DNA of 64,000 bases from Desulfobotulus mexicanus. GTDB lineage: Bacteria > Desulfobacterota > Desulfobacteria > Desulfobacterales > ASO4-4. The position numbers were made by a program, and so were the translations under genes. Shown one piece after another: positions 1 to 64,000 of the stretch (positions within the stretch are counted from its first letter, which is position 1; every line of letters begins with the position of its first letter). The notes below the pieces were generated by a model. The model saw only the letters and a list, made by a program, of their open reading frames with translations, was not told where the DNA came from and ran no database searches. Location of the stretch: positions 148,232 through 212,231 of the forward strand of contig NZ_VDMB01000003.1 in NCBI RefSeq assembly GCF_006175995.1. Direction: 5' to 3'.

Positions 1-134
1 TCCAGAAGTTTCAGCACTTCTTTTCCAACACAGAGCACAGCTTCCAAATCATGCAGAAACAGCCCTGACATAATCCGCCCATTCTGAAGATAGGTGCCGA
101 AACTCTCTTCCCTTGCCAGGGATTTTTCTCCCAT
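1..134 (-). CDS. Helix-turn-helix protein, N-terminal fragment (RodZ-like?)
   Basis: Only the first 44 or so codons are inside the window; the gene runs off the left edge. The ATG at 134 is preceded by a GAAGGGAT-type ribosome binding site. The translated piece contains SFGTYLQNGRIMSGLFLHDL followed by VGKEVLKLL, which matches the spacing of the N-terminal HTH of RodZ-type and related regulators (L-x3-R-x3-G-L-x-L, then a hydrophobic recognition helix). It begins 22 bases after the surA stop on the same strand, so it is probably the last gene of the mfd-surA transcript. Whether a transmembrane segment follows, as in RodZ, cannot be seen. Confidence 0.6.
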   Translation of the reverse strand, partial: MGEKSLAREESFGTYLQNGRIMSGLFLHDLEAVLCVGKEVLKLL

Positions 135-156
135 GTTTTATTTATCCCTTCAAAGG

Positions 157-1131
157 TCAGTCCAGTATCCGGACATGGACTTTTTCCCGCAACTCTGTGA
201 CCCAGGTCTGAAATCTCTTATTCACCTCCTCGTCATAGAGCTTGTCTGCAATCCCATCGGCCACTTCATCCAGGGGCCTTGGATTCTGCATACCCTTTTC
301 CAGCAACCTGAAAATCTGGATTCCCTGAGGTGTTCGCACAGGCCTTGAAATCTCATTTTCTTCCAGAACAACAATGGCTTCACGGATCACAGGAGACAGG
401 GATTCTGCATCAAACCATCCAAGCTCTCCGTCGGAACCGGCAATGCGGGAGCTGCTTTCTTCTGCGGCCAGTTCAGCAAAATTCTTTCCGGAAAGCAGAC
501 GCTGGACCATGGCTTCCGCCCTTGTCTGAAGCTCTTTTTCCTGATCTATTGTCATGGAAGAAGGAAAGGGCAGAAGAATGTGAGCAAGACGATAACGCTT
601 TACTGCTCCGAAATCCCGGGCATTTTTCTTGTAGTATGCCTCTATCTGCTCTCGGGTAATAACAATTCTCGAACGCACCTGATAGTTTACAAGGCGGGAA
701 CGAAGCATCTGATCCCGGACCTGAGTCCGGTACTGATCAAGGGTCATACCTTCGGCGGCAAGGGCCTTTTCAAAGGCCTCTACGGAAAGATCATTGGAAA
801 GGCGGAACTGCTCAACGGCCTGATCCACTTCCTGCTCCGAGATCTGAATACCCGCCTCTTCCACGGCAATATCCGTAATGGTCTGATCAATCATCTGGTT
901 CAGCATCTCTGAACGATAGCGTTCAATAAGCGCACGGGTTTCTTCAGGACCGTAGCCTGCAGACTCTATTCTTTCCCGTACAGGGAAAAAGGCCTCTTCA
1001 AAGGCCACCTGGGTAATGATCCGGTCATCCACAAGAACCAGAATTCTGTCCACAATTTTTTGTGCAAAAACAGAAGTGGTAAAGCAGCATAAAAACAAAA
1101 AAATAACGGTTTTAGCAGAACGCTTTATCAT
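157..1131 (-). CDS. surA: Periplasmic SurA-type peptidyl-prolyl isomerase/chaperone
   Basis: 324 residues. A signal peptide (residues 1-23, ending FTTSVFA before QKIVDRI) sends it to the periplasm. Residues about 30-150 form the SurA N-terminal chaperone region (ILVLVDDRIITQVAFEEAF), and residues about 178-280 are one parvulin rotamase domain with the family signatures RLAHILLPFP, GSDGELGWF and TPQGIQIFRL. E. coli SurA has two parvulin domains, so this is the shorter single-domain form common in Desulfobacterota. It should fold outer-membrane proteins. The start lies 3 bases after the stop of the upstream lipoprotein gene, so the two are co-transcribed and probably act together. Confidence 0.9.
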   Translation of the reverse strand: MIKRSAKTVIFLFLCCFTTSVFAQKIVDRILVLVDDRIITQVAFEEAFFPVRERIESAGYGPEETRALIERYRSEMLNQMIDQTITDIAVEEAGIQISEQEVDQAVEQFRLSNDLSVEAFEKALAAEGMTLDQYRTQVRDQMLRSRLVNYQVRSRIVITREQIEAYYKKNARDFGAVKRYRLAHILLPFPSSMTIDQEKELQTRAEAMVQRLLSGKNFAELAAEESSSRIAGSDGELGWFDAESLSPVIREAIVVLEENEISRPVRTPQGIQIFRLLEKGMQNPRPLDEVADGIADKLYDEEVNKRFQTWVTELREKVHVRILD

Positions 1132-1133
1132 AA

Positions 1134-1934
1134 TTACAAGCCTGCTTCCTCATGCAGATCCACGTCAGGGGCCGGATCCGGGGGCAAGTGCAAAACATCC
1201 CCCCCTTCCTCACCCAGTTTGGCCAACAGGGGCCGGGCTTCCGGAAAAACCCTGTAAAGAAGCTCCGTATGAACCTTTACGGACATGCCTTCTTTCTTCT
1301 CCTGCAACCATTTCCCATAGACTTTTTCCGATTCCTGCCTGCGGAAACGGGTGATCAGCTCTTCTGTAAGCTCTTGGGTCAGCTCAACTTCCTCTGGTTT
1401 TTTACCAACGGATCTGCAATACGCCAGCAGAGCACCCTTCAGGGCTTCCGAAGTGATAATAATTTCACGCTCCATAATACTTTTTACAAGCTTTTCCGTC
1501 AGAAGCCTGCGACGAAGCCCCTGCATCCATGCCCTTTCAGATATCACATTTTCCGAAAGCATACTTTCAAAAATACCCTCCGGATACATGGAACGGATTT
1601 CTTCTGCAGATTCCTCAAGATATGCTTCTGAAACCTCTATACCCGCTTCCATGGCGGCCACTTCCAGAACAAGGCTTTCTGCAAGATCTTTCAGCACACG
1701 ATAATGCAGGGATCTTCGAATGATCTGCTCCTGAAGCAGATTATGTTCATAGCCAGCCTTGGCCATCTCATAGGCATCTTTATATTCACCAAGGCTGATT
1801 CTTTTTTCACCAAGCTCCAGAACCCAGCTTTCATCTTCTGGCTGTATAAAGCTGCAGCCAATAAACATAGGCGCCAGACTTATCAGAGCAATAAAAAAAT
1901 ACAAAAAGAAAGTGTTTCCGGAAAAGGGCTTCAT
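1134..1934 (-). CDS. SurA-N-like periplasmic lipoprotein
   Basis: 266 residues from the ATG at 1934, which has a GAGAGG ribosome binding site 3 bases away. A longer frame to 2009 would overlap mfd and has no such site. The N-terminus is a lipoprotein signal (hydrophobic stretch ending MFIGC), so Cys about 27 would be lipidated. The body resembles SurA/PpiC N-terminal chaperone regions (AGIEVSEAYLEES, helical, charged), but no parvulin rotamase signature is present. It sits between mfd and surA on one transcript. An outer-membrane biogenesis chaperone is the likely role; this is inference from fold resemblance and neighbours. Confidence 0.7.
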   Translation of the reverse strand: MKPFSGNTFFLYFFIALISLAPMFIGCSFIQPEDESWVLELGEKRISLGEYKDAYEMAKAGYEHNLLQEQIIRRSLHYRVLKDLAESLVLEVAAMEAGIEVSEAYLEESAEEIRSMYPEGIFESMLSENVISERAWMQGLRRRLLTEKLVKSIMEREIIITSEALKGALLAYCRSVGKKPEEVELTQELTEELITRFRRQESEKVYGKWLQEKKEGMSVKVHTELLYRVFPEARPLLAKLGEEGGDVLHLPPDPAPDVDLHEEAGL

Positions 1935-1995
1935 GGTCCTCTCTGGCGGGATCAAAGATTTTTCCCATCTGGAAAAAAATACTGTATGCAACCCT

Positions 1996-4900
1996 TCAGC
2001 CGTTAACACGGGCCAGAATTTCTTTCAAGATGTTTCTGGCCTGCACCATAGGAGGCTGCCTGCGATCCTTAAGCAGTTCCACCTTCAGACTGCCGTCGGA
2101 AAGAAAAACCATGGACTGGGGAAAAACATCCATCACTTCAGCAATGGCAAGGGGTCTTTTCTGGTGAACCTCTGAAAAAACCAGTACCAGATGACGGTCC
2201 GTCAGGTCTAAGCGGCGGACACCTGCCTTCACACAAAGTACCTTCAGCATAATTTTTAAAAGTATATTCCCTGCCTCCACCGGAAGAGCGCCGTAACGGT
2301 CCGTCAGCTCCTCCCGGAAAACCTTGATCTCCCCTATGGATACCATGCGGGAAAGCTTGCGGTAAATGGCAATGCGCTGATCAATGTCAGGAACATAGGA
2401 TTCTGGAATATAGGCATTCATGGAAAGGTTGATTTCCGGCTCCAGGGGATCCAGAACCGGCTCTCCCTTAAGTTCTGAAACGGCATTTTCCATAAGCTGA
2501 AGGAACATATCATAGCCAACGGCTGCGATGTGCCCTGACTGACTGGCGCCAAGGGCAGCGCCCCCTCCACGGATCTGAAGGTCGCTCATGGCTATCTGGA
2601 AACCGGAGCCAAGATCGGAGTGCTCCATGAGAACTTTCAGTCTGCGCATGGCATCCTTTGAAAGACGGCTTTCCTCGGGCACAAAGAGATAGGCATAGGC
2701 CTGCACCTCTCCCCTGCCAATACGCCCCCTAAGCTGATAGAGCTGGGAAAGCCCGAAACGGTCTGCCCGGTTGACAATCATGGTGTTAGCCGAAGGAATA
2801 TCCAACCCTGATTCAATGATGGTGGTGCAGACGAGAAGATCCGTTTCCTTCCGGATAAAGGACAGCATCTGGTTCTCAAGATCCTCTTCCTTCATCCTTC
2901 CATGGGCCACACCTATGCGTACATCGGGCAGAAGCTCCCGCAGGCGGGCCGCCTGTCCTTCAATACTGTTAATATTATTGTGAACAAAAAAGACCTGCCC
3001 TCCCCTTTCCATCTCCCGGTTCACGGACTCCCGGATAATACTTTCATCATACTCGGATATATAGGAAATAATGGCCTGACGCTCTTCCGGTGGTGTGGCA
3101 ATCACACTGATATCCCGCATACCCATCAAAGACATGTGCAGGGTACGGGGAATAGGTGTGGCGGTCAAAGCCAGCACATCCACGGTTTCCCGCATTTTTT
3201 TCAAGATCTCCTTATGACGGACCCCGAATCGCTGCTCCTCATCAATGACCACCAGACCAAGATCCTTAAACTGCACATCCTTCTGCAAAAGCCTGTGGGT
3301 ACCTATGACAATATCCAGACGACCGTCACCCATCTCCGCAATGATCCTTCGCTGCTCCTTCGGGCTGCGGAAGCGGTCCAGGGCCGCAAGGCGGACGGCA
3401 TAGTTCTCAAATCGCTGGGTAAAGCTTCTGTAATGCTGTTCCGCCAAAATAGTGGTGGGAACCAGCACCGCCACCTGTCGCCCGTCCATTACGGCCTGAA
3501 AGGCCGCCCGCAGTGCCACTTCCGTTTTTCCGTATCCCACATCTCCGCAGACCAGCCTATCCATGGGTGAAGAACTGGCCATGTCCTCCAGCACATCGCC
3601 TATGACCTTAAGCTGATCCGGTGTTTCCTCATAGGGAAAGGCCGCCTCAAAATCCTGAAACCGGTTGTCCGGAGAGGAAAAGGCCTTGCGGGTATGAACT
3701 TTCCGGGCCGCATAAAGGGCTAAAAGCTCTCCAGCCATTTTCTCCACAGAGGCCTTGGCCTTTTCACGGGCCTTGTCCCAGCCTTTGCCACCCATTTTGT
3801 CCAGCACAGGATCAAGGCCGTCCACACCCACATATTTGTGGAGAATACCCATGCGGTCCACGGGAAGATACAGGCGATCACCATCTTTGTAGGTAAGCAG
3901 AATAAAATCACTTAGAACACCATTCAGCCGCAGTTTCTCAAGCCCCTCAAAACGGCCCAGCCCATGATCCGCATGGACCACTATATCCCCTTCACGCAGC
4001 TCCCCAAGGTTGAGAAAACGATCCTTCACCCCGCCCTTGCGGGCCTTTCTTCTGCGGCGCTTAGCCCCGAAAATCTCATCCTCACTGATGAGGGCCAGCC
4101 CTTCTTCCTCCCAGACAAAACCTGCACGGATACGCCCCTCACAAAGCCAGATGCCCGGACGCTTCGCACCATAAATTTCTTTGAATGAAAGGACGGTACT
4201 TACGGACACCTCATAGGCAGCCAGAAGATCCTTCACCCGGCTTACCTGGGAAGATGTTGCACAGACTATGCAGGTTCTGCAGCCTTCCCTCACACGGGTC
4301 TGCAACCAGTGCACAAGGGGCAGCAAGGGCTGCATTCCTCCACGAAGACCAGCAAGCTCACCCCGGATGGACAAATTCTCCTGAACATGGAAATCAAGAC
4401 CTTCCCCCTGCAAAGGAAGAGTATCCCGAAAAAGCACACACCTTGCCGAGGCCATGCGCCTGCTGATGTACTCCCAGTCCACGTAAAGATCAGATACCGA
4501 AACGGCAAGGCGCTGGGCGGCAAGGGCTTCTTTACGGGCCATCTCCACCCTCTGGGTCTGACGCTCCACAAGAATGGAACATGCCTCCGGCTGATCCATA
4601 ATAAAAAGGGTCTCAGGAGAAAGATAATCCAGCAGAAAAGCAGGCTCTTCATAAACAAGGGAAAGCTGCCCCTCTATGGCGGGATGAATCCCTTCATCCC
4701 GTATGCGTTCCACAATCTCACGGACCTTGCCGACACCAAAACCTGCTTCTGCGGATTCCTGACGAACCCGCCCAAGCATGGCTTCCACCGTGGAAGGCTC
4801 AAGTACCATTTCTTTTGCGGGCAACACCACAACCGCATCGGTATCTTTAAGTTTACGCTGGGTCACCGCAGAAAAAAAACGGATGGATTCCACCTGATCC

Positions 4901-5490
4901 CCGAAAAATTCAATGCGCACAGGATCATCATGTCCGGGAGAGTAAAAATCCAGAATCCCCCCCCGTAAAGCAAAATCTCCGGGTTCTTCCACAAGGGTAG
5001 TTCGCTGATACCCTGACGCAATCATCTTTGACACCAGCAAATCCCTGTCTAAACTTTCACCGGAGGATATCACCCGGCTGAAGGCCACCAGAGTTTCAGG
5101 AGGTATCACCCGCTGGGCAAGGGTATCCGCTGACACAATCAGAACAGGGGCATGCTCTCCTAAGATACAGCTGTAAAGAAACCGAAGTCTTCGTGCTGCA
5201 GTTTCACCATGGCAGGCCATGGCCTGATAGGGCAGTACATGATAAGCTGGGAAAATATCAGCATCAGGCCCTTCTCCATCCCGGAAAAAATGCAGCCTTT
5301 CCAGAAGCTCTTCCCCCTCTTTCTGACCGGGAACAACCATAATTATCGGTCTTTTTTCCGCTGCTGCAAGAACGGAAACCACAAAGGAGCGGGCTGCATC
5401 AGGAATATTGCCACAAGCTATGGAAGATTTTCCGGAAGACAGCAGGCTTTTCAGTATGCTAAGTTTTTTTTTCTCTTGATTTTGCGCCAT
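1996..5490 (-). CDS. mfd: Transcription-repair coupling factor Mfd
   Basis: 1164 residues, normal Mfd length. Mfd removes RNA polymerase stalled at DNA damage and recruits UvrA. The order of domains is intact: a UvrB-like N-terminal module (AYHVLPYQAM near residue 95), the CarD-like RNA polymerase interaction domain (LREGDIVVHADHGLGRFEGL, about 495-560), and the RecG-like translocase with Walker A GDVGYGKTE near 648, DEEQRFG near 750 and the RGRIGRG motif. A C-terminal TRCF domain ends near 1110. It heads the leftward group with the two SurA-like genes and starts 30 bases from the divergent tRNA-Thr. Confidence 0.97.
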   Translation of the reverse strand: MAQNQEKKKLSILKSLLSSGKSSIACGNIPDAARSFVVSVLAAAEKRPIIMVVPGQKEGEELLERLHFFRDGEGPDADIFPAYHVLPYQAMACHGETAARRLRFLYSCILGEHAPVLIVSADTLAQRVIPPETLVAFSRVISSGESLDRDLLVSKMIASGYQRTTLVEEPGDFALRGGILDFYSPGHDDPVRIEFFGDQVESIRFFSAVTQRKLKDTDAVVVLPAKEMVLEPSTVEAMLGRVRQESAEAGFGVGKVREIVERIRDEGIHPAIEGQLSLVYEEPAFLLDYLSPETLFIMDQPEACSILVERQTQRVEMARKEALAAQRLAVSVSDLYVDWEYISRRMASARCVLFRDTLPLQGEGLDFHVQENLSIRGELAGLRGGMQPLLPLVHWLQTRVREGCRTCIVCATSSQVSRVKDLLAAYEVSVSTVLSFKEIYGAKRPGIWLCEGRIRAGFVWEEEGLALISEDEIFGAKRRRRKARKGGVKDRFLNLGELREGDIVVHADHGLGRFEGLEKLRLNGVLSDFILLTYKDGDRLYLPVDRMGILHKYVGVDGLDPVLDKMGGKGWDKAREKAKASVEKMAGELLALYAARKVHTRKAFSSPDNRFQDFEAAFPYEETPDQLKVIGDVLEDMASSSPMDRLVCGDVGYGKTEVALRAAFQAVMDGRQVAVLVPTTILAEQHYRSFTQRFENYAVRLAALDRFRSPKEQRRIIAEMGDGRLDIVIGTHRLLQKDVQFKDLGLVVIDEEQRFGVRHKEILKKMRETVDVLALTATPIPRTLHMSLMGMRDISVIATPPEERQAIISYISEYDESIIRESVNREMERGGQVFFVHNNINSIEGQAARLRELLPDVRIGVAHGRMKEEDLENQMLSFIRKETDLLVCTTIIESGLDIPSANTMIVNRADRFGLSQLYQLRGRIGRGEVQAYAYLFVPEESRLSKDAMRRLKVLMEHSDLGSGFQIAMSDLQIRGGGAALGASQSGHIAAVGYDMFLQLMENAVSELKGEPVLDPLEPEINLSMNAYIPESYVPDIDQRIAIYRKLSRMVSIGEIKVFREELTDRYGALPVEAGNILLKIMLKVLCVKAGVRRLDLTDRHLVLVFSEVHQKRPLAIAEVMDVFPQSMVFLSDGSLKVELLKDRRQPPMVQARNILKEILARVNG

Positions 5491-5519
5491 GGTACCTGTA
5501 TTAATTTTTTCTGTTTGTT

Positions 5520-5595
5520 GCCGGCGTAACTCAGTTGGTAGAGTAGCTGATTCGTAATCAGCAAGTCAGCAGTTCGACTCTGCTCGTCGGCTCCA
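5520..5595 (+). tRNA. tRNA-Thr (anticodon CGT)
   Basis: A 76-base cloverleaf. The acceptor strand GCCGGCG pairs with CGTCGGC with one G-T wobble. The anticodon stem GCTGA/TCAGC encloses TTCGTAA with anticodon CGT at 5553-5555, reading ACG. The T arm is AGCAG-TTCGACT-CTGCT, and CCA is encoded at 5593-5595. It is divergent from mfd and followed by a strong terminator. Confidence 0.95.
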
Positions 5596-5607
5596 TCTGA
5601 ATGGAAC

Positions 5608-5640
5608 GGGATTTTTCGCTTGCCGGAAAATCCCTTTTTT
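5608..5640 (+). terminator. Rho-independent terminator of tRNA-Thr
   Basis: GGGATTTT pairs with AAAATCCC across a loop of about 10 bases and is followed by a run of six T. It starts 13 bases after the tRNA 3' end. Confidence 0.8.
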
Positions 5641-5856
5641 ATGGTTCCTTAACCTGTTTTTAAAGGATCAGGGTGCCACACACTTTCCAGGATTCCCTGC
5701 TACGGACAATATTTATTCATAATTAAGAGTCCCTAAAATCCCCTTAAAGTAAAAACGGGCTCATCATAAACGAATCCCCGGAGAGGACAACTGAAAAAAT
5801 ACCCGGGACATGACCTGATCCGGTACTCCTCTTCCCCTTAAGAAAAATATGTTGCC

Positions 5857-5885
5857 TTGACTTGCATCTAACTGCCATATATGTA
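5857..5885 (+). promoter_or_regulatory. Sigma70-type promoter for the 5944 gene and ihfA
   Basis: TTGACT at 5857-5862 is separated by 17 bases from TATGTA at 5880-5885. It lies about 60 bases upstream of the start codon at 5944 in an otherwise non-coding stretch (5641-5943) where nothing else is recognisable. Confidence 0.55.
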
Positions 5886-5943
5886 AACTTTTTTATGCAG
5901 AGGATTTCTGCCTGAAGCCCGTTTCATATGTGAGGGAAGTCTG

Positions 5944-6264
5944 ATGAACTGCATTGACGGTATTGAAGGTGTAGCTAAAAAGATCATTGACACACTTTAT
6001 CACACCGCCCTGGAACAGGGCTGCGATGATACGGAATGTATCCGATGCTTAAGGGCTGCCGTTGAAGGTGCAGGCAACTTTGTAAGCAGCAACCGGGAAG
6101 TGGTCAGTGATCCCAGCCTGCTGACCCGTGAGCTTTATATTTATGCAAAAACGCTGTGGCTGTCCGCCCGGAGCAAAGGACCGGAAGAAAAAAAGGAACC
6201 TGACGAAGAATATTACGGTTACTACTTTGACCGTATCTATCACGAACAGAACTACCCCCTCTGA
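5944..6264 (+). CDS. Small acidic protein of unknown function
   Basis: 106 residues, start preceded by GAGGGAAG. No recognised domain. The first half is helical with three cysteines in a short stretch (GCDDTECIRCLRAAVEGAG, residues about 26-44); the tail is acidic and tyrosine-rich (PDEEYYGYYFDRIY). There is no signal peptide or membrane segment. It precedes ihfA by 49 bases on the same strand behind one promoter, so it is probably co-transcribed with it. No function is claimed. Confidence 0.6.
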   Translation: MNCIDGIEGVAKKIIDTLYHTALEQGCDDTECIRCLRAAVEGAGNFVSSNREVVSDPSLLTRELYIYAKTLWLSARSKGPEEKKEPDEEYYGYYFDRIYHEQNYPL

Positions 6265-6313
6265 ATGTAAAACCTGTGGGTAAAAACACGAAAAAAAGAC
6301 TTCAGGAGTAGCA

Positions 6314-6601
6314 ATGGCGCTGACCAAAAATGACATCGTGGAAAGAATCAGCAGTACAGGCTTCAACAAAAAAAAATCCGTGGATATTGTTGAGACCCTG
6401 CTGATGATTATGAAAGACCAGCTGGCAGAAGGCAATGACGTACTGATTTCCGGTTTCGGAAAATTCTGCGTCAAAGAAAAGAATGCCCGCAGGGGACGCA
6501 ATCCTGCCACGGGCAGTGATCTTATTCTCCGGCCCCGAAGGGTTGTAACCTTTAAATGTTCCGGCAAGCTCAGGGATTCCATCAACGGTCCGGAATCCTG
6601 A
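6314..6601 (+). CDS. ihfA: Integration host factor alpha subunit
   Basis: 95 residues, the normal IHF/HU length. IHF bends DNA sharply and serves in promoter architecture, replication and site-specific recombination. The family signature GFGKF (about 50-54) is followed by the DNA-intercalating arm RRGRNPATG (about 60-68) with its conserved proline, then RPRRVVTFK. The N-terminal MALTKNDIVERI and the arm sequence favour IhfA over HU, though subunit assignment by eye is not certain. AGGAG lies 5 bases before the ATG. Confidence 0.9.
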   Translation: MALTKNDIVERISSTGFNKKKSVDIVETLLMIMKDQLAEGNDVLISGFGKFCVKEKNARRGRNPATGSDLILRPRRVVTFKCSGKLRDSINGPES

Positions 6602-6620
6602 AAAACGGCCCTGCTTTTAT

Positions 6621-6665
6621 CATCCAGCAGCAGAGGACAGAAAAAATATCCTCTTCTGCTGGATG
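6621..6665. terminator. Strong hairpin between convergent ihfA and kinase gene
   Basis: CATCCAGCAGCAGAGGA (6621-6637) and TCCTCTTCTGCTGGATG (6649-6665) are 17-base arms with one mismatch around an A-rich loop. It lies just after ihfA. No long T run follows on either side, so termination may be weak. Confidence 0.6.
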
Positions 6666-6848
6666 AACCTCTCCCGACAACCAAACACCATGCCCCTGTC
6701 ACCAATGGGTCCCTTTACCACAGGACCTTTTATAAACACCTGTTCTTTCAACATGTAACAGACAAAAGATACACGGGCCATGGGTCAGATCAAAAAGTTG
6801 AAGCAAAAAATAAGGCTTCAGCAATCCAGAAAAAAATAACGCTCCGAT

Positions 6849-8633
6849 TCATCCCGTAAGCTCATCAGGAAAATAATCCAAAACAAGATCCGGCCTCTCT
6901 CCAGCTACTTCCATGGGGATCCATACCGAAATACAACAGCCTTCACCGGGGCGGGAACGGATCTCAAAGCGTCCTCCCAGAAGGGCCACACGCTCTGCCA
7001 TCCCCTTAAGTCCCATTCCCCTTTCCGAAGATACGGAACTTTCCCGTATTTCCGAATCAAAGCCCACACCATTATCACGAATACGCAGAATAATCTCCGG
7101 ATGGGAGGCAATCAGCCGGATATCCACATTAGTGGCCCCTGCATGCTTACGTATATTTGCCAAAGCTTCCTGCACAAGACGGTAAAGGTTGATTTCCCTG
7201 TCAAAATCCCTGGCCGAACCTTCCATACCTGCTGTAACAAAATTCACCGGAATACCCGTGTACTCGGAAAACTCCTGACAATATCGGTAAATGGTCCGTG
7301 GAAGTCCCAGGGTATCGAGATCCGGCGGACGAAGGGCATAGGCAATTTCCCTTAAATCCCGAATGGCATCCTGCAGACGTCGCGAAAGGTGGGAAGTCTG
7401 ACGGCGTATGGGTGATCCGGATTCAAGCTGCATGGCCATGTCTTCAAAGGCTATGCGTAAGGATGAAAGATCCTGAGCCACATGATCATGCAGATCTCTG
7501 GCTATCCTGTGTCTTTCATTCTCAAGGGCCCGCAGCAGTTCATGGGTAAGCTGTGCAATACGGCGCTCCGCACGTTTTTGTTGAGAAATATCCGTAATAA
7601 CCGCAAAACTACCCTGAAAAGCCCCCTTTTCATCCAGAAGGGCTTCTGCAGAAATAATCACAGGTATGCTGTTTCCGCTCTTATCCACCAGGCAGGCCTC
7701 ATAGGCACTGCGTTGTCCTGTTTTTCTTTTTTCAAACTCATTTTTAACCCTTATTTTTGCAGTCCCATCAATGAAATCAGAAAAATGACGGCCCAGCATT
7801 TCTTCCCTTGAAAAAGCCAGAAGCTCACACATGCGGTCATTTACATAAACAATTTCTCCATCGGGACCGGAAACTCCCAGGCAATCATTCATGCGCTCCA
7901 CAAGGTGCCGGTAACGCATGCGGGATTCAGCCACCCTTTCGGCCAGTTCTCTGGCCTGTTTCTGTAATTTCATCTTGGTTTCTTCAAGGGCTTTTCTGGT
8001 CTTATATTCCTTAATACGCAGACGATGATTGGTCTCAGCAGCCATGAGACAGATCCCAAGGGTCACCAGAACCAGAATATGACTTAGAAAAAAAAGCGAA
8101 ATCTGTTCCGCCCCGCTTTTCCAAAGAATCACAAGAGTATAAAAAAGATAAGGTATAAAAAGGTGGGGAAGCATCATGCGCGAGGGCAGGGCCATGATGG
8201 AAGAAAAAGCCACAATGACCATGAGAAAACCGGCATAATAGGAAGTCCGGTAACCATCTGTAACAACAACAATGATGATCATTGCAAAGGCGCAGACATG
8301 AAATCCGGCAAAGGCTAGCCTTGCACTTTGAAAGCCCAGATCTATGCGCCGGTTGACCCAGAAAAGCATCAGGCATGCCAGGCCTGTCCCAAAGCGCAAA
8401 GGGATAAGGCGCCATATTTTATCGGGATAATAGGCCCAGTCCGTAACTGTAAAGAAAGGAAAAAGCAGCGCTGCAAGCACAAGGATCAGGCTGGTCCGGT
8501 CCCTTACCAGAGCTGCCTGATCATCCTCAAACCCTCTGCCTGTCCCACCACTAAAATAATTTTTCCATCTGAGGCCTATGCAGGAAGCTGACCTTGCAGC
8601 CCCTGCAAGGCCACCTTTTAAATAAAACCACAT
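6849..8633 (-). CDS. Membrane sensor histidine kinase, NarX/DegS type with PAS
   Basis: 594 residues from the ATG at 8633, which has AAGGTG upstream; a TTG-initiated longer frame starts at 8648. Residues about 45-200 hold six or so hydrophobic segments (integral membrane sensor), then a coiled coil and a PAS domain (about 244-345, ending VITDISQQKRAE). The HisKA_3 phospho-acceptor is RHRIARDLHDHVAQDLSSLR near 376-395. The ATPase has the N box EALANIRKHAGA, DNGVGFD near 521 and GMGLKGM near 540. Kinases of this type pair with LuxR-type regulators, but none is adjacent, so it is an orphan here. Signal unknown. Confidence 0.9.
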   Translation of the reverse strand: MWFYLKGGLAGAARSASCIGLRWKNYFSGGTGRGFEDDQAALVRDRTSLILVLAALLFPFFTVTDWAYYPDKIWRLIPLRFGTGLACLMLFWVNRRIDLGFQSARLAFAGFHVCAFAMIIIVVVTDGYRTSYYAGFLMVIVAFSSIMALPSRMMLPHLFIPYLFYTLVILWKSGAEQISLFFLSHILVLVTLGICLMAAETNHRLRIKEYKTRKALEETKMKLQKQARELAERVAESRMRYRHLVERMNDCLGVSGPDGEIVYVNDRMCELLAFSREEMLGRHFSDFIDGTAKIRVKNEFEKRKTGQRSAYEACLVDKSGNSIPVIISAEALLDEKGAFQGSFAVITDISQQKRAERRIAQLTHELLRALENERHRIARDLHDHVAQDLSSLRIAFEDMAMQLESGSPIRRQTSHLSRRLQDAIRDLREIAYALRPPDLDTLGLPRTIYRYCQEFSEYTGIPVNFVTAGMEGSARDFDREINLYRLVQEALANIRKHAGATNVDIRLIASHPEIILRIRDNGVGFDSEIRESSVSSERGMGLKGMAERVALLGGRFEIRSRPGEGCCISVWIPMEVAGERPDLVLDYFPDELTG

Positions 8634-8727
8634 TACCTGCACCTTCAACCGGCATCATGCCAGATAACTCATTCCATCAACAGCAGGATAAAATCCTGGT
8701 GACATAAATTTTTCATGATCAAATACA

Positions 8728-9282
8728 TCAGGGCCAGACAAAGCCCTTTTGCGCCATTTCTTCACGGTTCAGGCCTTCCAGTTCATGGGGAAGAACAATC
8801 CAGTCCCTTGGTCCGAAAATCCGGTAGAAATAATCCGGGCGGATACATACCTCGGTATTTTCAGGCTTGTAATAAAGGGAGGCAAGGGAAAGATGGACAT
8901 CCGGGTATGGAAGTGCTGCAACAATGGCATCACGTACCGCAAGGAAAGTTCTGCCCCGGTCAAAGATATCATCCACCACAAGGATACGGATTCCAGGTTT
9001 TACATGGCGGATCACAGCATCGACATTTTCCACCGAGACCTCTTCTTCGGCCTCAAAAAAACCCTTATATGAACGCGCCTGGATAGTCGCATAGTCCTTG
9101 GCCTTTCCCGTCAGCACCATAAAAACTTCCTGCATATAAATGGAGACCTGGGCCCCACCTCGGGTCACACCGACAAAAAGATCAAAATCCAGCCCCTTTC
9201 GAAAAAGATCTTTGGCAAAGGCCCAACAATCCTGCTCCATCTGACCTGCGGATATATACTGCTTCTCATGGACTGTTTCCAT
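8728..9282 (-). CDS. Purine-type phosphoribosyltransferase
   Basis: 184 residues with the PRPP-binding signature ILVVDDIFDRGRT at about residues 100-112. This is the type I phosphoribosyltransferase fold, which joins a free base to PRPP to make the nucleotide. The hood region FVGVTRGGAQVSIYM is also typical. It lies 52 bases downstream of a nucleobase permease on the same strand, which supports purine salvage; whether the substrate is hypoxanthine, guanine, xanthine or adenine cannot be read from sequence alone. Good AGGAG site before the ATG. Confidence 0.85.
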   Translation of the reverse strand: METVHEKQYISAGQMEQDCWAFAKDLFRKGLDFDLFVGVTRGGAQVSIYMQEVFMVLTGKAKDYATIQARSYKGFFEAEEEVSVENVDAVIRHVKPGIRILVVDDIFDRGRTFLAVRDAIVAALPYPDVHLSLASLYYKPENTEVCIRPDYFYRIFGPRDWIVLPHELEGLNREEMAQKGFVWP

Positions 9283-9334
9283 GCGTCTCCTGTTTTACGG
9301 AAATAATTTAAAAAAATACAAAAGCTTCAAATAC

Positions 9335-10639
9335 TTACAGCGCCTTGAGCAGAAGTTCAATAAGGGAGAAAAATCCGATGATCCACATAACCGGATGAAC
9401 CTTACTGATATTACCGGAAAATGAGGAGACAAGAATAAAGGCAATAAAACCCACACAAAGGCCCATGCTGATGCTGAAGGTCAGGGGCATAAGAATAATG
9501 GTGAGGAATGCCGGCAAAGCCACTTCAAAATTCTGGAAATCAATTTTATGAACATTTTTGAACATAAATACACCCACAACAATCAGTGCCGGAGCCGTTG
9601 CAAAGGCAGGCACCACTGCAATGAAAGGTGTGAACAAAAGGGCAGCAAGGAAAAAGAGACCTGTACTTAAGGCGGTAAGCCCGGTACGCCCACCCTGAGC
9701 AATACCGGAGCCGGACTCAATGTAGGTGGTGGTGGTACTGGTACCCATGAGGGCACCGGCTACGGTTGCCACGGCGTCAGCTTCCAGAACCCTGTCAATG
9801 GAGCGGATATTGCCATCTTTATCCACCATATCAGCTTCATAGGAACAGGCCACAACAGTTCCTACGGAATCAAAAAGATCCACAAACATGAATGAAAAAA
9901 TAGCCCCTGCAAAACCCCATTTCAATGCTGAAAGGATATCCAGCTCCATAAATATGGGAGCAATGGAGGGGGGAGTGGAAAAAAAGCTGTCCGGAACTCC
10001 CACAAGACCGAATACCATGCCAAGAATTGTGGTTACAACAATCCCAACCAGAATGGAGCCTCGAATTTTCATCACCTCAAAAACTGCAATGAGGGCAAGA
10101 CCCACAAGACCAAGAACAACTGGAGTTGTAAGTGTTCCAAGCCCCACCAGAGTGGCCGGATGGGACACAATGAGTCCCAGATTCTTGAAACCAATAAAAG
10201 TAATGAAAAGACCGATACCAGCCGCAGTTCCCAGACGCAGCTCCATTGGAATGGCTGCAATAATCCATTTACGTACCCCCAGAAGGGTGAGAACAAGAAA
10301 AAAGATACCGGAAATAAAAACAACGCCCAAAGCCGTCTGCCAGGCCATTCCCTGCCCCAGCACAAGGGTATAGGCAAAAAAAGCATTCAGTCCCATGCCG
10401 GGTGCCATGGCAAAGGGTACGTTAGCCCAAAGGCCCACGAGGATGGTTGCAAAGGCTGCAGCCAGAATGGTGGCGGTAATCAGCGCTCCCTTATCCATTC
10501 CTGCATCACCCAGAATGTTCGGATTTACAAAGATAATATAGGCCATGGTAAGAAATGTTGTAAGGCCTGCCATAATTTCCTGACGGAAAGAGGTCCGGTT
10601 TTCCGCCAGTTTAAAAAAACCATTGATTTGTGCGATCAT
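9335..10639 (-). CDS. AzgA-like purine permease (NCS2 superfamily)
   Basis: 434 residues, about 12 to 13 membrane segments, normal for the AzgA/GhxP/PbuG branch. MAPGMGLNAFFAY (about 79-91) is the conserved substrate-site motif, and TSTTTTYIESGSGIAQGGRTG fits the second NCS2 signature region. It should import hypoxanthine, guanine or adenine with protons. It is first in a two-gene operon with the phosphoribosyltransferase, coupling uptake to salvage. A purine riboswitch was looked for upstream and not seen. Confidence 0.9.
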   Translation of the reverse strand: MIAQINGFFKLAENRTSFRQEIMAGLTTFLTMAYIIFVNPNILGDAGMDKGALITATILAAAFATILVGLWANVPFAMAPGMGLNAFFAYTLVLGQGMAWQTALGVVFISGIFFLVLTLLGVRKWIIAAIPMELRLGTAAGIGLFITFIGFKNLGLIVSHPATLVGLGTLTTPVVLGLVGLALIAVFEVMKIRGSILVGIVVTTILGMVFGLVGVPDSFFSTPPSIAPIFMELDILSALKWGFAGAIFSFMFVDLFDSVGTVVACSYEADMVDKDGNIRSIDRVLEADAVATVAGALMGTSTTTTYIESGSGIAQGGRTGLTALSTGLFFLAALLFTPFIAVVPAFATAPALIVVGVFMFKNVHKIDFQNFEVALPAFLTIILMPLTFSISMGLCVGFIAFILVSSFSGNISKVHPVMWIIGFFSLIELLLKAL

Positions 10640-11010
10640 TTTACAAGTCTCTTTATTGGGTTAAAATTACAGATATTCAGCAAACAAGCATTCATTTGGT
10701 AAAAAGCCTTTTTTATCTTAATGAAGAAGCTGCATACTGAATCCTTAAGTATTAATAAATTTGTAGCCAAGAAAGCCCGCGAACTTAATAAATCAGGTAA
10801 GGTAAAAAATTGTACCCTTTAGCATGCAAATTTTTTAAGGTCAATCCAGATACTTTCACAACAATCTCTCTAAAAATTGTCAAATATATGTATAAAATAC
10901 AATAATCTTAATATTACAACAAAAAAAGGAGTGACGAAACAGATGCCGTCATCTCCCAGGAATATCCGATGGGCTGCTACCCCTGTCATACCATAGCCTG
11001 CAAAACGGTT
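10640..11010. other. AT-rich intergenic region, upstream of permease
   Basis: 371 bases with no convincing gene. It must hold the promoter of the permease operon (minus strand). A 33-codon plus-strand frame (10721-10822, lysine-rich) lacks a ribosome binding site. The right part is very AT-rich. No purine riboswitch core or other structured leader was recognised. Confidence 0.5.
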
Positions 11011-11886
11011 TCAGTCTGATGCTGAAACTTCTGCTTCCTGTGGCACGGGCCTCTGGGGCGGCATAACACCGAACTCGTGGCGCAGCTCCGGATACCCGAG
11101 AATAAACTCCTCAAGACTTTCTTCACTGGAAGCCACTATAATATTTCTGACTTCTATTTCTTCCAGACGGTTATCAAAATACGGGGACAAAATCTCCCGC
11201 ATATTCAAACGGAATTCCTTTACCCGGTCAAAGGAATTCATATCCCTGTACTCCAGACTGGAAAGGTAAAAAAGGACAGTCTCCCGAACCTCCGGATGCA
11301 AAGGAGGGGGTGGAGGTATCTCTTCCGGGTTTGACACAGGATGCTCAAGCGACAGAACAAACTCCATTTCCATACATAAAAAACGCTGCCTCTCCAGCAC
11401 TCTTGCGCGGGCTACATTCACGATAAGAGGCTCCATCCTTACCACCTGATGAACCAAAATTTCACCCTGCTCAGGACGCTGCGCCCTCACCTTCGCCCAC
11501 TCCGATGTTCTTCCGGTTTCCGGATGTCTTAGAATAAGTTTTCCCGGCTGAAGGACTTCAATATCAAAGGTCTGCAGGGAACCGGCCGGCCACATGCCTG
11601 CGTCCTCTGCTGTTTCAACGGAAAAAACCAGACGGTCTTTGGATTCCATTTTCCAGCGGCCTGTACTCTTCCCTCTTTTTTCTATTATTTTGGTATGCTG
11701 ACCTTCCATCCTGTCCTCGGACTGCCATGAACCATTGTTCCTTAAGGTGAGAATGGTGTGAATATTCATGTGAGAAATACGCCAGCTTCCTATGAGAAGC
11801 ATCCTCGGATCTTCCTCCCTTTCACCACCACAGGATACAAGGCCTGACAAAAAGAAGATCAAAGCCCCCCAGAAAAAAAACCTCAT
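11011..11886 (-). CDS. Lipoprotein with FliL-like C-terminal domain
   Basis: 291 residues. A lipoprotein signal ends LSGLVSCGG, with Cys 19 the lipidation site. Residues about 25-140 look like a small beta-rich domain (LLIGSWRISHM, LTLRNNGSWQSED) resembling lipocalin-like 'stress' domains. Residues about 150-250 resemble FliL: PLIVNVARARV, then LCMEMEFVLSLEHPV, VRETVLFYLSSLEYRDM and the final beta strand IEVRNIIV. FliL normally has a transmembrane anchor and controls the flagellar stator; here the anchor is a lipid, and no flagellar genes are near. Last gene of a small operon, overlapping the previous one by 4 bases (ATGA). The domain call is by eye. Confidence 0.7.
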   Translation of the reverse strand: MRFFFWGALIFFLSGLVSCGGEREEDPRMLLIGSWRISHMNIHTILTLRNNGSWQSEDRMEGQHTKIIEKRGKSTGRWKMESKDRLVFSVETAEDAGMWPAGSLQTFDIEVLQPGKLILRHPETGRTSEWAKVRAQRPEQGEILVHQVVRMEPLIVNVARARVLERQRFLCMEMEFVLSLEHPVSNPEEIPPPPPLHPEVRETVLFYLSSLEYRDMNSFDRVKEFRLNMREILSPYFDNRLEEIEVRNIIVASSEESLEEFILGYPELRHEFGVMPPQRPVPQEAEVSASD

Positions 11887-12059
11887 GGTCCCTCCCTGTC
11901 CTGCTTGTCCTGAGTATTATTCTCTTCATGGCAGATACAGTCATTATCTCCGCATTGTGTGCAGATAAAATTTGCTCCCCCTTTTTTTCCCCGGTCAATC
12001 AGCCTCAGCATCCCGAAAAGCGCAAGAAAAAACAAAATAAAAAGAACTATCCACTCCAT
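11883..12059 (-). CDS. Small single-pass membrane protein with Cys cluster
   Basis: 58 residues from the ATG at 12059, which has GGAGAGG 6 bases upstream. A longer frame to 12122 has no such site. One membrane segment (IVLFILFFLALFGMLRL) is followed by a short soluble tail with CTQCGDNDCIC, four cysteines suited to metal binding. It overlaps the FliL-like lipoprotein gene by four bases and begins 3 bases after the upstream zinc protein stop. Function unknown. Confidence 0.65.
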   Translation of the reverse strand: MEWIVLFILFFLALFGMLRLIDRGKKGGANFICTQCGDNDCICHEENNTQDKQDREGP

Positions 12060-12061
12060 AA

Positions 12062-12409
12062 TTATACCTCTCCGGAAGCATCCGGCGCCATAAAGGCAGC
12101 AGGAAAAGGAATGATACGGCATTCTGAAACACTATCATCATCAAACCTGACTTTAATGCCGAAACAGCGGCAGGAAAGCCAGTATCCCTGACAACAGGGA
12201 CATATTTCAAGAAAACATCCAACATGATGAAAACCACCTTGCATAACACCGCAGCAGGGGCAGCGGGATGGCAGACCATTCTGCTCAAAAACAGTCTTTT
12301 CCCTTGGTCTGTAGGGAAGCGGGAGGTAGAGAAAGCCATTAATACGGATACGGCTCTCAGCACAGCTTGATGCAGCTGAATACCGGCCACAGAAATTACA
12401 ACGGTCCAT
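12062..12409 (-). CDS. Small zinc-ribbon protein
   Basis: 115 residues from the ATG at 12409, which has AGAGGGGG upstream; the ATG at 12433 has none. Cysteine pairs occur as CNFC (about 4-7), CPCC (about 50-53), GGFHHVGCFLEICPCC and SCRC, giving two or three probable zinc sites. The GFHHVGC-x4-CPCC block is seen in small uncharacterised CPCC proteins. It is first of the three-gene operon 12409-11011. Function unknown. Confidence 0.65.
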   Translation of the reverse strand: MDRCNFCGRYSAASSCAESRIRINGFLYLPLPYRPREKTVFEQNGLPSRCPCCGVMQGGFHHVGCFLEICPCCQGYWLSCRCFGIKVRFDDDSVSECRIIPFPAAFMAPDASGEV

Positions 12410-12574
12410 ACCTGCCCCCTCTTCATCATGCAAACATTCAGTATATATAACAGGCTATACTCTGGACTCCCATTGATAAGACGTCAGCCATTACTGAGAT
12501 ATCACGATAAAAACTGCTGTCAGGTTCATTTCAATTTTTCAAATACAAAACAAACAGGCTTTGGGAGCATATAT

Positions 12575-13261
12575 TTATTCCGGCTGCCCCTGCCGTCTAA
12601 TACCCGCTGAACTGCCAAGATAATTTTTTACCTGTATCATAAAATCATTCAGCTCCATGGAAGAGATTTTTTTTCTTTCTTCTATGGCATCATGATAACG
12701 ATTAAAAACCGGCAGGGCTTTTGAATAACCCTTCAGCACATTCTTCAGGGAACTCCCATCGGACAGAAATACAGCATCCTCTTCCCCCGGTGACACCCCG
12801 GCCTTCCTGACCTCCTCCCTGTAACGTTCTACAGTCATAAGAGATTCCCTGTCCGCAGGGCTTACATTCTGAAAACAGGCAAGGTGATCCAGCCCGTTCC
12901 TTATGGCAGACATAAACTCTTCCTGTCCTGCAGAAGTGCATCTCATGGCCTGAAACTTAAAAGCCAATCGTATCCAGGCCTCGGGATAGGGCAACGCTCC
13001 TTTGTCTGCAATATAGGTTTCCTTTTCATCGAGAACTTCAAGGAAACGCTGCTGCAGTTTCATGGCCCATGAAGACATTCCCGGCCCTGCATCAAACATT
13101 TTTTCCACAAGCCGCCCGTCCCCTTTTTCCTGAAGATCCGCAAGCTCTTCGATACTCTGCCTGTTAAACTCTTCTGGAGTCTTTTTCCCTTGCCTAGTGC
13201 TTATACGAAAAAAACCGGAAAGCAATTCCAGCCACCGGGGTCCTGTTCCCCTTTCATTCAT
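12575..13261 (-). CDS. Uncharacterised soluble protein
   Basis: 228 residues, GGAGTG before the ATG. No signal peptide, membrane segment or known motif. Charged and probably helical, with a well-formed core (SSWAMKLQQRFLEVLDEKET; AWIRLAFKFQAMRC). It lies on the same strand as the zinc-ribbon/FliL-like group but 165 bases upstream, so a shared transcript is possible, not shown. No function is claimed. Confidence 0.6.
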   Translation of the reverse strand: MNERGTGPRWLELLSGFFRISTRQGKKTPEEFNRQSIEELADLQEKGDGRLVEKMFDAGPGMSSWAMKLQQRFLEVLDEKETYIADKGALPYPEAWIRLAFKFQAMRCTSAGQEEFMSAIRNGLDHLACFQNVSPADRESLMTVERYREEVRKAGVSPGEEDAVFLSDGSSLKNVLKGYSKALPVFNRYHDAIEERKKISSMELNDFMIQVKNYLGSSAGIRRQGQPE

Positions 13262-13406
13262 CGTTTTTCACTCCATATAATATTTAAAACAAAGTCAGCT
13301 TTGCGCTATCTGGCTGGCTCCCTGCATACGGCAAAGCAAATGAGCCATTAAATACCAGACATCACAGCTATTCAGCATAAGCCCATAACTGCAACAAAAA
13401 TCCTTT

Positions 13407-14477
13407 TTAATCAGCAGCATCTTCTGTATGCAGCTTAGGCCAGGCATGAAAAATAGCCTTCAATAAAGTTGCCAGGGGAATGGCAAAAAAGACTCCCCAG
13501 AAACCCCAGAGACCACCAAAAACCAGCACCGCCAGAATAATGGATACGGGATGAAGATTCACAGCCTCAGAAAACAAAAGGGGAACCAGCACATTACCAT
13601 CGAGGAGCTGGATCAGTCCATAAACGGCCATGACCCACAGAAAATCCGAACTGGTACCAAATTGAAAAAGCGCAATCAGTGCCACTGGAATGGTCACAAC
13701 AGCAGCACCTATATAAGGAACAAGGACGGAAAAACCCACAAGCAGGGCCAGCAGTTCCGCATAGCCCAGTCCCAGCCAGACAAAACAGGCCCATGTAACA
13801 CCGGCCACAATCAAAATTTCTATGGCCTTACCCCTGATATAGTTAGTAATCTGATCATCCATCTCGTTCCATACCCTGCTGAGAAGAGTACGTTTTTCAG
13901 GCATAAGGGAAGAAACATAAGCAACCAGTTTTTCCTGATCCTTCAGCATGAAAAAAACCAGTATGGGAACAAGAATCAGGTAGATCAGCCAGGCCACAAG
14001 GCTCGGAATACTTGAAAGGGAAAGACCCACCAGCCATTGGCCCAGCTTGCGAAGTTCCCCGCTGGCCTCTGTAAATATCTGGTCTATATGCTGCTGGGAT
14101 AAAAACTGAGGATAGGCTGACTGCATTTCCACAAACCAGACCTGAGCAGCCCTGACCATTCCGGGCAACTCCCGGGCCAGACTCAGTATCTGCTGCCAGA
14201 TCAGAGGCAGCAACCAGAAAAGCACAGCCAGCAAAAACCCCAAAAACAGGCTGAATGCAATTATTACAGCAGGCAAACGGGGCATGCGGAAACGCTGCAA
14301 AGTATTCACAACGCTTTGCAGCAGAAAGGTCATGACAACGGACACAAGAAAAGGGGCAAGCATACGACTGAAAAAAATAATCACCAGAAAAAAGACCAAG
14401 AGCAGCAAGGTAAAAATAATAGCTTCTTCATCGGAAAAATATCGGTGCATCCACTTGTTATAAATTTCTTTAAACAC
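13407..14477 (-). CDS. AI-2E family (PerM/YdiK) membrane permease
   Basis: 356 residues with about eight membrane segments and a central soluble region, the topology of the AI-2E transporter family. Family landmarks are FMLKDQEKL in the middle and YGLIQLLDGNVLVPLLF near the C-terminus. GTG start at 14477 with AGGAG spaced 7 bases. Members have been tied to autoinducer-2 export, Na+/H+ antiport or unknown cargo, so the substrate here is open. Stands alone between two intergenic regions. Confidence 0.85.
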   Translation of the reverse strand: MFKEIYNKWMHRYFSDEEAIIFTLLLLVFFLVIIFFSRMLAPFLVSVVMTFLLQSVVNTLQRFRMPRLPAVIIAFSLFLGFLLAVLFWLLPLIWQQILSLARELPGMVRAAQVWFVEMQSAYPQFLSQQHIDQIFTEASGELRKLGQWLVGLSLSSIPSLVAWLIYLILVPILVFFMLKDQEKLVAYVSSLMPEKRTLLSRVWNEMDDQITNYIRGKAIEILIVAGVTWACFVWLGLGYAELLALLVGFSVLVPYIGAAVVTIPVALIALFQFGTSSDFLWVMAVYGLIQLLDGNVLVPLLFSEAVNLHPVSIILAVLVFGGLWGFWGVFFAIPLATLLKAIFHAWPKLHTEDAAD

Positions 14478-15077
14478 ACTCTTTCTCCTGTAATATTAAA
14501 TCAGACCATAAACTGTTTTAGATTACTTGCCAGACTCAGCCACAGTGTGCAGGTCCGGTTGTTGTCAGACCATTGTGCGAGCGGATATTTGATGCGTTTG
14601 ATGCGGGCAGGCGCAAAATCTGCCCCTACTAAATCCTTTTACGGCCCTGTATTTAGTGGCAGCCCTTACAGGTGCCATATGTCCGAAGCAATGAAAATAC
14701 TCCCTTAGTTCTTCAACTACCAGGAAGCTTGTCATGGACAGATGGTGACAAGAAATTAATGACTGAGCTGCCTGGTAATCCAAACAATAATTCCATATCG
14801 AGTATCAGATTTTATGGATTCTATGCAAGCAGCCATTTTTTGTCTTGCCGGGGAACTGTAGCAGGCAGGTCAAGGGGCACCCCTTACTTTAAAAAAACTG
14901 TTTTTAAGGTCCTCCGGCAGATGACAGAGGGGCAACTCCATTGCATGCAATACAGAAACAGCAGAAACATTCTTTATCTTTTCATTTCAAATATCTTATC
15001 CAAAACCTTCAAAGCAAAAAAACATCTAATAATCAAAAAGATAAGAAAAAAATCTGAAAAATATAAACGCCAAAAAA
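14478..15077. other. 600-base intergenic region before the betaine operon
   Basis: No supported gene. The left half is of normal composition and includes a tandem TTTGATGCG pair (14589-14605) followed by a small hairpin GGGCAG/CTGCCC (14605-14625) of the kind found in scattered intergenic repeats. The right half becomes AT-rich toward the promoter at 15078. Open frames of 70-140 codons here have no ribosome binding sites and no protein-like pattern. Confidence 0.45.
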
Positions 15078-15107
15078 TTGACATGCGCTCCAATGTGTGC
15101 ATATAAA
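15078..15107 (+). promoter_or_regulatory. Sigma70 promoter of proVWX
   Basis: TTGACA at 15078-15083, 18-base spacer, TATAAA at 15102-15107. This implies transcription from about 15114 and a leader of roughly 78 bases before the chosen proV start, which also argues against a translation start at 15078. Confidence 0.7.
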
Positions 15108-15191
15108 ATGTTTTGCTTAGAATGTATTGTGGATATAAATGGGAAATACTTCCCTAAGGTGCCGTATTTTCCAAGACGACAGGATGACCCG

Positions 15192-16412
15192 ATGGAATCA
15201 GAAAATAAGATCAAAATACGGGTAGAAAATCTCACCAAGATTTTTGGCCCGAAATCACGCATTCCCGAAGCTCAACAACTGCTGGAAAAGGGGGAAAGCA
15301 AAGAAAACATCTTAAAAAAAACAAAATGCGGCATTGGGGTTTCCAATGCCAGCTTTACGGTGATGGAAGGTGAAATCATTGTGATCATGGGGCTTTCCGG
15401 CAGTGGCAAGTCCACCCTTGTCCGGTGCCTCAACCGTCTCATCGACCCTACATCAGGAAAAATTTTCATTGATGATGAAGATATAACCACCCTTTCTCCC
15501 GAAGAACTACGCAGGGTAAGACTCACCAAGCTCGGCATGGTTTTTCAGAATTTTGCCCTCTTTCCCCACAGAACGGTCTGTCAGAATGCTGAATACGGCC
15601 TGGAGGTTCAGGGAATGCCCCCGGAAGAAAGGCGAGAAAAAGCCTTCACAGCTCTGGAGCAGGTGGGACTGAAGGGCTGGGAAAATTATTATCCCAACAA
15701 CCTCTCCGGCGGCATGCAGCAGCGTGTGGGACTGGCAAGGGCACTGGCCATGGACCCGGACATTCTTTTAATGGATGAAGCCTTCAGCGCTCTTGATCCC
15801 CTGATCCGTTCAGACATGCAGGATGAACTCATAGGCTTACAGCAGCAGTTGCAGAAAACCATTGTATTCATCAGCCATGATCTGGATGAAGCCTTAAAGC
15901 TTGGGGACAGGATCATCCTGATGAAAGACGGTGCCATTGTTCAAAGTGGCACTGCCGAAGAAATTCTCACCAATCCTGCCACGGATTATGTGGCCCGATT
16001 TGTGGAAAATGTGGATATCAGCAAGGTTCTCACCGCAGAGTCCGTTATGATTAAACCCAAAGCCATGGCATCTCCGGAGGTCCACGGCCCCAAATCCGCC
16101 CTCCGTTTCATGCAGAAGGAAGGCTTTTCCCAGATTTTTGTCCATGACAAAAAAAAGCAGGTAATCGGGCTGGTTTCTGCGGATGCTGCATCGGAAGCCA
16201 TGCAACGGGGCGAAAAGGATCTTTTTTCCATCATGCAGACAGATTTCATTCATGTCACACCGGACACACCCGCAGCCGACCTGATCCCCATACTGGCAGA
16301 CATTCCCTACCCTCTCCCTGTACTGGAAAACGGAAAAATGAGGGGGATTATTATTCGCGGCTCCCTGCTGGCTGCCCTGTCCGAAAGGGGAAGGAGCAAT
16401 GACAATGCCTAG
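15192..16412 (+). CDS. proV: Glycine betaine/proline ABC transporter ATPase
   Basis: 406 residues from the ATG at 15192, preceded by AGGATGA; the longer frame from 15078 would begin inside the promoter. Walker A GLSGSGKST near 67-75, ABC signature LSGGMQQR near 171 and Walker B ILLMDEAFSALD near 191. The ProV/OpuAA-type N-terminal extension (KIFGPKSRIPEAQQLLEKG) precedes the ATPase, and residues about 283-403 form two CBS modules, which in OpuA relatives sense ionic strength or c-di-AMP. First gene of a three-gene osmoprotectant uptake operon, overlapping the permease gene. Confidence 0.93.
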   Translation: MESENKIKIRVENLTKIFGPKSRIPEAQQLLEKGESKENILKKTKCGIGVSNASFTVMEGEIIVIMGLSGSGKSTLVRCLNRLIDPTSGKIFIDDEDITTLSPEELRRVRLTKLGMVFQNFALFPHRTVCQNAEYGLEVQGMPPEERREKAFTALEQVGLKGWENYYPNNLSGGMQQRVGLARALAMDPDILLMDEAFSALDPLIRSDMQDELIGLQQQLQKTIVFISHDLDEALKLGDRIILMKDGAIVQSGTAEEILTNPATDYVARFVENVDISKVLTAESVMIKPKAMASPEVHGPKSALRFMQKEGFSQIFVHDKKKQVIGLVSADAASEAMQRGEKDLFSIMQTDFIHVTPDTPAADLIPILADIPYPLPVLENGKMRGIIIRGSLLAALSERGRSNDNA

Positions 16413-17232
16413 AATACCCCTTGGAGAAGTAATTGAAACATTCATTAATTTCCTTGTAACAAATTTTTCCTTTCTGACCATGGCCTTTACCCGCATCATG
16501 GAAAGTGTCATTTCCTTTATGGAAAATACACTGATGCTCCTGCACCCCCTGCTATTTATAATAGCTGTATCAGCACTGGTCTTCTGGCTGACCCGAAAAA
16601 AGGGACTCTCCATCTTTGCCCTTGCAGGCCTGCTGCTCATCTGGAACATGCAGTTGTGGGAGGCCACCGTAAGCACCATTACTCTGGTTCTCATCGCCAC
16701 CCTCACGGCCCTTATCATCGGCATACCCATAGGGATTGTTGCGGCCTTAAGTCACAGGGTAAACAGGGTGGTGCAACCGGTACTTGATGTCATGCAGACC
16801 ATGCCCGCCTTTGTTTATCTTATCCCAGCCATACCCTTTTTCGGCCTTGGCAAGGTTGCAGCCATCTTTGCAACGGTCATCTTTTCCATGCCACCGGCCA
16901 TCAGACTTACCTGCCTTGGCATTCAGCAGGTACCGGAAGATCTTGTGGAGTGTGCCGATGCCTTCGGTTCCACGAAATGGCAAAAACTATTTAAACTCCA
17001 GCTTCCCATGGCAACTCCCACCATAATGGCCGGAGTAAACCAGACTGTAATGCTGGCCCTTTCCATGGTGGTCATTGCAGCCATGATCGGTGCAAGGGGG
17101 CTTGGGGGTGAAGTCTGGAGGGCCATCCAGCGCCTGCAGATGGGCAGCGGCTTTGAAGCCGGTATCGCCATTGTAATTGTGGCCATTATTCTGGACCGGG
17201 TGCTTCAGCACCTCGGTTCCAAAAAACAATAA
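16405..17232 (+). CDS. proW: Glycine betaine/proline ABC transporter permease
   Basis: About 275 residues. Two ATG codons (16399, 16405) follow AAGGAG; the second has the better spacing. Several membrane segments and the binding-protein-dependent permease loop ECADAFGSTKWQKLFKLQLP (about 181-200) identify the family, and VLDVMQTMPAFVYLIPA is typical for ProW. It overlaps the end of proV and is followed after 20 bases by the binding protein, giving a complete importer. Confidence 0.92.
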   Translation: MPRIPLGEVIETFINFLVTNFSFLTMAFTRIMESVISFMENTLMLLHPLLFIIAVSALVFWLTRKKGLSIFALAGLLLIWNMQLWEATVSTITLVLIATLTALIIGIPIGIVAALSHRVNRVVQPVLDVMQTMPAFVYLIPAIPFFGLGKVAAIFATVIFSMPPAIRLTCLGIQQVPEDLVECADAFGSTKWQKLFKLQLPMATPTIMAGVNQTVMLALSMVVIAAMIGARGLGGEVWRAIQRLQMGSGFEAGIAIVIVAIILDRVLQHLGSKKQ

Positions 17233-17252
17233 CATACAAAGGAGTTTTTAAG

Positions 17253-18110
17253 ATGAAAAGATCCGTTTTCCTGTCTCTATTTACAGCTTTAATGACCCTG
17301 ATGATTCTGGGATCCGGCACAGCCCTTGCCCAGAAAAAAGTAAGGCTTGCCTATGTGGAATGGGACTGCTCCGCTGCCAGCACCCACCTTGTCCAGGCTG
17401 TTCTTCAGGAAAAAATGGGCTATGAAGTGGAAATTCTTCCCGTGGCAGCCGCAGCCATGTTTCAGGCCATGGCAACTGGCAATGTGGATGGTATGGTTAC
17501 AGCATGGCTTCCCGTGACCCATGCGGATTACTATGAGAGGGTCAAAAACCGGGTGGAAGACCTTGGACCCATCGTAGGCGGTGCCAGACTGGGATGGGCA
17601 GTACCATCCTATGTAAATATCAACTCCATTGAAGAAATAAATTATCATGCGGCCAGATTTAAAAACCGTATTGTGGGCATTGATCCCGGTGCCGGACTCA
17701 TGCGCCTTTCCGAGCAGGCCATGAAAGATTACAATCTCGATAAAATGCAGCTCATGGAAGGCAGTGGTGCCACCATGACGGCAGCTCTTGATACGGCCAT
17801 CCGCCGCAATGAATGGGTAGTTGTAACGGCCTGGTCTCCCCACTGGATGTTTGGTGCCTGGGACCTCAAGTATCTTGAAGATCCCAAAGGCGTTCTTGGT
17901 GGAGAGGAATTCATCCACGCCCTGGTTCGTAAAGACCTGAAAAAAGACAAGCCTGAAGTTTACAATTTTCTGAAAAATTTCGAGTGGAAAGATGCCGGAC
18001 AACTGCAGATGGTCATGGCCTGGGATCAGGAACGGGGTGCTGACCGATATGAAAATGCCAAGCGTTTTATTAAAGAAAATGAAGAACAGGTAAATAGCTG
18101 GCTGAAGTAA
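17253..18110 (+). CDS. proX: Glycine betaine-type substrate-binding protein
   Basis: 285 residues. Signal peptide residues 1-26 ending GTALA before QKKVRLAYV. The OpuAC-type fold is indicated by LAYVEWDCSAASTHLVQAV, TAWLPVTHADYY and VTAWSPHWMF; the tryptophans in such motifs form the aromatic box for quaternary amines. Highly consistent with betaine or proline betaine binding. AAAGGAG lies before the ATG, and a terminator follows the gene. Confidence 0.9.
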   Translation: MKRSVFLSLFTALMTLMILGSGTALAQKKVRLAYVEWDCSAASTHLVQAVLQEKMGYEVEILPVAAAAMFQAMATGNVDGMVTAWLPVTHADYYERVKNRVEDLGPIVGGARLGWAVPSYVNINSIEEINYHAARFKNRIVGIDPGAGLMRLSEQAMKDYNLDKMQLMEGSGATMTAALDTAIRRNEWVVVTAWSPHWMFGAWDLKYLEDPKGVLGGEEFIHALVRKDLKKDKPEVYNFLKNFEWKDAGQLQMVMAWDQERGADRYENAKRFIKENEEQVNSWLK

Positions 18111-18138
18111 AACCCGCTGCTTTTTGTTTTCTGTAAGG

Positions 18139-18170
18139 GGCCATTCTTTTTTTTTAAGGATGGCCTTTTA
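18139..18170 (+). terminator. Terminator of proVWX
   Basis: GGCCATTC pairs with GGATGGCC (one T-G wobble) across a T/A-rich loop, followed by TTTTA. It starts 29 bases after the proX stop. Confidence 0.7.
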
Positions 18171-18319
18171 TAGTTGACAAATATTTGAAGCTGGTGCTTT
18201 TTGTGGTTGCCTGTTTTAAAGGACTCTGCCGGAATGAATCTTACAGTTCCCACATTATATAACGAAACAGCCTTTCTGTGCGCTGTTTTTCTAGCATATT
18301 TTTTATAAGGAATTCATCC

Positions 18320-19117
18320 ATGGGTACAGCAGAAATCATTTTTCTATCTCTGATTCAGGGTATCACGGAATTTTTACCCATCTCCTCATCAGCCCACCTG
18401 ATTCTGCCCTCAGCCATTCTGGGATGGGAAGATCAGGGGCTGGCCTTTGACATTGCCGTGCATACGGGAACCCTGTTTGCCGTAATACTTTATTTCAGAG
18501 AGGATATTAAAAAGCTGCTTTACGGATGGATAGGGTCTATGGGTGGAAATCAGAGTGAATATGGGAAAATGGCCTGGTTTCTCATCATTGCCACCATTCC
18601 CACGGGCCTTGCCGGACTGATGGCCGGAGGAATCATTGAAACAAGCCTTCGCTCCGCTTCGGTCATTGCCGGAACCACCCTGATTTTCGGGGCCCTGCTC
18701 TGGTTTGCCGATATCCGGGGTAAAAAAACACTTGCCATGGAAAGTATGAATCTGAAACAGGCCCTGATCATCGGCCTGATGCAGGCCGTATCCCTGATTC
18801 CCGGCACCTCAAGGTCGGGCATCACCATCACGGCAGGCCTGATGCTTGGCTTTGACCGAAAAAGTGCCGCCCGTTTTTCTTTTCTGCTCTCCATTCCCAT
18901 CATTGTGCTCATCACCCTGTATCAGGCGGCAAAACTGATACGTCAGCCTGAAATCTATGACATTCCAGCCCTTGCTGCAGGGGCCGGGCTTTCTTTTTTC
19001 AGTGCCCTTTTATGCATCCATTTTTTTCTGAAAATCATAGAAAAAATGGGGCTCTTCCCCTTTGTCATATACCGTTTTGCCTTAGGTATCGGTCTCTGCA
19101 TCTTTTTGTTTCTCTAA
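18320..19117 (+). CDS. uppP: Undecaprenyl-diphosphatase
   Basis: 265 residues from the ATG at 18320, which has ATAAGGAA upstream; the frame open to 18278 lacks one. UppP (BacA) recycles the lipid carrier for peptidoglycan and O-antigen by removing a phosphate from C55-PP. Motifs QGITEFLPISSSAHL (about 12-26) and PGTSRSG (about 160-166) are the two catalytic blocks. About eight membrane segments. Its 3' end overlaps the convergent glycosyltransferase gene by 36 bases. Confidence 0.95.
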   Translation: MGTAEIIFLSLIQGITEFLPISSSAHLILPSAILGWEDQGLAFDIAVHTGTLFAVILYFREDIKKLLYGWIGSMGGNQSEYGKMAWFLIIATIPTGLAGLMAGGIIETSLRSASVIAGTTLIFGALLWFADIRGKKTLAMESMNLKQALIIGLMQAVSLIPGTSRSGITITAGLMLGFDRKSAARFSFLLSIPIIVLITLYQAAKLIRQPEIYDIPALAAGAGLSFFSALLCIHFFLKIIEKMGLFPFVIYRFALGIGLCIFLFL

Positions 19118-20236
19118 AAAATTCAAAGCACCTTCATAGAGATTCAAAGTACTGCGGCACATGCTTTCTATTGTAAAATGGGTGGATATTCTCACTTGCC
19201 CCTTTTCACCCATGGATTTTCTGAGTTCTCTGTTTTCCAGAAGTGTACGCATTTTTACCGCCAGATCAGAAGCATCTTCAGATTGAAAAAGAAATCCCGT
19301 TTCTCCGTCTTCCACGATGTCAAGGCTTCCCCCGTGGGCTGAGGCCAGAACCACCTTTCCCATCATACCTGCCTCGGCAAGGATGCGACCAAAGGATTCA
19401 GGTTTTCTGGACGGAGAAATCACAAGGTCCGCAGCGGCCATAACCTCAGGCATATCTTTTCTGTATCCTGCAAATACAATGCGCTCTCCAAAAGGTGCCG
19501 CCAGCTCCCCCAACTCCTCTGCATAGGATTCATTTTCTTCCGGGTCTCCCACAAAAACCAGTTTCCATGCAAGATCCCCCAGCCCATCCATGGCCCGGAT
19601 CACAAGATCCTGGGCCTTGATACGGGAAAAACGTCCCGGAACCAGAATAAGGGGTGTATCCCCCTCACATCCCCAGCCTTGCCGGATAAGGTTTCGTTTT
19701 TCATCGAAAATTCTTCCAGAATCAAACCTGCTGCTGTCTGCCCCCCTGGGAATACAGACCAGACGATCTGGATCAATGGAGTAATTTTCTAAAATATGAT
19801 CCTGTATACTCCTTGATACGGCAATAACCCGCTGCCCGAAGGTCATGACAGCACTGTAGGCGTTGATGGAGTAAACACCATGGAATGTGGTTACAAGAAG
19901 GGGCCTTTTATTTTTCGGCAGACTTTTCCAGGCCAGATACCCGGCCCAGGCAGGTACACGGGACCGCAGGTGTAGAACATCCACCTCCTGCAACAGTTTC
20001 CGCAATTCTGGAATATGGGCAAGGGGTCTTGGAGACTTTTCACCGATATAAGGCATGGTAATATGTCTGCTGCCTGAGGCTTCAAGGTCTGCCACCATGC
20101 GCCCTCCCCTTGAAATTACAAGGGAGCTGTGACCATGGGCCACCAGATAGCTGCCAATCTCAAGGGTTCCCTGCTCCACCCCGCCAGTTTCCATATCCGG
20201 CAGCATCTGCAGAACTCTTAATTTTTCCCCCACCAT
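19082..20236 (-). CDS. Glycosyltransferase family 4 (LPS core type)
   Basis: 384 residues with a GT-B fold. LQMLPDMETGGVEQGTLEIG at the N-terminus is the usual GT4 acceptor-side glycine loop, ILVPGRFSRIKAQDLVIRAM opens the nucleotide-sugar half, and PSRKPESFGRILAEAGMMGK carries the E-x7-E motif near 280-290. It lies in a leftward run with ELM1-like, lpxK, waaA, lptG and lptF genes, so a role in LPS core synthesis is likely. Donor and linkage cannot be predicted. Confidence 0.85.
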   Translation of the reverse strand: MVGEKLRVLQMLPDMETGGVEQGTLEIGSYLVAHGHSSLVISRGGRMVADLEASGSRHITMPYIGEKSPRPLAHIPELRKLLQEVDVLHLRSRVPAWAGYLAWKSLPKNKRPLLVTTFHGVYSINAYSAVMTFGQRVIAVSRSIQDHILENYSIDPDRLVCIPRGADSSRFDSGRIFDEKRNLIRQGWGCEGDTPLILVPGRFSRIKAQDLVIRAMDGLGDLAWKLVFVGDPEENESYAEELGELAAPFGERIVFAGYRKDMPEVMAAADLVISPSRKPESFGRILAEAGMMGKVVLASAHGGSLDIVEDGETGFLFQSEDASDLAVKMRTLLENRELRKSMGEKGQVRISTHFTIESMCRSTLNLYEGALNFLEKQKDAETDT

Positions 20237-21186
20237 CTTTTAACGGCCTCCTCCGCCGCCCTTGTCGCCTCATCAAGCAGGGGAGGCTCCCCTGTAGCTT
20301 CTTCTCCTGGATAAAGTACCCAGCCCTGATCATGCAGGTAATCCAGGCTCCTTTGAAATTTGCTGCTTTTTTTTACCCACATGACGGGCAGTACCCCAAC
20401 CCTGCAACCTGCGGTGAGTGCCTCATACACCATGGACATACTGTCTCCGGTAATCCATGCTTCAGTGCTTTTGGCATAGGCAGATTCCACCCATCCCGGC
20501 GGTGTTTTGGCAAAGGGAGTAAAGGAAAGACTGTCATATTTATCTGCAAGCAGGGTCAAGGCATCTTCGGTTTCTTCCGGTGTTCTTGGTGAAGAGCCCA
20601 TCTCCCAGCGCATGGACGATTTTCTTTCAAGGAGATCTTCAATCTGCCGGATCAGAATCTTTGTATCCCAGATATGGCTGGAGGCATCCACCCCCCCCAC
20701 AAGAATCAGTCCCTGATCATTATTCCTTAAAGAAGGGTGAGACCTTCTGCAGGGGGGGCCCAGGGTATGCAGAAGGACCGAACCCTGTTTTTTCCCGTCG
20801 TGGAAGGGGGAAAGCACCAGATCCACCTGCTTTTGCACCCAGAAATCCGGAGTCATGCAGATGAGGGTTCTGGCCTTATAATAATTCCTAAAAAGAAGCA
20901 GGATACCATGGGTATGGCTTCCTGCGGCCATGATCAGGTGTGGAGAAAAACCTTTTTCCTCCCATCCCAGTTTTTTTAAAACAGAGTTCTGAAAAAAAGG
21001 TAAAATGGGTGAGGTAAGGGCAATAATTCTTGAGTAAAAGGCAAAGGCCCTGCCCTGGGGTACTCGAAACCACCGCAGTTCCACAGAAGATATCCGGCCA
21101 AAGGCCTCTGCCATGGCAAGGGTCTGTTTCTCATGTCCGGGACTTCCATCCCCCACACAGAGAATCCGTAAAGGCTCTGGCATCAT
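20218..21186 (-). CDS. ELM1-family putative glycosyltransferase
   Basis: 322 residues. The start ILCVGDGSPGHEKQTLAMAEA matches the ELM1-like family (named for a plant mitochondrial fission protein; the bacterial members sit in LPS clusters and look like GT-B enzymes). The region AWITGDSMSMVYEALTAGCRVGVLP is the typical C-terminal donor-site block. It overlaps lpxK by 4 bases (ATGA) and the GT4 gene by 19 bases, so translation is coupled. An LPS sugar transferase is inferred. Confidence 0.75.
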   Translation of the reverse strand: MMPEPLRILCVGDGSPGHEKQTLAMAEAFGRISSVELRWFRVPQGRAFAFYSRIIALTSPILPFFQNSVLKKLGWEEKGFSPHLIMAAGSHTHGILLLFRNYYKARTLICMTPDFWVQKQVDLVLSPFHDGKKQGSVLLHTLGPPCRRSHPSLRNNDQGLILVGGVDASSHIWDTKILIRQIEDLLERKSSMRWEMGSSPRTPEETEDALTLLADKYDSLSFTPFAKTPPGWVESAYAKSTEAWITGDSMSMVYEALTAGCRVGVLPVMWVKKSSKFQRSLDYLHDQGWVLYPGEEATGEPPLLDEATRAAEEAVKRWWGKN

Positions 21187-22256
21187 TTTCCTGCCTCCAG
21201 TATCTTTTCCGTCTCACCTTTCAGCCATTTGCTGAATAAAGATGGATTGAGAAAATCCATCCTCACATCCACCACATACAAAGGCAGGGGCCAGACCGAC
21301 GGGTCGGGCAGCTTCACCGCATCCTTGGCCGTTGTTACCAGGGCTTCTGCTCCCATGTTCCGGGCTTTATCCGCAAGCTGATCCATGGCCGAAGGCCCAT
21401 AGGGATGATGATCAGGAAACTTCAACACTCCCCCCACATTCCACCCCTTCTCTAAAAGCCCCTCCACAAAAGAGCGGTCATCGGCAAGGGCCGAAAACGC
21501 CAGAACCTTCCCCGAAGAAACAGGCAGAACGGCTTGACCGTCCATGCCAACCTGTGCATGGCGGCTGAAAAAAACAGGAATTCCCGCCGTTTCAGCCCAC
21601 CGGCAAAGGCCTTCATGGGCGGATTCTTCCCCATCGCAGCGGGTAAAAACCAGAGCATGGGCCCGAAGAAGGGCGGACGGCTTTTCCCGCAGGCTGCCCC
21701 TGGGCAGAAGCCTGCCGTTACCAAAGGGATGACGGCTGTCCAGAAGCACAATATCCAGATCCCTGTGCATATTTCTATGTTGAAAACCATCATCAAGGAG
21801 CAGAATCTCCGCACCATCAGACACTGCCCGCAAACCACTTCTGTAACGGTCCGCACCCACATAGACCGAGGCAGGGCTGGTGGCGGCCAGCAGGCAGGGT
21901 TCATCTCCGGCCATATCGGCCCCCAGAAACACCTCTTTACCATCGGATACCCGGCCGCCCTTTTTTACAAGCTTTCCACCATAGCCCCGGCTTAAGACAG
22001 CCACCCGAAACCCCTCATCCGCAAACATATGTGCAAGGGTACGTACCATGGGTGTTTTTCCCGTACCACCTGCAACCACATTGCCAACGGAAATCACAGG
22101 CACGGGCAGTCTTTTTTTTTGACTTTTATCCAGATGCCGGTTTTTAAGACCCAGCCCCAAACCATAAAGGGATTCAAAAAAAGAAAACAGATAATCCCCT
22201 GCATCCCTGTTACGGGCTGGCCTGTAAATACGCTCTGCAATTTTTTGCTTCAGCAT
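21183..22256 (-). CDS. lpxK: Tetraacyldisaccharide 4'-kinase
   Basis: 357 residues. LpxK phosphorylates the lipid A disaccharide at the inner membrane. Walker A NVVAGGTGKTPMV at about 57-69, and DGFQHRNMHRDLDIVLLD, a family hallmark with the catalytic aspartates, near 155-172. N-terminal hydrophobic segment (DYLFSFFESLYGLGLGL) for membrane association. It overlaps waaA by 7 bases and the ELM1-like gene by 4. Confidence 0.95.
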   Translation of the reverse strand: MLKQKIAERIYRPARNRDAGDYLFSFFESLYGLGLGLKNRHLDKSQKKRLPVPVISVGNVVAGGTGKTPMVRTLAHMFADEGFRVAVLSRGYGGKLVKKGGRVSDGKEVFLGADMAGDEPCLLAATSPASVYVGADRYRSGLRAVSDGAEILLLDDGFQHRNMHRDLDIVLLDSRHPFGNGRLLPRGSLREKPSALLRAHALVFTRCDGEESAHEGLCRWAETAGIPVFFSRHAQVGMDGQAVLPVSSGKVLAFSALADDRSFVEGLLEKGWNVGGVLKFPDHHPYGPSAMDQLADKARNMGAEALVTTAKDAVKLPDPSVWPLPLYVVDVRMDFLNPSLFSKWLKGETEKILEAGK

Positions 22257-23464
22257 GTTTTTTCTCCCAGCAGGTCACAGACCAGATCAAAGGCCCTGCG
22301 TGCCGCACCCCGTCCCCGAAGAACATAATTTCTCCCCGCTTCTCCGGCTGCTTTTCTTTTCTTTTCTTCGTTTATCCACAAAAGAAGAATATCTGCCATC
22401 TCCTCCGGAGTCCGGACAGAAAATCCAGCCCCTGCATCCGTAAGCCCCTGCCAGCTTTCCGCAAAATCTTCACTGGAAGGCCCCATACTTACGGGAATAC
22501 CCGCCATGGCAGGCTCTAAGGGATTGTGTCCCCTAAGGTGGATAATACTGCCCCCCACCAGTGCCCCATGGGAAAGGGCATATAAATCCTTCAGGAGACC
22601 CATGCTGTCCACAATGAGAACAGAGGCCTTTTCTCCCGAATGACGGGACAGAACCTGAACTCCCAGCCCCCGTTCCTGCAACATTTTTTCAAATAAAGGT
22701 GTCTTGTCAGGATGCCTCGGTACCAGAAGGGTATGGATTTTAATCTCCTTCAGCCTTGCGTCCGTGAGCACATCCGCAAGAAAGCTCTCTTCACCGGGAT
22801 GCATACTGCCGCATACCCATACAAAGGATGCCTGCTGCTGCAAAAGCCAGTTCCGCACAGGAGAAAGGGCAGGACTTTCAGGATCAGGCATGGAAGTTTC
22901 GTGCTTGAGATTCCCGGGAAGCCCTATCCGCTCCCCTTCAACGCCAAGGCGAAGAAGTCGGTCTGCATCCACTGAACTCTGGGGAATGATGGCCCTGAAG
23001 GTCTTCAGGGCAGGTCCCATGACACAGGAAAGCCTGAGGTAACCCCTGAAGGTTTTATCTGAAATCCTTGCATTCACAAAAACAGAAGGAATATTTCTTT
23101 TCCGGATGGCTCCCATGAAAAGGGGCCAGAGATCCGTTTCAGTCAACACAAAAACATCGGGATGCAGATCAGCAAGTACACGGTTCACGGCCATGGGATA
23201 ATCCAGCGGGAAAAAACGTATCTCAACCCCCCGGCAGCCAAGATTTTTTTTTGCAGCTTCCATGCCGCTTCGGGTTGATGCCGTAAAAACAATCTGTATA
23301 TCAGGTTTTTCATCTGAAAGAAGGTCCACAAGGGGCAGAGCCGATAAAACCTCTCCAAGGGAAAGGGCGTGTATCCAGACCACTGGCCCTTTACCGTAGG
23401 GCAGTAAATTTTTCTTTGGCCAGAAACGTTGCTGAAAACGTTGAGGCAAGATGGAAAAAACCAT
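22250..23464 (-). CDS. waaA: Kdo transferase WaaA (KdtA)
   Basis: 404 residues. Adds Kdo to lipid A precursor. IHALSLGEVLSALPL near 31-45 carries the catalytic glutamate, LTETDLWP near 107 and NARISDKTFRGY follow. The usual hydrophobic N-terminal membrane anchor of about 20 residues is absent: the protein begins only about 30 residues before the active-site motif, and an in-frame TAA lies two codons upstream of the ATG, so the short form is real in this sequence. Context with lpxK and lptFG supports the call. Confidence 0.9.
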   Translation of the reverse strand: MVFSILPQRFQQRFWPKKNLLPYGKGPVVWIHALSLGEVLSALPLVDLLSDEKPDIQIVFTASTRSGMEAAKKNLGCRGVEIRFFPLDYPMAVNRVLADLHPDVFVLTETDLWPLFMGAIRKRNIPSVFVNARISDKTFRGYLRLSCVMGPALKTFRAIIPQSSVDADRLLRLGVEGERIGLPGNLKHETSMPDPESPALSPVRNWLLQQQASFVWVCGSMHPGEESFLADVLTDARLKEIKIHTLLVPRHPDKTPLFEKMLQERGLGVQVLSRHSGEKASVLIVDSMGLLKDLYALSHGALVGGSIIHLRGHNPLEPAMAGIPVSMGPSSEDFAESWQGLTDAGAGFSVRTPEEMADILLLWINEEKKRKAAGEAGRNYVLRGRGAARRAFDLVCDLLGEKTC

Positions 23465-23477
23465 ACTTTATCTTCTT

Positions 23478-24557
23478 TCAGTCCAGCCCGAGAAGGCCGT
23501 ATATTCCCAGGGCAGCAAAAAGACAATTGGGCATCCATGCCGCAAAAACCGCCGGAAGAACACCACCATAGCCCAGAGACATGGAAAAGCTGTAACATAT
23601 CCAGTACATAAATGCGATACCGATGCCATAGCCCATGCCTAAGGCCATATTGCTCTTCATCGAAGGCCGCAGACTAATAAGTACAGCCAGAAAACACAAA
23701 GCAAGGGAGGCAAAGGGAAAGGCTGTCTTACCGAAAAAGTCAACCCTGTACCCTGTTACATCATAACCTTGCTTTTCAATTTTATTTATGTAGTGCCACA
23801 GTTCTCTGATACCCATTTCATTCGCAGCACTCCGGATGCTTTCAAAATCCGAAAGATTCAGACCAAGATCAAAGGCAAATACAGGATAGGACTGCACACT
23901 GAAAACTCCGTCCTCCGCATCCAGAACCTGTTCCACCACACCTTCCAGCATCCAGCCTTCGGCAACAAAGGAACCGCTTTGGGCAATAATACGACGGACC
24001 GGAAAAAATCCATCCCTGCTCAACTCATGGATACGGATACCTTCCAGTCTCTCATCATCCAGATGGACTTCATTAATATAAATAAAATATTGATCCTTAC
24101 GGATACGGATATTCTCCTTACGCTGAACATGCACAGCACCGGGCCGCAATTCCCCATACCGGATGGAATTCACTTCAGCTGCAGCCATGGGGGAAATGGT
24201 GTCTGCCAGCAAAAGCCCAAACACACTTATAAAAAGAGCTCCGCCAAAAACCGGCCTGAGCAAAAGAGCAGGACCAATCCCCCCCCCTTTCAGGGCAATC
24301 AGTTCATTGGACCGGTTCACCAGCCCCAAAGCAGCGAGGATGCTGAGAAAAAAACATAAGGGTAAAATCTGTATGATTTCTCTGGGAAGCTTCATCAGTA
24401 CATAATATATACTTCTATATCCGGAAAGTCCGGCGGCAAAAAAACGATCCGCATTGCTCAAGTAGTCCACCACCACAAAAATAACCACCACCACAAACAA
24501 AAGAATAAAAAAATAACGGACAATTTCTCTGCTGACATACAGATCCAGACGGGTCAT
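23478..24557 (-). CDS. lptG: LPS export permease LptG
   Basis: 359 residues, six membrane segments with a periplasmic beta-jellyroll between segments 3 and 4, the YjgP/YjgQ (LptF/LptG) family layout. With LptB and LptF it extracts LPS from the inner membrane. MTRLDLYVSREIVRYF and NRSNELIALKGGGIG are typical. Second of the pair, overlapping lptF by 4 bases. Assignment to LptG rather than LptF rests on order and on the sequence style. Confidence 0.88.
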   Translation of the reverse strand: MTRLDLYVSREIVRYFFILLFVVVVIFVVVDYLSNADRFFAAGLSGYRSIYYVLMKLPREIIQILPLCFFLSILAALGLVNRSNELIALKGGGIGPALLLRPVFGGALFISVFGLLLADTISPMAAAEVNSIRYGELRPGAVHVQRKENIRIRKDQYFIYINEVHLDDERLEGIRIHELSRDGFFPVRRIIAQSGSFVAEGWMLEGVVEQVLDAEDGVFSVQSYPVFAFDLGLNLSDFESIRSAANEMGIRELWHYINKIEKQGYDVTGYRVDFFGKTAFPFASLALCFLAVLISLRPSMKSNMALGMGYGIGIAFMYWICYSFSMSLGYGGVLPAVFAAWMPNCLFAALGIYGLLGLD

Positions 24558-25714
24558 CCTTTTTCCCCCGACCTTATTTTCAGTACATATATAAATTGAG
24601 GTATCAGTTTTTTCTCAGCGGCCACACGAAAAAGCATCCATCCCCCCACCAGACCAAGCACCAGATTGGGAGTCCATATGGCTATTTCAGGAGAAAAAAC
24701 ACCGCTTTCTCCAAAGGACCAGCCCATGGTTAAAAAGGCATAATACACAAGAAAAAAGCCAAGCCCTGCACTGAGTCCCGGGGAACGTTTTCTTTCCATG
24801 GAGCTGATGCCCAGAGAAAAAGCAACAATACCAAGCACAAAACAGGCAGCAGGCAGAGAAAATTTCTCATGCAGTTTAATTACTGCTGCATTGTAGCTTT
24901 TGCTTCCTTCCGGCAGAGTTCTGATATACTCGCGCAGTTCGGAAAAACCCATTTCCTCCTTATCCTTTGGTCTGCCGCCGAGGATATCCGACTTCTCCTT
25001 TGAAAGGTTCAAGCTCAAATCATAATTTTCAAAGGCAATGGCATGAACATCAGACATATTGCCATCGCCCCGCAAAATCATACCATCGGAAAGCCTTATC
25101 AGAACCATACCTGTACCCGCATCCACCTGCAGCTGGCCTTCAGGTGCAATAATGGTACCCATACCTTCCTTTTCCCTGTAATCCTCTATGAAAATATCTT
25201 TCAGGCTGCCTGTATCCTTATCCATTTCTCCTGCATACAGCGTAACACCTGAAAACATATCATTAAAAACCATGGGTTTTAAAATCATATTTCCGTGTTT
25301 CATTGCCAGTTCTGCAATCAGCTTCCGGGACTCAAGTTTTCCCCATGGCAAACCATATATCGTCATCCCTGCTGTAATCAGCGCTGCAAGCAAACAGAAA
25401 AAAAGCACAGGAGGCAGAAACCGCCAAGAGCTGAAACCACCAGCCTTCAGGGCAAGAATTTCCCTGTCTCCGGACAGACGCAGAAAAGTAATCAGCACGG
25501 TCACCATCACCGCAAGAGGAATGGTAAACTGAAGAAAAAAAGGAGAGGTATAGGCCAGCAAGAGGGCCACAGAAGAAAGACCCGTCCCATAGTTAACGAC
25601 AAGATCTGCAATATCAACGAGTTGCGTTATAAGAAAAATCAAAGTAAAAAAAATTATATTTAAAAAAAACGGAAAAATCATCTGGGAAAAAAAATAACGG
25701 TCAACCCTGTACAT
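24554..25714 (-). CDS. lptF: LPS export permease LptF
   Basis: 386 residues from the ATG at 25714 with GGAAGGAA upstream; the ATG at 25735 has no ribosome binding site. Same six-segment plus jellyroll layout as its partner, with SGDREILALKAGGFSSWRFL, the cytoplasmic coupling-helix region of the family. First gene of the leftward envelope operon that runs to 19082. Confidence 0.88.
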   Translation of the reverse strand: MYRVDRYFFSQMIFPFFLNIIFFTLIFLITQLVDIADLVVNYGTGLSSVALLLAYTSPFFLQFTIPLAVMVTVLITFLRLSGDREILALKAGGFSSWRFLPPVLFFCLLAALITAGMTIYGLPWGKLESRKLIAELAMKHGNMILKPMVFNDMFSGVTLYAGEMDKDTGSLKDIFIEDYREKEGMGTIIAPEGQLQVDAGTGMVLIRLSDGMILRGDGNMSDVHAIAFENYDLSLNLSKEKSDILGGRPKDKEEMGFSELREYIRTLPEGSKSYNAAVIKLHEKFSLPAACFVLGIVAFSLGISSMERKRSPGLSAGLGFFLVYYAFLTMGWSFGESGVFSPEIAIWTPNLVLGLVGGWMLFRVAAEKKLIPQFIYVLKIRSGEKG

Positions 25715-25893
25715 AATCAAGTAGTTCCTTCCCATGAAGCGATCAAACTAAAAAAAACATCATGCTGCCGTAACAGTATAAAGGGTCAGCACCCCATGCA
25801 GGAAATGACTTAACGAATTTAATCCTGCGGTACAAGCAAAGTTCTTTATTGCCCTGCTTTTATGGTCAGGCCCAATTCAACAAAAGAACAGTG

Positions 25894-25937
25894 TTCAAAA
25901 CATTGAATTGACAAATCATGAAAAATATGTGTTTTAT
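25894..25937 (+). promoter_or_regulatory. Possible promoter and operator of the TetR gene
   Basis: TTGACA at 25908-25913 is 18 bases from TTTTAT at 25932-25937. The palindrome TTCAA-AACA-TTGAA (25894-25907) touches the -35 box, a placement that fits autorepression by the TetR protein encoded next. Confidence 0.4.
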
Positions 25938-25986
25938 AAGGTCAAACATTGTAATTTTTTCAACCCTCAAACAGTGGAGAATTCCT

Positions 25987-26673
25987 ATGTCCGGCCTTGC
26001 CCCTTCCCTGTCCAGAAAAGAAAGGGAATTTATTCAACGCCGTGAATCCATATTGAACACTGCGCTTAGTCTTTTTGCAGAAAAAGGATTTCATCAGGTA
26101 TCCATGAGTGAAATTGCCAAGGAATCTGAATTTTCAGTAGGGTCACTGTATAATTTTTTCCCGAACAAAGAAGCCCTTTACAAGGCCATGATTCTGGAAA
26201 AGACAGGCGGTGTCTGCCGTCAACTCGACCATGTGATTAACTGCGATTCCGATGAATTTACAAAAATATGTCGATGGATAGAGAAAAAAATCGAACTTTA
26301 TAGAGAAAATATTGGAATTTTCAGACTTTTTCTTTCAGAAACCATGGGAATCAATGCCATAGTCCGTTCACAGATTTCCATACTGCTAAAAGATAAACAA
26401 CATAAGCTGAGGGAAGATCTTGCAGTTCTTTTTTCTGCCGCCATGGAAAAGAAACTCCTGCCCCCCATGGGAGAACCCATTGTTCTTGCCATTGCCCTTG
26501 ATGGCATCTGCAACGCCCTGCTAAATGCGGAAGAAGAAATACCCTTTAAAAAAAACATAGATGCCGACACCATTCTTCATATCTTTTTTGGCAATATCCT
26601 GAGCAGCCAACAGAAAAATGACCAGCAGAAAGTATTGTTCCATCAGAATCCGACCACTGCACCTCCTTCATAA
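25987..26673 (+). CDS. TetR-family transcriptional regulator
   Basis: 228 residues from the ATG at 25987, preceded by GTGGAGA. The TetR DNA-binding domain is residues about 15-65, with the recognition part VSMSEIAKESEFSVGSLYNF followed by FPNKEALY. The C-terminal ligand domain has no recognisable specificity. The next gene on the strand, 78 bases later, is a trypsin-like protease, and lptF is divergent, so its target could be either side. A palindrome near its own promoter suggests autoregulation. Confidence 0.88.
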   Translation: MSGLAPSLSRKEREFIQRRESILNTALSLFAEKGFHQVSMSEIAKESEFSVGSLYNFFPNKEALYKAMILEKTGGVCRQLDHVINCDSDEFTKICRWIEKKIELYRENIGIFRLFLSETMGINAIVRSQISILLKDKQHKLREDLAVLFSAAMEKKLLPPMGEPIVLAIALDGICNALLNAEEEIPFKKNIDADTILHIFFGNILSSQQKNDQQKVLFHQNPTTAPPS

Positions 26674-26751
26674 AAAAACAGAAGAAGACCCGTATCCCAG
26701 AATACAGACGTCCAGAAACACTCCTTTGTTTTATAATATCCGGAGCTTTAC

Positions 26752-27561
26752 ATGTCCCTGCAGGCACATTATGCAAAAATCCGTGAAGGCATCTTTGCCT
26801 TTGTGCCCAAATATGCCTCACCACATCAGAAGGAACAACTTCCCCCGGTTCTTGGCACAGGATTTTTTATTCGCAAAGATGGTATTGCCGTCACCAATGC
26901 CCATATAATTGAAACCTTTGCCCATGTCTTCCGACCAGAAGGACTGCCGGATAAAGACTGGGCCATACAGGGTCTTTTTTTTGTCCGGGATAATACTGAA
27001 ATGCTTGCACTCCGTGTGGATCTTAAGGCTGTCATAAGGATGGGATCTTTCATCCTCAAGCCACCCGGCAGCCAGACTACACCTGATATCGGTCTTGTGC
27101 AGATGGCGGTTTCAGACTGCCCTGTTATGCATATTTCGGAAAAAAGCCACCTTGAAGAAGGGATGGAAATTGCAACTGCCGGATTCCCCATGGGAAATCG
27201 TTCTCTGGAAAGTCCTGCGGGCTTACAGATGGGCCCCACCCTGCAAAAGGGCATCATCAGTGCCATTCTGCCCTTCCCCAATCCTAGCCCTGAAGCTTTT
27301 TCCGTAAACGTAATGAGCCTTGGTGGTGCCAGCGGTTCTCCTGTCTTTGATCCCGGCACAGGGAGCACACTGGGTGTTCTTTTTTCCAGCCTCCATGATG
27401 TGGGCCTGGTGGATCAGGGGACAGCCACCTATGCCATGCCCACATCCATCACCTATGCCGTTCCCCATCACTACCTCATTAAAGCCATTGCCATGGTTCC
27501 TGATAATCTGCCCAAAATGCCTTCTTTAAAACAACGGATCAGGGAGCACAAAAGCCTCTGA
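26752..27561 (+). CDS. Trypsin-like serine protease without signal peptide
   Basis: 269 residues. The three catalytic residues are in chymotrypsin-fold order: His about 50 in VTNAHII, Asp about 111 in TPDIGLVQM, and Ser about 196 in GGASGSPVFD. TGFFIRKDGIAVTNAH is the usual strand before the histidine. It differs from DegP/HtrA in lacking a PDZ domain, and it has no signal sequence, so it should be cytoplasmic. The role is unknown; standalone proteases of this kind sometimes act in stress or defence, which is only a possibility here. Confidence 0.8.
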   Translation: MSLQAHYAKIREGIFAFVPKYASPHQKEQLPPVLGTGFFIRKDGIAVTNAHIIETFAHVFRPEGLPDKDWAIQGLFFVRDNTEMLALRVDLKAVIRMGSFILKPPGSQTTPDIGLVQMAVSDCPVMHISEKSHLEEGMEIATAGFPMGNRSLESPAGLQMGPTLQKGIISAILPFPNPSPEAFSVNVMSLGGASGSPVFDPGTGSTLGVLFSSLHDVGLVDQGTATYAMPTSITYAVPHHYLIKAIAMVPDNLPKMPSLKQRIREHKSL

Positions 27562-27607
27562 TTTAAATTTTCAGGCTGCCCAATCAAATGAAAAGAAAAA
27601 AATAAAA

Positions 27608-28195
27608 CTATTGTATTCTGAAAAAATCTTTCACGTAAACCACCTCACAGGCACCATCCCCTGTATCCGTACGGGTAAGGGAGCTTATCCACCTCCACCC
27701 GTCCGGAGCATCCGCCCGCACAAGATAACCGGAAAAACGAACAATATCCCCTTCACGGGCAGCCAGCACCCTGTTTTTAACATGAGTGTCCGCAGGAATG
27801 AGATGCATATTGGCACTGCTGGATTCAATTTCTTTTCTGGGAATGGGAAAATTGTCAGTCCGCCAACGATACCATCGACCCGACTGGGTGATTTTAATCT
27901 TTTCCAGCACAGCCGTATCGGACATCCTTCCCCAGCCCAGGGCAAGGTCCACAGGGGCAAGATCGGATTCCCGGTCTGTACGGTATCGCTTCCGTGCAAG
28001 AACACGCCCTGTCATCTCAAAATGAGCAAGGGGAGTAAGTCTGTATCCATTAAAATCAAAGGCAGAGGGCAAAACGTTTTCATGCTGAACCGGACTGTCT
28101 GGTATAATAACACCGGGAGGAAGGGCAGTTCCGTTACTATTAAAGAAAAAAACAGCGACTGCCAGTAAAAAAACAATTCCCAGTAGCTTTTTCAT
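27608..28195 (-). CDS. Exported protein of unknown function
   Basis: 195 residues. A signal peptide or anchor (KLLGIVFLLAVAVFFF) at the N-terminus, then a mostly beta, tryptophan-containing domain (SGRWYRWRTDNFPIP; GDIVRFSGYLVRADA). A conserved-looking stretch SSANMHLIPADTHVKNR lies near 125-141. AGAGGA precedes the ATG. It follows mqnA on the same strand, 18 bases downstream, so it may be in the same transcript. No function is claimed. Confidence 0.65.
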   Translation of the reverse strand: MKKLLGIVFLLAVAVFFFNSNGTALPPGVIIPDSPVQHENVLPSAFDFNGYRLTPLAHFEMTGRVLARKRYRTDRESDLAPVDLALGWGRMSDTAVLEKIKITQSGRWYRWRTDNFPIPRKEIESSSANMHLIPADTHVKNRVLAAREGDIVRFSGYLVRADAPDGWRWISSLTRTDTGDGACEVVYVKDFFRIQ

Positions 28196-28213
28196 TCCGC
28201 ATTCCTCTGAAAA

Positions 28214-29152
28214 TTAAATAAGCGCCGCAGCTTTCTCCTGATACCTTCCTGCAGGAAAACTCTTCTGCATTGTAATAAGGGGCCTTTCAGGATCAAAAGA
28301 ATTCTTTACGGGCAGCCCTGATGCATGTGAATTTAAAAATACAGGCTCCGGTGCCTCATCAATGAATCCCATTTCTTCCATGCACTGGAAATAATGAACA
28401 AGACCTTTAATGTGGGAAGGTGGCAGCCCATAATCCAGACAGTTAAAATAGTCTTTTACGATCTCCGGTGCAAGATACTTTTCCACAGCCGCCCGCTGGC
28501 AGATAAGTTTCATGGCATTCATGCCAATGGCTTTGGACATGAGAAGAAAAGACAGGGCCTGCCCTACCTCCTCCGGCCTTTGCAACACAACCTCTCTGCG
28601 TACAGCCCACAGTCCGAATACAAAGGGCAACCCAGTCTCATTCTTCCACAGCTCTGCCAGATCATAGATGTATGGAAATCTTTCTGACCATTGTCCGCAA
28701 AGGGCCGCATCTCCGATTACAAGTCCGCCCGTCAGCCCCTCAAGATCTTCAGGACTTCTCACCCTGCGGGTATCCAGCATGCAGGCAAGCCCCCTTTCCC
28801 GGAGAAAAAACCGCAGAAGGCTGGCTGCGGATTCTGATTCACGGCTCAGGCCCAGCGTGGCTCCGTCAAGGGACTCCAGGGGGCAAACACTTACCAGCAG
28901 CACACTCATCACCCTGCCGTCACACCCGATACCCAGATCAGGCACCAACATCCAGTCTTTGTGATTTTTGGCATAGGCAAAGGCAGAAATGGCAGAAATA
29001 TCCAAAAGCCCCTCCTCCAGCATTCCGTTGAGTTCCGCAGGAGGTGCCGCATGGAGCATCATGCCATCGGGAATCCCCAGAAGATCAAAACCATAATACA
29101 CAGGCCATACATTCAGATAATCAATGCGGCCCAGACGGACAGGTGAATTCAT
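28214..29152 (-). CDS. mqnA: Chorismate dehydratase (futalosine pathway)
   Basis: 312 residues. MqnA converts chorismate to 3-enolpyruvylbenzoate, the first committed step of the futalosine route. VRLGRIDYLNVWPVYYG is the family start, and LLDISAISAFAYAKN and GDAALCG are shared with MqnA/MqnD. About 25 residues at the C-terminus extend beyond the usual family end. ATGA overlap with the deaminase gene makes it the last enzyme of the mqnE-mqnC-deaminase-mqnA operon. Confidence 0.9.
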   Translation of the reverse strand: MNSPVRLGRIDYLNVWPVYYGFDLLGIPDGMMLHAAPPAELNGMLEEGLLDISAISAFAYAKNHKDWMLVPDLGIGCDGRVMSVLLVSVCPLESLDGATLGLSRESESAASLLRFFLRERGLACMLDTRRVRSPEDLEGLTGGLVIGDAALCGQWSERFPYIYDLAELWKNETGLPFVFGLWAVRREVVLQRPEEVGQALSFLLMSKAIGMNAMKLICQRAAVEKYLAPEIVKDYFNCLDYGLPPSHIKGLVHYFQCMEEMGFIDEAPEPVFLNSHASGLPVKNSFDPERPLITMQKSFPAGRYQEKAAALI

Positions 29153-30315
29153 CCATACACCTCATATATTTCAGGCAGGGCCACAAAATCTGCCACAGGT
29201 TGATGTCCCCCCGCCTCTGCAACCAGAAAACAGGCCCTTTTACCCGGCGTAAGGGAGCCATAGTCCATGTCAATGCCAAGGGCCTCTGCTCCATACAGGC
29301 TGGCCATGTTGAAAAGAAAGGCCGGGTCCAGCCATGACCAGCGTTTTGCTGCAAAAAGCAACTCATGGGCCATGCTGAGGGAGGGTGTACTGGCAAGGCT
29401 GTCCGTACCAAGGCAAGGACGGATACCTTCTGCCACCATAGATCCAAGATCCGGAAGCATGCCATGGAGGTAGATGTTGCTTCTGGGACAAAGACACACG
29501 GCACAACCTCTCTGTGCAAGTATCCTGATATCTGTTATATCCGCATAAACCAGATGCACGCAGAGAGTAGCAGGATCAAGGATGCCAAGGGTATCGAGAT
29601 AACGCACCGGCGAGTCTGCGGGCAGAGGCCAGCCTCCATGGTCCACACCCCGCTGATCCAAAAAAGAAGCCCAGGCTGGATTGTCGCCACGGACAAAGGC
29701 CCTTTCTCCAAAAGATTCTGCAAGATGAATGGAAAAGGGCAGCCCATGGTCCCTTGTTTTCTGCTTCAGTTCCCGAAGAAGAGCCGGGCCTGTGCTGTGG
29801 GGTCCATGGCCTGCCAGACTAAATCCGGGCCTTTTTTCAGAACCCTTCCGGGGCAAAACCTCCTGCCGGTGATTGCCAACGGACTCATGGAAAACAATGC
29901 CGCCAAGGCCAGAACTGTAAATGGCCTCCTCGGACAGCCCTAAGGTGGTCACGTCTCCAAGGGCCATGGTCCCTCCTGCCTTCATGGCAGAAAGGGCCTC
30001 CTGAACACCCAGGATCAGCTCTTCCGACCCGAATCCGCTGCGGGCCTCCATCAGACGCTGCACCCATTTTTCAAAGCCACCTTCGGCATCCACCAGCCCG
30101 AGAGTGCTGAGTTCCAGATGGGTATGGGCATTCACAAAGCAGGGAAAAAGCCCCCGCTCACCATGATCGGTGACGGCCAGACCGGAAGGAATCCTGCCCC
30201 TGCCCACATCCAGAATCCGGCCTCCTTCCACATGCAGCCATGCGTTTTCCATCACCCGGTCACCATCCAGCACCACATGGCGGGCCCTATGTATCCCCTC
30301 GCAGACTTCCGGCAC
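29149..30315 (-). CDS. Amidohydrolase, likely aminodeoxyfutalosine deaminase
   Basis: 388 residues from a GTG at 30315. AAGGAGG lies 4 bases before it, overlapping the mqnC stop; the longer frame from 30381 would overlap mqnC by 56 bases. Metal-binding motifs of the ATZ/TRZ amidohydrolases: NAHTHLE (His 64, 66), HLAES near 198 and GTDSLAS near 301. In operons with mqnE, mqnC and mqnA such an enzyme deaminates aminodeoxyfutalosine to futalosine. The substrate is inferred from neighbours. Confidence 0.82.
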   Translation of the reverse strand: MPEVCEGIHRARHVVLDGDRVMENAWLHVEGGRILDVGRGRIPSGLAVTDHGERGLFPCFVNAHTHLELSTLGLVDAEGGFEKWVQRLMEARSGFGSEELILGVQEALSAMKAGGTMALGDVTTLGLSEEAIYSSGLGGIVFHESVGNHRQEVLPRKGSEKRPGFSLAGHGPHSTGPALLRELKQKTRDHGLPFSIHLAESFGERAFVRGDNPAWASFLDQRGVDHGGWPLPADSPVRYLDTLGILDPATLCVHLVYADITDIRILAQRGCAVCLCPRSNIYLHGMLPDLGSMVAEGIRPCLGTDSLASTPSLSMAHELLFAAKRWSWLDPAFLFNMASLYGAEALGIDMDYGSLTPGKRACFLVAEAGGHQPVADFVALPEIYEVYG

Positions 30316-30325
30316 AAAACCTCCT

Positions 30326-31390
30326 TCAAACGGATACGAACTGATAGAAACAATTCCTCTGAACAGGATCAAAACCCGCATCCCGAATCAGGCGCTGTAT
30401 GGTCTCTAAGGAAAGACGATGGGAAACGCCCGCAGCAGCCACCACATTTTCCTCTATCATGGTACTTCCCATGTCATTGGCACCAAAAAAGAGGGCTGTC
30501 TGGGAGATTTTTTCACCTTGAGTCACCCATGAAGCCTGAATATTATCAAAATTATCCAGATAAATTCTTGAAAGGGCCAGTACCTTCAGGTATTCCACAG
30601 CCGTGGCAGCTTCTACTGAAAGCCTTGTATTTTCAGGCTGAAAGGTCCATGGAATAAAAGCCGTAAAACCTGAAGTTTCATCTTGAAGACGGCGCAGACG
30701 ATCCATGTGGGTCAAAATATCCGCCCTGCTTTCTTTGTGCCCGAACATCATGGTGGCCGTGGTTCTAAGCCCTATACCATGGGCATCCCGCATAACCGAA
30801 AGCCATCGGTCCGACAGACATTTTCCGAAAGACACCTCACTGCGTATACGATCCACGAGGATTTCCGCACCTCCTCCTGGAATGGTATCAAGCCCTGCCT
30901 TAACCAGCCGCTGAATGCATTCATGGTCCGATATGGCTGCCTGATCTGCAAAATATGCGATTTCCGGTGGGGAATAGCCATGGATATGCAGGGTGGGGAA
31001 TTTTTCCTTCAGTCGCCGCAAAAGGCTTTCCTGCCAGACAAGATCCAGATCTGGATGCATGCCCCCCTGAAGCAGAATCTGATTTCCTCCCAAAGCATAA
31101 GTCTCCTCTATCTTCCGGAAAAAATCCTCATCTTTAAGGACATAGGCTCCCTTTTCGGCTCTGTCCCTGTAAAAGGCACAGAAAAGACAGCCCGAAACGC
31201 AGACATTAGTGTAATTGATGTTTCTGTCCACCACATAGCTCACCTGCCCTCCATGGCGTTTGCAGCGGATGGCGTGGGCTGCCGCACCCATCTCAGGAAA
31301 ACTGCCATGCTCCAGAAGATACAGGCCTTCTTCCATTGAAATGCGCTCTCCCTCAATGGCCCTGCCCAGTATGTCTTCAGACCTTATCAT
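30326..31390 (-). CDS. mqnC: Cyclic dehypoxanthinyl futalosine synthase
   Basis: 354 residues from the ATG at 31390; GGAGG is 5 bases upstream, which decides against the GTG at 31402. Radical SAM enzyme with C64-x3-C68-x2-C71 (NVCVSGCLFCAF) for the 4Fe-4S cluster. The segments GGMHPDLDL and IPGGGAEILVDRIRSEV are family features. It cyclises dehypoxanthine futalosine. It overlaps mqnE by 14 bases and is a close paralogue of it. Confidence 0.9.
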   Translation of the reverse strand: MIRSEDILGRAIEGERISMEEGLYLLEHGSFPEMGAAAHAIRCKRHGGQVSYVVDRNINYTNVCVSGCLFCAFYRDRAEKGAYVLKDEDFFRKIEETYALGGNQILLQGGMHPDLDLVWQESLLRRLKEKFPTLHIHGYSPPEIAYFADQAAISDHECIQRLVKAGLDTIPGGGAEILVDRIRSEVSFGKCLSDRWLSVMRDAHGIGLRTTATMMFGHKESRADILTHMDRLRRLQDETSGFTAFIPWTFQPENTRLSVEAATAVEYLKVLALSRIYLDNFDNIQASWVTQGEKISQTALFFGANDMGSTMIEENVVAAAGVSHRLSLETIQRLIRDAGFDPVQRNCFYQFVSV

Positions 31391-32480
31391 CGCTGCCTCC
31401 ACTGATTTCTCCGTAAAAACTATCCCGTTCCACAGGAAAAAGATCCGCCCTCCGGATCAGGCTTTCCAGTCCTTTGCGGGTCATGCCCTTGGGAGAAGAT
31501 GCGCCTGCGGTGTGGGTAATGCGCTCTTCCACAATGGTACCATCCATGTCATCGGCACCGAAAAAAAGAGCTGTCTGGGCCAGCTTTTCCCCCAGCATCA
31601 CCCAGTAGGCCTTAATATGATCAAAATTATCCAGCACCAGACGGGCAACGGCAATGGTCCTCAGATCATCGATGGCAGCGGTCGGCGTAAGATGGGAAAG
31701 CCGGGTATTGGCGGAATGAAAGGCCAGAGGAATAAAGGCTGAAAAACCCTTTGTCCTGTCCTGCAGCTTCCTGAGCTGTAAGAGATGCTCCACCCTTTCT
31801 TCAAGGGTTTCAATATGGCCATAGAGCATGGTGGCATTGGTGGGAATCCCCTGACTGTGGACGGTCTCTATGATTTCAAGCCACCGGTCTTTATTAATTT
31901 TTTTCGGGAAAAGAGCCTTATGGATACGGTCGCTCAGCACTTCGGCACCACCGCCGGGCATCATGGCAAGGCCAGCAGATTTAAGCCTTTCCACCACCTT
32001 TTCCACAGAAAGTCCTGTGATACCTGAAAGATAATCGATTTCAACCGCCGTAAAAGCCTTGATGGTTGCTTCGGGCTGCAGCTCTGTAACGAGATTCAGC
32101 AGATTTTCAAAATAATCAAAGCCAAGGCAAGGATTCAAACCACCTACGATATGGATTTCCCGGACAGATTCCATGCTGTTTGCAGACAGCTGCGAACGTA
32201 CATCCTCTTCATTAAAGGTATAGGCTCCCTCATCCCCTGCATCCTTTGCATAGGCACAGAAAAGACAGCGGTTTTTACACACATTGGAATAATTAAGATG
32301 CTGATTGCGGATGAAAAAGGTTTTTTTACCATGGCGGCGAAGGCGCTCTTTGTGGGCCAAAAGCCCCAGGGAGTTAAAATCCGGAGTTTTGTACAAAGTC
32401 ATGGCATCTTTGAAGTCAAGACGTTCGCCTGAGATACATTTATCCGCAACTGGCTTTAAGAAAGGGTCTGTGATGTGCAT
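31377..32480 (-). CDS. mqnE: Aminofutalosine synthase
   Basis: 367 residues. Radical SAM enzyme with C68-x3-C72-x2-C75 (CKNRCLFCAY). MqnE joins 3-enolpyruvylbenzoate and SAM-derived adenosyl radical to give aminofutalosine. GGLNPCLGFDYF and MMPGGGAEVLSDRIHKALF follow the family pattern and distinguish it from the MqnC paralogue next door. GAGGAG before the ATG. First gene of the operon. Confidence 0.9.
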   Translation of the reverse strand: MHITDPFLKPVADKCISGERLDFKDAMTLYKTPDFNSLGLLAHKERLRRHGKKTFFIRNQHLNYSNVCKNRCLFCAYAKDAGDEGAYTFNEEDVRSQLSANSMESVREIHIVGGLNPCLGFDYFENLLNLVTELQPEATIKAFTAVEIDYLSGITGLSVEKVVERLKSAGLAMMPGGGAEVLSDRIHKALFPKKINKDRWLEIIETVHSQGIPTNATMLYGHIETLEERVEHLLQLRKLQDRTKGFSAFIPLAFHSANTRLSHLTPTAAIDDLRTIAVARLVLDNFDHIKAYWVMLGEKLAQTALFFGADDMDGTIVEERITHTAGASSPKGMTRKGLESLIRRADLFPVERDSFYGEISGGSDDKV

Positions 32481-32860
32481 GAATTCTCCTCAAAATTTCC
32501 ATGACCACCTGGTCACACATTTTGATTTCTCATACGGCACATCATAAAAACAGGCAAGGAAAAATTCCTTTTTCCTGCCTGCAAACAAGAAAAGGTACTT
32601 TCAAACAATTTCAGATTCAGGAATACGGCACTTTTTTAAAAAACATTTCATCCATGTTTTTGGGACAGTTCAGCTTAAAAGCTTTAACAAAATGAAGGAT
32701 TGCCAATTGATACATATTTTATTTTTTGTTAGTTTAGTCACCAAGGAAAACTATTCATCATATTCAAGTTCACCATACAGCCCTTACTGTCAGGGCATCA
32801 GCAAACAGGCTGAACCTTACGCTCCAGATCCATTTTATGCCCTTTAAAGAGGAAGCAACG
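32481..32860. other. Divergent intergenic region, mqnE / receiver-TPR gene
   Basis: 380 bases, AT-rich in the middle (32690-32760). It must carry promoters for both directions. No open frame with a ribosome binding site and no strong hairpin was found; no clean promoter hexamer pair stands out. Confidence 0.4.
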
Positions 32861-34012
32861 ATGATCGATCTTAAAAAAATGAGCATTCTTATTGTGGATG
32901 ACATGGATAACATGTGCCGTTCCATACGAAGCATGCTCAAAATTCTCGATTATGGCAGCAACTTCCGCCTTGCGGGAAATGGAAAGGAAGCCCTGCAGAT
33001 TCTGCGTCAGTTCTCCGTGGATCTTGCCATTATTGACTGGAACATGCCCGTGATGACAGGAATAGAGCTCCTTGACAACATTCGGGAGAATAAAGAACTA
33101 AGGGATATGCCGGTCATTATGATCACTGCGGAGGCCAACAGCGAAATTGTTGCTGAGGCTGCAGAATCGGATATTGATGCTTATCTGCTCAAACCCATAA
33201 CAGTTCAGGCACTTGGTACAAAAATTGAAAAAGTCATAGAAAAAGCCAACAATCCGCCTGAATCCATAAGACTTCTAAAGGAAGTACGTAACCTGATCGA
33301 AGCCAAAAAATTTGATGAAGCCATTCCCCTCTGCAAAAAAGCCATAGAAGCCGACCCCAGATCTTCCCGGCCCATACGCACCATGGGTGAAATTTTTTTT
33401 AAAAAAGAAGATATAGACCTTGCGGAGCGCTGGTTTGTCAAAGCTGCCCAAATGAACCATCTGGATGTATATTCCTTTCACCATCTGGGGGATATCTATC
33501 TCAAACGCAATGACCTGGACAAAGCCTTCCGTTTTTACGAGAAAGCCATGAAAATCAGCCCCCGCCATGTGGACAGAGCCATAAATTTCGGCAAGGTTCT
33601 TTTACAGAAAGGAAAAATCGACAAAGCCGGAACTGTTTTTGAAAATGCCATACGACTTTCCGGCAATCCAATGGAGTTGAGGGAAGACATCGGTACAACC
33701 TGCCTCAATACAGGAGCCTTCAATGCGGCCATAGGTCAGTTTGAAACCATACACAGGCAATTCCCAAAGCGCATCGATATCATGAAAAAACTGGCCATAG
33801 CCCATGAAAGCACAAGCAATCATCAGGAAGCCCTTTCCTATCTTCTAAAAATTTCAGAAAAAGACCCAGAAGATTTTGATGTCCACCTGCGCCTTGCCCG
33901 TATTTACGTAGGCATGAAACAAACCTTCCGGGCCGAAGAAATACTCCAGAAGCTGCAACGTAAAGATCCTGAAAACAAAGAGGTTCAACGCCTCATTGCC
34001 AAAAACCTCTGA
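32861..34012 (+). CDS. Receiver domain protein with TPR repeats
   Basis: 383 residues from the ATG at 32861 with GAGGAAG upstream. Residues about 5-125 are a CheY-like receiver: ILIVDDMD acidic pocket, phospho-acceptor Asp 59 (IIDWNMP), and Lys in LLKPIT. Residues about 150-380 are about six TPR-type helix pairs (KAFRFYEKAMKISPRHVD is one). There is no DNA-binding output; the protein should act by protein contacts. It is followed 13 bases later by a kinase gene, its likely partner. Confidence 0.88.
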   Translation: MIDLKKMSILIVDDMDNMCRSIRSMLKILDYGSNFRLAGNGKEALQILRQFSVDLAIIDWNMPVMTGIELLDNIRENKELRDMPVIMITAEANSEIVAEAAESDIDAYLLKPITVQALGTKIEKVIEKANNPPESIRLLKEVRNLIEAKKFDEAIPLCKKAIEADPRSSRPIRTMGEIFFKKEDIDLAERWFVKAAQMNHLDVYSFHHLGDIYLKRNDLDKAFRFYEKAMKISPRHVDRAINFGKVLLQKGKIDKAGTVFENAIRLSGNPMELREDIGTTCLNTGAFNAAIGQFETIHRQFPKRIDIMKKLAIAHESTSNHQEALSYLLKISEKDPEDFDVHLRLARIYVGMKQTFRAEEILQKLQRKDPENKEVQRLIAKNL

Positions 34013-34025
34013 TGCGGAGTCTTCC

Positions 34026-35270
34026 ATGGAAAAAGACCAGAACCTTCTGCAAACCCTTTCCAAAATCACAAACATATCAAAAGATGAAACCCTTGATGAT
34101 CATCATAAACTACAAAACCTTCTGCAGACATTACGTGAACTCATCGGAGCCGAAAAGGCCTCCATCATGTTCAAAAGGGGAAACCGCTTTCTGGAAGTGG
34201 TTGCAGCAACCCGCCTTGAAATTATCGGTCTCCGCCAACCCTTAAGCTGTAACAGCCCTTCCTGCTGGGTCATCCGCAATAAAAAACCCCTGTACATGGA
34301 TAAAGACACAAAAAATCCAGGAGTTTCTTTTAAAGGCGGTTATAAAACCGATGCCTTTTTTCTTGCCCCAATTTTCTCAGCAAACAAGGTCATGGGCGTT
34401 CTTTCCATGACAGACAAAGACGGAGACGGCAGTTTCTCCCTCAAAGACAGAGAAACCATACTGCAACTTGCCGGTATTATTATCAGCTCCATTGAAAATA
34501 ACAGCCTGAACGACCGTCTCAAAAAACAAAGACACCAACTGGAGAAAAAAAACAGGCAACTGAAGGAATATGAAAAAATCAGGCAGGAATTTTTTAACCT
34601 TCTGGTGCATGACCTTAAGGCACCCATCGCTGAAATTGTTGCCAATCTGGATATCCTTTCCTACACAACAACGGAGGAGAACCTCTCCTTTGTGGAATCA
34701 GCCCAATCCAGCTGCAACACCATGTTCCGGATGATTTCCAATCTGCTGGACATCACCCGCCTTGAAAACAGAATGCTTAAACTAATTCCTGAGCATCTGG
34801 ATGCGACCGACCTGCTGGAGGAAGCCCTTTCCATGATCCATGGCCAGGCAAGAATGAAACAAATCACCCTGAAAAATGAAACAAAAGAAGCAGCCTCTCC
34901 CTTATTCATTGGAGACAGAGGACTGCTGTTACGGGTATTTCAGAATCTCTTTGCCAATGCCATTCAGTATTCTCCTGAAGGCAGCACCATCCGGACAGGA
35001 TATGAGGTCAGAGAATCAAAAATTCTCTTCTATGTGGACGATGAAGGACCCGGCATTGCACCGGAAGACAGGGATAAAATTTTTGACAAATACATGCAGG
35101 TGGGAAAAAGGGATTATGTAATTCAGGGACACTCCACCGGCCTTGGACTAAACTTCTGCCGCCTTGCCATGCAAGCCCACAAAGGCAATATTTTTATGGA
35201 AAGCAGTCTTTCGGGCGGCAGCAGTTTCCGCTTTACCCTTCCCCTGATACAGGAAGAAAAGCATTTTTAA
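34026..35270 (+). CDS. GAF-domain sensor histidine kinase, soluble
   Basis: 414 residues from the ATG at 34026. No membrane segment. GAF domain about 20-155 (LIGAEKASIMF; APIFSANKVMGVLSMTDKD), a coiled coil, then HisKA with His 195 (LLVHDLKAPIAEI) and HATPase motifs NLFANAIQYSPEG, DDEGPGIA and GLGLNFCR. It is downstream of the receiver-TPR gene and followed by a terminator, so the two form one signalling pair. Signal unknown. Confidence 0.88.
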   Translation: MEKDQNLLQTLSKITNISKDETLDDHHKLQNLLQTLRELIGAEKASIMFKRGNRFLEVVAATRLEIIGLRQPLSCNSPSCWVIRNKKPLYMDKDTKNPGVSFKGGYKTDAFFLAPIFSANKVMGVLSMTDKDGDGSFSLKDRETILQLAGIIISSIENNSLNDRLKKQRHQLEKKNRQLKEYEKIRQEFFNLLVHDLKAPIAEIVANLDILSYTTTEENLSFVESAQSSCNTMFRMISNLLDITRLENRMLKLIPEHLDATDLLEEALSMIHGQARMKQITLKNETKEAASPLFIGDRGLLLRVFQNLFANAIQYSPEGSTIRTGYEVRESKILFYVDDEGPGIAPEDRDKIFDKYMQVGKRDYVIQGHSTGLGLNFCRLAMQAHKGNIFMESSLSGGSSFRFTLPLIQEEKHF

Positions 35271-35404
35271 CCGGCCTGTTTAAACAAAAAAAACTGCAAA
35301 GGCTTGCTTTATTCCAGCTTCCATGATTTGGCTATTCTTCGCATCATTTTCGATGATGTAAATGGTGAGGCAAAACATTGTTCTGCCAAAAGGAAATCTC
35401 TTAA

Positions 35405-35437
35405 AAAAACGCCTGTGGAAATCCGGGCGTTTTTCTT
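35405..35437 (+). terminator. Terminator after the GAF kinase gene
   Basis: AAAAACGCC (35405-35413) pairs with GGCGTTTTT (35426-35434) around a 12-base loop, with Ts following. Confidence 0.75.
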
Positions 35438-35460
35438 ACGTATCTGTCAAGGAGTGACTA

Positions 35461-35868
35461 TTGAGTATGAATATTCAAACCCACCAGAGCATGGACACCC
35501 GACTCTGCGGCGTCCCGGAACGTGTTGAGAATGGAACAGCCCTGCTGACCATGCCAACCCTGGACTGTATGGTTGCTGATGCCAGTGGACTTATCCACGG
35601 AGGATTTCTTTTTGGCCTTGCCGACCATGCCGCCATGCTGGCGGTCAATCATCCAAATGTGGTTTTAGGAGAAAGCACATGCCGTTTTCTGAAACCCGTG
35701 ATTCTGGGAGATGTTGTGCTGGCCGAAGCAAAAATCATCCATAGCAAAGGGAAAAAATACGAGGTGGCTGTTTCCCTTAGAGTATCTTCAAAAATCGTAT
35801 TTTCCGGAAATTTTATCTGCTTTACACCTGAAAAACACGTACTGGCCGGGAACGGCAACAATCAGTAA
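35461..35868 (+). CDS. Hotdog-fold thioesterase
   Basis: About 135 residues. AAGGAG is followed after 6 bases by TTG (35461) and after 12 by ATG (35467), so either may start translation. The PaaI/4HBT-like hotdog core is visible: ASGLIHGGFLFGLADHAAML (the central helix with His-Gly-Gly) near 39-58, then CRFLKPVILGDVVLAEAKI. Such enzymes hydrolyse acyl-CoA thioesters; substrate unknown. A small free-standing gene between two terminators. Confidence 0.82.
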   Translation: MSMNIQTHQSMDTRLCGVPERVENGTALLTMPTLDCMVADASGLIHGGFLFGLADHAAMLAVNHPNVVLGESTCRFLKPVILGDVVLAEAKIIHSKGKKYEVAVSLRVSSKIVFSGNFICFTPEKHVLAGNGNNQ

Positions 35869-35877
35869 GCCTGCATT

Positions 35878-35938
35878 GCTATGTAAAAAGTCTGGTCTGA
35901 TCTGGTTTTATCCACAAAACAGGGACTTTTTACATAGC
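35878..35938. terminator. Bidirectional terminator, perfect 15-bp stem
   Basis: GCTATGTAAAAAGTC (35878-35892) is the exact inverse of GACTTTTTACATAGC (35924-35938) with a 31-base loop. It lies between two convergent gene ends (35868 and 35947). The stem is long and A/T-rich at its centre rather than GC-rich. Confidence 0.6.
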
Positions 35939-35946
35939 CCTTTATT

Positions 35947-37392
35947 TTAACTTTTCCGCTTAACCCTTCGGACAATCTTACGCTTTTTCTTTTTCTTCCG
36001 CTGAAATTCTTCCGGATTCATGCGGGCATCCTGGCTATAGTCACAAGTGGCCCGGGGACACTTCAGACCTTCATTTCCTTCCTTCGTGACGAAAGCCACC
36101 AGAAAAGGATTCGCACAGGTCGGACATGGATAATGAAAAGGCTGGGACCAGCTTATAAAATGGCAACTTGTAAGTGAACAATCATAAAAAACCTTACCCT
36201 TTTCTGTTTTATTAACCTGCAACTTTCCATTTTTACACATGGGGCAGGTAAGAGCAAGGTTGTCTTCAAAGGCAGCAATCCTTGCTTCAATATCATCATC
36301 ACCAAGGATTTCCGGCTCATCATCTTCTTCCTGATCAGATAAGGAAGAAGTCTCAGCGGCCGTTTCAATGGGTTCAGAAACAACCGCTGAAGATGATAGT
36401 ACAGGCGACTCTTCCTCAGGCTCCGGCACTGCAGGTGCTGAAGGAGGCTCTTCCACAACTTCCTGTACTGCCGCTATTGGAGGCGACTCTTCCTCAGGCT
36501 CCGGCACTGCAGGTGCTGAAGGAGGTTCTTCCACAACTTCCTGTACTGCCGCTATTGGAGGCATCTCTTCCTCAGGCTCCGGCACTGCAGGTGCTGAAGG
36601 TTCTTCCACAGGTTCTGCCACCGCAGGAGCTTCAAAGGAATTTATTTCCGCTTCAGACAGTGGGGGCTCCGGCATCTGTTCCGGGATCTCTTTTGCTGAT
36701 TCAACACCAAAAACTTCCCTGATATTCAAATCTTCGCTTTTAAATGCACCCCGCTGACTGCGAAGACGGCTAAGTTTCTGCAAAACATTGCGGTTCCATT
36801 CCGCAGAAGCCGGTTTTTTGGCTTTAGAGACAAAGGTACCCTTCTTCTGGTCTCCCATCCTGTCCTTAGAAAGCTCCGATACCTGCCCTGCAAGAGAGTG
36901 CATTTTCAGTGTCTGAAGAAAAAACCGTTTGGCGTCATGGAGATCCTTGCGATCGGAAACCACTTCATCTATAGTCTGAACCGTATAGGCAACAAAATTC
37001 ATACCCTGCATACCCGGGAATAGGGTATTCACCACCTGCATCATTTTCTGCGCCGTAATCCCGGCCTTCAGCCTTCCGTCTTCGACTTCGGTGACAAGAC
37101 CTGAATCCAGAAGGGGATTCAGACCGGAAAGAATACCGATATCCGTACCAAGGCCTATATCCCGAATATCCACGAGAAAACTTTCCCTGGTATACCGTTC
37201 GGGTGGAGATTCAGAAAACTCATCAATTTCAGCCTCCCGCTCCATAAGCACAACAAGGGAAGCAATGGTGGAAATATTCAGAATCAGGCCGGGAGGCAGA
37301 GCGTCCATATCAACGATTGTATGAATATGATCCATAAGGACTTCATCAAAATGGGCTCGTACAACCGTAAGGGCATCTGTGGAATCAGACAT
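35947..37392 (-). CDS. Protein with PE-rich repeats and C-terminal zinc ribbons
   Basis: 481 residues. The N-terminal 200 residues are a soluble helical region of no known family (ILSGLNPLLDSGLVTEVEDG resembles a winged-helix reader of repressible state, weakly). Residues about 260-345 hold three copies of a 26-residue Pro/Glu repeat. The C-terminus has two topoisomerase-type zinc ribbons: CPMCKNGKLQVN...C and CPTCANPFLV...CPRATC, followed by a lysine/arginine tail. The ribbons and basic tail suggest nucleic-acid contact. First-named member of an unexplained four-gene block. AAGGGA before the ATG. Confidence 0.75.
   Translation of the reverse strand: MSDSTDALTVVRAHFDEVLMDHIHTIVDMDALPPGLILNISTIASLVVLMEREAEIDEFSESPPERYTRESFLVDIRDIGLGTDIGILSGLNPLLDSGLVTEVEDGRLKAGITAQKMMQVVNTLFPGMQGMNFVAYTVQTIDEVVSDRKDLHDAKRFFLQTLKMHSLAGQVSELSKDRMGDQKKGTFVSKAKKPASAEWNRNVLQKLSRLRSQRGAFKSEDLNIREVFGVESAKEIPEQMPEPPLSEAEINSFEAPAVAEPVEEPSAPAVPEPEEEMPPIAAVQEVVEEPPSAPAVPEPEEESPPIAAVQEVVEEPPSAPAVPEPEEESPVLSSSAVVSEPIETAAETSSLSDQEEDDEPEILGDDDIEARIAAFEDNLALTCPMCKNGKLQVNKTEKGKVFYDCSLTSCHFISWSQPFHYPCPTCANPFLVAFVTKEGNEGLKCPRATCDYSQDARMNPEEFQRKKKKKRKIVRRVKRKS
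36407..36620 (-). repeat. Three 78-bp in-frame tandem repeats
   Basis: Units start at 36407, 36485 and 36563; the first two are nearly identical and the third is cut short. They encode the 26-residue Pro/Glu linker repeats (core PPSAPAVPEPEEE and IAAVQEVVEE) of the zinc-ribbon protein. Confidence 0.9.
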
Positions 37393-37442
37393 AAAGAACC
37401 TCGTTCCCTTTAAAAATCCTTAGAAAATAATGACCCGCCTTT

Positions 37443-37883
37443 CTAAGGCATAAGATCTTCCGTATTCACTCCAGAATCAGCTATATCAACCGCCTCATCA
37501 TCCAAAACTTCCGTAGAATTAATTTCTCCAAGCATATCTACAAGTTCTGATGCAACACCACTGCTTCTAGGCAGCTCTTCCATGGCGGCTGCATCCTCTC
37601 CATCGTCAATTTCCTCGTCTCCGGCAGCGGAAAGGTGGATGCACTCTCCCTTACGATCAAAAACAACATCCAGGGTAATCTTAACATCAAAGGAAAGTTT
37701 ATAAGCTACCTTTCCTTCATGTACCACCATATCCCCTTCCCGGAAATTGACATCATCCTGCAAACCGATTTTATGCTTTTGGCGTAACAGCTGTTCAATG
37801 GCCGACCAGTCCAGTTCTGCAATAATGGTATCCATCAACTCCCGCTCACTGCTTTCTATTACACTGGTATCGCTGACTTTCAC
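37443..37883 (-). CDS. Small acidic protein of unknown function
   Basis: 146 residues from a GTG at 37883 with AGGAG 7 bases upstream. Residues 1-90 look like a compact alpha/beta domain (LDWSAIEQLLRQKHKIGL; AYKLSFDVKITLDVVFDRKG); the last 55 residues are acidic and disordered-looking. No recognised family. It sits between the ParA-like and zinc-ribbon genes on the same strand and shares their acidic-linker style, so it is probably part of the same system. Confidence 0.65.
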   Translation of the reverse strand: MKVSDTSVIESSERELMDTIIAELDWSAIEQLLRQKHKIGLQDDVNFREGDMVVHEGKVAYKLSFDVKITLDVVFDRKGECIHLSAAGDEEIDDGEDAAAMEELPRSSGVASELVDMLGEINSTEVLDDEAVDIADSGVNTEDLMP

Positions 37884-37991
37884 AGGCCTGCTCCTTTTTT
37901 GATATCGGTTTCAAAAAAAACTCTCTGCCCCGCATAAGCCTAGCCGACAGGCATTCCGCAACGCCCTTCCCCGTACAGAATCCACATTTTA

Positions 37992-38699
37992 TCAAATAAT
38001 GCAAGAAGATATCCACCTGGAAAGCATTTGGTAAGCAGAGGCCGCAGGGGATAAAAGATCTTCACAAAAAACAGGTCTTCCCATGGACTCAGCTCTTTTA
38101 ACACAAAAATCTTCGGGAATGGGAACAGGAGCCATCTTTGCCCTGAACAGTTTATGGGCCGGCCCGGAAAAGATAAGGGATAAAGCCTGATCCGGCCTGG
38201 CACACACCGGAATCATACCCATAAGAGGCAGAGGCTCCTGCCTTTCCCTGCGTACCCACTCCAGAAGCCCGAGACTGGGTCCCAGACGATCAAAAGCCTC
38301 CCCCTCCAGACCAAGGGGAATAAAAACACCACTGGAAAGCAAGAGGGCCGTCCGTGTCTCTGCGGAAAGTGCAGAGGGTGTATCCCAGAAAACAACGGTT
38401 TCCGGTGCTAAGACATCAAGCACAGCTGTCAGCTTTTCTCTTATCTTTACAACTGTCAAGGTTTCCCCTGCTGTCAAGGTATCAGCTTTCATGTAAAACA
38501 AAGCAGGTATCTGATAATCTTCCAGAATTCCGGAATGAAAAGGAAAATATTTTTCTTCCTCAGAAAAAACGAGATTATCTTCTGAAAAAACCACCAGTGC
38601 TGGTCTTCCTGAAAGGGCCATGGCTGCAGCAAGATTCCTTACCGTTGCAGTTTTACCCGTATCTCTGTTATGGTTAAGAAAACATAAAATAGAATGCAT
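37992..38699 (-). CDS. ParA/MinD-like ATPase with degenerate Walker A
   Basis: 235 residues from the ATG at 38699 (a GTG at 38714 is also in frame; neither has a clear ribosome binding site). SILCFLNHNRDTGKTATVRN at residues 2-21 aligns with the KGGVGKTT loop, but the signature lysine and glycines of the ParA family are replaced, leaving a plain DTGKT. VVFWDTPSALS near 100 fits the Walker B/DTPP strand. If it binds ATP, it may not form the usual ATP sandwich dimer. Only 66 bases separate it from the divergent FGE-fold gene. Confidence 0.7.
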   Translation of the reverse strand: MHSILCFLNHNRDTGKTATVRNLAAAMALSGRPALVVFSEDNLVFSEEEKYFPFHSGILEDYQIPALFYMKADTLTAGETLTVVKIREKLTAVLDVLAPETVVFWDTPSALSAETRTALLLSSGVFIPLGLEGEAFDRLGPSLGLLEWVRRERQEPLPLMGMIPVCARPDQALSLIFSGPAHKLFRAKMAPVPIPEDFCVKRAESMGRPVFCEDLLSPAASAYQMLSRWISSCII

Positions 38700-38780
38700 T
38701 GTTAAAGATAGCACAGAATCCCGTTTTGTAAAAACACCAAAATTCAGTCACCTGCTTCTTTTCTTCTTTCCGGGGGGCCC

Positions 38781-41171
38781 ATGAACCTGAATCTTACCCT
38801 GAAAGGCATTGATCTGGCCTTTGACAATCTGCCTTATCGCAATCCCAATGCGCCAAAGTACCGCCTTATACAGGCCATACGTAAACATTATAGCACTGAG
38901 GAAGACCTTACACGCATCCATGGAATCCCCACAGAAAACCTTATTGCAGAAATATGGGAGACAGGAGAAGATGCACAGGCTATCCGAAGCCGCATAAAAA
39001 ATTTTGCAAGCCTGCGTACCGCCATCAATGCCGACCTTAAAAAAATGATGGAGGAAGATAAAAACCCGGAAGGTGTTATCATAGGAAAAAACAATACCTT
39101 TGAAATGGATAACAGCATGCGGGAAAAGCTCCTGCAGACCGTATCAGGCATGGTTTCCGGAGACAACGGCCAGATGTCCATCTCACGTCTTTATGAACTA
39201 ATCAACATTGTGAAGGATTTTCTGGACCGTCGGGAAAAGGGCGTGGATGATCCCGATGGCAAGGAACTACAGGAGCTTAAAAATCTGCTGGAAAGCATTG
39301 ATGCCCCCGGAACAGAAACTCCTGAACCAGACACGGGCGCTGGCGAAGAAGACAGTGGAGCAGAAGACGAATCTGAACCGGAAACCATAGAGATGGACGA
39401 AGACGAAGAGCTGCAGGACACTGAAGAAATCGAAGATGACATCGAAACCATAGAGATAGACGATGATGAAGAGCTACAGGACACTGAAGAAATCGAAGAT
39501 GACATCGAAACCATAGAGATAGACGATGATGAAGAGCTGCAGGACGCTGAAGAAATCGATGAGGACATCGAAACCATAGAACTGGATGAAGACGAAGAGC
39601 TGCAGGACGCTGAAGAAATAGATGAAGAAATCGAAACAATAGAGATAGACGATGATGAAGAGCTGCAGGACGCTGAAGAAATAGATGAGGACATCGAAAC
39701 CATAGAGCTCGATGATGACGAAGAGCTGCAGGACGCTGAAGAAATCGATGAAGACATCGAAACCATAGAGATGGACGAAGACGAAGAACTGCAGGACGCT
39801 GAAGAAATAGATGAGGACATCGAAACCATAGAACTGAACGATGATGAAGAGCTGCAGGACGCTGAAGAAATCGATGAAGACACTGAAACCATAGAGCTCG
39901 ATGATGACGAAGAGCTGCAGGACGCTGAAGAAATCGATGAAGACACTGAAACCATAGAGATGGACGAAGACGAAGAGCTGCAGGACGCTGAAGAAATCGA
40001 TGAAGACACTGAAACCATAGAGCTCGATGATGACGAAGAGCCGGGAGATTCAGAAGGTGGCGATCTGGTGGAGCTGGGTGAGGATGAAGAACTCATGGAT
40101 GAAGATGATGAAATTCCTGAGATAGAAGACAATGATTCTGCCCCGCTGATGGATCTGCTGGATGATGATGAGGTGGAAGAAGTTGAGGTGGATGGCGAAC
40201 TGGACCCGGATCTTTTTGAAGAGCTTGTGGAACCCGAAGAAGAAGCCCCTGAAGAAGAGGAAAAGGAAGAGGCACCGGATCTGGGACTGAGCTTTGGCAG
40301 TGACGAGGATTTCAGCGAGTATGATCCCGACGACATGGAAAAAAACCGCCTTTTATCCGAACGCTTTGACGGCTATCTGGGTGCCATGGAACGTTTTTAC
40401 AACCAGTATCCTCTAGTGGATCAGGGCAGCTTCCGGGTAGGCTCTCCCAACCCAGGAAAACTGGAACGCAGGGAAACGAAAATTCAGCTTAAGGATTTTT
40501 ATATCGGTCGTTTCCCCGTAACCAATGCCCTGTTTGAGGTCTTTGTGGAACGAACAGGCTACCGTACCACAGCGGAAAAGATGGGCTATGGTACGGTTTT
40601 CCAGCCCCGCTTCCGTAAAGTCAAAGACCCCGATACCGGAGAAATGAAAGCCCAATGGGTTGCAGAAACAGGAAGCAAGCGCATTGATGGAGCTGCATGG
40701 TATGCACCGGAAGGGCCCGGATCCAGCATACACTTAAAGCGCAACCACCCTGTGGTACAGATCAGTATCGAAGATGCCCGACGCTTTGCCGCATGGATAG
40801 GAAAAAGGCTTCCCACGGAAGATGAATGGGAGGCGGCTGCCCGCACAGCAAAGGGCCTGCCCTATCCATGGGGAGAAACATGGAATCCTGAGGCTTCCAA
40901 TGTGGAAACCACAGGCATTGGGGAAACCACAGCCGTGGATACCTTTACGAAAGGTCAGAACGATTTTTCCCTGATGGATCTTACGGGCAATGTACTGGAA
41001 TGGACACAAAGCCCCATGGAAGGTCTAAGCCAGAATGTCTCCCAGATTCCTTTTTTCATCGCCAAGGGGGGCAGTTTCATTACGGCAGGAGAACCTACCC
41101 TCTGGGCCCGCTATCCCCTCCGGCCGGACTTTACCGCCAACATTCTGGGATTCCGCTGCCTTGTGGACTAA
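38781..41171 (+). CDS. FGE-fold (SUMF1-like) protein with acidic tandem repeats
   Basis: 796 residues. Residues 1-175 are an unknown helical domain (KYRLIQAIRKHYSTEEDLTR). Residues 201 to about 430 are ten full and one diverged copy of an extremely acidic 21-residue repeat (ETIEMDEDEELQDAEEIDED). More acidic linker follows, then a formylglycine-generating-enzyme-like domain at about 540-796: FYIGRFPVTNALFEVFV, RLPTEDEWEAAAR, DLTGNVLEWT and the end GFRCLVD. The catalytic cysteine pair of true FGEs is not evident, as in the many non-catalytic members. Divergent from the ParA-like gene. No signal peptide. Confidence 0.85.
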   Translation: MNLNLTLKGIDLAFDNLPYRNPNAPKYRLIQAIRKHYSTEEDLTRIHGIPTENLIAEIWETGEDAQAIRSRIKNFASLRTAINADLKKMMEEDKNPEGVIIGKNNTFEMDNSMREKLLQTVSGMVSGDNGQMSISRLYELINIVKDFLDRREKGVDDPDGKELQELKNLLESIDAPGTETPEPDTGAGEEDSGAEDESEPETIEMDEDEELQDTEEIEDDIETIEIDDDEELQDTEEIEDDIETIEIDDDEELQDAEEIDEDIETIELDEDEELQDAEEIDEEIETIEIDDDEELQDAEEIDEDIETIELDDDEELQDAEEIDEDIETIEMDEDEELQDAEEIDEDIETIELNDDEELQDAEEIDEDTETIELDDDEELQDAEEIDEDTETIEMDEDEELQDAEEIDEDTETIELDDDEEPGDSEGGDLVELGEDEELMDEDDEIPEIEDNDSAPLMDLLDDDEVEEVEVDGELDPDLFEELVEPEEEAPEEEEKEEAPDLGLSFGSDEDFSEYDPDDMEKNRLLSERFDGYLGAMERFYNQYPLVDQGSFRVGSPNPGKLERRETKIQLKDFYIGRFPVTNALFEVFVERTGYRTTAEKMGYGTVFQPRFRKVKDPDTGEMKAQWVAETGSKRIDGAAWYAPEGPGSSIHLKRNHPVVQISIEDARRFAAWIGKRLPTEDEWEAAARTAKGLPYPWGETWNPEASNVETTGIGETTAVDTFTKGQNDFSLMDLTGNVLEWTQSPMEGLSQNVSQIPFFIAKGGSFITAGEPTLWARYPLRPDFTANILGFRCLVD
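39381..40050 (+). repeat. 63-bp in-frame minisatellite (ten to eleven units)
   Basis: Units begin at 39381 and recur exactly every 63 bases; the unit starting at 40011 keeps only its first half. Each starts GAAACCATAGA. Copies differ mostly at the residue after ETIE (M, I or L) and by D/E exchange. Confidence 0.95.
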
Positions 41172-41175
41172 AAAA

Positions 41176-41196
41176 GGGCAGGCCCATGGCCTGCCC
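41176..41196. terminator. Bidirectional terminator between FGE-fold gene and hcp
   Basis: GGGCAGGCC-CAT-GGCCTGCCC, a perfect 9-bp stem with a 3-base loop. On the minus strand it is followed by TTTTT, so it is well formed for hcp. Confidence 0.85.
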
Positions 41197-41216
41197 CATC
41201 ATATTTTACTAAAAAC

Positions 41217-42908
41217 TTATCCGAGAATGGTTTTCAGATCTTCATCCGGCGTATCAGCAATGGGCCGGATACCAAATTTCTCCACCAGAACACCCAGCAC
41301 ATTTTCCGTAATAAAGGCAGGCAATGAAGGTCCAAGGCGAATATCCTTAATGCCCAGATGTAAAAGGGTCAGAAGGATTGCCACGGCCTTCTGCTCATAC
41401 CATGAGAGAATCATGGAAAGGGGCAGATCATTCACGCCGCACTCAAAAGCATCGGCCAGAGCCACGGCAATCTGAATGGCAGAGTAGGCATCATTGCACT
41501 GCCCGATATCCAGTAACCTTGGAAGATCACCGATTTTACCGAGATCCTTATCAAAAAACCGGAACTTGCCGCAGGCAAGGGTCAGCACCATACAGTCCGC
41601 AGGAATTTTCTCCACAAGCTCCGTATAATAGTTCCGGCCGGGTCTGGCCCCGTCACAGCCACCCACAAGGAAGAAATGACGGATAGCTCCGGATTTTACC
41701 GCATCCACAACGGTTCCGGCAACGGAAAGGACGGCATTCCGGGCAAAGCCCGTGAGCACTTCCTTAGCGGCTACATCTTCCGCGAATCCCGGAAGGGCCA
41801 GCGCCTTTTCAATGACAGGAGTAAAATCCTTATCCGCAATGTGCCGCACACCGGGAAAACCCACAAGACCTGTGGTGAAAAGGTTTTCCTGATAACTGAC
41901 CTTTGGCTTCTGGATGCAGTTGGTGGTCATGAGAATGGCACCGGGAAAGGCATCAAATTCTTTGGCCTGATTCTGCCATGCGGTACCGTAGTGTCCATAA
42001 AAATGACCATACTTTTTAAGACCGGGATAGGCATGGCAGGGAAGCATCTCCCCATGGGTATAAACAAAAATCCCCTTGCCTTCACTCTGCTGCAGAAGAA
42101 GCTCCAGATCCTTTAAATCATGGCCGGAAACAAGTATGGCCTTGCCCTTTTTCTGCCCCAGAGGAACGGGAGTGGGCACAGGATGCCCGTAACGACCGGT
42201 ATTGGCCGCATCCAGCAATTCCATGGCCCGAAGATTCACTTCCCCGCACTTGAGGGCCAGTCCCAGCAACTCATCCGCAGAAAGATCCGGGTTCAGGGTG
42301 GCAGCCATGGCCTCATGGATAAAGGCATATACCGCCTCATCTTCCTGCCCCAGAATGGCTGCATGATCCGCGTAGGCAGCAACCCCCTTCAGACCAAAAA
42401 CCACAATCTGCTTAATGGAACGAAGATCCGGGTTGGTATCCGGGCCATCAAGGAGCCCTACGGTCTCTCCCAGAGCGGTCATGGATGCAAGGTCACGGGC
42501 CTTCATGGGCAGGGTGGGAAGGATTTTAAAATCCCCTCCATTACCGGTCAGGCGGGCAACCAGTTTCTGAATCCATGAGGTGTCCGTACCAGGAACTGTT
42601 CCACCGGCTGCTTTCACATCGGCCTCAAGGCTTTTTTTGAAACGCTCGCATTCCAGAATCAGATTTTCAAAGCGTTTTTCATCAAAATCCACATTGGTCA
42701 GGGTGGAAAAGATGGCCTCTGAAGTAAAGCGGTTCACCTTCGGGTCCGTCACCCCTACCCTTCTGCCTTCCACTGCAACCTGAGAAAGTCCTTTGACGGC
42801 ATGGATCAAAAGATCCTGCAGGGCCGCAACCTCTCCTGTTTTGCCACATACACCGATCTTATCACATCCCACACCTTTAGCTGCCTGCTCACACTGATTA
42901 CAGAACAT
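41217..42908 (-). CDS. hcp: Hybrid cluster protein (hydroxylamine/NO reductase)
   Basis: 563 residues. N-terminal cysteines C3-x2-C6-x8-C15-x5-C21 match the class I pattern of strict anaerobes for the proximal Fe-S cluster; further conserved stretches (HGEMLPCHAYPGL, TTNCIQKP, CDGARPGRNYYTE, LACGKFRFF, DIGQCNDAYSA) hold the ligands of the hybrid 4Fe-2S-2O cluster. Hcp reduces nitric oxide and hydroxylamine and is implicated in S-nitrosylation; in sulfate reducers it protects against nitrosative stress. An FNR/HcpR-type site lies upstream. GGAGG before the ATG. Confidence 0.96.
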   Translation of the reverse strand: MFCNQCEQAAKGVGCDKIGVCGKTGEVAALQDLLIHAVKGLSQVAVEGRRVGVTDPKVNRFTSEAIFSTLTNVDFDEKRFENLILECERFKKSLEADVKAAGGTVPGTDTSWIQKLVARLTGNGGDFKILPTLPMKARDLASMTALGETVGLLDGPDTNPDLRSIKQIVVFGLKGVAAYADHAAILGQEDEAVYAFIHEAMAATLNPDLSADELLGLALKCGEVNLRAMELLDAANTGRYGHPVPTPVPLGQKKGKAILVSGHDLKDLELLLQQSEGKGIFVYTHGEMLPCHAYPGLKKYGHFYGHYGTAWQNQAKEFDAFPGAILMTTNCIQKPKVSYQENLFTTGLVGFPGVRHIADKDFTPVIEKALALPGFAEDVAAKEVLTGFARNAVLSVAGTVVDAVKSGAIRHFFLVGGCDGARPGRNYYTELVEKIPADCMVLTLACGKFRFFDKDLGKIGDLPRLLDIGQCNDAYSAIQIAVALADAFECGVNDLPLSMILSWYEQKAVAILLTLLHLGIKDIRLGPSLPAFITENVLGVLVEKFGIRPIADTPDEDLKTILG

Positions 42909-42963
42909 GGTATCCTCCTTGACTGAAAAGTTTTGTCCGGCTGCTTCCTCATCTCTGAAAGCG

Positions 42964-43005
42964 AGTCTATGCTTTTCAGGCCAGCCTTTCCTTGATCTGA
43001 ATCAA
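42964..43005 (-). promoter_or_regulatory. FNR/HcpR-type operator and -10 box of hcp
   Basis: TTGAT-CTGA-ATCAA at 42992-43005 is an exact FNR-family palindrome. On the minus strand TAGACT (42969-42964) could be the -10 box; transcription would then start near 42957 with the site centred at about -41.5, the class II activator position. Confidence 0.65.
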
Positions 43006-43145
43006 GACAGATGAAAAATTGTTTTTCTCATAGTCAGGTTCTGGATTTTTTCTACCTCCAGGCTTACAGCTATGGCCTCACCATGAGTTTTTATGATATC
43101 AGAATATTCAATGCATATTCACCGAATATTATTTTATATGGAACG

Positions 43146-45158
43146 ATGATGATACTTTCTTTATTTTCAAAATTTACCCTGCGCTCAAAGATTATGCTTC
43201 TCATGATTTTTGGCATATCAGCCACTTCCGGCACCACAACTCTTTTTTTCCTGTTCCACAACAAATACCCTGCCTTCTGCCCCATTACCCTCCTTACAGT
43301 ACATGTGCTCGTTTTTTTTCTTTTTTTGTACCTTACCCATATATTGCTCAGACCCCTGATGAATATCGTCCTGGACATCCGTAAAATGAGACAGACAGGA
43401 AATTATTCCCGTCCCCTACCCATCCCCGGAAACAGGGAAGCCTCTTTGCTGGCCGAAGGATTTAACCATCTTATCCTTGAAATTCAGGAAAAAGATAAGG
43501 CCCTGTTTCAACACAGAGCCACGCTGCAGCAGAAAATCATGGACCGCACACTATCCCTGATGGCCGCCAACACCACCCTGACACGCCTGAACATGAAACT
43601 GCAGGAAATGCAGGAAAGGGATATCAACCTTTCACGCCACAAGAAAAAACTGGAAGAAAAGGTTGTGGAACGTACCCTTGCACTCACCAAAACCAATGCC
43701 AGACTGGCTAATCTGAACAAAGAACATCTGGAAGCAAAAAAAAGAGCCGATGATGCAAGTTTTGCCAAAAGTGCCTTTCTTGCAAGCATGAGCCATGAGC
43801 TCAGAACCCCACTAAACGGTATTCTGGGATACGCCCAACTGCTGCACCGGGACGGAGAAAGGCTGGGGCCCAAAGACCAGGAACGCATTCAGGTTATACA
43901 GCAATGCGGAGAGCATCTCCTGCGCATGATCAACGACATTCTGGACCTCTCCAAAATTGAAGCCGGAAAAATGGATCTCACCCTGCAAGCTTTTAACCTT
44001 GCTTCTTTTATCAAAAGCACGGCGGGCATGGCCGGAAACCGGGCAAAAGAAAAAGGGCTGCTCATGAAAGTATCCATGGCCGATGATCTACCGCCCACGG
44101 TCATTGGAGATGAGCACAGACTCCGGCAGGTTCTCTTGAATCTCTTAGGAAATGCAGTCAAATTCACGGAAAAGGGATATGTGCATCTTAGCGTGAAAAT
44201 AAAAAATGGCCTGATTTCTTTTAATGTATCAGATACGGGTATAGGAATCCCTGAAAAGGATCTGCCTTTTATTTTCAAACCCTTCTCTCAGGTGGAAAGT
44301 ATTCGCAAAAAACCAGAAGGAACGGGCCTCGGCCTTGCCATCAGCCAGTACCTCATACGCATGATGGGTGGCATCATTGAAGTAAAAAGTCAGCTGGAAA
44401 AAGGCAGTCAGTTCAGCTTTGCTATCCTCCTGCCAGAGTCCATGCAAAATATTAACACAGAAAAAAAGATTTCACTTTCCGGCGCACTTATGGGATACAG
44501 ACGTACGGATAAAAACACAGCCCCCTTACGTATCCTGATCGTCGATGATGTCAGGGAAAACCGGTCCTTTCTGGCGGACTTTTTCTCTCCACTGGGCTTT
44601 ATAATGGATGAAGCCGAAAGCGGTGAGCAGGCCATAGAAATCTGCGAATCCATGCCGCCGGATATCATATTAATGGACCTCATCATGCCGGGAATGGATG
44701 GTTTTGAGACCACAGAAACCATCCTTGAACTTTTAGGTAAGGACGCTCCGCCAGTTATTGCAGTTTCCGCCAGTGCAACACCAGATGTCCGGGAAAAATG
44801 CATGACCCTTGGGTGTGCAGCCTTTATTTCCAAGCCAGTTCAGATGCAAAGGCTCTTTGAGGTTCTCTGTAAGCATCTTCCCATGATCTGGATTTCTGAA
44901 ACCAACTCCGAAACAGACACCCTCATTCCTGAAATCCTGTTTCCGGATGAAACGAAAATTCAAGAGCTTATGGATCTTGTAAAACAAGGTGATATTTCTG
45001 CCATCACAGAGTGGTGCCAAAGTAATAATATGTGTACCCAATATAAAGCCTTTACAGGTTATGTGGAAGAACTTGCAGGCCAGTTCCGTATCAGGGAGTT
45101 GAGCCGATGGCTTAACCACCACGGCAAAATCCAGAAAGACGTCGCTAACCAGCCATGA
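43146..45158 (+). CDS. Membrane hybrid histidine kinase (HAMP-HisKA-HATPase-REC)
   Basis: 670 residues from the ATG at 43146, preceded by GGAACG. The frame is open to an ATG at 43011, but that would start inside the hcp regulatory region. Two membrane segments (about 12-65) enclose a short loop of 7-10 residues, so there is almost no periplasmic sensor. HAMP linker, long coiled coil, HisKA with His 217 (MSHELRTPLNG), HATPase (NLLGNAVKFTEKG, DTGIGIP, GTGLGLA), receiver with Asp 511 (LMDLIMPGMDG), then about 90 residues without a recognised HPt histidine. Overlaps the next gene by 4 bases. Confidence 0.9.
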   Translation: MMILSLFSKFTLRSKIMLLMIFGISATSGTTTLFFLFHNKYPAFCPITLLTVHVLVFFLFLYLTHILLRPLMNIVLDIRKMRQTGNYSRPLPIPGNREASLLAEGFNHLILEIQEKDKALFQHRATLQQKIMDRTLSLMAANTTLTRLNMKLQEMQERDINLSRHKKKLEEKVVERTLALTKTNARLANLNKEHLEAKKRADDASFAKSAFLASMSHELRTPLNGILGYAQLLHRDGERLGPKDQERIQVIQQCGEHLLRMINDILDLSKIEAGKMDLTLQAFNLASFIKSTAGMAGNRAKEKGLLMKVSMADDLPPTVIGDEHRLRQVLLNLLGNAVKFTEKGYVHLSVKIKNGLISFNVSDTGIGIPEKDLPFIFKPFSQVESIRKKPEGTGLGLAISQYLIRMMGGIIEVKSQLEKGSQFSFAILLPESMQNINTEKKISLSGALMGYRRTDKNTAPLRILIVDDVRENRSFLADFFSPLGFIMDEAESGEQAIEICESMPPDIILMDLIMPGMDGFETTETILELLGKDAPPVIAVSASATPDVREKCMTLGCAAFISKPVQMQRLFEVLCKHLPMIWISETNSETDTLIPEILFPDETKIQELMDLVKQGDISAITEWCQSNNMCTQYKAFTGYVEELAGQFRIRELSRWLNHHGKIQKDVANQP

Positions 45159-46252
45159 AAACCATACTCATTGTTGACGACAATCCTGCCAATCTGGGAA
45201 TTCTTTTTCACTGTCTGGACCAGAGCGGCTACCGTACACTGGTGGCACAGGATGGTAAGACGGCCCTCAAAATGGCTAAATTATCCCGGCCCAACATGAT
45301 ACTTCTGGATGTTATCATGCCGGATATGGATGGATTCACAACATGTCAAACCCTGAAAGCAGATCCGGATACCCGGGATATCCCTGTCATCTTCATGACA
45401 GCCCTCACGGATACGGCAGATAAGCTGACAGGATTTCAGGCCGGAGCCGTGGACTACATCTGCAAACCCTTTCAGCAGGAAGAAATACTGGCCCGCATCC
45501 ATCTGCACATGATGCTGCAGGAACAGAAAAATCAGCTCTTACGCATCAACAGGGAAAAGGAAAAGATCCTTTCAGTTGTTGCCCATGACCTCAAAGCACC
45601 CTTCAGCAGTGTTCTGGGATTTTTAGGACTGCTGACGGAAGGCTATAATGATTACACGGAAAAAGAAAAAAAACGTTTTCTTGCCCATGCCCACGGCTCC
45701 ACCCTCAAACTTTACCAAATGCTGGAAAAACTGCTGGACTGGGCCCGAACAGGCAGCGGCTTTAACGAATGGCAACCGGAGATACTGGATTTAACAAGCC
45801 TGATCCATTCGACAGTTTCCCTTTTTAAGGAAAACGCAGACAAAAAAAATATCCATATCCGTGGTAAAATTCCAAAAACCCTGTATCTCTTTGCTGATGC
45901 CAACATGATGGCATCGGTACTGCGCAACCTCGTTTCCAATGCCATCAAATTTACGGACACCGGGGGCCAAATCACCATCACCGCAAAGCAGAGCTCTGCG
46001 GGGACAGAAATACGTATCAGCGATACAGGCACAGGAATGAATGAACAGACCGTGGCTTCTCTACTTTCCGGCTCCTGCGGTAAATCCACCCCAGGTACCA
46101 CAGGTGAGTGCGGCACAGGCCTTGGCATGGTGATATGCAGGGAATTCATAGAAAAAAACAAAGGAACACTTGCCATCGAAAGTGAACCCTCCAAAGGCAG
46201 CATCTTTATCCTTACCTTTCCACCATACCCTTCCAGGACTTCTGCCCGCTGA
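45155..46252 (+). CDS. Receiver-histidine kinase (REC-HisKA-HATPase)
   Basis: 365 residues. N-terminal receiver with Asp 52 (ILLDVIMPDMDG) followed by HisKA with His 144 (VVAHDLKAPFSSV) and an HATPase (NLVSNAIKFTDTG, DTGTGMN, GTGLGMVICREF). No membrane segment. The reversed order makes it a soluble kinase controlled by phosphorylation of its own receiver. ATGA overlap with the hybrid kinase gene shows tight coupling: a two-step phosphorelay is likely. No output regulator is adjacent. Confidence 0.9.
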   Translation: MKTILIVDDNPANLGILFHCLDQSGYRTLVAQDGKTALKMAKLSRPNMILLDVIMPDMDGFTTCQTLKADPDTRDIPVIFMTALTDTADKLTGFQAGAVDYICKPFQQEEILARIHLHMMLQEQKNQLLRINREKEKILSVVAHDLKAPFSSVLGFLGLLTEGYNDYTEKEKKRFLAHAHGSTLKLYQMLEKLLDWARTGSGFNEWQPEILDLTSLIHSTVSLFKENADKKNIHIRGKIPKTLYLFADANMMASVLRNLVSNAIKFTDTGGQITITAKQSSAGTEIRISDTGTGMNEQTVASLLSGSCGKSTPGTTGECGTGLGMVICREFIEKNKGTLAIESEPSKGSIFILTFPPYPSRTSAR

Positions 46253-46297
46253 CAGGCTCCCCAGAAACAGACTTAAGGCTTTTAATAAAGGATTTTC

Positions 46298-48127
46298 ATG
46301 CCTGACCTTTCCGACATTTTTCCCACAAGCCCCGAAGCCATGGCCAGAAATGGCTGGGATGCTCCGGATATTATCCTTGTGACAGGGGATGCCTTTATTG
46401 ATGCCCCTTCCATGGGTATTGCCGTCATTGCAAGGGTTCTTGCTGCTGATGGTTTCAGGGTAGCCATTCTTGCCCAGCCCGACCCGGAAAAAGCCTCTGA
46501 TTTTACAAAGCTCGGCGAACCAAGACTCTTCTGGGGTGTCAGCGCTGGCAGTGTGGATTCCATGGTGGCCAATTACACGGCTTCAAAAAAACGCAGAAAA
46601 AACGACGACTATACCCCCGGCGGTGTCAATGACCGCAGGCCGGACCGGGCCTGTATTGTATACACCAACCGCATCCGTCGTTACTTCAAGAATACGGTGC
46701 CCATTCTTCTGGGCGGTATAGAAGCCAGCCTGCGCCGTATCAGTCACTATGATTTCTGGGACAATAAAATCCGTCGTTCCATACTCTTTGATGCCAAGGC
46801 GGATTATCTGCTCTACGGCATGGCCGAATCCAGCATCATTGCCTTTGCCCGTTCCCTGAAACACAAAGAATCTCCGGATGCCATACCCGGCCTATGCCTC
46901 GTTGCAAAAGAAGTTCCGGAAAACTACCTGACCCTTCCTTCCTTTGAAGAGGTTTCTAAAGATAAAAAAAGCTTTCTTTCCATGTTCCATACCTTTTACG
47001 AAAACAATGATCCCATCACGGCCAGAGGGCTGGCCCAGGCCCACGCTGACCGATTTCTCATCCAGAACCCGCCCTTTCCCCATACGGAAGAAAAGGAGCT
47101 GGATGCCATGCACGCCCTGCCCTTTACCCGCAGCCTGCATCCCGATGATGCGTCAAAAGGAGAGGTCCGGGCACTGGAAACCATCCGCCACAGCATCACC
47201 ACCCACTACGGATGCTATGGGGAATGTAATTTCTGCGCCATTGCCGTGCATCAGGGAAGAAGGGTTCGGTCCAGAAGCCTTGCCTCCATTGTGAAAGAAG
47301 CCGAAAGCCTCACCCACAGATCCGATTTCAAAGGAATTATTTCCGATGCAGGCGGCCCCACAGCAAATATGTATGGATTTGAATGCAGAAAAAAATTGGA
47401 AAAGGGAAGTTGCACAGACCGGCGCTGCCTTTTCCCCGAGGTCTGCCCTTCCCTGAAACCGGACCACAGTCTCCAGAAAAAACTCCTGAAAGAACTGCGC
47501 AGTCTGAAAGGGGTCCGAAAGGTTTTTGTGGCATCGGGTGTTCGCTATGATCTTCTGCTGGCGGATAAAAAAGCAGGACCGGGCTATCTGGAAGAGCTGG
47601 TAAGCCACCATGTTTCCGGCCAGATGAAGGTGGCACCGGAACATATCTGTCCCCATGTCCTCTCCCGCATGGGAAAACCCGGCACCGAAACCCTTGAACG
47701 CTTCAGGGATCTTTTTTTCACCCAGACCCGTAAAGCAGGTAAACCCCAGTTTCTCACCTACTACTTCATTGCAGCCCATCCGGGATGTACGGAAGAAGAC
47801 ATGAAAAAACTGGGGGCCTATGCCCGTGACACACTAAAACTTACACCGGAACAGGTGCAGATCTTCACGCCCACACCTTCCACCTGGTCGGCGGCCATGT
47901 ACTGGACGGAAACGGATCCGTGGACGGGAGAGAAGCTTTTTGTGGAAAAGGACGGGGGCAGAAAAAAGCGGCAGAAGGATCTTGTGGTGCAATCCTCTTC
48001 AAAGGGGGAAAAGCAGCTGGATCAGGCCATGCGATCCAGAAAAAAAAGCACGAAAAGCAGCCCCAGCACACCGCAAAAAAGCCAGAAAGGACCCAGTATC
48101 CACAAAAAAAAAGGTCCGGACAGATAA
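46298..48127 (+). CDS. YgiQ-family radical SAM protein
   Basis: 609 residues. Radical SAM cluster motif C-x3-C-x2-C in HYGCYGECNFCAIAVHQGR near 303-321. YgiQ features: GDAFIDAPSMGIAVIARVL at the N-terminus, GGIEASLRRISHYDFWD, and LTYYFIAAHPGCTEEDM toward the end. The last 60 residues are basic and low-complexity (lysine/serine-rich). YgiQ proteins are widespread but their reaction is not established. AAGGA before the ATG. Confidence 0.93.
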   Translation: MPDLSDIFPTSPEAMARNGWDAPDIILVTGDAFIDAPSMGIAVIARVLAADGFRVAILAQPDPEKASDFTKLGEPRLFWGVSAGSVDSMVANYTASKKRRKNDDYTPGGVNDRRPDRACIVYTNRIRRYFKNTVPILLGGIEASLRRISHYDFWDNKIRRSILFDAKADYLLYGMAESSIIAFARSLKHKESPDAIPGLCLVAKEVPENYLTLPSFEEVSKDKKSFLSMFHTFYENNDPITARGLAQAHADRFLIQNPPFPHTEEKELDAMHALPFTRSLHPDDASKGEVRALETIRHSITTHYGCYGECNFCAIAVHQGRRVRSRSLASIVKEAESLTHRSDFKGIISDAGGPTANMYGFECRKKLEKGSCTDRRCLFPEVCPSLKPDHSLQKKLLKELRSLKGVRKVFVASGVRYDLLLADKKAGPGYLEELVSHHVSGQMKVAPEHICPHVLSRMGKPGTETLERFRDLFFTQTRKAGKPQFLTYYFIAAHPGCTEEDMKKLGAYARDTLKLTPEQVQIFTPTPSTWSAAMYWTETDPWTGEKLFVEKDGGRKKRQKDLVVQSSSKGEKQLDQAMRSRKKSTKSSPSTPQKSQKGPSIHKKKGPDR

Positions 48128-48128
48128 C

Positions 48129-48165
48129 AGGCACACAGGCCATTTATTTAATGCCCTGTGTGCCT
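48129..48165. terminator. Bidirectional terminator between ygiQ and alaS
   Basis: AGGCACACAGG (48129-48139) and CCTGTGTGCCT (48155-48165), an 11-bp perfect stem followed by TTAAAAA, lies between the convergent gene ends at 48127 and 48206. Confidence 0.75.
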
Positions 48166-48205
48166 TAAAAACAATACCATCAGGCTTACGCTGCATAGGC
48201 TGCCG

Positions 48206-50836
48206 TTAAGCCTGAGACACCATATCCAGAACCGTCTGCAAAGCCGCATCCAGATTTTCCGGCCGGGTACCACCGGCCTGGGCCATATCCGGACGTCCAC
48301 CACCGCCGCCACCCACCACACCGGCTGCGGTTTTCACAATATTTCCTGCATGGAAACGCCCCACAAGATCCTTACTTACCACGGAGATGAGAAGAACCTT
48401 ACCATCGGATTCCGTTCCCAGAAGCACAATACCGGAACCCAGCTTATCCTTCATACGATCCGCAAGATCCCTGAGGGAAGCAGGGTTATCCACCATCACC
48501 TTTTTGGCCAGTACTTTGACGCCCTGAATCTCCACAACGCCTTCGGTAATATCTCCCGCACTCATTTCCGCCATCTTGTTTTTCAGCGAATCAATGGTTT
48601 TTTCCTGACTGCGACAGTCCGCCAGCAGACGTTCCACCCGGGGCACCAGAGTCTCCGGCCTGTCCTTTAAAAGGTAAGCCGCCTCAAGTATTATACGGTT
48701 ACGCTCCTGTACAAAGGCAAGGGCCGATGCGCCGGTCAATGCTTCAATACGGCGGACACCTGCTGCCACACTGCCTTCGGACACAATGACAAAGAGACCG
48801 ATATCCCCTGTGTAGGCCGTATGTGTCCCGCCACAGAATTCCTTGCTGAAGGTATCCAGACTAATGACCCTTACCTCGTCCCCGTACTTTTCCTCAAAAA
48901 GGGCTGTGGCACCGGTTTTAAATGCTTCTTCTGCCTGCATTACCTCGGAGTTAACAGGGACATTCTGGCGGATTTTTTCATTCACCCAAGCCTCCACCCT
49001 GTCCAGAACACTCCGGTCAATCCCGGAAAAATGGGTAAAGTCAAAACGGAGCCGGTCCGGACCCACAAGGGAGCCGGACTGCTTTACATGATCCCCCACC
49101 ACATTCCGCAGGGCGGCATGGAGAAGGTGGGTAGCCGTATGGTTTCTTTCGGTGCTGGCCCTGGCTGCACTGTCCACGGAAAGAATGACTTCCTCACCCT
49201 TTGCAAGGCTTCCCGAAACAATCCTTCCTTTGTGGATGAAAAAACCCGTGGGATCTTTCAGGGTATCTGTCACTTCCATTTCAAAGCTTTTCGTGCGGAT
49301 AAAACCCCTGTCTCCTGTCTGCCCGCCGGATTCCGCATAAAAGGGCGTGCGGTCCGTTACCAGCTCCAGCTCCCCTTCTCCCTCAAGCCTGTCACAGGCC
49401 TTTCCCTGCTGCACAAGCAAAAGCACCTTTGCTTTATCTTCGGTTCTCTCATATCCGGTAAAGGCCGTCTGAACACCTGCACTGGAAAGGGAAAGATAGG
49501 CTTCATTCATCGCGTCAAACTTCACCTTGCTGCGGCTCATTTCCCTTCGTTCTGCCATGATTTTTTCAAAACCCTGCATATCAAGGCGGACATCGCTTCC
49601 CTTGGTAACATCCTTTACAATGTCCACAGGGAAACCATAGGTGTCATACAGCCGGAAAATCACATCACCGGACAGCTCCTTTTTTCCTGCGGCAGCAAGG
49701 CCTTCAAGGGTTTCGTTGAGAAGCTTCAGCCCATTGTCCAGGGTCTCGGAAAAACGGATTTCCTCATTCTCAATAACACTGCAAATGAAGCTTTCCTGGG
49801 TTTTAAGCTCAGGATAGGCATCTTCCATAATGGCAAAAACCACCCGCACCGTATCCTTGAGAAAGGGCCGGGTCAGACCGATGTTGCGGCCATAGCGAAT
49901 GGCCCTGCGCAGAATACGGCGCAGCACATATCCCCTGCCCTCGTTGGAAGGCAGTACACCATCATTGACAAGAAAGGCTGCCGCACGGCTGTGATCGGCT
50001 ATTACCTTCATGGCCACATCCCATGCAGGATTTTCACCCGGCTTTTTCCCGGACATCTCTCCCACCTTTTCCATGATGGGAACAAAAAGATCCGTGTCAT
50101 AATTGGTATCCGCACCCTGCACCACGGAGGCAATGCGCTCAAGCCCCATGCCCGTATCAATACTGGGCTTGGGCAGAGGCGTCATGGTCCCGTCTTCGGA
50201 GCGGTTAAACTGCATGAACACAAGGTTCCAGATTTCAAGATAGCGGTCACAGTCACAGCCAACGGCACAGGCAGGATTATCGCACCCATGGGCAGGTCCC
50301 CGGTCTATGTGAATTTCTGAACAGGGACCGCAGGGGCCCGTATCCCCCATGGCCCAGAAATTATCCTCTTCCCCCAGACGCACGATGCGTTCTTTGGGCA
50401 CACCGATCTGCTCATGCCAGATATTAAAGGCTTCATCGTCATCCAGATAGATGGAAATCCAGAGTTTTTCCGCAGGAAGACCATAGCCGTTAGTAAGGAG
50501 ATCCCAGGCAAAGGCAATAGCCTTTTCCTTGAAATAATCCCCGAAACTGAAATTACCCAGCATCTCAAAAAAGGTATGGTGCCTTGCGGTATAGCCCACA
50601 TTCTCCAGATCGTTATGCTTGCCTCCGGCCCGGACACATTTCTGGGAGGTGGTTGCCGTAACATAATCCCTTTTTTCTTCCCCTATGAACACCCGTTTGA
50701 ACTGCACCATGCCTGCATTGGTGAACAGCAGAGTGGGGTCATCGGATGGAACAAGGGAAGAACTGCGCACCAGGCGATGTTCGTGTTTTTTAAAATATTC
50801 CAGAAATTTCTGACGAATTTCATTTCCCGTCATCAT
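48206..50836 (-). CDS. alaS: Alanyl-tRNA synthetase
   Basis: 876 residues, full length. Class II catalytic core with TARHHTFFEMLGNFSFGDYF (motif region), GMGLERIASV (motif 3), the editing-domain zinc site HTATHLLHAAL and CGGTHTAYTG, and the C-terminal DHHA1/C-Ala region ending GGGGGRPDMAQAGG. ATG at 50836 with a second ATG next to it; AGGAG is 12 bases upstream. Confidence 0.97.
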   Translation of the reverse strand: MMTGNEIRQKFLEYFKKHEHRLVRSSSLVPSDDPTLLFTNAGMVQFKRVFIGEEKRDYVTATTSQKCVRAGGKHNDLENVGYTARHHTFFEMLGNFSFGDYFKEKAIAFAWDLLTNGYGLPAEKLWISIYLDDDEAFNIWHEQIGVPKERIVRLGEEDNFWAMGDTGPCGPCSEIHIDRGPAHGCDNPACAVGCDCDRYLEIWNLVFMQFNRSEDGTMTPLPKPSIDTGMGLERIASVVQGADTNYDTDLFVPIMEKVGEMSGKKPGENPAWDVAMKVIADHSRAAAFLVNDGVLPSNEGRGYVLRRILRRAIRYGRNIGLTRPFLKDTVRVVFAIMEDAYPELKTQESFICSVIENEEIRFSETLDNGLKLLNETLEGLAAAGKKELSGDVIFRLYDTYGFPVDIVKDVTKGSDVRLDMQGFEKIMAERREMSRSKVKFDAMNEAYLSLSSAGVQTAFTGYERTEDKAKVLLLVQQGKACDRLEGEGELELVTDRTPFYAESGGQTGDRGFIRTKSFEMEVTDTLKDPTGFFIHKGRIVSGSLAKGEEVILSVDSAARASTERNHTATHLLHAALRNVVGDHVKQSGSLVGPDRLRFDFTHFSGIDRSVLDRVEAWVNEKIRQNVPVNSEVMQAEEAFKTGATALFEEKYGDEVRVISLDTFSKEFCGGTHTAYTGDIGLFVIVSEGSVAAGVRRIEALTGASALAFVQERNRIILEAAYLLKDRPETLVPRVERLLADCRSQEKTIDSLKNKMAEMSAGDITEGVVEIQGVKVLAKKVMVDNPASLRDLADRMKDKLGSGIVLLGTESDGKVLLISVVSKDLVGRFHAGNIVKTAAGVVGGGGGGRPDMAQAGGTRPENLDAALQTVLDMVSQA

Positions 50837-51010
50837 GGTTTTTATTTTCTCCTGCTTACTTTAAGATCAGTCAGATATAAAATATTCGTAATTATTCAGC
50901 ACAGCTTATTCCGAACCGCCAATGCTGTAGTTACAGCAGCTTCGTACTGTTGCAAGGCTCCATGGCTATTTGCAAGTGACATTGCAATCGTTTCGGATCA
51001 GAGCTTTGCA

Positions 51011-51135
51011 GGCCTGTGCGAAAGAAGCGGCAAACTGTCTGAGCCGCCACAAAGGCAACGTACCAAGGCCTGCTATGGTAATAAAAAAGCTTATCCTGCC
51101 TGTGGCGGCGAGTTTTTGCCGCTTCCGCACAGGGC
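51011..51135. repeat. Long imperfect inverted repeat (non-coding element)
   Basis: Arms 51011-51051 and 51100-51135 are near inverse: shared blocks are CCTGTGCG, GAAGCGGCAAA and GCCGCCACA in the left arm and their complements in order in the right arm. The 50-base centre holds a smaller palindrome TACCA...TGGTA (51061-51080). It occupies the 456-base alaS-recA gap, which has no supported gene. A mobile intergenic repeat (REP/MITE-like) is suspected. Confidence 0.6.
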
Positions 51136-51292
51136 AAGAAGATCTAAGAATAAGATTGCGTCACGGGCAAATAGCCTGGGGCCTGTGCATCTGTCTTGCA
51201 GGTATGATACTTGGAAAACCCTGCTGAACAGTTACAAATATTCAGATATAAATTCACTGCCCGGACACTTTCCATCCAGTCAATCATTCTGA

Positions 51293-52408
51293 TTATTCAT
51301 CGGAGGGTACTGCATCATCAAACATGGAAGGTTCTTCCCCTTTTTTTTCACGGGGTGCTTTGGCATTCTTTCCTGCTTTTGCAGCCTTTTCATCCTTCTC
51401 AGGTGCCAAAGACAGGCCAATGCCCATACTTTCCCTTACCTTGACATAGAGGGTATTAAACAGTTCTTCATTTTCCTTCAGAAACTTTTTCACATTCTCC
51501 CGGCCCTGACCGATACGCTCGCCGTCATAGGAATACCATGCGCCACTTTTTTCTATAATATTAGCTTCCACACCAAGATCCAGCAGGTCACCGATTCTGG
51601 AAATACCTTCTCCATACATGAGATCAAACTCAGCCTCTTTAAAGGGTGGAGCCAACTTGTTTTTCACCACCTTGACACGGGTACGGTTACCCGTAACATC
51701 CTGACCATCCTTGATGGCTGCGGCACGACGCACATCCAGCCGGACGGAGGCATAGAACTTGAGAGCATTACCACCGGTGGTGGTTTCCGGATTACCGAAC
51801 ATAACACCGATTTTCATACGGATCTGGTTGATGAAAATCACCATTGTCATGGTCTTGCCAATAGTGGCAGTGAGTTTACGCAGGGCCTGACTCATGAGAC
51901 GGGCCTGAAGCCCCATATGGGCATCTCCCATTTCCCCTTCAATTTCAGCCCTTGGAACCAGTGCGGCAACGGAATCAATGACAAGAATATCCACAGCCCC
52001 ACTGCGCACCAGCATATCAGCAATCTCAAGGGCCTGCTCACCGGTATCCGGCTGGGAAACCAGAAGCTCATCCACATTAACACCCAGCCTTCTTGCATAG
52101 GCGGTATCCAGAGCATGCTCCGCATCTATGAAAGCTGCTATTCCACCCACACGCTGGCATTCCGCAACCGCATGGAGGGCCAGAGTTGTTTTACCCGAAG
52201 ACTCCGGCCCATAAATTTCTATCACACGTCCTTTGGGCAGACCACCGATGCCAAGGGCTCTGTCCAGAGCCAGGGAACCAGTGGAAATGGTGGGAACCGC
52301 TATTACTTCCTTGCTGCCCAGGCGCATGATGGCGCCTTTTCCAAACTGACGTTCAATCTGTCCCATGGCCGACTCAATGGCCTTTCCCTTATCCCCTGAA
52401 ATACTCAT
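51293..52408 (-). CDS. recA: Recombinase A
   Basis: 371 residues from the ATG at 52408, with GGGAGGG upstream; the frame is open another 51 codons but that part is not RecA-like. Walker [10 protein letters not shown] near 67-75, [20 protein letters not shown] (L2 region) near 205, and an acidic tail ending [10 protein letters not shown]. RecA drives strand exchange and the SOS response. No recX lies downstream; the next gene is alaS after 456 bases. Confidence 0.97.
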
Positions 52409-52905
52409 GAACCCTCCCAATTGTTCTGGTTTTCTTACAAAAGTTCTTACATACCTTTTTCTAAAGCATAAGAAAACACTAACCCGCCTGAACCAGAAAA
52501 AAATACACGGAGAGCCCAAGAACCTGCCTGCACCAGCATGCATCCACGAGACTGCACCCATGGCAACGCCATATGCATCCCCAGGGCTGCACCACTGCCT
52601 TGTATTTTTTTATTAAAATCAAACACAGTGGATGACAGCCTGAAATATCATGATATATTTTCCATCCTTAAAAAAAAAACAATTACGGCATTCATTTTGC
52701 TTTGCTAATTCAGCTTTGTGAGCTTGTCACTCGTTTACCCTGAAAAGAACCGGTAAGAGACAGCTTCTTCTTCCAGAAAATATTTGGCCCCATAAATCCC
52801 CCGAAAAATATTTTCTGCATCCACGGATGAGGTTCTTAAAAACCGGGTAAATCGAAATTATGGATGTAAAACCTAAAGCCATTATTATTTCAAGGAGTTT
52901 TAACT
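52409..52905. other. Divergent intergenic region recA / YeiH-like gene
   Basis: 497 bases. Upstream of recA a direct repeat TTCTTACA occurs at 52432-52439 and 52444-52451 (12-base phase), a possible regulator site, though no classical LexA box was recognised. Upstream of the transporter lies a perfect 12-bp inverted repeat CAGAAAATATTT/AAATATTTTCTG (52774-52785, 52806-52817). No supported gene is present. Confidence 0.5.
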
Positions 52906-54648
52906 ATGTCAGGACAAAGCAGACAGCCGGAAATTGTTGTGGATCAGGCAAAATGGGAATGGTCTGAACTCTATAAGAAAGAGGACTGGTGGGCCATATG
53001 GCTTGGTATCATTATTCTTATCGTTGGCCTGATCATTTTTCTACCCAGACCTCCTGCGGATATGGATCAGAAAATTGCCCAGGCCCAGCGTACCATGCAG
53101 GCCGAAGATGCCCGTGCCCCCTTCCATACTCTTGAATGGCACAGAGCCAATGATTCCTTCTCAGGCCTTCGAGCCCGTAATGAATCCCATGGGAAAACCA
53201 TTGCCAAATGGCTGGCAACCCCTGCAAGATGGGCCTCCAACCCCATGGAAGCCCTTATCCTTACGGAAGCAAGGGCAGCTGAAATACGGGAGGGAGCAAA
53301 GGAAAAACACGCTGCAGCCCAGGAAAAAACCAAAGCAGCCCTTGCACAGGCCGAGGCAGATCAGGCAGCAGCCGCAAATGCTGCTTTCCAGAATACGGAG
53401 CTGAACAAAAAGGCCGAAGGCTCCATTTCCCAGTGGCGTTCCGCCAGAAGTGCCGAAAGCAGGGCCCGCTCCCAGACAGGAACCCAGGCGTATAATAAAA
53501 TTCCCTACCTGTTTGGCATCGGTGTTATTTTCATGCTTTTCTTTGCCGCAGGCACGACGGTAATGAACATTAACACAGCCAACTTCATTAAAGGGTTTGG
53601 CTTTGTTTTTCTTCTTGCAATCATTTCAGAAATCATCGGCGCCAACAGCACCCTCAGAAGCTGGGGCTTTGGTCCTCTCATCTGGGCCATCCTCGGCGGC
53701 ATGCTCATTGCCAATACCATAGGAACTCCACAGTTCATCAAAGACGCAGCCCAGACCGAATATTTCATCAAAACAGGCCTTGTGCTTCTGGGTGCTGAAA
53801 TCCTCTTCGGTAAAATCCTTGCCATCGGCCTTCCCGGCATTTTTGTGGCATGGGTGGTCACGCCGACGGTTCTGGTACTGACCTACATCTTCGGTCAGAA
53901 AGTTCTGAAGATGGAATCAAAAACCCTGAACATAACCGTATCATCGGATATGTGTGTATGCGGTGTTTCAGCGGCCATTGCTACGGCTGCGGCCTGCCGT
54001 GCCACCAAGGAAGAGCTCACCATTGCCATCGGCATGTCCATGCTCTTCACAGCCATTATGATGATCGCTCTGCCCACCTTCATCGTATCCGTTGGCATGC
54101 ATCCAGTTCTGGGCGGAGCCTGGATAGGTGGCACCATCGACTCTACGGGTGCCGTTGTTGCCGCAGGTGCCTTCCTTGGTGAAACAGGGATGTTTGTTGC
54201 TGCAACCATCAAAATGATCCAGAATATCATGATAGGTGCCATTGCCTTTGGTGTGGCCGTATACTGGTGTGCCAAGGTGGATTGTGTTGAAGGCCAGACC
54301 GTTAAGAAAATGGAGATCTGGTATCGTTTCCCCAAATTTGTTCTCGGTTTCATTGCCGCATCCGTAGTCTTTTCCATCATGATCGAAGCCATGGGCGCCC
54401 GCGGGGACGTCATGCTGGATCAGGGCGTACTTCGCGGTTTCAGCCGTCCCTGCCGTGAATGGTTCTTTATTCTGGCCTTTGCCTCCATAGGTCTGACATC
54501 GAACTTCAGGGAAATGGCCAAACACTTTACCGGTGGCAAACCTGTTATCCTCTATGTATGCGGTCAGAGCCTTAACCTCGCCCTGACCCTGCTCATGGCA
54601 TACATCATGTTCTTCCTTGTATTCCCTGACATTACAGCAAGCCTGTAA
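52906..54648 (+). CDS. YeiH-family (UPF0324) membrane transporter with coiled-coil insert
   Basis: 580 residues, much longer than the usual 330-350 of this family. Residues about 28-47 are one membrane segment (WAIWLGIIILIVGLIIFLP). Residues about 50-195 are a soluble Ala/Glu/Gln/Lys-rich region, helical and coiled-coil-like (EKHAAAQEKTKAALAQAEAD). The last 370 residues are the YeiH core with about ten segments: GGMLIANTIGTP, KTGLVLLGAEILFGK, SSDMCVCGVSAAIATAAAC and GGTIDSTGAVVAAGAFLG. The family has been called a putative sulfate exporter; substrate not proven. AAGGAG before the ATG. Confidence 0.85.
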   Translation: MSGQSRQPEIVVDQAKWEWSELYKKEDWWAIWLGIIILIVGLIIFLPRPPADMDQKIAQAQRTMQAEDARAPFHTLEWHRANDSFSGLRARNESHGKTIAKWLATPARWASNPMEALILTEARAAEIREGAKEKHAAAQEKTKAALAQAEADQAAAANAAFQNTELNKKAEGSISQWRSARSAESRARSQTGTQAYNKIPYLFGIGVIFMLFFAAGTTVMNINTANFIKGFGFVFLLAIISEIIGANSTLRSWGFGPLIWAILGGMLIANTIGTPQFIKDAAQTEYFIKTGLVLLGAEILFGKILAIGLPGIFVAWVVTPTVLVLTYIFGQKVLKMESKTLNITVSSDMCVCGVSAAIATAAACRATKEELTIAIGMSMLFTAIMMIALPTFIVSVGMHPVLGGAWIGGTIDSTGAVVAAGAFLGETGMFVAATIKMIQNIMIGAIAFGVAVYWCAKVDCVEGQTVKKMEIWYRFPKFVLGFIAASVVFSIMIEAMGARGDVMLDQGVLRGFSRPCREWFFILAFASIGLTSNFREMAKHFTGGKPVILYVCGQSLNLALTLLMAYIMFFLVFPDITASL

Positions 54649-54661
54649 AAGAAACTGAGAG

Positions 54662-54708
54662 TTCCGTCCGTATCCTCTGCATTGATGGGATACGGACGGA
54701 AAATTTTA
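54662..54708 (+). terminator. Terminator of the YeiH-like gene
   Basis: TTCCGTCCGTATC (54662-54674) and GATACGGACGGAA (54689-54701) form a 13-bp perfect stem followed by AATTTTATT. Confidence 0.85.
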
Positions 54709-54797
54709 TTCGAATCCGGTAAAAAGACCATACTGAAATAGCAGCGCACGCCGTGTCACGGCGTCCTGCCATAGAGTAACTTGTACCGGATTTGAAC
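54709..54797. repeat. Nested inverted repeats after the YeiH terminator
   Basis: Outer arms TTCGAATCCGGTA (54709-54721) and TACCGGATTTGAA (54785-54797) differ at one base. Inside is a compact hairpin ACGCCGTG-T-CACGGCGT (54748-54764). No gene lies in 54649-54907; the structure might be a small RNA or leader element. Confidence 0.45.
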
Positions 54798-54907
54798 TCG
54801 TTTCGACCAGTGATGGACAATTAGTCCTTTTTTAAAGATTTAAATTTAAAGAACTAAATTTAAGTTATTCAGAAGTTACTATAAATCTTTCAAGCGGAGG
54901 TAAGGGA

Positions 54908-55144
54908 ATGTCAGAAAAAAAAACATTAGCCGGCATAGCCAAACTAATCATGGGTGTGGCAGGTTTCTGGATTGCAGTCGCCCTTGTACTGCCATGGATG
55001 CAGACCCTTCCTGTGATCCGGCCTGTGATGGATATTATCATTGCTGCAGATCTTGATGCCAACCAGTATTTTTACACCCAGTCTGAAGAAACCTTCACTG
55101 CCCAGTCCCATATGCGGTCCGGCATCCGGCGATCAGAGCAATAA
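54908..55144 (+). CDS. Small single-pass membrane protein
   Basis: 78 residues with a very strong GGAGG site. One membrane segment (LIMGVAGFWIAVALVLPWM) lies near residues 13-31; the tail (LDANQYFYTQSEETF) is soluble. No known family. It follows the YeiH-like gene by 260 bases behind its own AT-rich leader and is closed by a terminator, so it looks monocistronic. Confidence 0.65.
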   Translation: MSEKKTLAGIAKLIMGVAGFWIAVALVLPWMQTLPVIRPVMDIIIAADLDANQYFYTQSEETFTAQSHMRSGIRRSEQ

Positions 55145-55147
55145 AAA

Positions 55148-55190
55148 AACATCCGCAACAAAAAACCAGTGGCTATTCATTGCGGACGTT
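55148..55190 (+). terminator. Terminator of the small membrane protein gene
   Basis: AACATCCGCAA (55148-55158) pairs with TTGCGGACGTT (55180-55190), one mismatch, followed by TTTC. Confidence 0.65.
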
Positions 55191-55252
55191 TTCAGACCAT
55201 TCAGACTACCTGCTTTTTTGTCTGTCAGGAGGCTAGCGGATCAGCAGCAGTC

Positions 55253-55861
55253 TTAAAAAACCTCCTTCACTTCTTTCTCCCGGATACCGCCAGCAATTTT
55301 TTCCATTCTCTTTGTCACTTCCAAAGCAGCCTCACTGGTCTGAAAGCTCTTGTTAACATAGCGCAAGACTTCCTTTTCTGCCTTTTCCAAAGCATTGTAA
55401 AAGGCTTTCAGCTTTCCGGCCTCGCCGTAGGCTGCCTTGACCATGGCTTCGTAACTCTTCCCCCGGGCATCCATCAGCAACTTATAATGATGAAAGAACA
55501 GACGGATCTCCTCAAGCTGTTTCTCACAGATGCGAACTTCCTTTTCCTCATGCATCTCCACCGAAGGAAAACAATTTTCAAGGTTTATGATTACCCCTTT
55601 TTCTTCCTTCATGGAATAAAAGGCCAGCTCCAGTGCTTTCTCACGGGTTTTTATATAATTTTCCGCAAAACCATGGATGCTCTTTTTATATTTCTGAATA
55701 TTAAAGGCATGATGGATAAACAGTATGGGGATCAAAATCATCCATACTGAAGCCTCCGGCTTCTGGATAAGTTCCCGGGCCAAAGCATAAGCCTTACGTT
55801 TTTCTGCTGCCAGAATAATCTCCTGCTTTTCTTCCAGTGTAAGTGCCAATGTCTGCTCCAT
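55253..55861 (-). CDS. Helical protein of unknown function
   Basis: 202 residues. One hydrophobic stretch (ASVWMILIPILFIHHAFNI, about 37-55), otherwise charged helices (KAFYNALEKAEKEVLRYVNK). Possibly membrane-associated. No recognised family and no clear ribosome binding site. Same strand as pgpA and the peptidase, 69 bases downstream of pgpA. Confidence 0.6.
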   Translation of the reverse strand: MEQTLALTLEEKQEIILAAEKRKAYALARELIQKPEASVWMILIPILFIHHAFNIQKYKKSIHGFAENYIKTREKALELAFYSMKEEKGVIINLENCFPSVEMHEEKEVRICEKQLEEIRLFFHHYKLLMDARGKSYEAMVKAAYGEAGKLKAFYNALEKAEKEVLRYVNKSFQTSEAALEVTKRMEKIAGGIREKEVKEVF

Positions 55862-55930
55862 AAAAAATCATTGAGGGATTACTTTACTTTCATAAGCGCC
55901 ACCAAAGCAAAATGCCGCAGGGCTTACATT

Positions 55931-56389
55931 TCAAAAAACATACAAAATAAGAGCCAGAACCAGATGCGCACAAAGCCCTGCCGCCACATCATCCAGCACA
56001 ATTCCCGCACCTCCGGGAATTTTTTCATCAAAAAAATTAACGGGCCATGGTTTAACAATATCAAAAAAACGAAACAGAAAAAAACCCAGCACCAAAGTAA
56101 AAAACGATAAAGGAAAGAACATCAGGGTAACGGCAAGACCCAGCACCTCATCCAGCACCACACAGGAGGGATCCTTTTCTCCCAGCTCTTCCGCAGCCCT
56201 CTCACAAACCATGATTCCCAGCAATATAGCCGTCATTACAACAAACATCTGAACCTGCAGGGGCAACAGCAGCAACAGAGCGCAGAATGGAATCCCAGCA
56301 AGGGTTCCCACGGTACCCGGCGCTTTTTTTGCATTTCCCGTGCCACCGAAAGTAGCAAGAAACATTACGGGATTTTCCGGCATTCGCAT
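55931..56389 (-). CDS. pgpA: Phosphatidylglycerophosphatase A
   Basis: 152 residues from the ATG at 56389, GAGGAG upstream. PgpA removes phosphate from phosphatidylglycerol-phosphate at the membrane. Family motifs: FGGTGNAKKAPGTVGTL near 15-31, CVVLDEVLGL and DIVKPWPV with PGGAGIVLDDVAAG near 125-138. Four hydrophobic segments. Start and upstream stop overlap as TGATG, so it is translationally coupled to the peptidase gene. Confidence 0.92.
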   Translation of the reverse strand: MRMPENPVMFLATFGGTGNAKKAPGTVGTLAGIPFCALLLLLPLQVQMFVVMTAILLGIMVCERAAEELGEKDPSCVVLDEVLGLAVTLMFFPLSFFTLVLGFFLFRFFDIVKPWPVNFFDEKIPGGAGIVLDDVAAGLCAHLVLALILYVF

Positions 56390-57540
56390 CAATTCTCCTC
56401 CCCTGCTCCAAGGCTGTGTATGCGGACAACTTCTTCAAGCAGCTGGGCACATTCCACCATATCCGAAAGAAAAACATGTTCCCTTAAGGTATGAACCTCA
56501 CGCATTCCCGTGCCTATGACACAGGCCTCTATTCCATGCTTAAAAAAAATATTAGCATCGGAACCGCCGCCTACAGAGCCGGTTTTCATGGTCCGCCCAA
56601 GGTTTTCCGCCGCCTGCTTTGCCAGCAGCACCACGGGTGCATCCTCAGGGATGCAGGTATGGGGAAAATCTTCTTCCACATGCACTTCCACATGAGCAAC
56701 AGAGGGCGCTTCCCCTCCCCCTGCTTCGGCCACTGCATTCTGAAATGCCTCTGTTATCTGCCGTGTAAGTTTCTCAAGTTTTTCCGGATCATGGCTGCGG
56801 GCCTCCGCAAGGACCACCACAGAGGATGGAACAATATTTGTAGCTGTTCCTCCCTCAATTTTCCCTATATTGCAGGTGGTCTCATGGTCAATTCTGCCAT
56901 CGGGGCAGACCGCCACAGCCTTTGCAGCAAGTACGATGGCATTAATGCCCTTTTCCGGCTCTGCTCCGGCATGGGCTTCCTTACCATGAACCACAAAGCG
57001 AAAACGGTTGGCAGCAGGTGCACGGATAACAGCCTTGTTTATATCCCATGCATCCAGCACATATCCAAAGCGGGATTTCAGCCGGGACTTATCCATAAGC
57101 TTGGCACCCAGAAGACCAATTTCCTCACAGATGGAAAAAACCACTTCAATGGGCCCGTGGGGTATGCTGCTTTCCTTCAGGGAGTGAAGCATCTCAAGTA
57201 TAATGGCAATGCCGGATTTATCATCGGAACCCAGAATGGTATCCCCGCTGCTTCGGAAAATACCGTTCTCAAAAACAGGCTTTACTCCCCTTCCCGGCTC
57301 AACAGTATCCATGTGGGCAGAAAATAAAAGAGGTTCCACATCCAAAGTTCCGGGAAGCCACGCAAGGAGATTTCCCACGGTTCCTCCCGCTGCCTCACCT
57401 GCATTATCAAAGGAAACCTCTGCTCCGAGGGCTTCAAGCTGTGTTTTTAAAAAGACTGCTATTTCCTGCTCCTCACGGGAGGGGGAATCAATGCCTGCCA
57501 ACTGCAGAAACATATCGCTGATACGCTGGGGCTGAATCAT
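56389..57540 (-). CDS. M20-family metallopeptidase (PepT-like)
   Basis: 383 residues. Zinc-ligand motifs: SAHMDTVEPG (about 74-83), GSDDKSGIAIILEML (about 104-118), EEIGLLGAK (about 135-143) and GGGSDANIF near 340. The dimerisation lid FRFVVHGKEAHAGAEPEKG is also present. This resembles the PepT-like/'peptidase T2' group, acting on small peptides in the cytoplasm; exact specificity unknown. First of a coupled pair with pgpA. Confidence 0.88.
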   Translation of the reverse strand: MIQPQRISDMFLQLAGIDSPSREEQEIAVFLKTQLEALGAEVSFDNAGEAAGGTVGNLLAWLPGTLDVEPLLFSAHMDTVEPGRGVKPVFENGIFRSSGDTILGSDDKSGIAIILEMLHSLKESSIPHGPIEVVFSICEEIGLLGAKLMDKSRLKSRFGYVLDAWDINKAVIRAPAANRFRFVVHGKEAHAGAEPEKGINAIVLAAKAVAVCPDGRIDHETTCNIGKIEGGTATNIVPSSVVVLAEARSHDPEKLEKLTRQITEAFQNAVAEAGGGEAPSVAHVEVHVEEDFPHTCIPEDAPVVLLAKQAAENLGRTMKTGSVGGGSDANIFFKHGIEACVIGTGMREVHTLREHVFLSDMVECAQLLEEVVRIHSLGAGEEN

Positions 57541-57626
57541 TGGAATCTCCGGAAAGTGGGGTTGAAGTTCACCGCAAAAGCGGTTGACAAATTCAGAAGT
57601 TTCTATATCATTTCTGTCTGCGTTTC

Positions 57627-57724
57627 GGAAGTGCGCAGCTTACTGGTGAGGCTCCCGGACTTCAAATCCGGTGTGGGGCGCTAAAACCGTCCCGGGTGGG
57701 TTCGATTCCCATGCACTTCCGCCA
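57627..57724 (+). tRNA. selC: tRNA-Sec (selenocysteine), anticodon TCA
   Basis: 98 bases including CCA. Eight-base-pair acceptor GGAAGTGC/GCACTTCC, anticodon stem CCGGA/TCCGG around CTTCAAA with TCA at 57662-57664, and a long variable arm (GTGTGGGGCGC...CCCGG). These features are diagnostic for SelC. Selenoprotein synthesis is therefore encoded, though selA, selB and selD are not in the window. It marks the left border of an integrated island. Confidence 0.97.
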
Positions 57725-57734
57725 TATAACATTC

Positions 57735-57760
57735 AAGGTCTCCTTAGGGAGGCCTTTTTT
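57735..57760 (+). terminator. Terminator of selC
   Basis: AAGGTCTCC pairs with GGAGGCCTT (one G-T wobble) around TTAG, followed by a T run, 10 bases after the CCA end. Confidence 0.8.
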
Positions 57761-57870
57761 ATTGCCTGAAAGTCAATATTCATGCGGGTTTCGGTCTGTT
57801 TTTTGCCCTTTTTCAGGTGATGGTCGAAAAGGGAAAAAACCTTTAAAAAAGCCTTGTTAGAATTTAAATA

Positions 57871-57890
57871 ATGTGTCCATGATGTGTCCA
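57871..57890 (+). repeat. Tandem ATGTGTCCA pair before the integrase
   Basis: ATGTGTCCA at 57871-57879 and 57882-57890, 11 bases apart (about one helical turn), 50 bases before the integrase start. Possible arm-type integrase or excisionase binding sites. Confidence 0.4.
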
Positions 57891-57939
57891 AATAAAGGGC
57901 TTACCACCTGACCACATATTTAAGCAAGAGGCTTATATC

Positions 57940-59169
57940 ATGGCATTTTTAAACCATACCAAGATAGAGGCGGCAACTCCCGAAGCAAAGCGAATTACAC
58001 TCAGGGACGGCAACGGGCTTTTTTTAGCCATCGAGCGGAGCGGTCGTAAATTTTGGGTTTTTCGGTATTATTTTCAAAAAAAAGCGCAGGAAATGAGGCT
58101 GGGGGAATATCCGGGGCTGGGCATTAAGGCGGCACGGGAACAGATAGTGGCTCTCCGGAGGCTGATTGCCGATGGCAAAAACCCCAGAGAAGAAGCCCGG
58201 ACGGACGAGGAAAAAACCTTTGAGGCCATAGCCTCCCGATGGCTGATCCATGTCCATGGCCGTGAGGTACAGGCCAGTCATCAGGAAAGAAACCGCCTGC
58301 TGCTGGAAAAGCACGTCTATCCATATTTTAAGGGGAAACGGCCCGATCAGATTACAGCGCCCACCATACTGGACCGCCTGCAGGTCATTTGTGACGCCGG
58401 GCATCTGGTGACGGCACAGCGGGTCAAGAATCTGATGGGTCAGGTATTCCGCTATTGCGTCGGACAGGGCATGGCGGAGCGGGATCCGACACAGGATCTG
58501 CGGGGGTTGCTGCCCGTCCGTAAGGTGGAGCATTTTGTGGCAATTCTGGACCCGGTGGAACTGGGTGCGCTGCTGAGGTCCATGGACGGTTACACCGGAA
58601 GCCCTGTCGTCAAAGCAGCCCTCCGGGTGCTGCCCCTGATCTTCTGCAGGCCCGGAGAGCTGCGGCACATGCGATGGCAGGAGATCAACCCGAGCAGGGC
58701 GCTGTGGGTCTGGCAGACATCCAAGACAAAAACCGACATCATCACACCCCTTTCCAGGCAGGCCATGAAAATACTGGTTGAACTCAGGGCCTTGACCGGA
58801 CTTGGTGAGTACGTGTTTCCGTCCCTGAGACACAAAAACAGGTGCATCAGTGATATGGCCATTAAAGCAGCACTGGACTCTCTGGGATATCAGGGCAGAA
58901 TGACAGGGCATGGCTGGAGGGCTGTGGCACGGACACATCTGGTGGAAACGCTGAAATATCCGGAAAGCATTGTGGAGATGCAGCTGGGTCACCGGGTGAA
59001 AGATGCACTGGGCAGAGCCTACAACAGGACGGAGTTTGTGGAGGACAGGATACAGATGATGCAGGCCTGGGCCGACTGGCTGGACACCCTGAAAACCATG
59101 CCGCCCCCGGTGCAGGTGGATCCGACCGGGGGGCATGATGACAGCGCTTGGGATCAGTGGCTGGATTGA
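57940..59169 (+). CDS. P4-family tyrosine integrase
   Basis: 409 residues. N-terminal DUF4102-type domain (RITLRDGNGLFLAIERSGRK, YYFQKKAQEMRLGEYPG), core-binding domain, then a C-terminal catalytic domain with Arg in FCRPGELRHMRW near 236-247, TGHGWRAVARTHL (His-x-x-Arg type) near 326-338, LGHRVKDALGRAY with the nucleophilic Tyr near 359. It should integrate the island at selC. The 3' end overlaps the convergent AlpA-like gene by 16 bases. Confidence 0.95.
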   Translation: MAFLNHTKIEAATPEAKRITLRDGNGLFLAIERSGRKFWVFRYYFQKKAQEMRLGEYPGLGIKAAREQIVALRRLIADGKNPREEARTDEEKTFEAIASRWLIHVHGREVQASHQERNRLLLEKHVYPYFKGKRPDQITAPTILDRLQVICDAGHLVTAQRVKNLMGQVFRYCVGQGMAERDPTQDLRGLLPVRKVEHFVAILDPVELGALLRSMDGYTGSPVVKAALRVLPLIFCRPGELRHMRWQEINPSRALWVWQTSKTKTDIITPLSRQAMKILVELRALTGLGEYVFPSLRHKNRCISDMAIKAALDSLGYQGRMTGHGWRAVARTHLVETLKYPESIVEMQLGHRVKDALGRAYNRTEFVEDRIQMMQAWADWLDTLKTMPPPVQVDPTGGHDDSAWDQWLD

Positions 59170-59357
59170 GACTGCTGGGCCTGATAAAAATTTTCGATGA
59201 TGTGCCGGGGCCAGCGAAGGCAGGTGCGCCCCAGAACCAACGGAGGCGGGAGCTTCCCTCCCCGATATAGGTTGGATACGCTCTGGGCAGTAATACCAAA
59301 ATGCTCCGCAACCTCTGCCCTGGTCATATATGCGTCTGTTTTTACGTTTTTCGGCAT
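59154..59357 (-). CDS. AlpA-like HTH regulator/excisionase
   Basis: 67 residues from the ATG at 59357 (GGAGG 6 bases upstream; an ATG at 59369 is inside that site). MTRAEVAEHFGITAQSVSNL is a winged-helix/MerR-like HTH, and LVLGRTCLRWPRHIIENFY the usual AlpA-family C-terminal part. AlpA-type proteins control P4-type integrase and excision. It lies next to, and opposite, the integrase gene. Confidence 0.8.
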   Translation of the reverse strand: MPKNVKTDAYMTRAEVAEHFGITAQSVSNLYRGGKLPPPLVLGRTCLRWPRHIIENFYQAQQSQSSH

Positions 59358-59383
59358 GACAACCTCCATATATATGGTGCAAA

Positions 59384-59686
59384 ATGAAAAAAATCAGTCT
59401 GGAAGAACATAAAAAATAGGGTGAAGAGCTTTTTGAGTTGCGGAAGAGGATAGGAAAGATCGTCCTGCCCCTGCGCAATGCCTACCCTCGGGCAGACGCC
59501 AAAGCCGAGGCCCTGTTGTCCGCCATGGAGAGCTTCCGCACCATCATGGATGATATTGTGTGTGGGGAATATCCGCAGCTCCCCGATATGGAGCAGGTGT
59601 ACTACCCACGAAAGCAGGGTCAACAGACCCCATGCAGACCGCCTCTATGCGTCCGAAAAATGCGAAGCGGCAGTGAGCACAGGTGA
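59384..59686 (+). pseudogene. Small phage-type gene broken by an in-frame TAG
   Basis: From the ATG at 59384 the frame reads MKKISLEEHKK, TAG at 59417-59419, then continues GEELFELRKRIGKIVLPLRN and so on to a stop at 59686. Both halves look like one helical protein (the second half AMESFRTIMDDIVCGEYPQL), so a single base change of a tyrosine codon to TAG is the simplest cause. The tail after about 59610 is antisense to the facing zinc-ribbon gene and reads unlike protein. Reinitiation at TTG 59438 or readthrough is possible. Confidence 0.5.
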
Positions 59687-59780
59687 TGCAGGCGGCATCC
59701 CCCCGGAGCATGGCGTGGATGAACAGGGGATCGATGGTGGTGCTTTTGGTTTTCTGATGGCAGTATGGGCATTCAAACAT
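59544..59780 (-). CDS. Small zinc-ribbon protein (Com-like)
   Basis: 78 residues; AAGGAGG is 4 bases before the ATG, a very strong start. MFECPYCHQKT holds the first CxxC, and TCAHC the second, a zinc ribbon like phage Com translation regulators. The last 28 residues (GSVDPAFVGSTPAPY and on) are antisense to the broken gene on the plus strand and look unnatural, so the original C-terminus may be lost. Confidence 0.6.
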   Translation of the reverse strand: MFECPYCHQKTKSTTIDPLFIHAMLRGDAACITCAHCRFAFFGRIEAVCMGSVDPAFVGSTPAPYRGAADIPHTQYHP

Positions 59781-59853
59781 GGGGCCTCCTTAAAATTGCT
59801 GCTGGCTGATGTTTTTAAAGGGGGAAACGCCTTTTCTCTGGATACGCCCTGCA

Positions 59854-60099
59854 TCACCATTCCCCAAACAAGGACATTTGATTTTCATGTTCCGGCTGTG
59901 GCAGACCTGAACAAAACAGCCGCTTTGCCTTGGATGCCGGGAGCAGTTCAATTTCTGCGCCCTCCTTAGACCATGCTTTCAGGCTGTCAGCGAGATCTGC
60001 CGCACAGTCTGGGTCTGCGGAGCAGATGGCGTATGTTCTCCCGTTTTTTGAGGCAACATAGGCCATTTTCTTATTCCCATCCGCCTTTCCTGTTTTCAC
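59854..60099 (-). CDS. Small island protein of unknown function
   Basis: 81 residues from a GTG at 60099 that overlaps the previous stop as GTGA, with AGGGGGG upstream; a longer frame to 60189 lies inside the upstream gene. Contains CSADPDCAADLADSL and a hydrophilic end ENQMSLFGEW. No recognised family. Confidence 0.55.
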   Translation of the reverse strand: MKTGKADGNKKMAYVASKNGRTYAICSADPDCAADLADSLKAWSKEGAEIELLPASKAKRLFCSGLPQPEHENQMSLFGEW

Positions 60100-60578
60100 A
60101 CATCCCCCCTTGCATCTCCCCTGAGATAACAGCTTCTGCAGAGCATTCTCAGCCCCGGTGCCACGGGCTGCCTGCCGCAGCAGGTGCATTTTTTCCGGCC
60201 CCGGTGCAGAATCTTTGCCCTTTCTCTGGCCCTGCCCTGGGCTTTCTGAATTTCCAGCAGCTGCTGTCTGGAAAAAAGCCTGCCTCCCCGGAATGTGATG
60301 CAGCTCCGGATTTCATTTCTGACGGCTTTTTTATTGATGGTGGTGGAATGCCAGCCCGTAAGGCGCATGGCTTCCCGGATGTCCGCCGCATCTTCATCGG
60401 GTATCGGGGGCTGGGCGGATCTCCGCAGAAACCGGGGCAGCTTGCGGACTTCATCCGCTGATACAAGGCGCTCGCCGCCGGGGCTTTTTTCCGAAGAAAT
60501 TCTGCCGCTGCGTATCCATGAATGCAGGGTGGGAAGCGGGATCTCCAGCTCCCTTGAAACAATTCTGAGAGGTTGCAT
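60096..60578 (-). CDS. HTH protein with C-terminal zinc cluster
   Basis: 160 residues, GAGGAG upstream. N-terminal MerR/excisionase-like HTH (SRELEIPLPTLHSWIRSGRI, about 8-27, then SADEVRKLPRFL). C-terminal CTCCGRQPVAPG and CRSCYL supply four cysteines for zinc. The mix suggests a DNA-binding regulator of the island. Coupled by GTGA overlap to the next gene; starts 9 bases after the end of the upstream gene. Confidence 0.65.
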   Translation of the reverse strand: MQPLRIVSRELEIPLPTLHSWIRSGRISSEKSPGGERLVSADEVRKLPRFLRRSAQPPIPDEDAADIREAMRLTGWHSTTINKKAVRNEIRSCITFRGGRLFSRQQLLEIQKAQGRARERAKILHRGRKKCTCCGRQPVAPGLRMLCRSCYLRGDARGDV

Positions 60579-60587
60579 GGCTTCTCC

Positions 60588-60929
60588 TCAGGCTGCGGAC
60601 CACAGGCAGTGAATGTGGCCGGATTTGAGTTTGCGCTTTAAATTAGGATCCCGAAGGCCGCTTTTTCTGGCAATGCCCTTGGTTCTGGCCATGGCCAGTG
60701 GGCGTCTGGGTTTTGCTGCAGGACTTCCCCGCAAGCGGTAAAAGGTGATGATGTGCAGGGTATCCCGGCTTCGGCTGGATATGACGCAGAAATCTTCCAG
60801 GCGGTGCAGCATGCGGCCATCCCGGTTGGGCATGGCCACCCCGGAAGACAGCACGGCCAGCAGATGGGTCAGGCCGAGGTTGCGTTCCCGCATACGGCGT
60901 TCGGCGTGTTCGGTGAGGGAGACGTGCAT
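60588..60929 (-). CDS. Small basic protein, DUF4258-like
   Basis: 113 residues; AAGGAGG 5 bases before the ATG. LTEHAERRMRERNLGLTHL followed by a beta-hairpin ending DTLHIITFYR is the style of DUF4258/RelE-like small folds. The C-terminus is very basic (KPRRPLAMARTKGIARK, LKRKLKSGHIH), suiting nucleic-acid binding. No antitoxin is evident beside it, so a toxin role is not claimed. Confidence 0.6.
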   Translation of the reverse strand: MHVSLTEHAERRMRERNLGLTHLLAVLSSGVAMPNRDGRMLHRLEDFCVISSRSRDTLHIITFYRLRGSPAAKPRRPLAMARTKGIARKSGLRDPNLKRKLKSGHIHCLWSAA

Positions 60930-60976
60930 GGGACCTCCTTCATGGGTTTAAATTGTGATGATTGTGTAATTCTGCC

Positions 60977-61594
60977 CTAAACAGCTTCCACCCACGCCCG
61001 GATTGCCGGGAGTTCTTCCTGCAAAGAGTTTTTGAGGTTCGGATCTCTCTGGCTTTCTGTGAAGGCACCCCGAAACGGCACGACCAGCATCCGTCTGCGG
61101 CAGCCTTCTCCGAGCCTTTCAAAATCCGGGGCCGTGTTGTGGTGAAAAACGAGGCTGCATATCGGTTTGAACTCAAAGGCCTGCTGATACATTTCTTTCC
61201 CGGCGATGGTTTCACCGCTGAGAAGGGCCTTGATGAGAGGCATGTTGGCAGGGTCCGGGCCTCCCACGCCAATGACCAGTCTTTTGCCCCGGATATTGGC
61301 GCAGTGAAACTCACTAACGGCATCCGAAAAATCAATACCCACGATGTTTTCGTCTCCGGCCAGCCCCACCAGCACAGAAAGCAGAGTGCTTTTGCCGCTG
61401 CATATTTCACCATGGAGGTACAGGGCTTTTTCATTGGGACCATCCCCCAGACATGCGGCCATCCATTCCCGCAGGGCGTGAATGCTTGCAGCATCCTGTA
61501 TGCTCTCTTCGAGGAATTGCAGCCATCCGGGGCATCCGGCTTCGGGATGAAAAGGGGTTGTCTGGGGTGTAGCATGGGTAGCTTGTGCCATCAT
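60977..61594 (-). CDS. D5-like SF3 helicase/ATPase, no primase domain
   Basis: 205 residues from the ATG at 61594, AAGGAG 6 bases upstream; the longer frame to 61735 covers the previous gene. Walker A GEICSGKSTLLSVL near 61-74, Walker B-type strand GKRLVIGVGG near 103, KALLSGETIAGKEMYQ and SLVFHHNTAPDFE (motif C / sensor Asn) near 154, then RRRMLVVPF. This is the C-terminal part of phage/plasmid P4-like replication proteins (D5 family), but the usual primase half is missing. Confidence 0.75.
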   Translation of the reverse strand: MMAQATHATPQTTPFHPEAGCPGWLQFLEESIQDAASIHALREWMAACLGDGPNEKALYLHGEICSGKSTLLSVLVGLAGDENIVGIDFSDAVSEFHCANIRGKRLVIGVGGPDPANMPLIKALLSGETIAGKEMYQQAFEFKPICSLVFHHNTAPDFERLGEGCRRRMLVVPFRGAFTESQRDPNLKNSLQEELPAIRAWVEAV

Positions 61595-61604
61595 GGAAGT
61601 CTCC

Positions 61605-61745
61605 TTATTTCTGATGGGTTTTACGGAAAACCTGCTCCCGGACCAGACTGCGTTCCTTTGCCTCCCGTCTGGCCCTCTCCTTTTCCAGTGCCTCTCCGCA
61701 CTGCTCATAGCGGCGGGATGCCATTTCCAGCGCATCTGTTTTCAT
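61605..61745 (-). CDS. 46-residue helical island protein
   Basis: Starts ATG at 61745 with AGGAGG 5 bases upstream and overlaps the preceding stop as ATGA. The sequence MKTDALEMASRRYEQCGEAL and on is a single charged helix ending FRKTHQK. It ends 10 bases before the ATPase start and contains that gene's ribosome binding site just after its stop. Too short for ordinary gene calling, but the start signals are excellent. Confidence 0.6.
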   Translation of the reverse strand: MKTDALEMASRRYEQCGEALEKERARREAKERSLVREQVFRKTHQK

Positions 61746-61978
61746 GAAGCCTCCTGTACGCTCAGGGTTCCTCTATCCAGAAGAGACGACATCTGATACG
61801 TCCTCCCCATATTCCAGCCAAACTCATAGGTGATGTTCAGGATGTCGAGAATGTACCAGAGCTGCCTGTCCGTCACTTTTTCAGTCATAAATATCAGGGC
61901 ATGACCATCCGGTCCCATCAGAGCTGCGGTGGAGGACGTTCTTTCAATCCTGCATTCTTTGGGGTCTGCGAAGATCAT
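61742..61978 (-). CDS. Small island protein of unknown function
   Basis: 78 residues; AGGAGG 6 bases upstream. Hydrophilic start (IFADPKECRIERTSSTAAL), middle VTDRQLWYILDILNITYEFG. No family recognised. ATGA overlaps on both sides place it in the middle of a coupled chain. Confidence 0.55.
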   Translation of the reverse strand: MIFADPKECRIERTSSTAALMGPDGHALIFMTEKVTDRQLWYILDILNITYEFGWNMGRTYQMSSLLDRGTLSVQEAS

Positions 61979-62199
61979 CCGGCACCTCCTGTGATGGTGT
62001 GGATATCCGTGCTGACGGGTGGGAAGATCCTGAGGCCGTTATGGATTGGCACTCTGGCGGCTTCCGCCGTGGAGGTGGGGGCCATGGACCGGAGAAGATC
62101 TCCGGTGGTGCGGTGACGGCGCTTCAGGATGGCCATTACAGCCATTACTTCCCGCCGTCGTCCCTTCATTGAAAAACCGTTGACTTGATTTGGGGTCAT
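61975..62199 (-). CDS. Small basic island protein
   Basis: 74 residues; AAGGGAG before the ATG. Basic N-terminal half (MKGRRREVMAVMAILKRRHR), flexible C-terminus. No family recognised. Overlaps the next gene by 4 bases. Confidence 0.5.
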   Translation of the reverse strand: MTPNQVNGFSMKGRRREVMAVMAILKRRHRTTGDLLRSMAPTSTAEAARVPIHNGLRIFPPVSTDIHTITGGAG

Positions 62200-62228
62200 G
62201 GGTATTCTCCCTTTATTGTGGTTTTGTA

Positions 62229-62573
62229 TCAGCCCTTGTACGGTGGCCGCCGTGCAGGGGCTTTGTTCTTTTCTGGGGACTGGTACTGATCAAAGATGAA
62301 ATTGCTCAGCTCGAAAAGGAATGTGGCCACCTGCAAGAATCCCTTTGCTATCTTCAAGTGGAAAATTCCAAGCTTCCCAAAGAGCTTGAAGAAAAAAGGA
62401 AGGCAGAGGAATTTACGAAGCACAGGGGGACACCCTTCAAAAGAAAAGCCTCGGGTGCATATCACGAAGCGGTTTATTGTCCTCATGCGTGCTTTCCTTT
62501 TGAACGTTAAAGCTTCTGCTTCCTCTTTATTCTTAAAATCCAGATCCGAATCAAAATGATTGATCGTTTCCAT
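62229..62573 (-). CDS. Possible small early gene of the island (conflicting strands)
   Basis: 114 residues from the ATG at 62573, AGGAGG 5 bases upstream. The first 45 residues (METINHFDSDLDFKNKEEAE, then FKRKARMRTINRF) look like a normal charged protein. After about residue 55 it becomes a run of Phe and Leu (LCLPFFFKLFGKLGIFHL), which is what the complement of a charged coiled coil gives; the plus strand there reads DEIAQLEKECGHLQESL. The 3' half may therefore be non-coding or frameshifted. Confidence 0.4.
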   Translation of the reverse strand: METINHFDSDLDFKNKEEAEALTFKRKARMRTINRFVICTRGFSFEGCPPVLRKFLCLPFFFKLFGKLGIFHLKIAKGFLQVATFLFELSNFIFDQYQSPEKNKAPARRPPYKG

Positions 62574-62631
62574 GCCTGCCTCCTGTTTGTGATTTTCCGT
62601 GCAATCTGGATAAAACTTGCCCGTAAAATTA

Positions 62632-62644
62632 TTACAAGTCAAGT
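62632..62644 (-). promoter_or_regulatory. Operator-like 13-mer shared with the switch region
   Basis: On the minus strand ACTTGACTTGTAA, identical to 63867-63879 on the plus strand and, like it, including a TTGACT -35-like box. It lies 59 bases before the ATG at 62573. No good -10 is seen at standard spacing. Confidence 0.4.
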
Positions 62645-62675
62645 ATTTTTTACAGGGCGTGTGATAAAGCGCAAA

Positions 62676-62712
62676 AAAAAGCACGCCTCCGGGAATCAGA
62701 AGCGTGCTTTTT
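62676..62712 (-). terminator. Bidirectional terminator after the 62733 gene
   Basis: AAAAAGCACGC (62676-62686) and GCGTGCTTTTT (62702-62712) form an 11-bp stem with T runs on both strands. It closes the regulator-side transcript before the early operon. Confidence 0.85.
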
Positions 62713-62732
62713 CAGTTATTTAAAGCAGTTTT

Positions 62733-63158
62733 TTATTTTTGCGGATTTTCAGTCAGGATCTTAATGAAGGAGAACAGCCTGTCGTCCTTTTGCAGCATAA
62801 AAATATCCATGGTCAGCGGGCCACGGGTGGGTCTGTGCAGGCGGACAATGCGCCTTGCTGCACCAACATCCTCGACCTCGTCTATCAGGTCGTGACGCTC
62901 CTCATGGTCAATGTAAAAACCGGATGGATTCTCCTGAAGCATGCGGATATCATAACCCAGCACCTCATTCCACATACCCCAATGGGCATCCAGAATCCTG
63001 TTTCTGGTGGAAATGATCCGTGCGACATCCGTTCCGCCGTGATCCCATAGCCATTCTACCAGCAGGCGTCTGATCCTGCGGCACGCCACCAGTATGCCAT
63101 CCACACAGGAATGGGCACTGGAGCGCCTGTCAACTACAGAACGCCGGTCATCATCCAC
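62733..63158 (-). CDS. Unknown protein with arginine-pair N-terminal motif
   Basis: 141 residues from a GTG at 63158. The frame remains open upstream and reads ERRSCRDRRQQAIP before VDDDRRSVVDRRSS, an ERR/DRR pattern known from N-termini of many Desulfobacterota proteins, so the true start is probably upstream. Near 63221 the in-frame codon is ATA beside a GGGGGA sequence, perhaps a mutated ATG. Body (LVEWLWDHGGTDVARIIST; LTMDIFMLQKDDRLFSFIK) has no recognised family. Confidence 0.5.
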   Translation of the reverse strand: MDDDRRSVVDRRSSAHSCVDGILVACRRIRRLLVEWLWDHGGTDVARIISTRNRILDAHWGMWNEVLGYDIRMLQENPSGFYIDHEERHDLIDEVEDVGAARRIVRLHRPTRGPLTMDIFMLQKDDRLFSFIKILTENPQK

Positions 63159-63223
63159 AGGAATGGCCTGCTGCCGCCGGTCCCTGCATGATCTCCGTTC
63201 CAGACTAATTGAAAAGCGTGCCG

Positions 63224-63793
63224 CTATGACTCCCCCGAGGCTCTCTGGGGGGTGAGTGGATGGGCAAGTTCGGTTTTCAGAGTGATATTTTCATGTGTCA
63301 GATCAGTGATTTTTTGCAACAGATCTAATTTTTCCGCCTGTAGATCTGCCACAGTTTTCATAAGCTCATCCACACGGCTTTCCAGTCTGTCAACCCTGTC
63401 TGCCATGCGTTCGTTCTGCTTGTCTGCCCGTTCCAGAGCAGTCCGCATATCCTGTAGTCGGGATTCATAAACATCAACCATGGCCTGCTCCGTGGGTGCT
63501 GTGCGGCTGGGGTGGCCGGATTTCAGGTTTTTTTCATCGGGCAGACTCACAGGGTGGATTAGCGCTGAGGGGATAAACCTGCCGCTGGCAGGGGGCAAGA
63601 CCTCTTCCGGTGTGATTTGGAGAACAGCAAACAATTCCGGCCATAACTGGGGCTTAGGCTCCGCAATGCCCCTCCGCCATCTGGAAACAGAGGCTTCGGT
63701 CACATTCATATGTGCAGCCAGTACCTTGGGGGTTATGTCCAGGGTTCTTATCCTCTCATCTATCAACTGGTGTATGGTCATGCGCTCGTTCAT
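63224..63793 (-). CDS. XRE-type regulator with C-terminal coiled coil
   Basis: 189 residues, TAGGA upstream. An N-terminal HTH (TPKVLAAHMNVTEASVSRWR, about 20-39) of the Cro/CI class is followed by a linker and a long coiled coil (RLQDMRTALERADKQNERMA, then DRVDRLESRVDELM). There is no LexA-type protease domain, so it would not be cleaved in the SOS response. Divergent from the gene at 63905; together they look like a phage switch. Confidence 0.75.
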   Translation of the reverse strand: MNERMTIHQLIDERIRTLDITPKVLAAHMNVTEASVSRWRRGIAEPKPQLWPELFAVLQITPEEVLPPASGRFIPSALIHPVSLPDEKNLKSGHPSRTAPTEQAMVDVYESRLQDMRTALERADKQNERMADRVDRLESRVDELMKTVADLQAEKLDLLQKITDLTHENITLKTELAHPLTPQRASGES

Positions 63794-63842
63794 ACAATTA
63801 TCCTACACTGTGAGTCCGGTAGATAAAGAAAAAAAATGTAAC

Positions 63843-63899
63843 CAGTAATACCACACAAGAGAAATCACTTGACTTGTAAAAAACGCAATACTATTACTG
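63843..63899 (+). promoter_or_regulatory. Switch region: promoter and inverted operator half-sites
   Basis: TTGACT (63869-63874), 17-base spacer, TATTAC (63892-63897). CAGTAATA (63843-63850) and TATTACTG (63892-63899) are exact inverse half-sites, the second overlapping the -10. The 13-mer shared with 62632-62644 overlaps the -35. Confidence 0.6.
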
Positions 63900-63904
63900 T
63901 ACCC

Positions 63905-64000
63905 ATGAAAACGAGATCGTTGGACAAAACAGTGAGCAGAGCCGTCGGGAGTACCATCCAGACGATTAACAGATCCAGAAATGGTGTAACGGTCCCATCT
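63905..64000 (+). CDS. Probable HTH regulator, N-terminal fragment
   Basis: First 32 codons only; the gene runs off the window. MKTRSLDKTVSRAVGSTIQT then INRSRNGVTVPS looks like the first helices of an XRE-family HTH domain. There is no Shine-Dalgarno sequence, and the promoter at 63869-63897 would start transcription at or next to this ATG, suggesting a leaderless mRNA. Confidence 0.5.
   Translation, partial: MKTRSLDKTVSRAVGSTIQTINRSRNGVTVPS

Follow-up and report, generated by a model that had tools for sequence, protein, structure and literature searches.

Type 1 McdA proteins, the ParA-type ATPases of the McdAB carboxysome positioning system, lack the signature lysine, and their partner genes lie directly downstream of parA (excerpted text of PMC8262871), while the partners described for ParA ATPases have a positively charged, disordered N terminus (excerpted text of PMC10241942). 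The locus studied here, located in a window of 64,000 nucleotides (i.e., the whole stretch of DNA analysed) from Desulfobotulus mexicanus, also includes a gene for a ParA-like ATPase, together with genes for a small acidic protein, a zinc-ribbon protein and a protein with the fold of formylglycine-generating enzymes (FGE). No described system matching this block was found in open-licence PMC papers, which agrees with the first-pass annotation of the window; the locus appears to be undescribed, and no known counterpart of its core pair (FGE and zinc-ribbon proteins) was found in those papers.

All four ORFs were confirmed at the positions first reported, and none of the four proteins has a signal peptide, as judged by eye. 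The locus is organized as follows:

35878-35938, unstranded: inverted repeat bordering the minus-strand genes on their downstream side (arms 35878-35892 and 35924-35938)
35947-37392, minus strand: zinc-ribbon protein gene (ORF of 481 aa)
37443-37883, minus strand: small acidic protein gene (ORF of 146 aa), with a conserved domain of about 88 residues, an acidic linker and a short C-terminal motif
37992-38714, minus strand: ParA-like ATPase ORF (240 aa; 235 aa from the preferred ATG at 38699)
38700-38780, unstranded: intergenic region between the divergent genes (81 bp), presumed from its position to be the promoter region
38781-41171, plus strand: FGE protein gene (ORF of 796 aa; PF03781, E 1.2e-46)
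41176-41196, unstranded: terminator-like hairpin after the FGE gene (arms 41176-41184 and 41188-41196)

Bidirectional terminators had been proposed at both edges. The hairpin at 41176-41196, with its perfect 9-nt stem, 3-nt loop and T run on the minus strand, is indeed terminator-like, whereas the repeat at 35878-35938 (perfect 15-nt stem) is only weakly so because its loop is 31 nt long. Promoter-like sites are not enriched in the block (5 vs. a shuffle mean of 5.6).

The four genes form one conserved unit. The complete set occurs in the same divergent order (FGE in one direction; ParA, small acidic and zinc-ribbon in the other) in 45 of 80 loci with an FGE gene, the duplicate or split copies L105, L042 and L087 being excluded, and the zinc-ribbon gene is present in 70 of these 80. 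Counting families (with f18 and f18b taken as one), the four genes are found in 25, 24, 20 and 16, the figure of 25 being due in part to selection, as most loci were chosen via an FGE match, while the next commonest neighbour is found in 14 (neighbour clusters were built by single linkage, so more than one family may be lumped in the histidine kinase cluster). The neighbourhood search thus bears out the earlier proposal that the genes belong together, since they do co-occur elsewhere. Within the window alone, where three of the four genes have weak or no family assignment, they could pass for unrelated genes adjacent by chance, but order and orientation are conserved across many families; this synteny refutes such an explanation, to which we give practically no credence. 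A mobile element was also rejected, synteny with other chromosomal genes being conserved; the N-terminal domain of the FGE protein had no match in one plasmid collection and the small protein none in one phage collection.

In a phylum sample of 395 genomes, the FGE N-terminal domain was detected in 17, all of which (17/17) also match the zinc-ribbon profile with at least 44 bits, two of them (G000 and G022) having themselves been in the profiles; G093, outside these 17, has a zinc-ribbon match at the same cut-off. At the level of the order, 67 of the 291 genomes sampled have the FGE gene. This is a multi-gene locus conserved within Desulfobacterota.

The conserved core is the pair of FGE and zinc-ribbon proteins, whereas ParA and the small protein are optional. 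The core occurs without these two in 19 loci, while parA is paired with the small gene, placed downstream of it, in 50 of 50 cases, and the small gene is found without parA in 7 FGE loci. Retention is therefore almost nested: ParA always comes with the small protein, which in turn is seldom found without the FGE gene. In two loci, L096 and L097, parA is present with the small gene but the stretch seen contains no core; this, along with the many loci devoid of ParA, indicates that the modules also occur separately. In four others (L131, L154, L155 and L161), an FGE gene is present but its divergent side, covered by 3-9.6 kb of sequence, has no zinc-ribbon match above threshold.

The FGE protein is composed of three parts:

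38781-39290, plus strand: conserved N-terminal domain (alignment A1, 12 sequences)
39381-40041, plus strand: acidic 21-residue repeat tract (63-bp tandem repeat, 10.5 copies, 89% matches)
40416-41162, plus strand: FGE/SUMF domain without the catalytic cysteine pair (best solved match SUMF2, 1y4j)

The N-terminal domain has no match above chance in Pfam, NCBIfam or the PDB, and its predicted structure, computed from a two-row alignment (window and L042), has a pLDDT of 44, too low to use. The FGE-sulfatase Pfam domain covers residues 546-794, and SUMF2 (E 8.1e-35) is its best solved match, above the FGEs among the matches listed. No cysteine is present in the catalytic loop of the window protein, and the CxxxxC pair is absent from all 30 of the 31 listed C-terminal segments that reach the loop, L046 being cut. 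Close to the loop, cysteines of a different spacing occur in L092, L094 and L128. Between the N-terminal and FGE domains, the window protein has 334 aa with 57% D/E and a net charge of -189; across FGE ORFs, the tract has a median length of 252 aa and 51% D/E (minimum 29%), as measured in 47 of 81 ORFs, the others being cut or without anchor. The long acidic repeats described at first on an FGE-fold protein are thus real.

The features noted on the zinc-ribbon protein, i.e., the ribbons, the basic tail and the Pro/Glu repeats, were also recovered:

35950-36005, minus strand: basic C-terminal tail (by net charge), ending KKKKKRKIVRRVKRKS
36040-36246, minus strand: two C4 zinc ribbons (approximate limits; CPxC pairs present)
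36403-36600, minus strand: Pro/Glu repeat linker (78-bp repeat, 2.5 copies, 97% matches)
36877-37371, minus strand: topoisomerase-derived N-terminal domain, residues 8-172 (A3 profile mapping)

The identity of the protein has to be revised: judging from its sequence, it is a remnant of a type IA topoisomerase, without the Toprim and the gate regions of about 260 residues. Residues 53-179 match TIGR01051 topA (E 0.0014), residues 53-150 match PF01131 (E 0.016), and the family profile A3 matches TopA among solved structures (best 2gai, E 2.1e-8), while no Toprim match was obtained in the window protein. In full-length relatives, the equivalents of A3 fall in two pieces some 260-277 residues apart, scoring 31 and 88 bits in G352 and 28 and 42 bits in G286, both catalytically dead; in the genuine TopAs L100-L104, two pieces are also found, the first with just -1.4 to 4 bits. 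In the ribbon region (residues ~379-455), the protein can be aligned with ORFs of TopA size from relatives. Larger, catalytically dead counterparts exist in four genomes (G200, G352, G312 and, as a fragment, G286), and the catalytic motif TYMRTDS is missing in 4/4 of them but present in 5/5 aligned genuine TopAs, from the block genomes G000 (that of the window), G022, G041, G184 and G312. In a tree with a TopA outgroup of three rows (L100, L104 and L108, all TopA, as well as L107, were dropped for too few columns), the family is separate from TopA, a result that does not give the order of events. As a topoisomerase IA derivative, the protein has a nucleic-acid-binding ancestry, and we infer that it binds nucleic acids, even though the topoisomerase-derived domain has diverged very far. 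A net charge of +6 or more was obtained for the last 25 residues of 74 out of 76 tails (genome G074 being counted twice, as L084 and L105). Both low-complexity parts, acidic and basic, are conserved in character.

This descent from TopA, with ribbons and basic tail retained, also lends itself to a possible, if rather unlikely, alternative, in which transcription or supercoiling is the target of the core pair: the remnant would compete with or guide the genuine TopA or RNA polymerase, the acidic FGE protein would be a DNA mimic or chaperone keeping the remnant off DNA, and ParA would be a merely recruited accessory. The zinc ribbons of the remnant would mediate this, presumably in contact with RNA polymerase. 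The 19 loci without ParA and small gene and the genuine TopA, catalytic motif included, of the five aligned block genomes are in favour of this alternative, but it leaves unexplained why parA and the small gene stand between the core genes in 16 families.

Regarding the optional module, the small protein is conserved (alignment A2: 11 sequences, 68% mean column identity), and its C-terminal motif was found by pattern in 36 of 57 sequences, one of the other 21 being cut by a contig end. Matches to Pfam and PDB are at chance level only. The predicted structure of its domain (two-row alignment of window and L042, pLDDT 63) has two helices followed by four strands, and a Foldseek search against the PDB returned no match at E <= 0.001. 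The first 30 residues have a net charge of -6 in the window, as do those of the zinc-ribbon protein by the same measure, and of -5 on average (range -7 to +5, 49 measured). Since the partners described in the excerpt of PMC10241942 are positively charged, this counts against a role as ParA partner.

The ATPase itself is best delimited as follows:

37992-38699, minus strand: ParA-like ATPase, decayed in Desulfobotulus (A4 alignment, Walker motifs; GTG at 38714 also possible)

The ATG at 38699 is the better start, as aligned orthologues begin there. The Walker A motif reads NHNRDTGKT, in which the signature lysine (KGGxGK[ST]) is lost and the P-loop GKT kept; the switch I/A' motif DxDPQ is replaced by VFSEDNLV (orthologues are mostly VDCDPQGN-like), with loss of the switch I aspartate, while the Walker B aspartate is present (VVFWDTPS). 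The degenerate ParA of the first-pass annotation is thus true of the window protein but not intrinsic to the family: the lysine is kept in 33 of 50 orthologues, a set that omits L061, in which ParA has a receptor-like gene as its neighbour and the other block genes are missing, and a ParA family devoid of signature lysine was rejected on this count. In a quick tree with long branches, lysine vs. non-lysine amounts to 8 changes, and the supported branches require no fewer than 4 for the non-lysine label. ParA is an ordinary member of its ATPase family in most relatives examined; it is decayed in several lineages, including Desulfobotulus, and absent in others. The Desulfobotulus protein has probably ceased to cycle in the canonical ParA manner.

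This ParA is an extra copy, a chromosomal parB with a parA-like neighbour being found elsewhere in the genome (parB at G000:C24). That location argues against the view, unlikely in our opinion, of a chromosome or nucleoid organiser, in which ParA, the DNA-binding remnant and a XerD-like tyrosine recombinase would have the terminus or replication intermediates as their target. In favour of such a view, the components have a DNA-related ancestry, and the block has a neighbour judged by eye to be XerD-like in 28 loci and 9 families; on the other hand, neither the neighbours recovered in the window nor those of most loci include this gene family.

We tentatively favour, as a plausible reading, one conserved assembly made of an acidic/basic, nucleic-acid-bound core and an optional ParA positioning module. 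The FGE protein, with its non-catalytic FGE domain and probably disordered acidic tract, would pair with the gate-less, dead topoisomerase remnant, the basic tail of the latter contacting the acidic tract. For binding nucleic acid, the remnant would use the zinc ribbons together with the topoisomerase-derived domain; the two proteins would yield a nucleic-acid-associated scaffold or condensate. The small protein, which is co-retained with ParA, may link this scaffold to the ATPase, which would space it on the nucleoid in the way that McdA does with carboxysomes. The Desulfobotulus ParA could be a static nucleotide-binding partner, or be heading for loss as in relatives without it. Several observations speak against this reading: the separate occurrence of the modules, the four FGE loci with no zinc-ribbon match above threshold, the acidic N termini of the small and zinc-ribbon proteins, the small proteins whose C-terminal motif escaped the pattern and the strong divergence of the topoisomerase-derived domain. 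A more specific version, possible but more doubtful, has a dead type IA topoisomerase, stripped of cutting and gate domains, supply the subunit that binds nucleic acid in an acidic/basic condensate of the cytosol, in which a dead FGE-fold protein is the scaffold; the ParA module would have been added for nucleoid placement, giving a bacterial body built from two pseudoenzymes.

As for the cargo, an adjoining 4HBT thioesterase gene hints at the positioning of PHA storage granules or other inclusions. In the order sample, PHA synthase is enriched in FGE-positive genomes (20/67 vs. 12/224 others; Fisher p 3.6e-7, a value that ignores kinship and is inflated, the genomes being related), the FGE and PhaC searches being treated as the same 291-genome draw (equal settings and size). 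Yet, 47 of the 67 FGE-positive genomes have no PhaC match at E <= 1e-30, because of which PHA granules were rejected as a general cargo, and we regard an inclusion-positioning system of this kind as very unlikely. G048, which has a zinc-ribbon gene without FGE match, was scored as a genome without the block.

Two series are visible in this locus and its relatives. One starts with the active topoisomerase, passes via the larger dead form and ends with the stripped remnant; it would allow testing whether topoisomerase parts are re-usable as scaffolds; the other, inside one synteny, runs from canonical to decayed to absent ParA, and would allow testing what a ParA system loses without the signature lysine.

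Compared with known systems, the locus resembles McdAB (as described in excerpts) by a ParA-type ATPase able to lack the signature lysine, as in type 1 McdA, by a partner gene directly downstream of parA and by charged low-complexity partners. It differs in that none of its four genes is a carboxysome gene, two further genes are conserved and ParA is dispensable; moreover, the small protein ends in TEDLMP, without the invariant C-terminal tryptophan of McdB (an aromatic residue in McdB-like proteins), and its N terminus is acidic instead of positively charged and disordered. With ParABS segregation, it shares a ParA family ATPase, but no ParB family was recognised among the four proteins and a parB of the genome's own is located elsewhere. 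The FGE protein has the fold of SUMF2/pFGE and formylglycine-generating enzymes, with SUMF2 closest, but lacks their catalytic cysteines and, by eye, a signal peptide, and its FGE domain comes fused with an acidic tract and with an N-terminal domain that belongs to no known family. Finally, the zinc-ribbon protein shares with TopA a homologous core domain and C4 zinc ribbons, and has larger counterparts in some genomes; unlike TopA, it is devoid of Toprim and gate in the window, while the larger relatives are devoid of the catalytic tyrosine motif.

The four ORFs of the block are present in the window where the first-pass annotation placed them, with the ParA-like ATPase, small acidic protein and zinc-ribbon genes on the minus strand and the gene for the FGE-fold protein (FGE) divergent from them on the plus strand. 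Inverted repeats exist at both flanks, where bidirectional terminators had been proposed, but while that at 41176–41196 forms a good terminator-like hairpin, that at 35878–35938 has a 31-nt loop. Desulfobotulus alkaliphilus (L042) carries the same block (ParA 76% identical; the contig stops within its FGE gene). Adjoining the block (32837–35868) are a TPR response regulator, a GAF histidine kinase and a 4HBT thioesterase, found near it in 7, 14 and 8 families, respectively; the window also holds a selenocysteine tRNA (57627–57724).

Profiles were built from the first relatives (A1, FGE N-terminal domain; A2, small protein; A3, zinc-ribbon N-terminal domain; A4, ParA). A1 matched genomes both in the order (67/291, 12 of the 67 having contributed rows to it) and in the phylum (17/395). 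When the surroundings of matches were fetched and scored in all frames, the complete set was recovered in 45 of 80 FGE loci, the other three genes being divergent from FGE in all 45. FGE and the zinc-ribbon gene (the core) stood without the other two in 19/80 (13 divergent, five in the same direction, one convergent), ParA was the sole missing gene in six and the zinc-ribbon gene in two, FGE was accompanied by the small gene only in one and was alone in seven. Of the ten loci devoid of the zinc-ribbon gene, three (L117, L152 and L153) have <500 bases of contig left on their divergent side, one (L163) is a fragment, and another (L156) breaks off within the small gene; the genome of L091 (G286) carries its dead topoisomerase on a separate contig (L107). 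In L131, L154, L155 and L161, the gene was not found beside FGE, its absence being real or its presence undetected. Clustering of neighbours gave FGE, zinc-ribbon, small and ParA families in 25, 24, 20 and 16 families, followed by a histidine kinase (14), a XerD-like recombinase (9) and a thioesterase (8); since most loci were picked by their FGE match, the FGE figure, unlike the other three, partly reflects selection. The proposal that the four genes belong together is borne out, the sequence evidence showing them to form one unit.

Gene retention across loci is nearly nested. The small gene accompanies ParA in 50/50 cases, and FGE lies in the same stretch as the small gene in 54/57, the others being L088 (FGE on that genome's contig L087) and L096 and L097, whose stretches contain no core gene. 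The small protein would connect the core with ParA; a C-terminal motif (36/57), borne on a variable acidic linker, is compatible with an adaptor.

The “zinc-ribbon protein” of the first-pass annotation is better identified as a topoisomerase derivative. Its single-sequence topoisomerase matches are weak (TIGR01051, E 0.0014); searched against the PDB, A3 finds bacterial DNA topoisomerase I (TopA; 2gai, E 2.1e-8; 6pcm, E 4.3e-8), and in the phylum it matches 261/395 genomes at E ≤ 0.001, mostly in TopA-sized ORFs among the matches listed. On larger relatives, A3 maps as two separate pieces, of 31 and 88 bits separated by 259 codons in a dead relative (G352), and of 28 and 42 bits in another (G286); in five genuine TopAs (L100–L104), the second piece scores 18–25 bits and the first, at the corresponding place, only −1.4 to 4 bits, with 264–277 residues between them. 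This spacing implies that the window protein lacks about 260–277 residues of the enzyme, catalytic tyrosine included; it has no Toprim domain either. In terms of TopA structures, the pieces would correspond to domain IV and the missing gate to domains II and III. A larger topoisomerase-like gene stands beside FGE in G200, G352 and G312 (Topoisom_bac, E 3.2e-21, 4.5e-21 and 3e-24), its products also matching Toprim and Zn_ribbon_Top1, some below the curated cut-off. The motifs TYMRTDS, GRVQS, HEAIRP and G[IV]GRPST, present in the five aligned genuine TopAs, are absent from these three proteins and from the G286 fragment, and the L093 protein, aligned to a solved TopA, has a gap where the catalytic motif sits. 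The tree separates the zinc-ribbon family from three TopA rows (100/100) and does not give the order of events, the simplest leading from the active enzyme through a large dead form to the stripped one. Altogether, these comparisons show a topoisomerase origin, the protein being a stripped topoisomerase. Its basic tail is found in 74/76, the exceptions being the L107 fragment and L048:7909-9606 (second copy in G015), in which the topoisomerase-derived domain is joined to HDOD (E 1.7e-20) without zinc ribbons. G040 has a tandem pair of homologues (L060:1353-3769), of which one lacks the ribbons and the other carries an additional acidic tract.

The reported loss of the ParA signature lysine stands for Desulfobotulus, where the switch I aspartate is lost too, but is not family-wide: 33 of 50 block-type ParAs (L061 left out) retain it and 17 do not, two of these having arginine. 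On a quick tree, the lysine/non-lysine character takes eight changes, supported branches forcing at least four for the non-lysine label, and in the seven loci that have the small gene but no ParA, the gap from FGE to the small gene is too short to hold one. Decay of ParA is shown by these sequence patterns. Five canonical and two decayed ParAs scored below every NCBIfam cut-off among the matches listed, including MinD, ParA_partition and BcsQ, and so fall in no named subfamily there. The window's genome has its own parB (G000:C24:38890), adjoining a ParA-like match at 38273.

The best solved match of the FGE domain is SUMF2, above FGEs among the matches listed. The window domain lacks cysteines in the loop that holds two in FGE, and the CxxxxC pair occurs in 0/30 of the listed relatives' segments reaching that loop (L092, L094 and L128 have cysteines nearby); the domain is probably not an enzyme. 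The acidic tract, measured in 47/81 FGE ORFs (median 252 aa; 51% D/E, minimum 29%; net charge −21 to −262), is kept as a character, not as a sequence. Both it and the basic tail occur in ParA-less loci (e.g., L082, L083, L092, L094), so the tracts do not serve ParA alone.

FliD-like and other flagellar filament-like genes (by eye) lie near the FGE/dead-topoisomerase pair in two families (L092, L095), and a CdaA-type diadenylate cyclase-like gene (by eye) near FGE in two (L057:12935-14374, L091:1460-2899). In family f77 (L082, L083, L084, L098, L099), the zinc-ribbon gene is paired directly with FGE, and upstream of them lies a small gene that in L082 matches PilZ (E 6.7e-8). As for cargo, FGE-positive genomes carry PHA synthase (PF07167, E ≤ 1e-30) more often than others (20/67 vs. 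12/224, counts ignoring relatedness); at this threshold it was not found in 47/67, which makes PHA at most a cargo in some lineages.

The closest working model is McdAB, the carboxysome-positioning system, which combines a ParA-type ATPase, sometimes without the lysine, with a disordered partner encoded downstream (PMC8262871; Walker A table in PMC9178275). For the block itself, binding, a condensate and positioning are inferred. The block departs from McdAB at both the N terminus and the C-terminal residue of the partner, and the window ParA also in its ATPase motifs. Likewise, the acidic N terminus of the small protein does not fit the ParA partners described in PMC10241942. Relatives with a canonical ParA may still work in an McdAB-like way.
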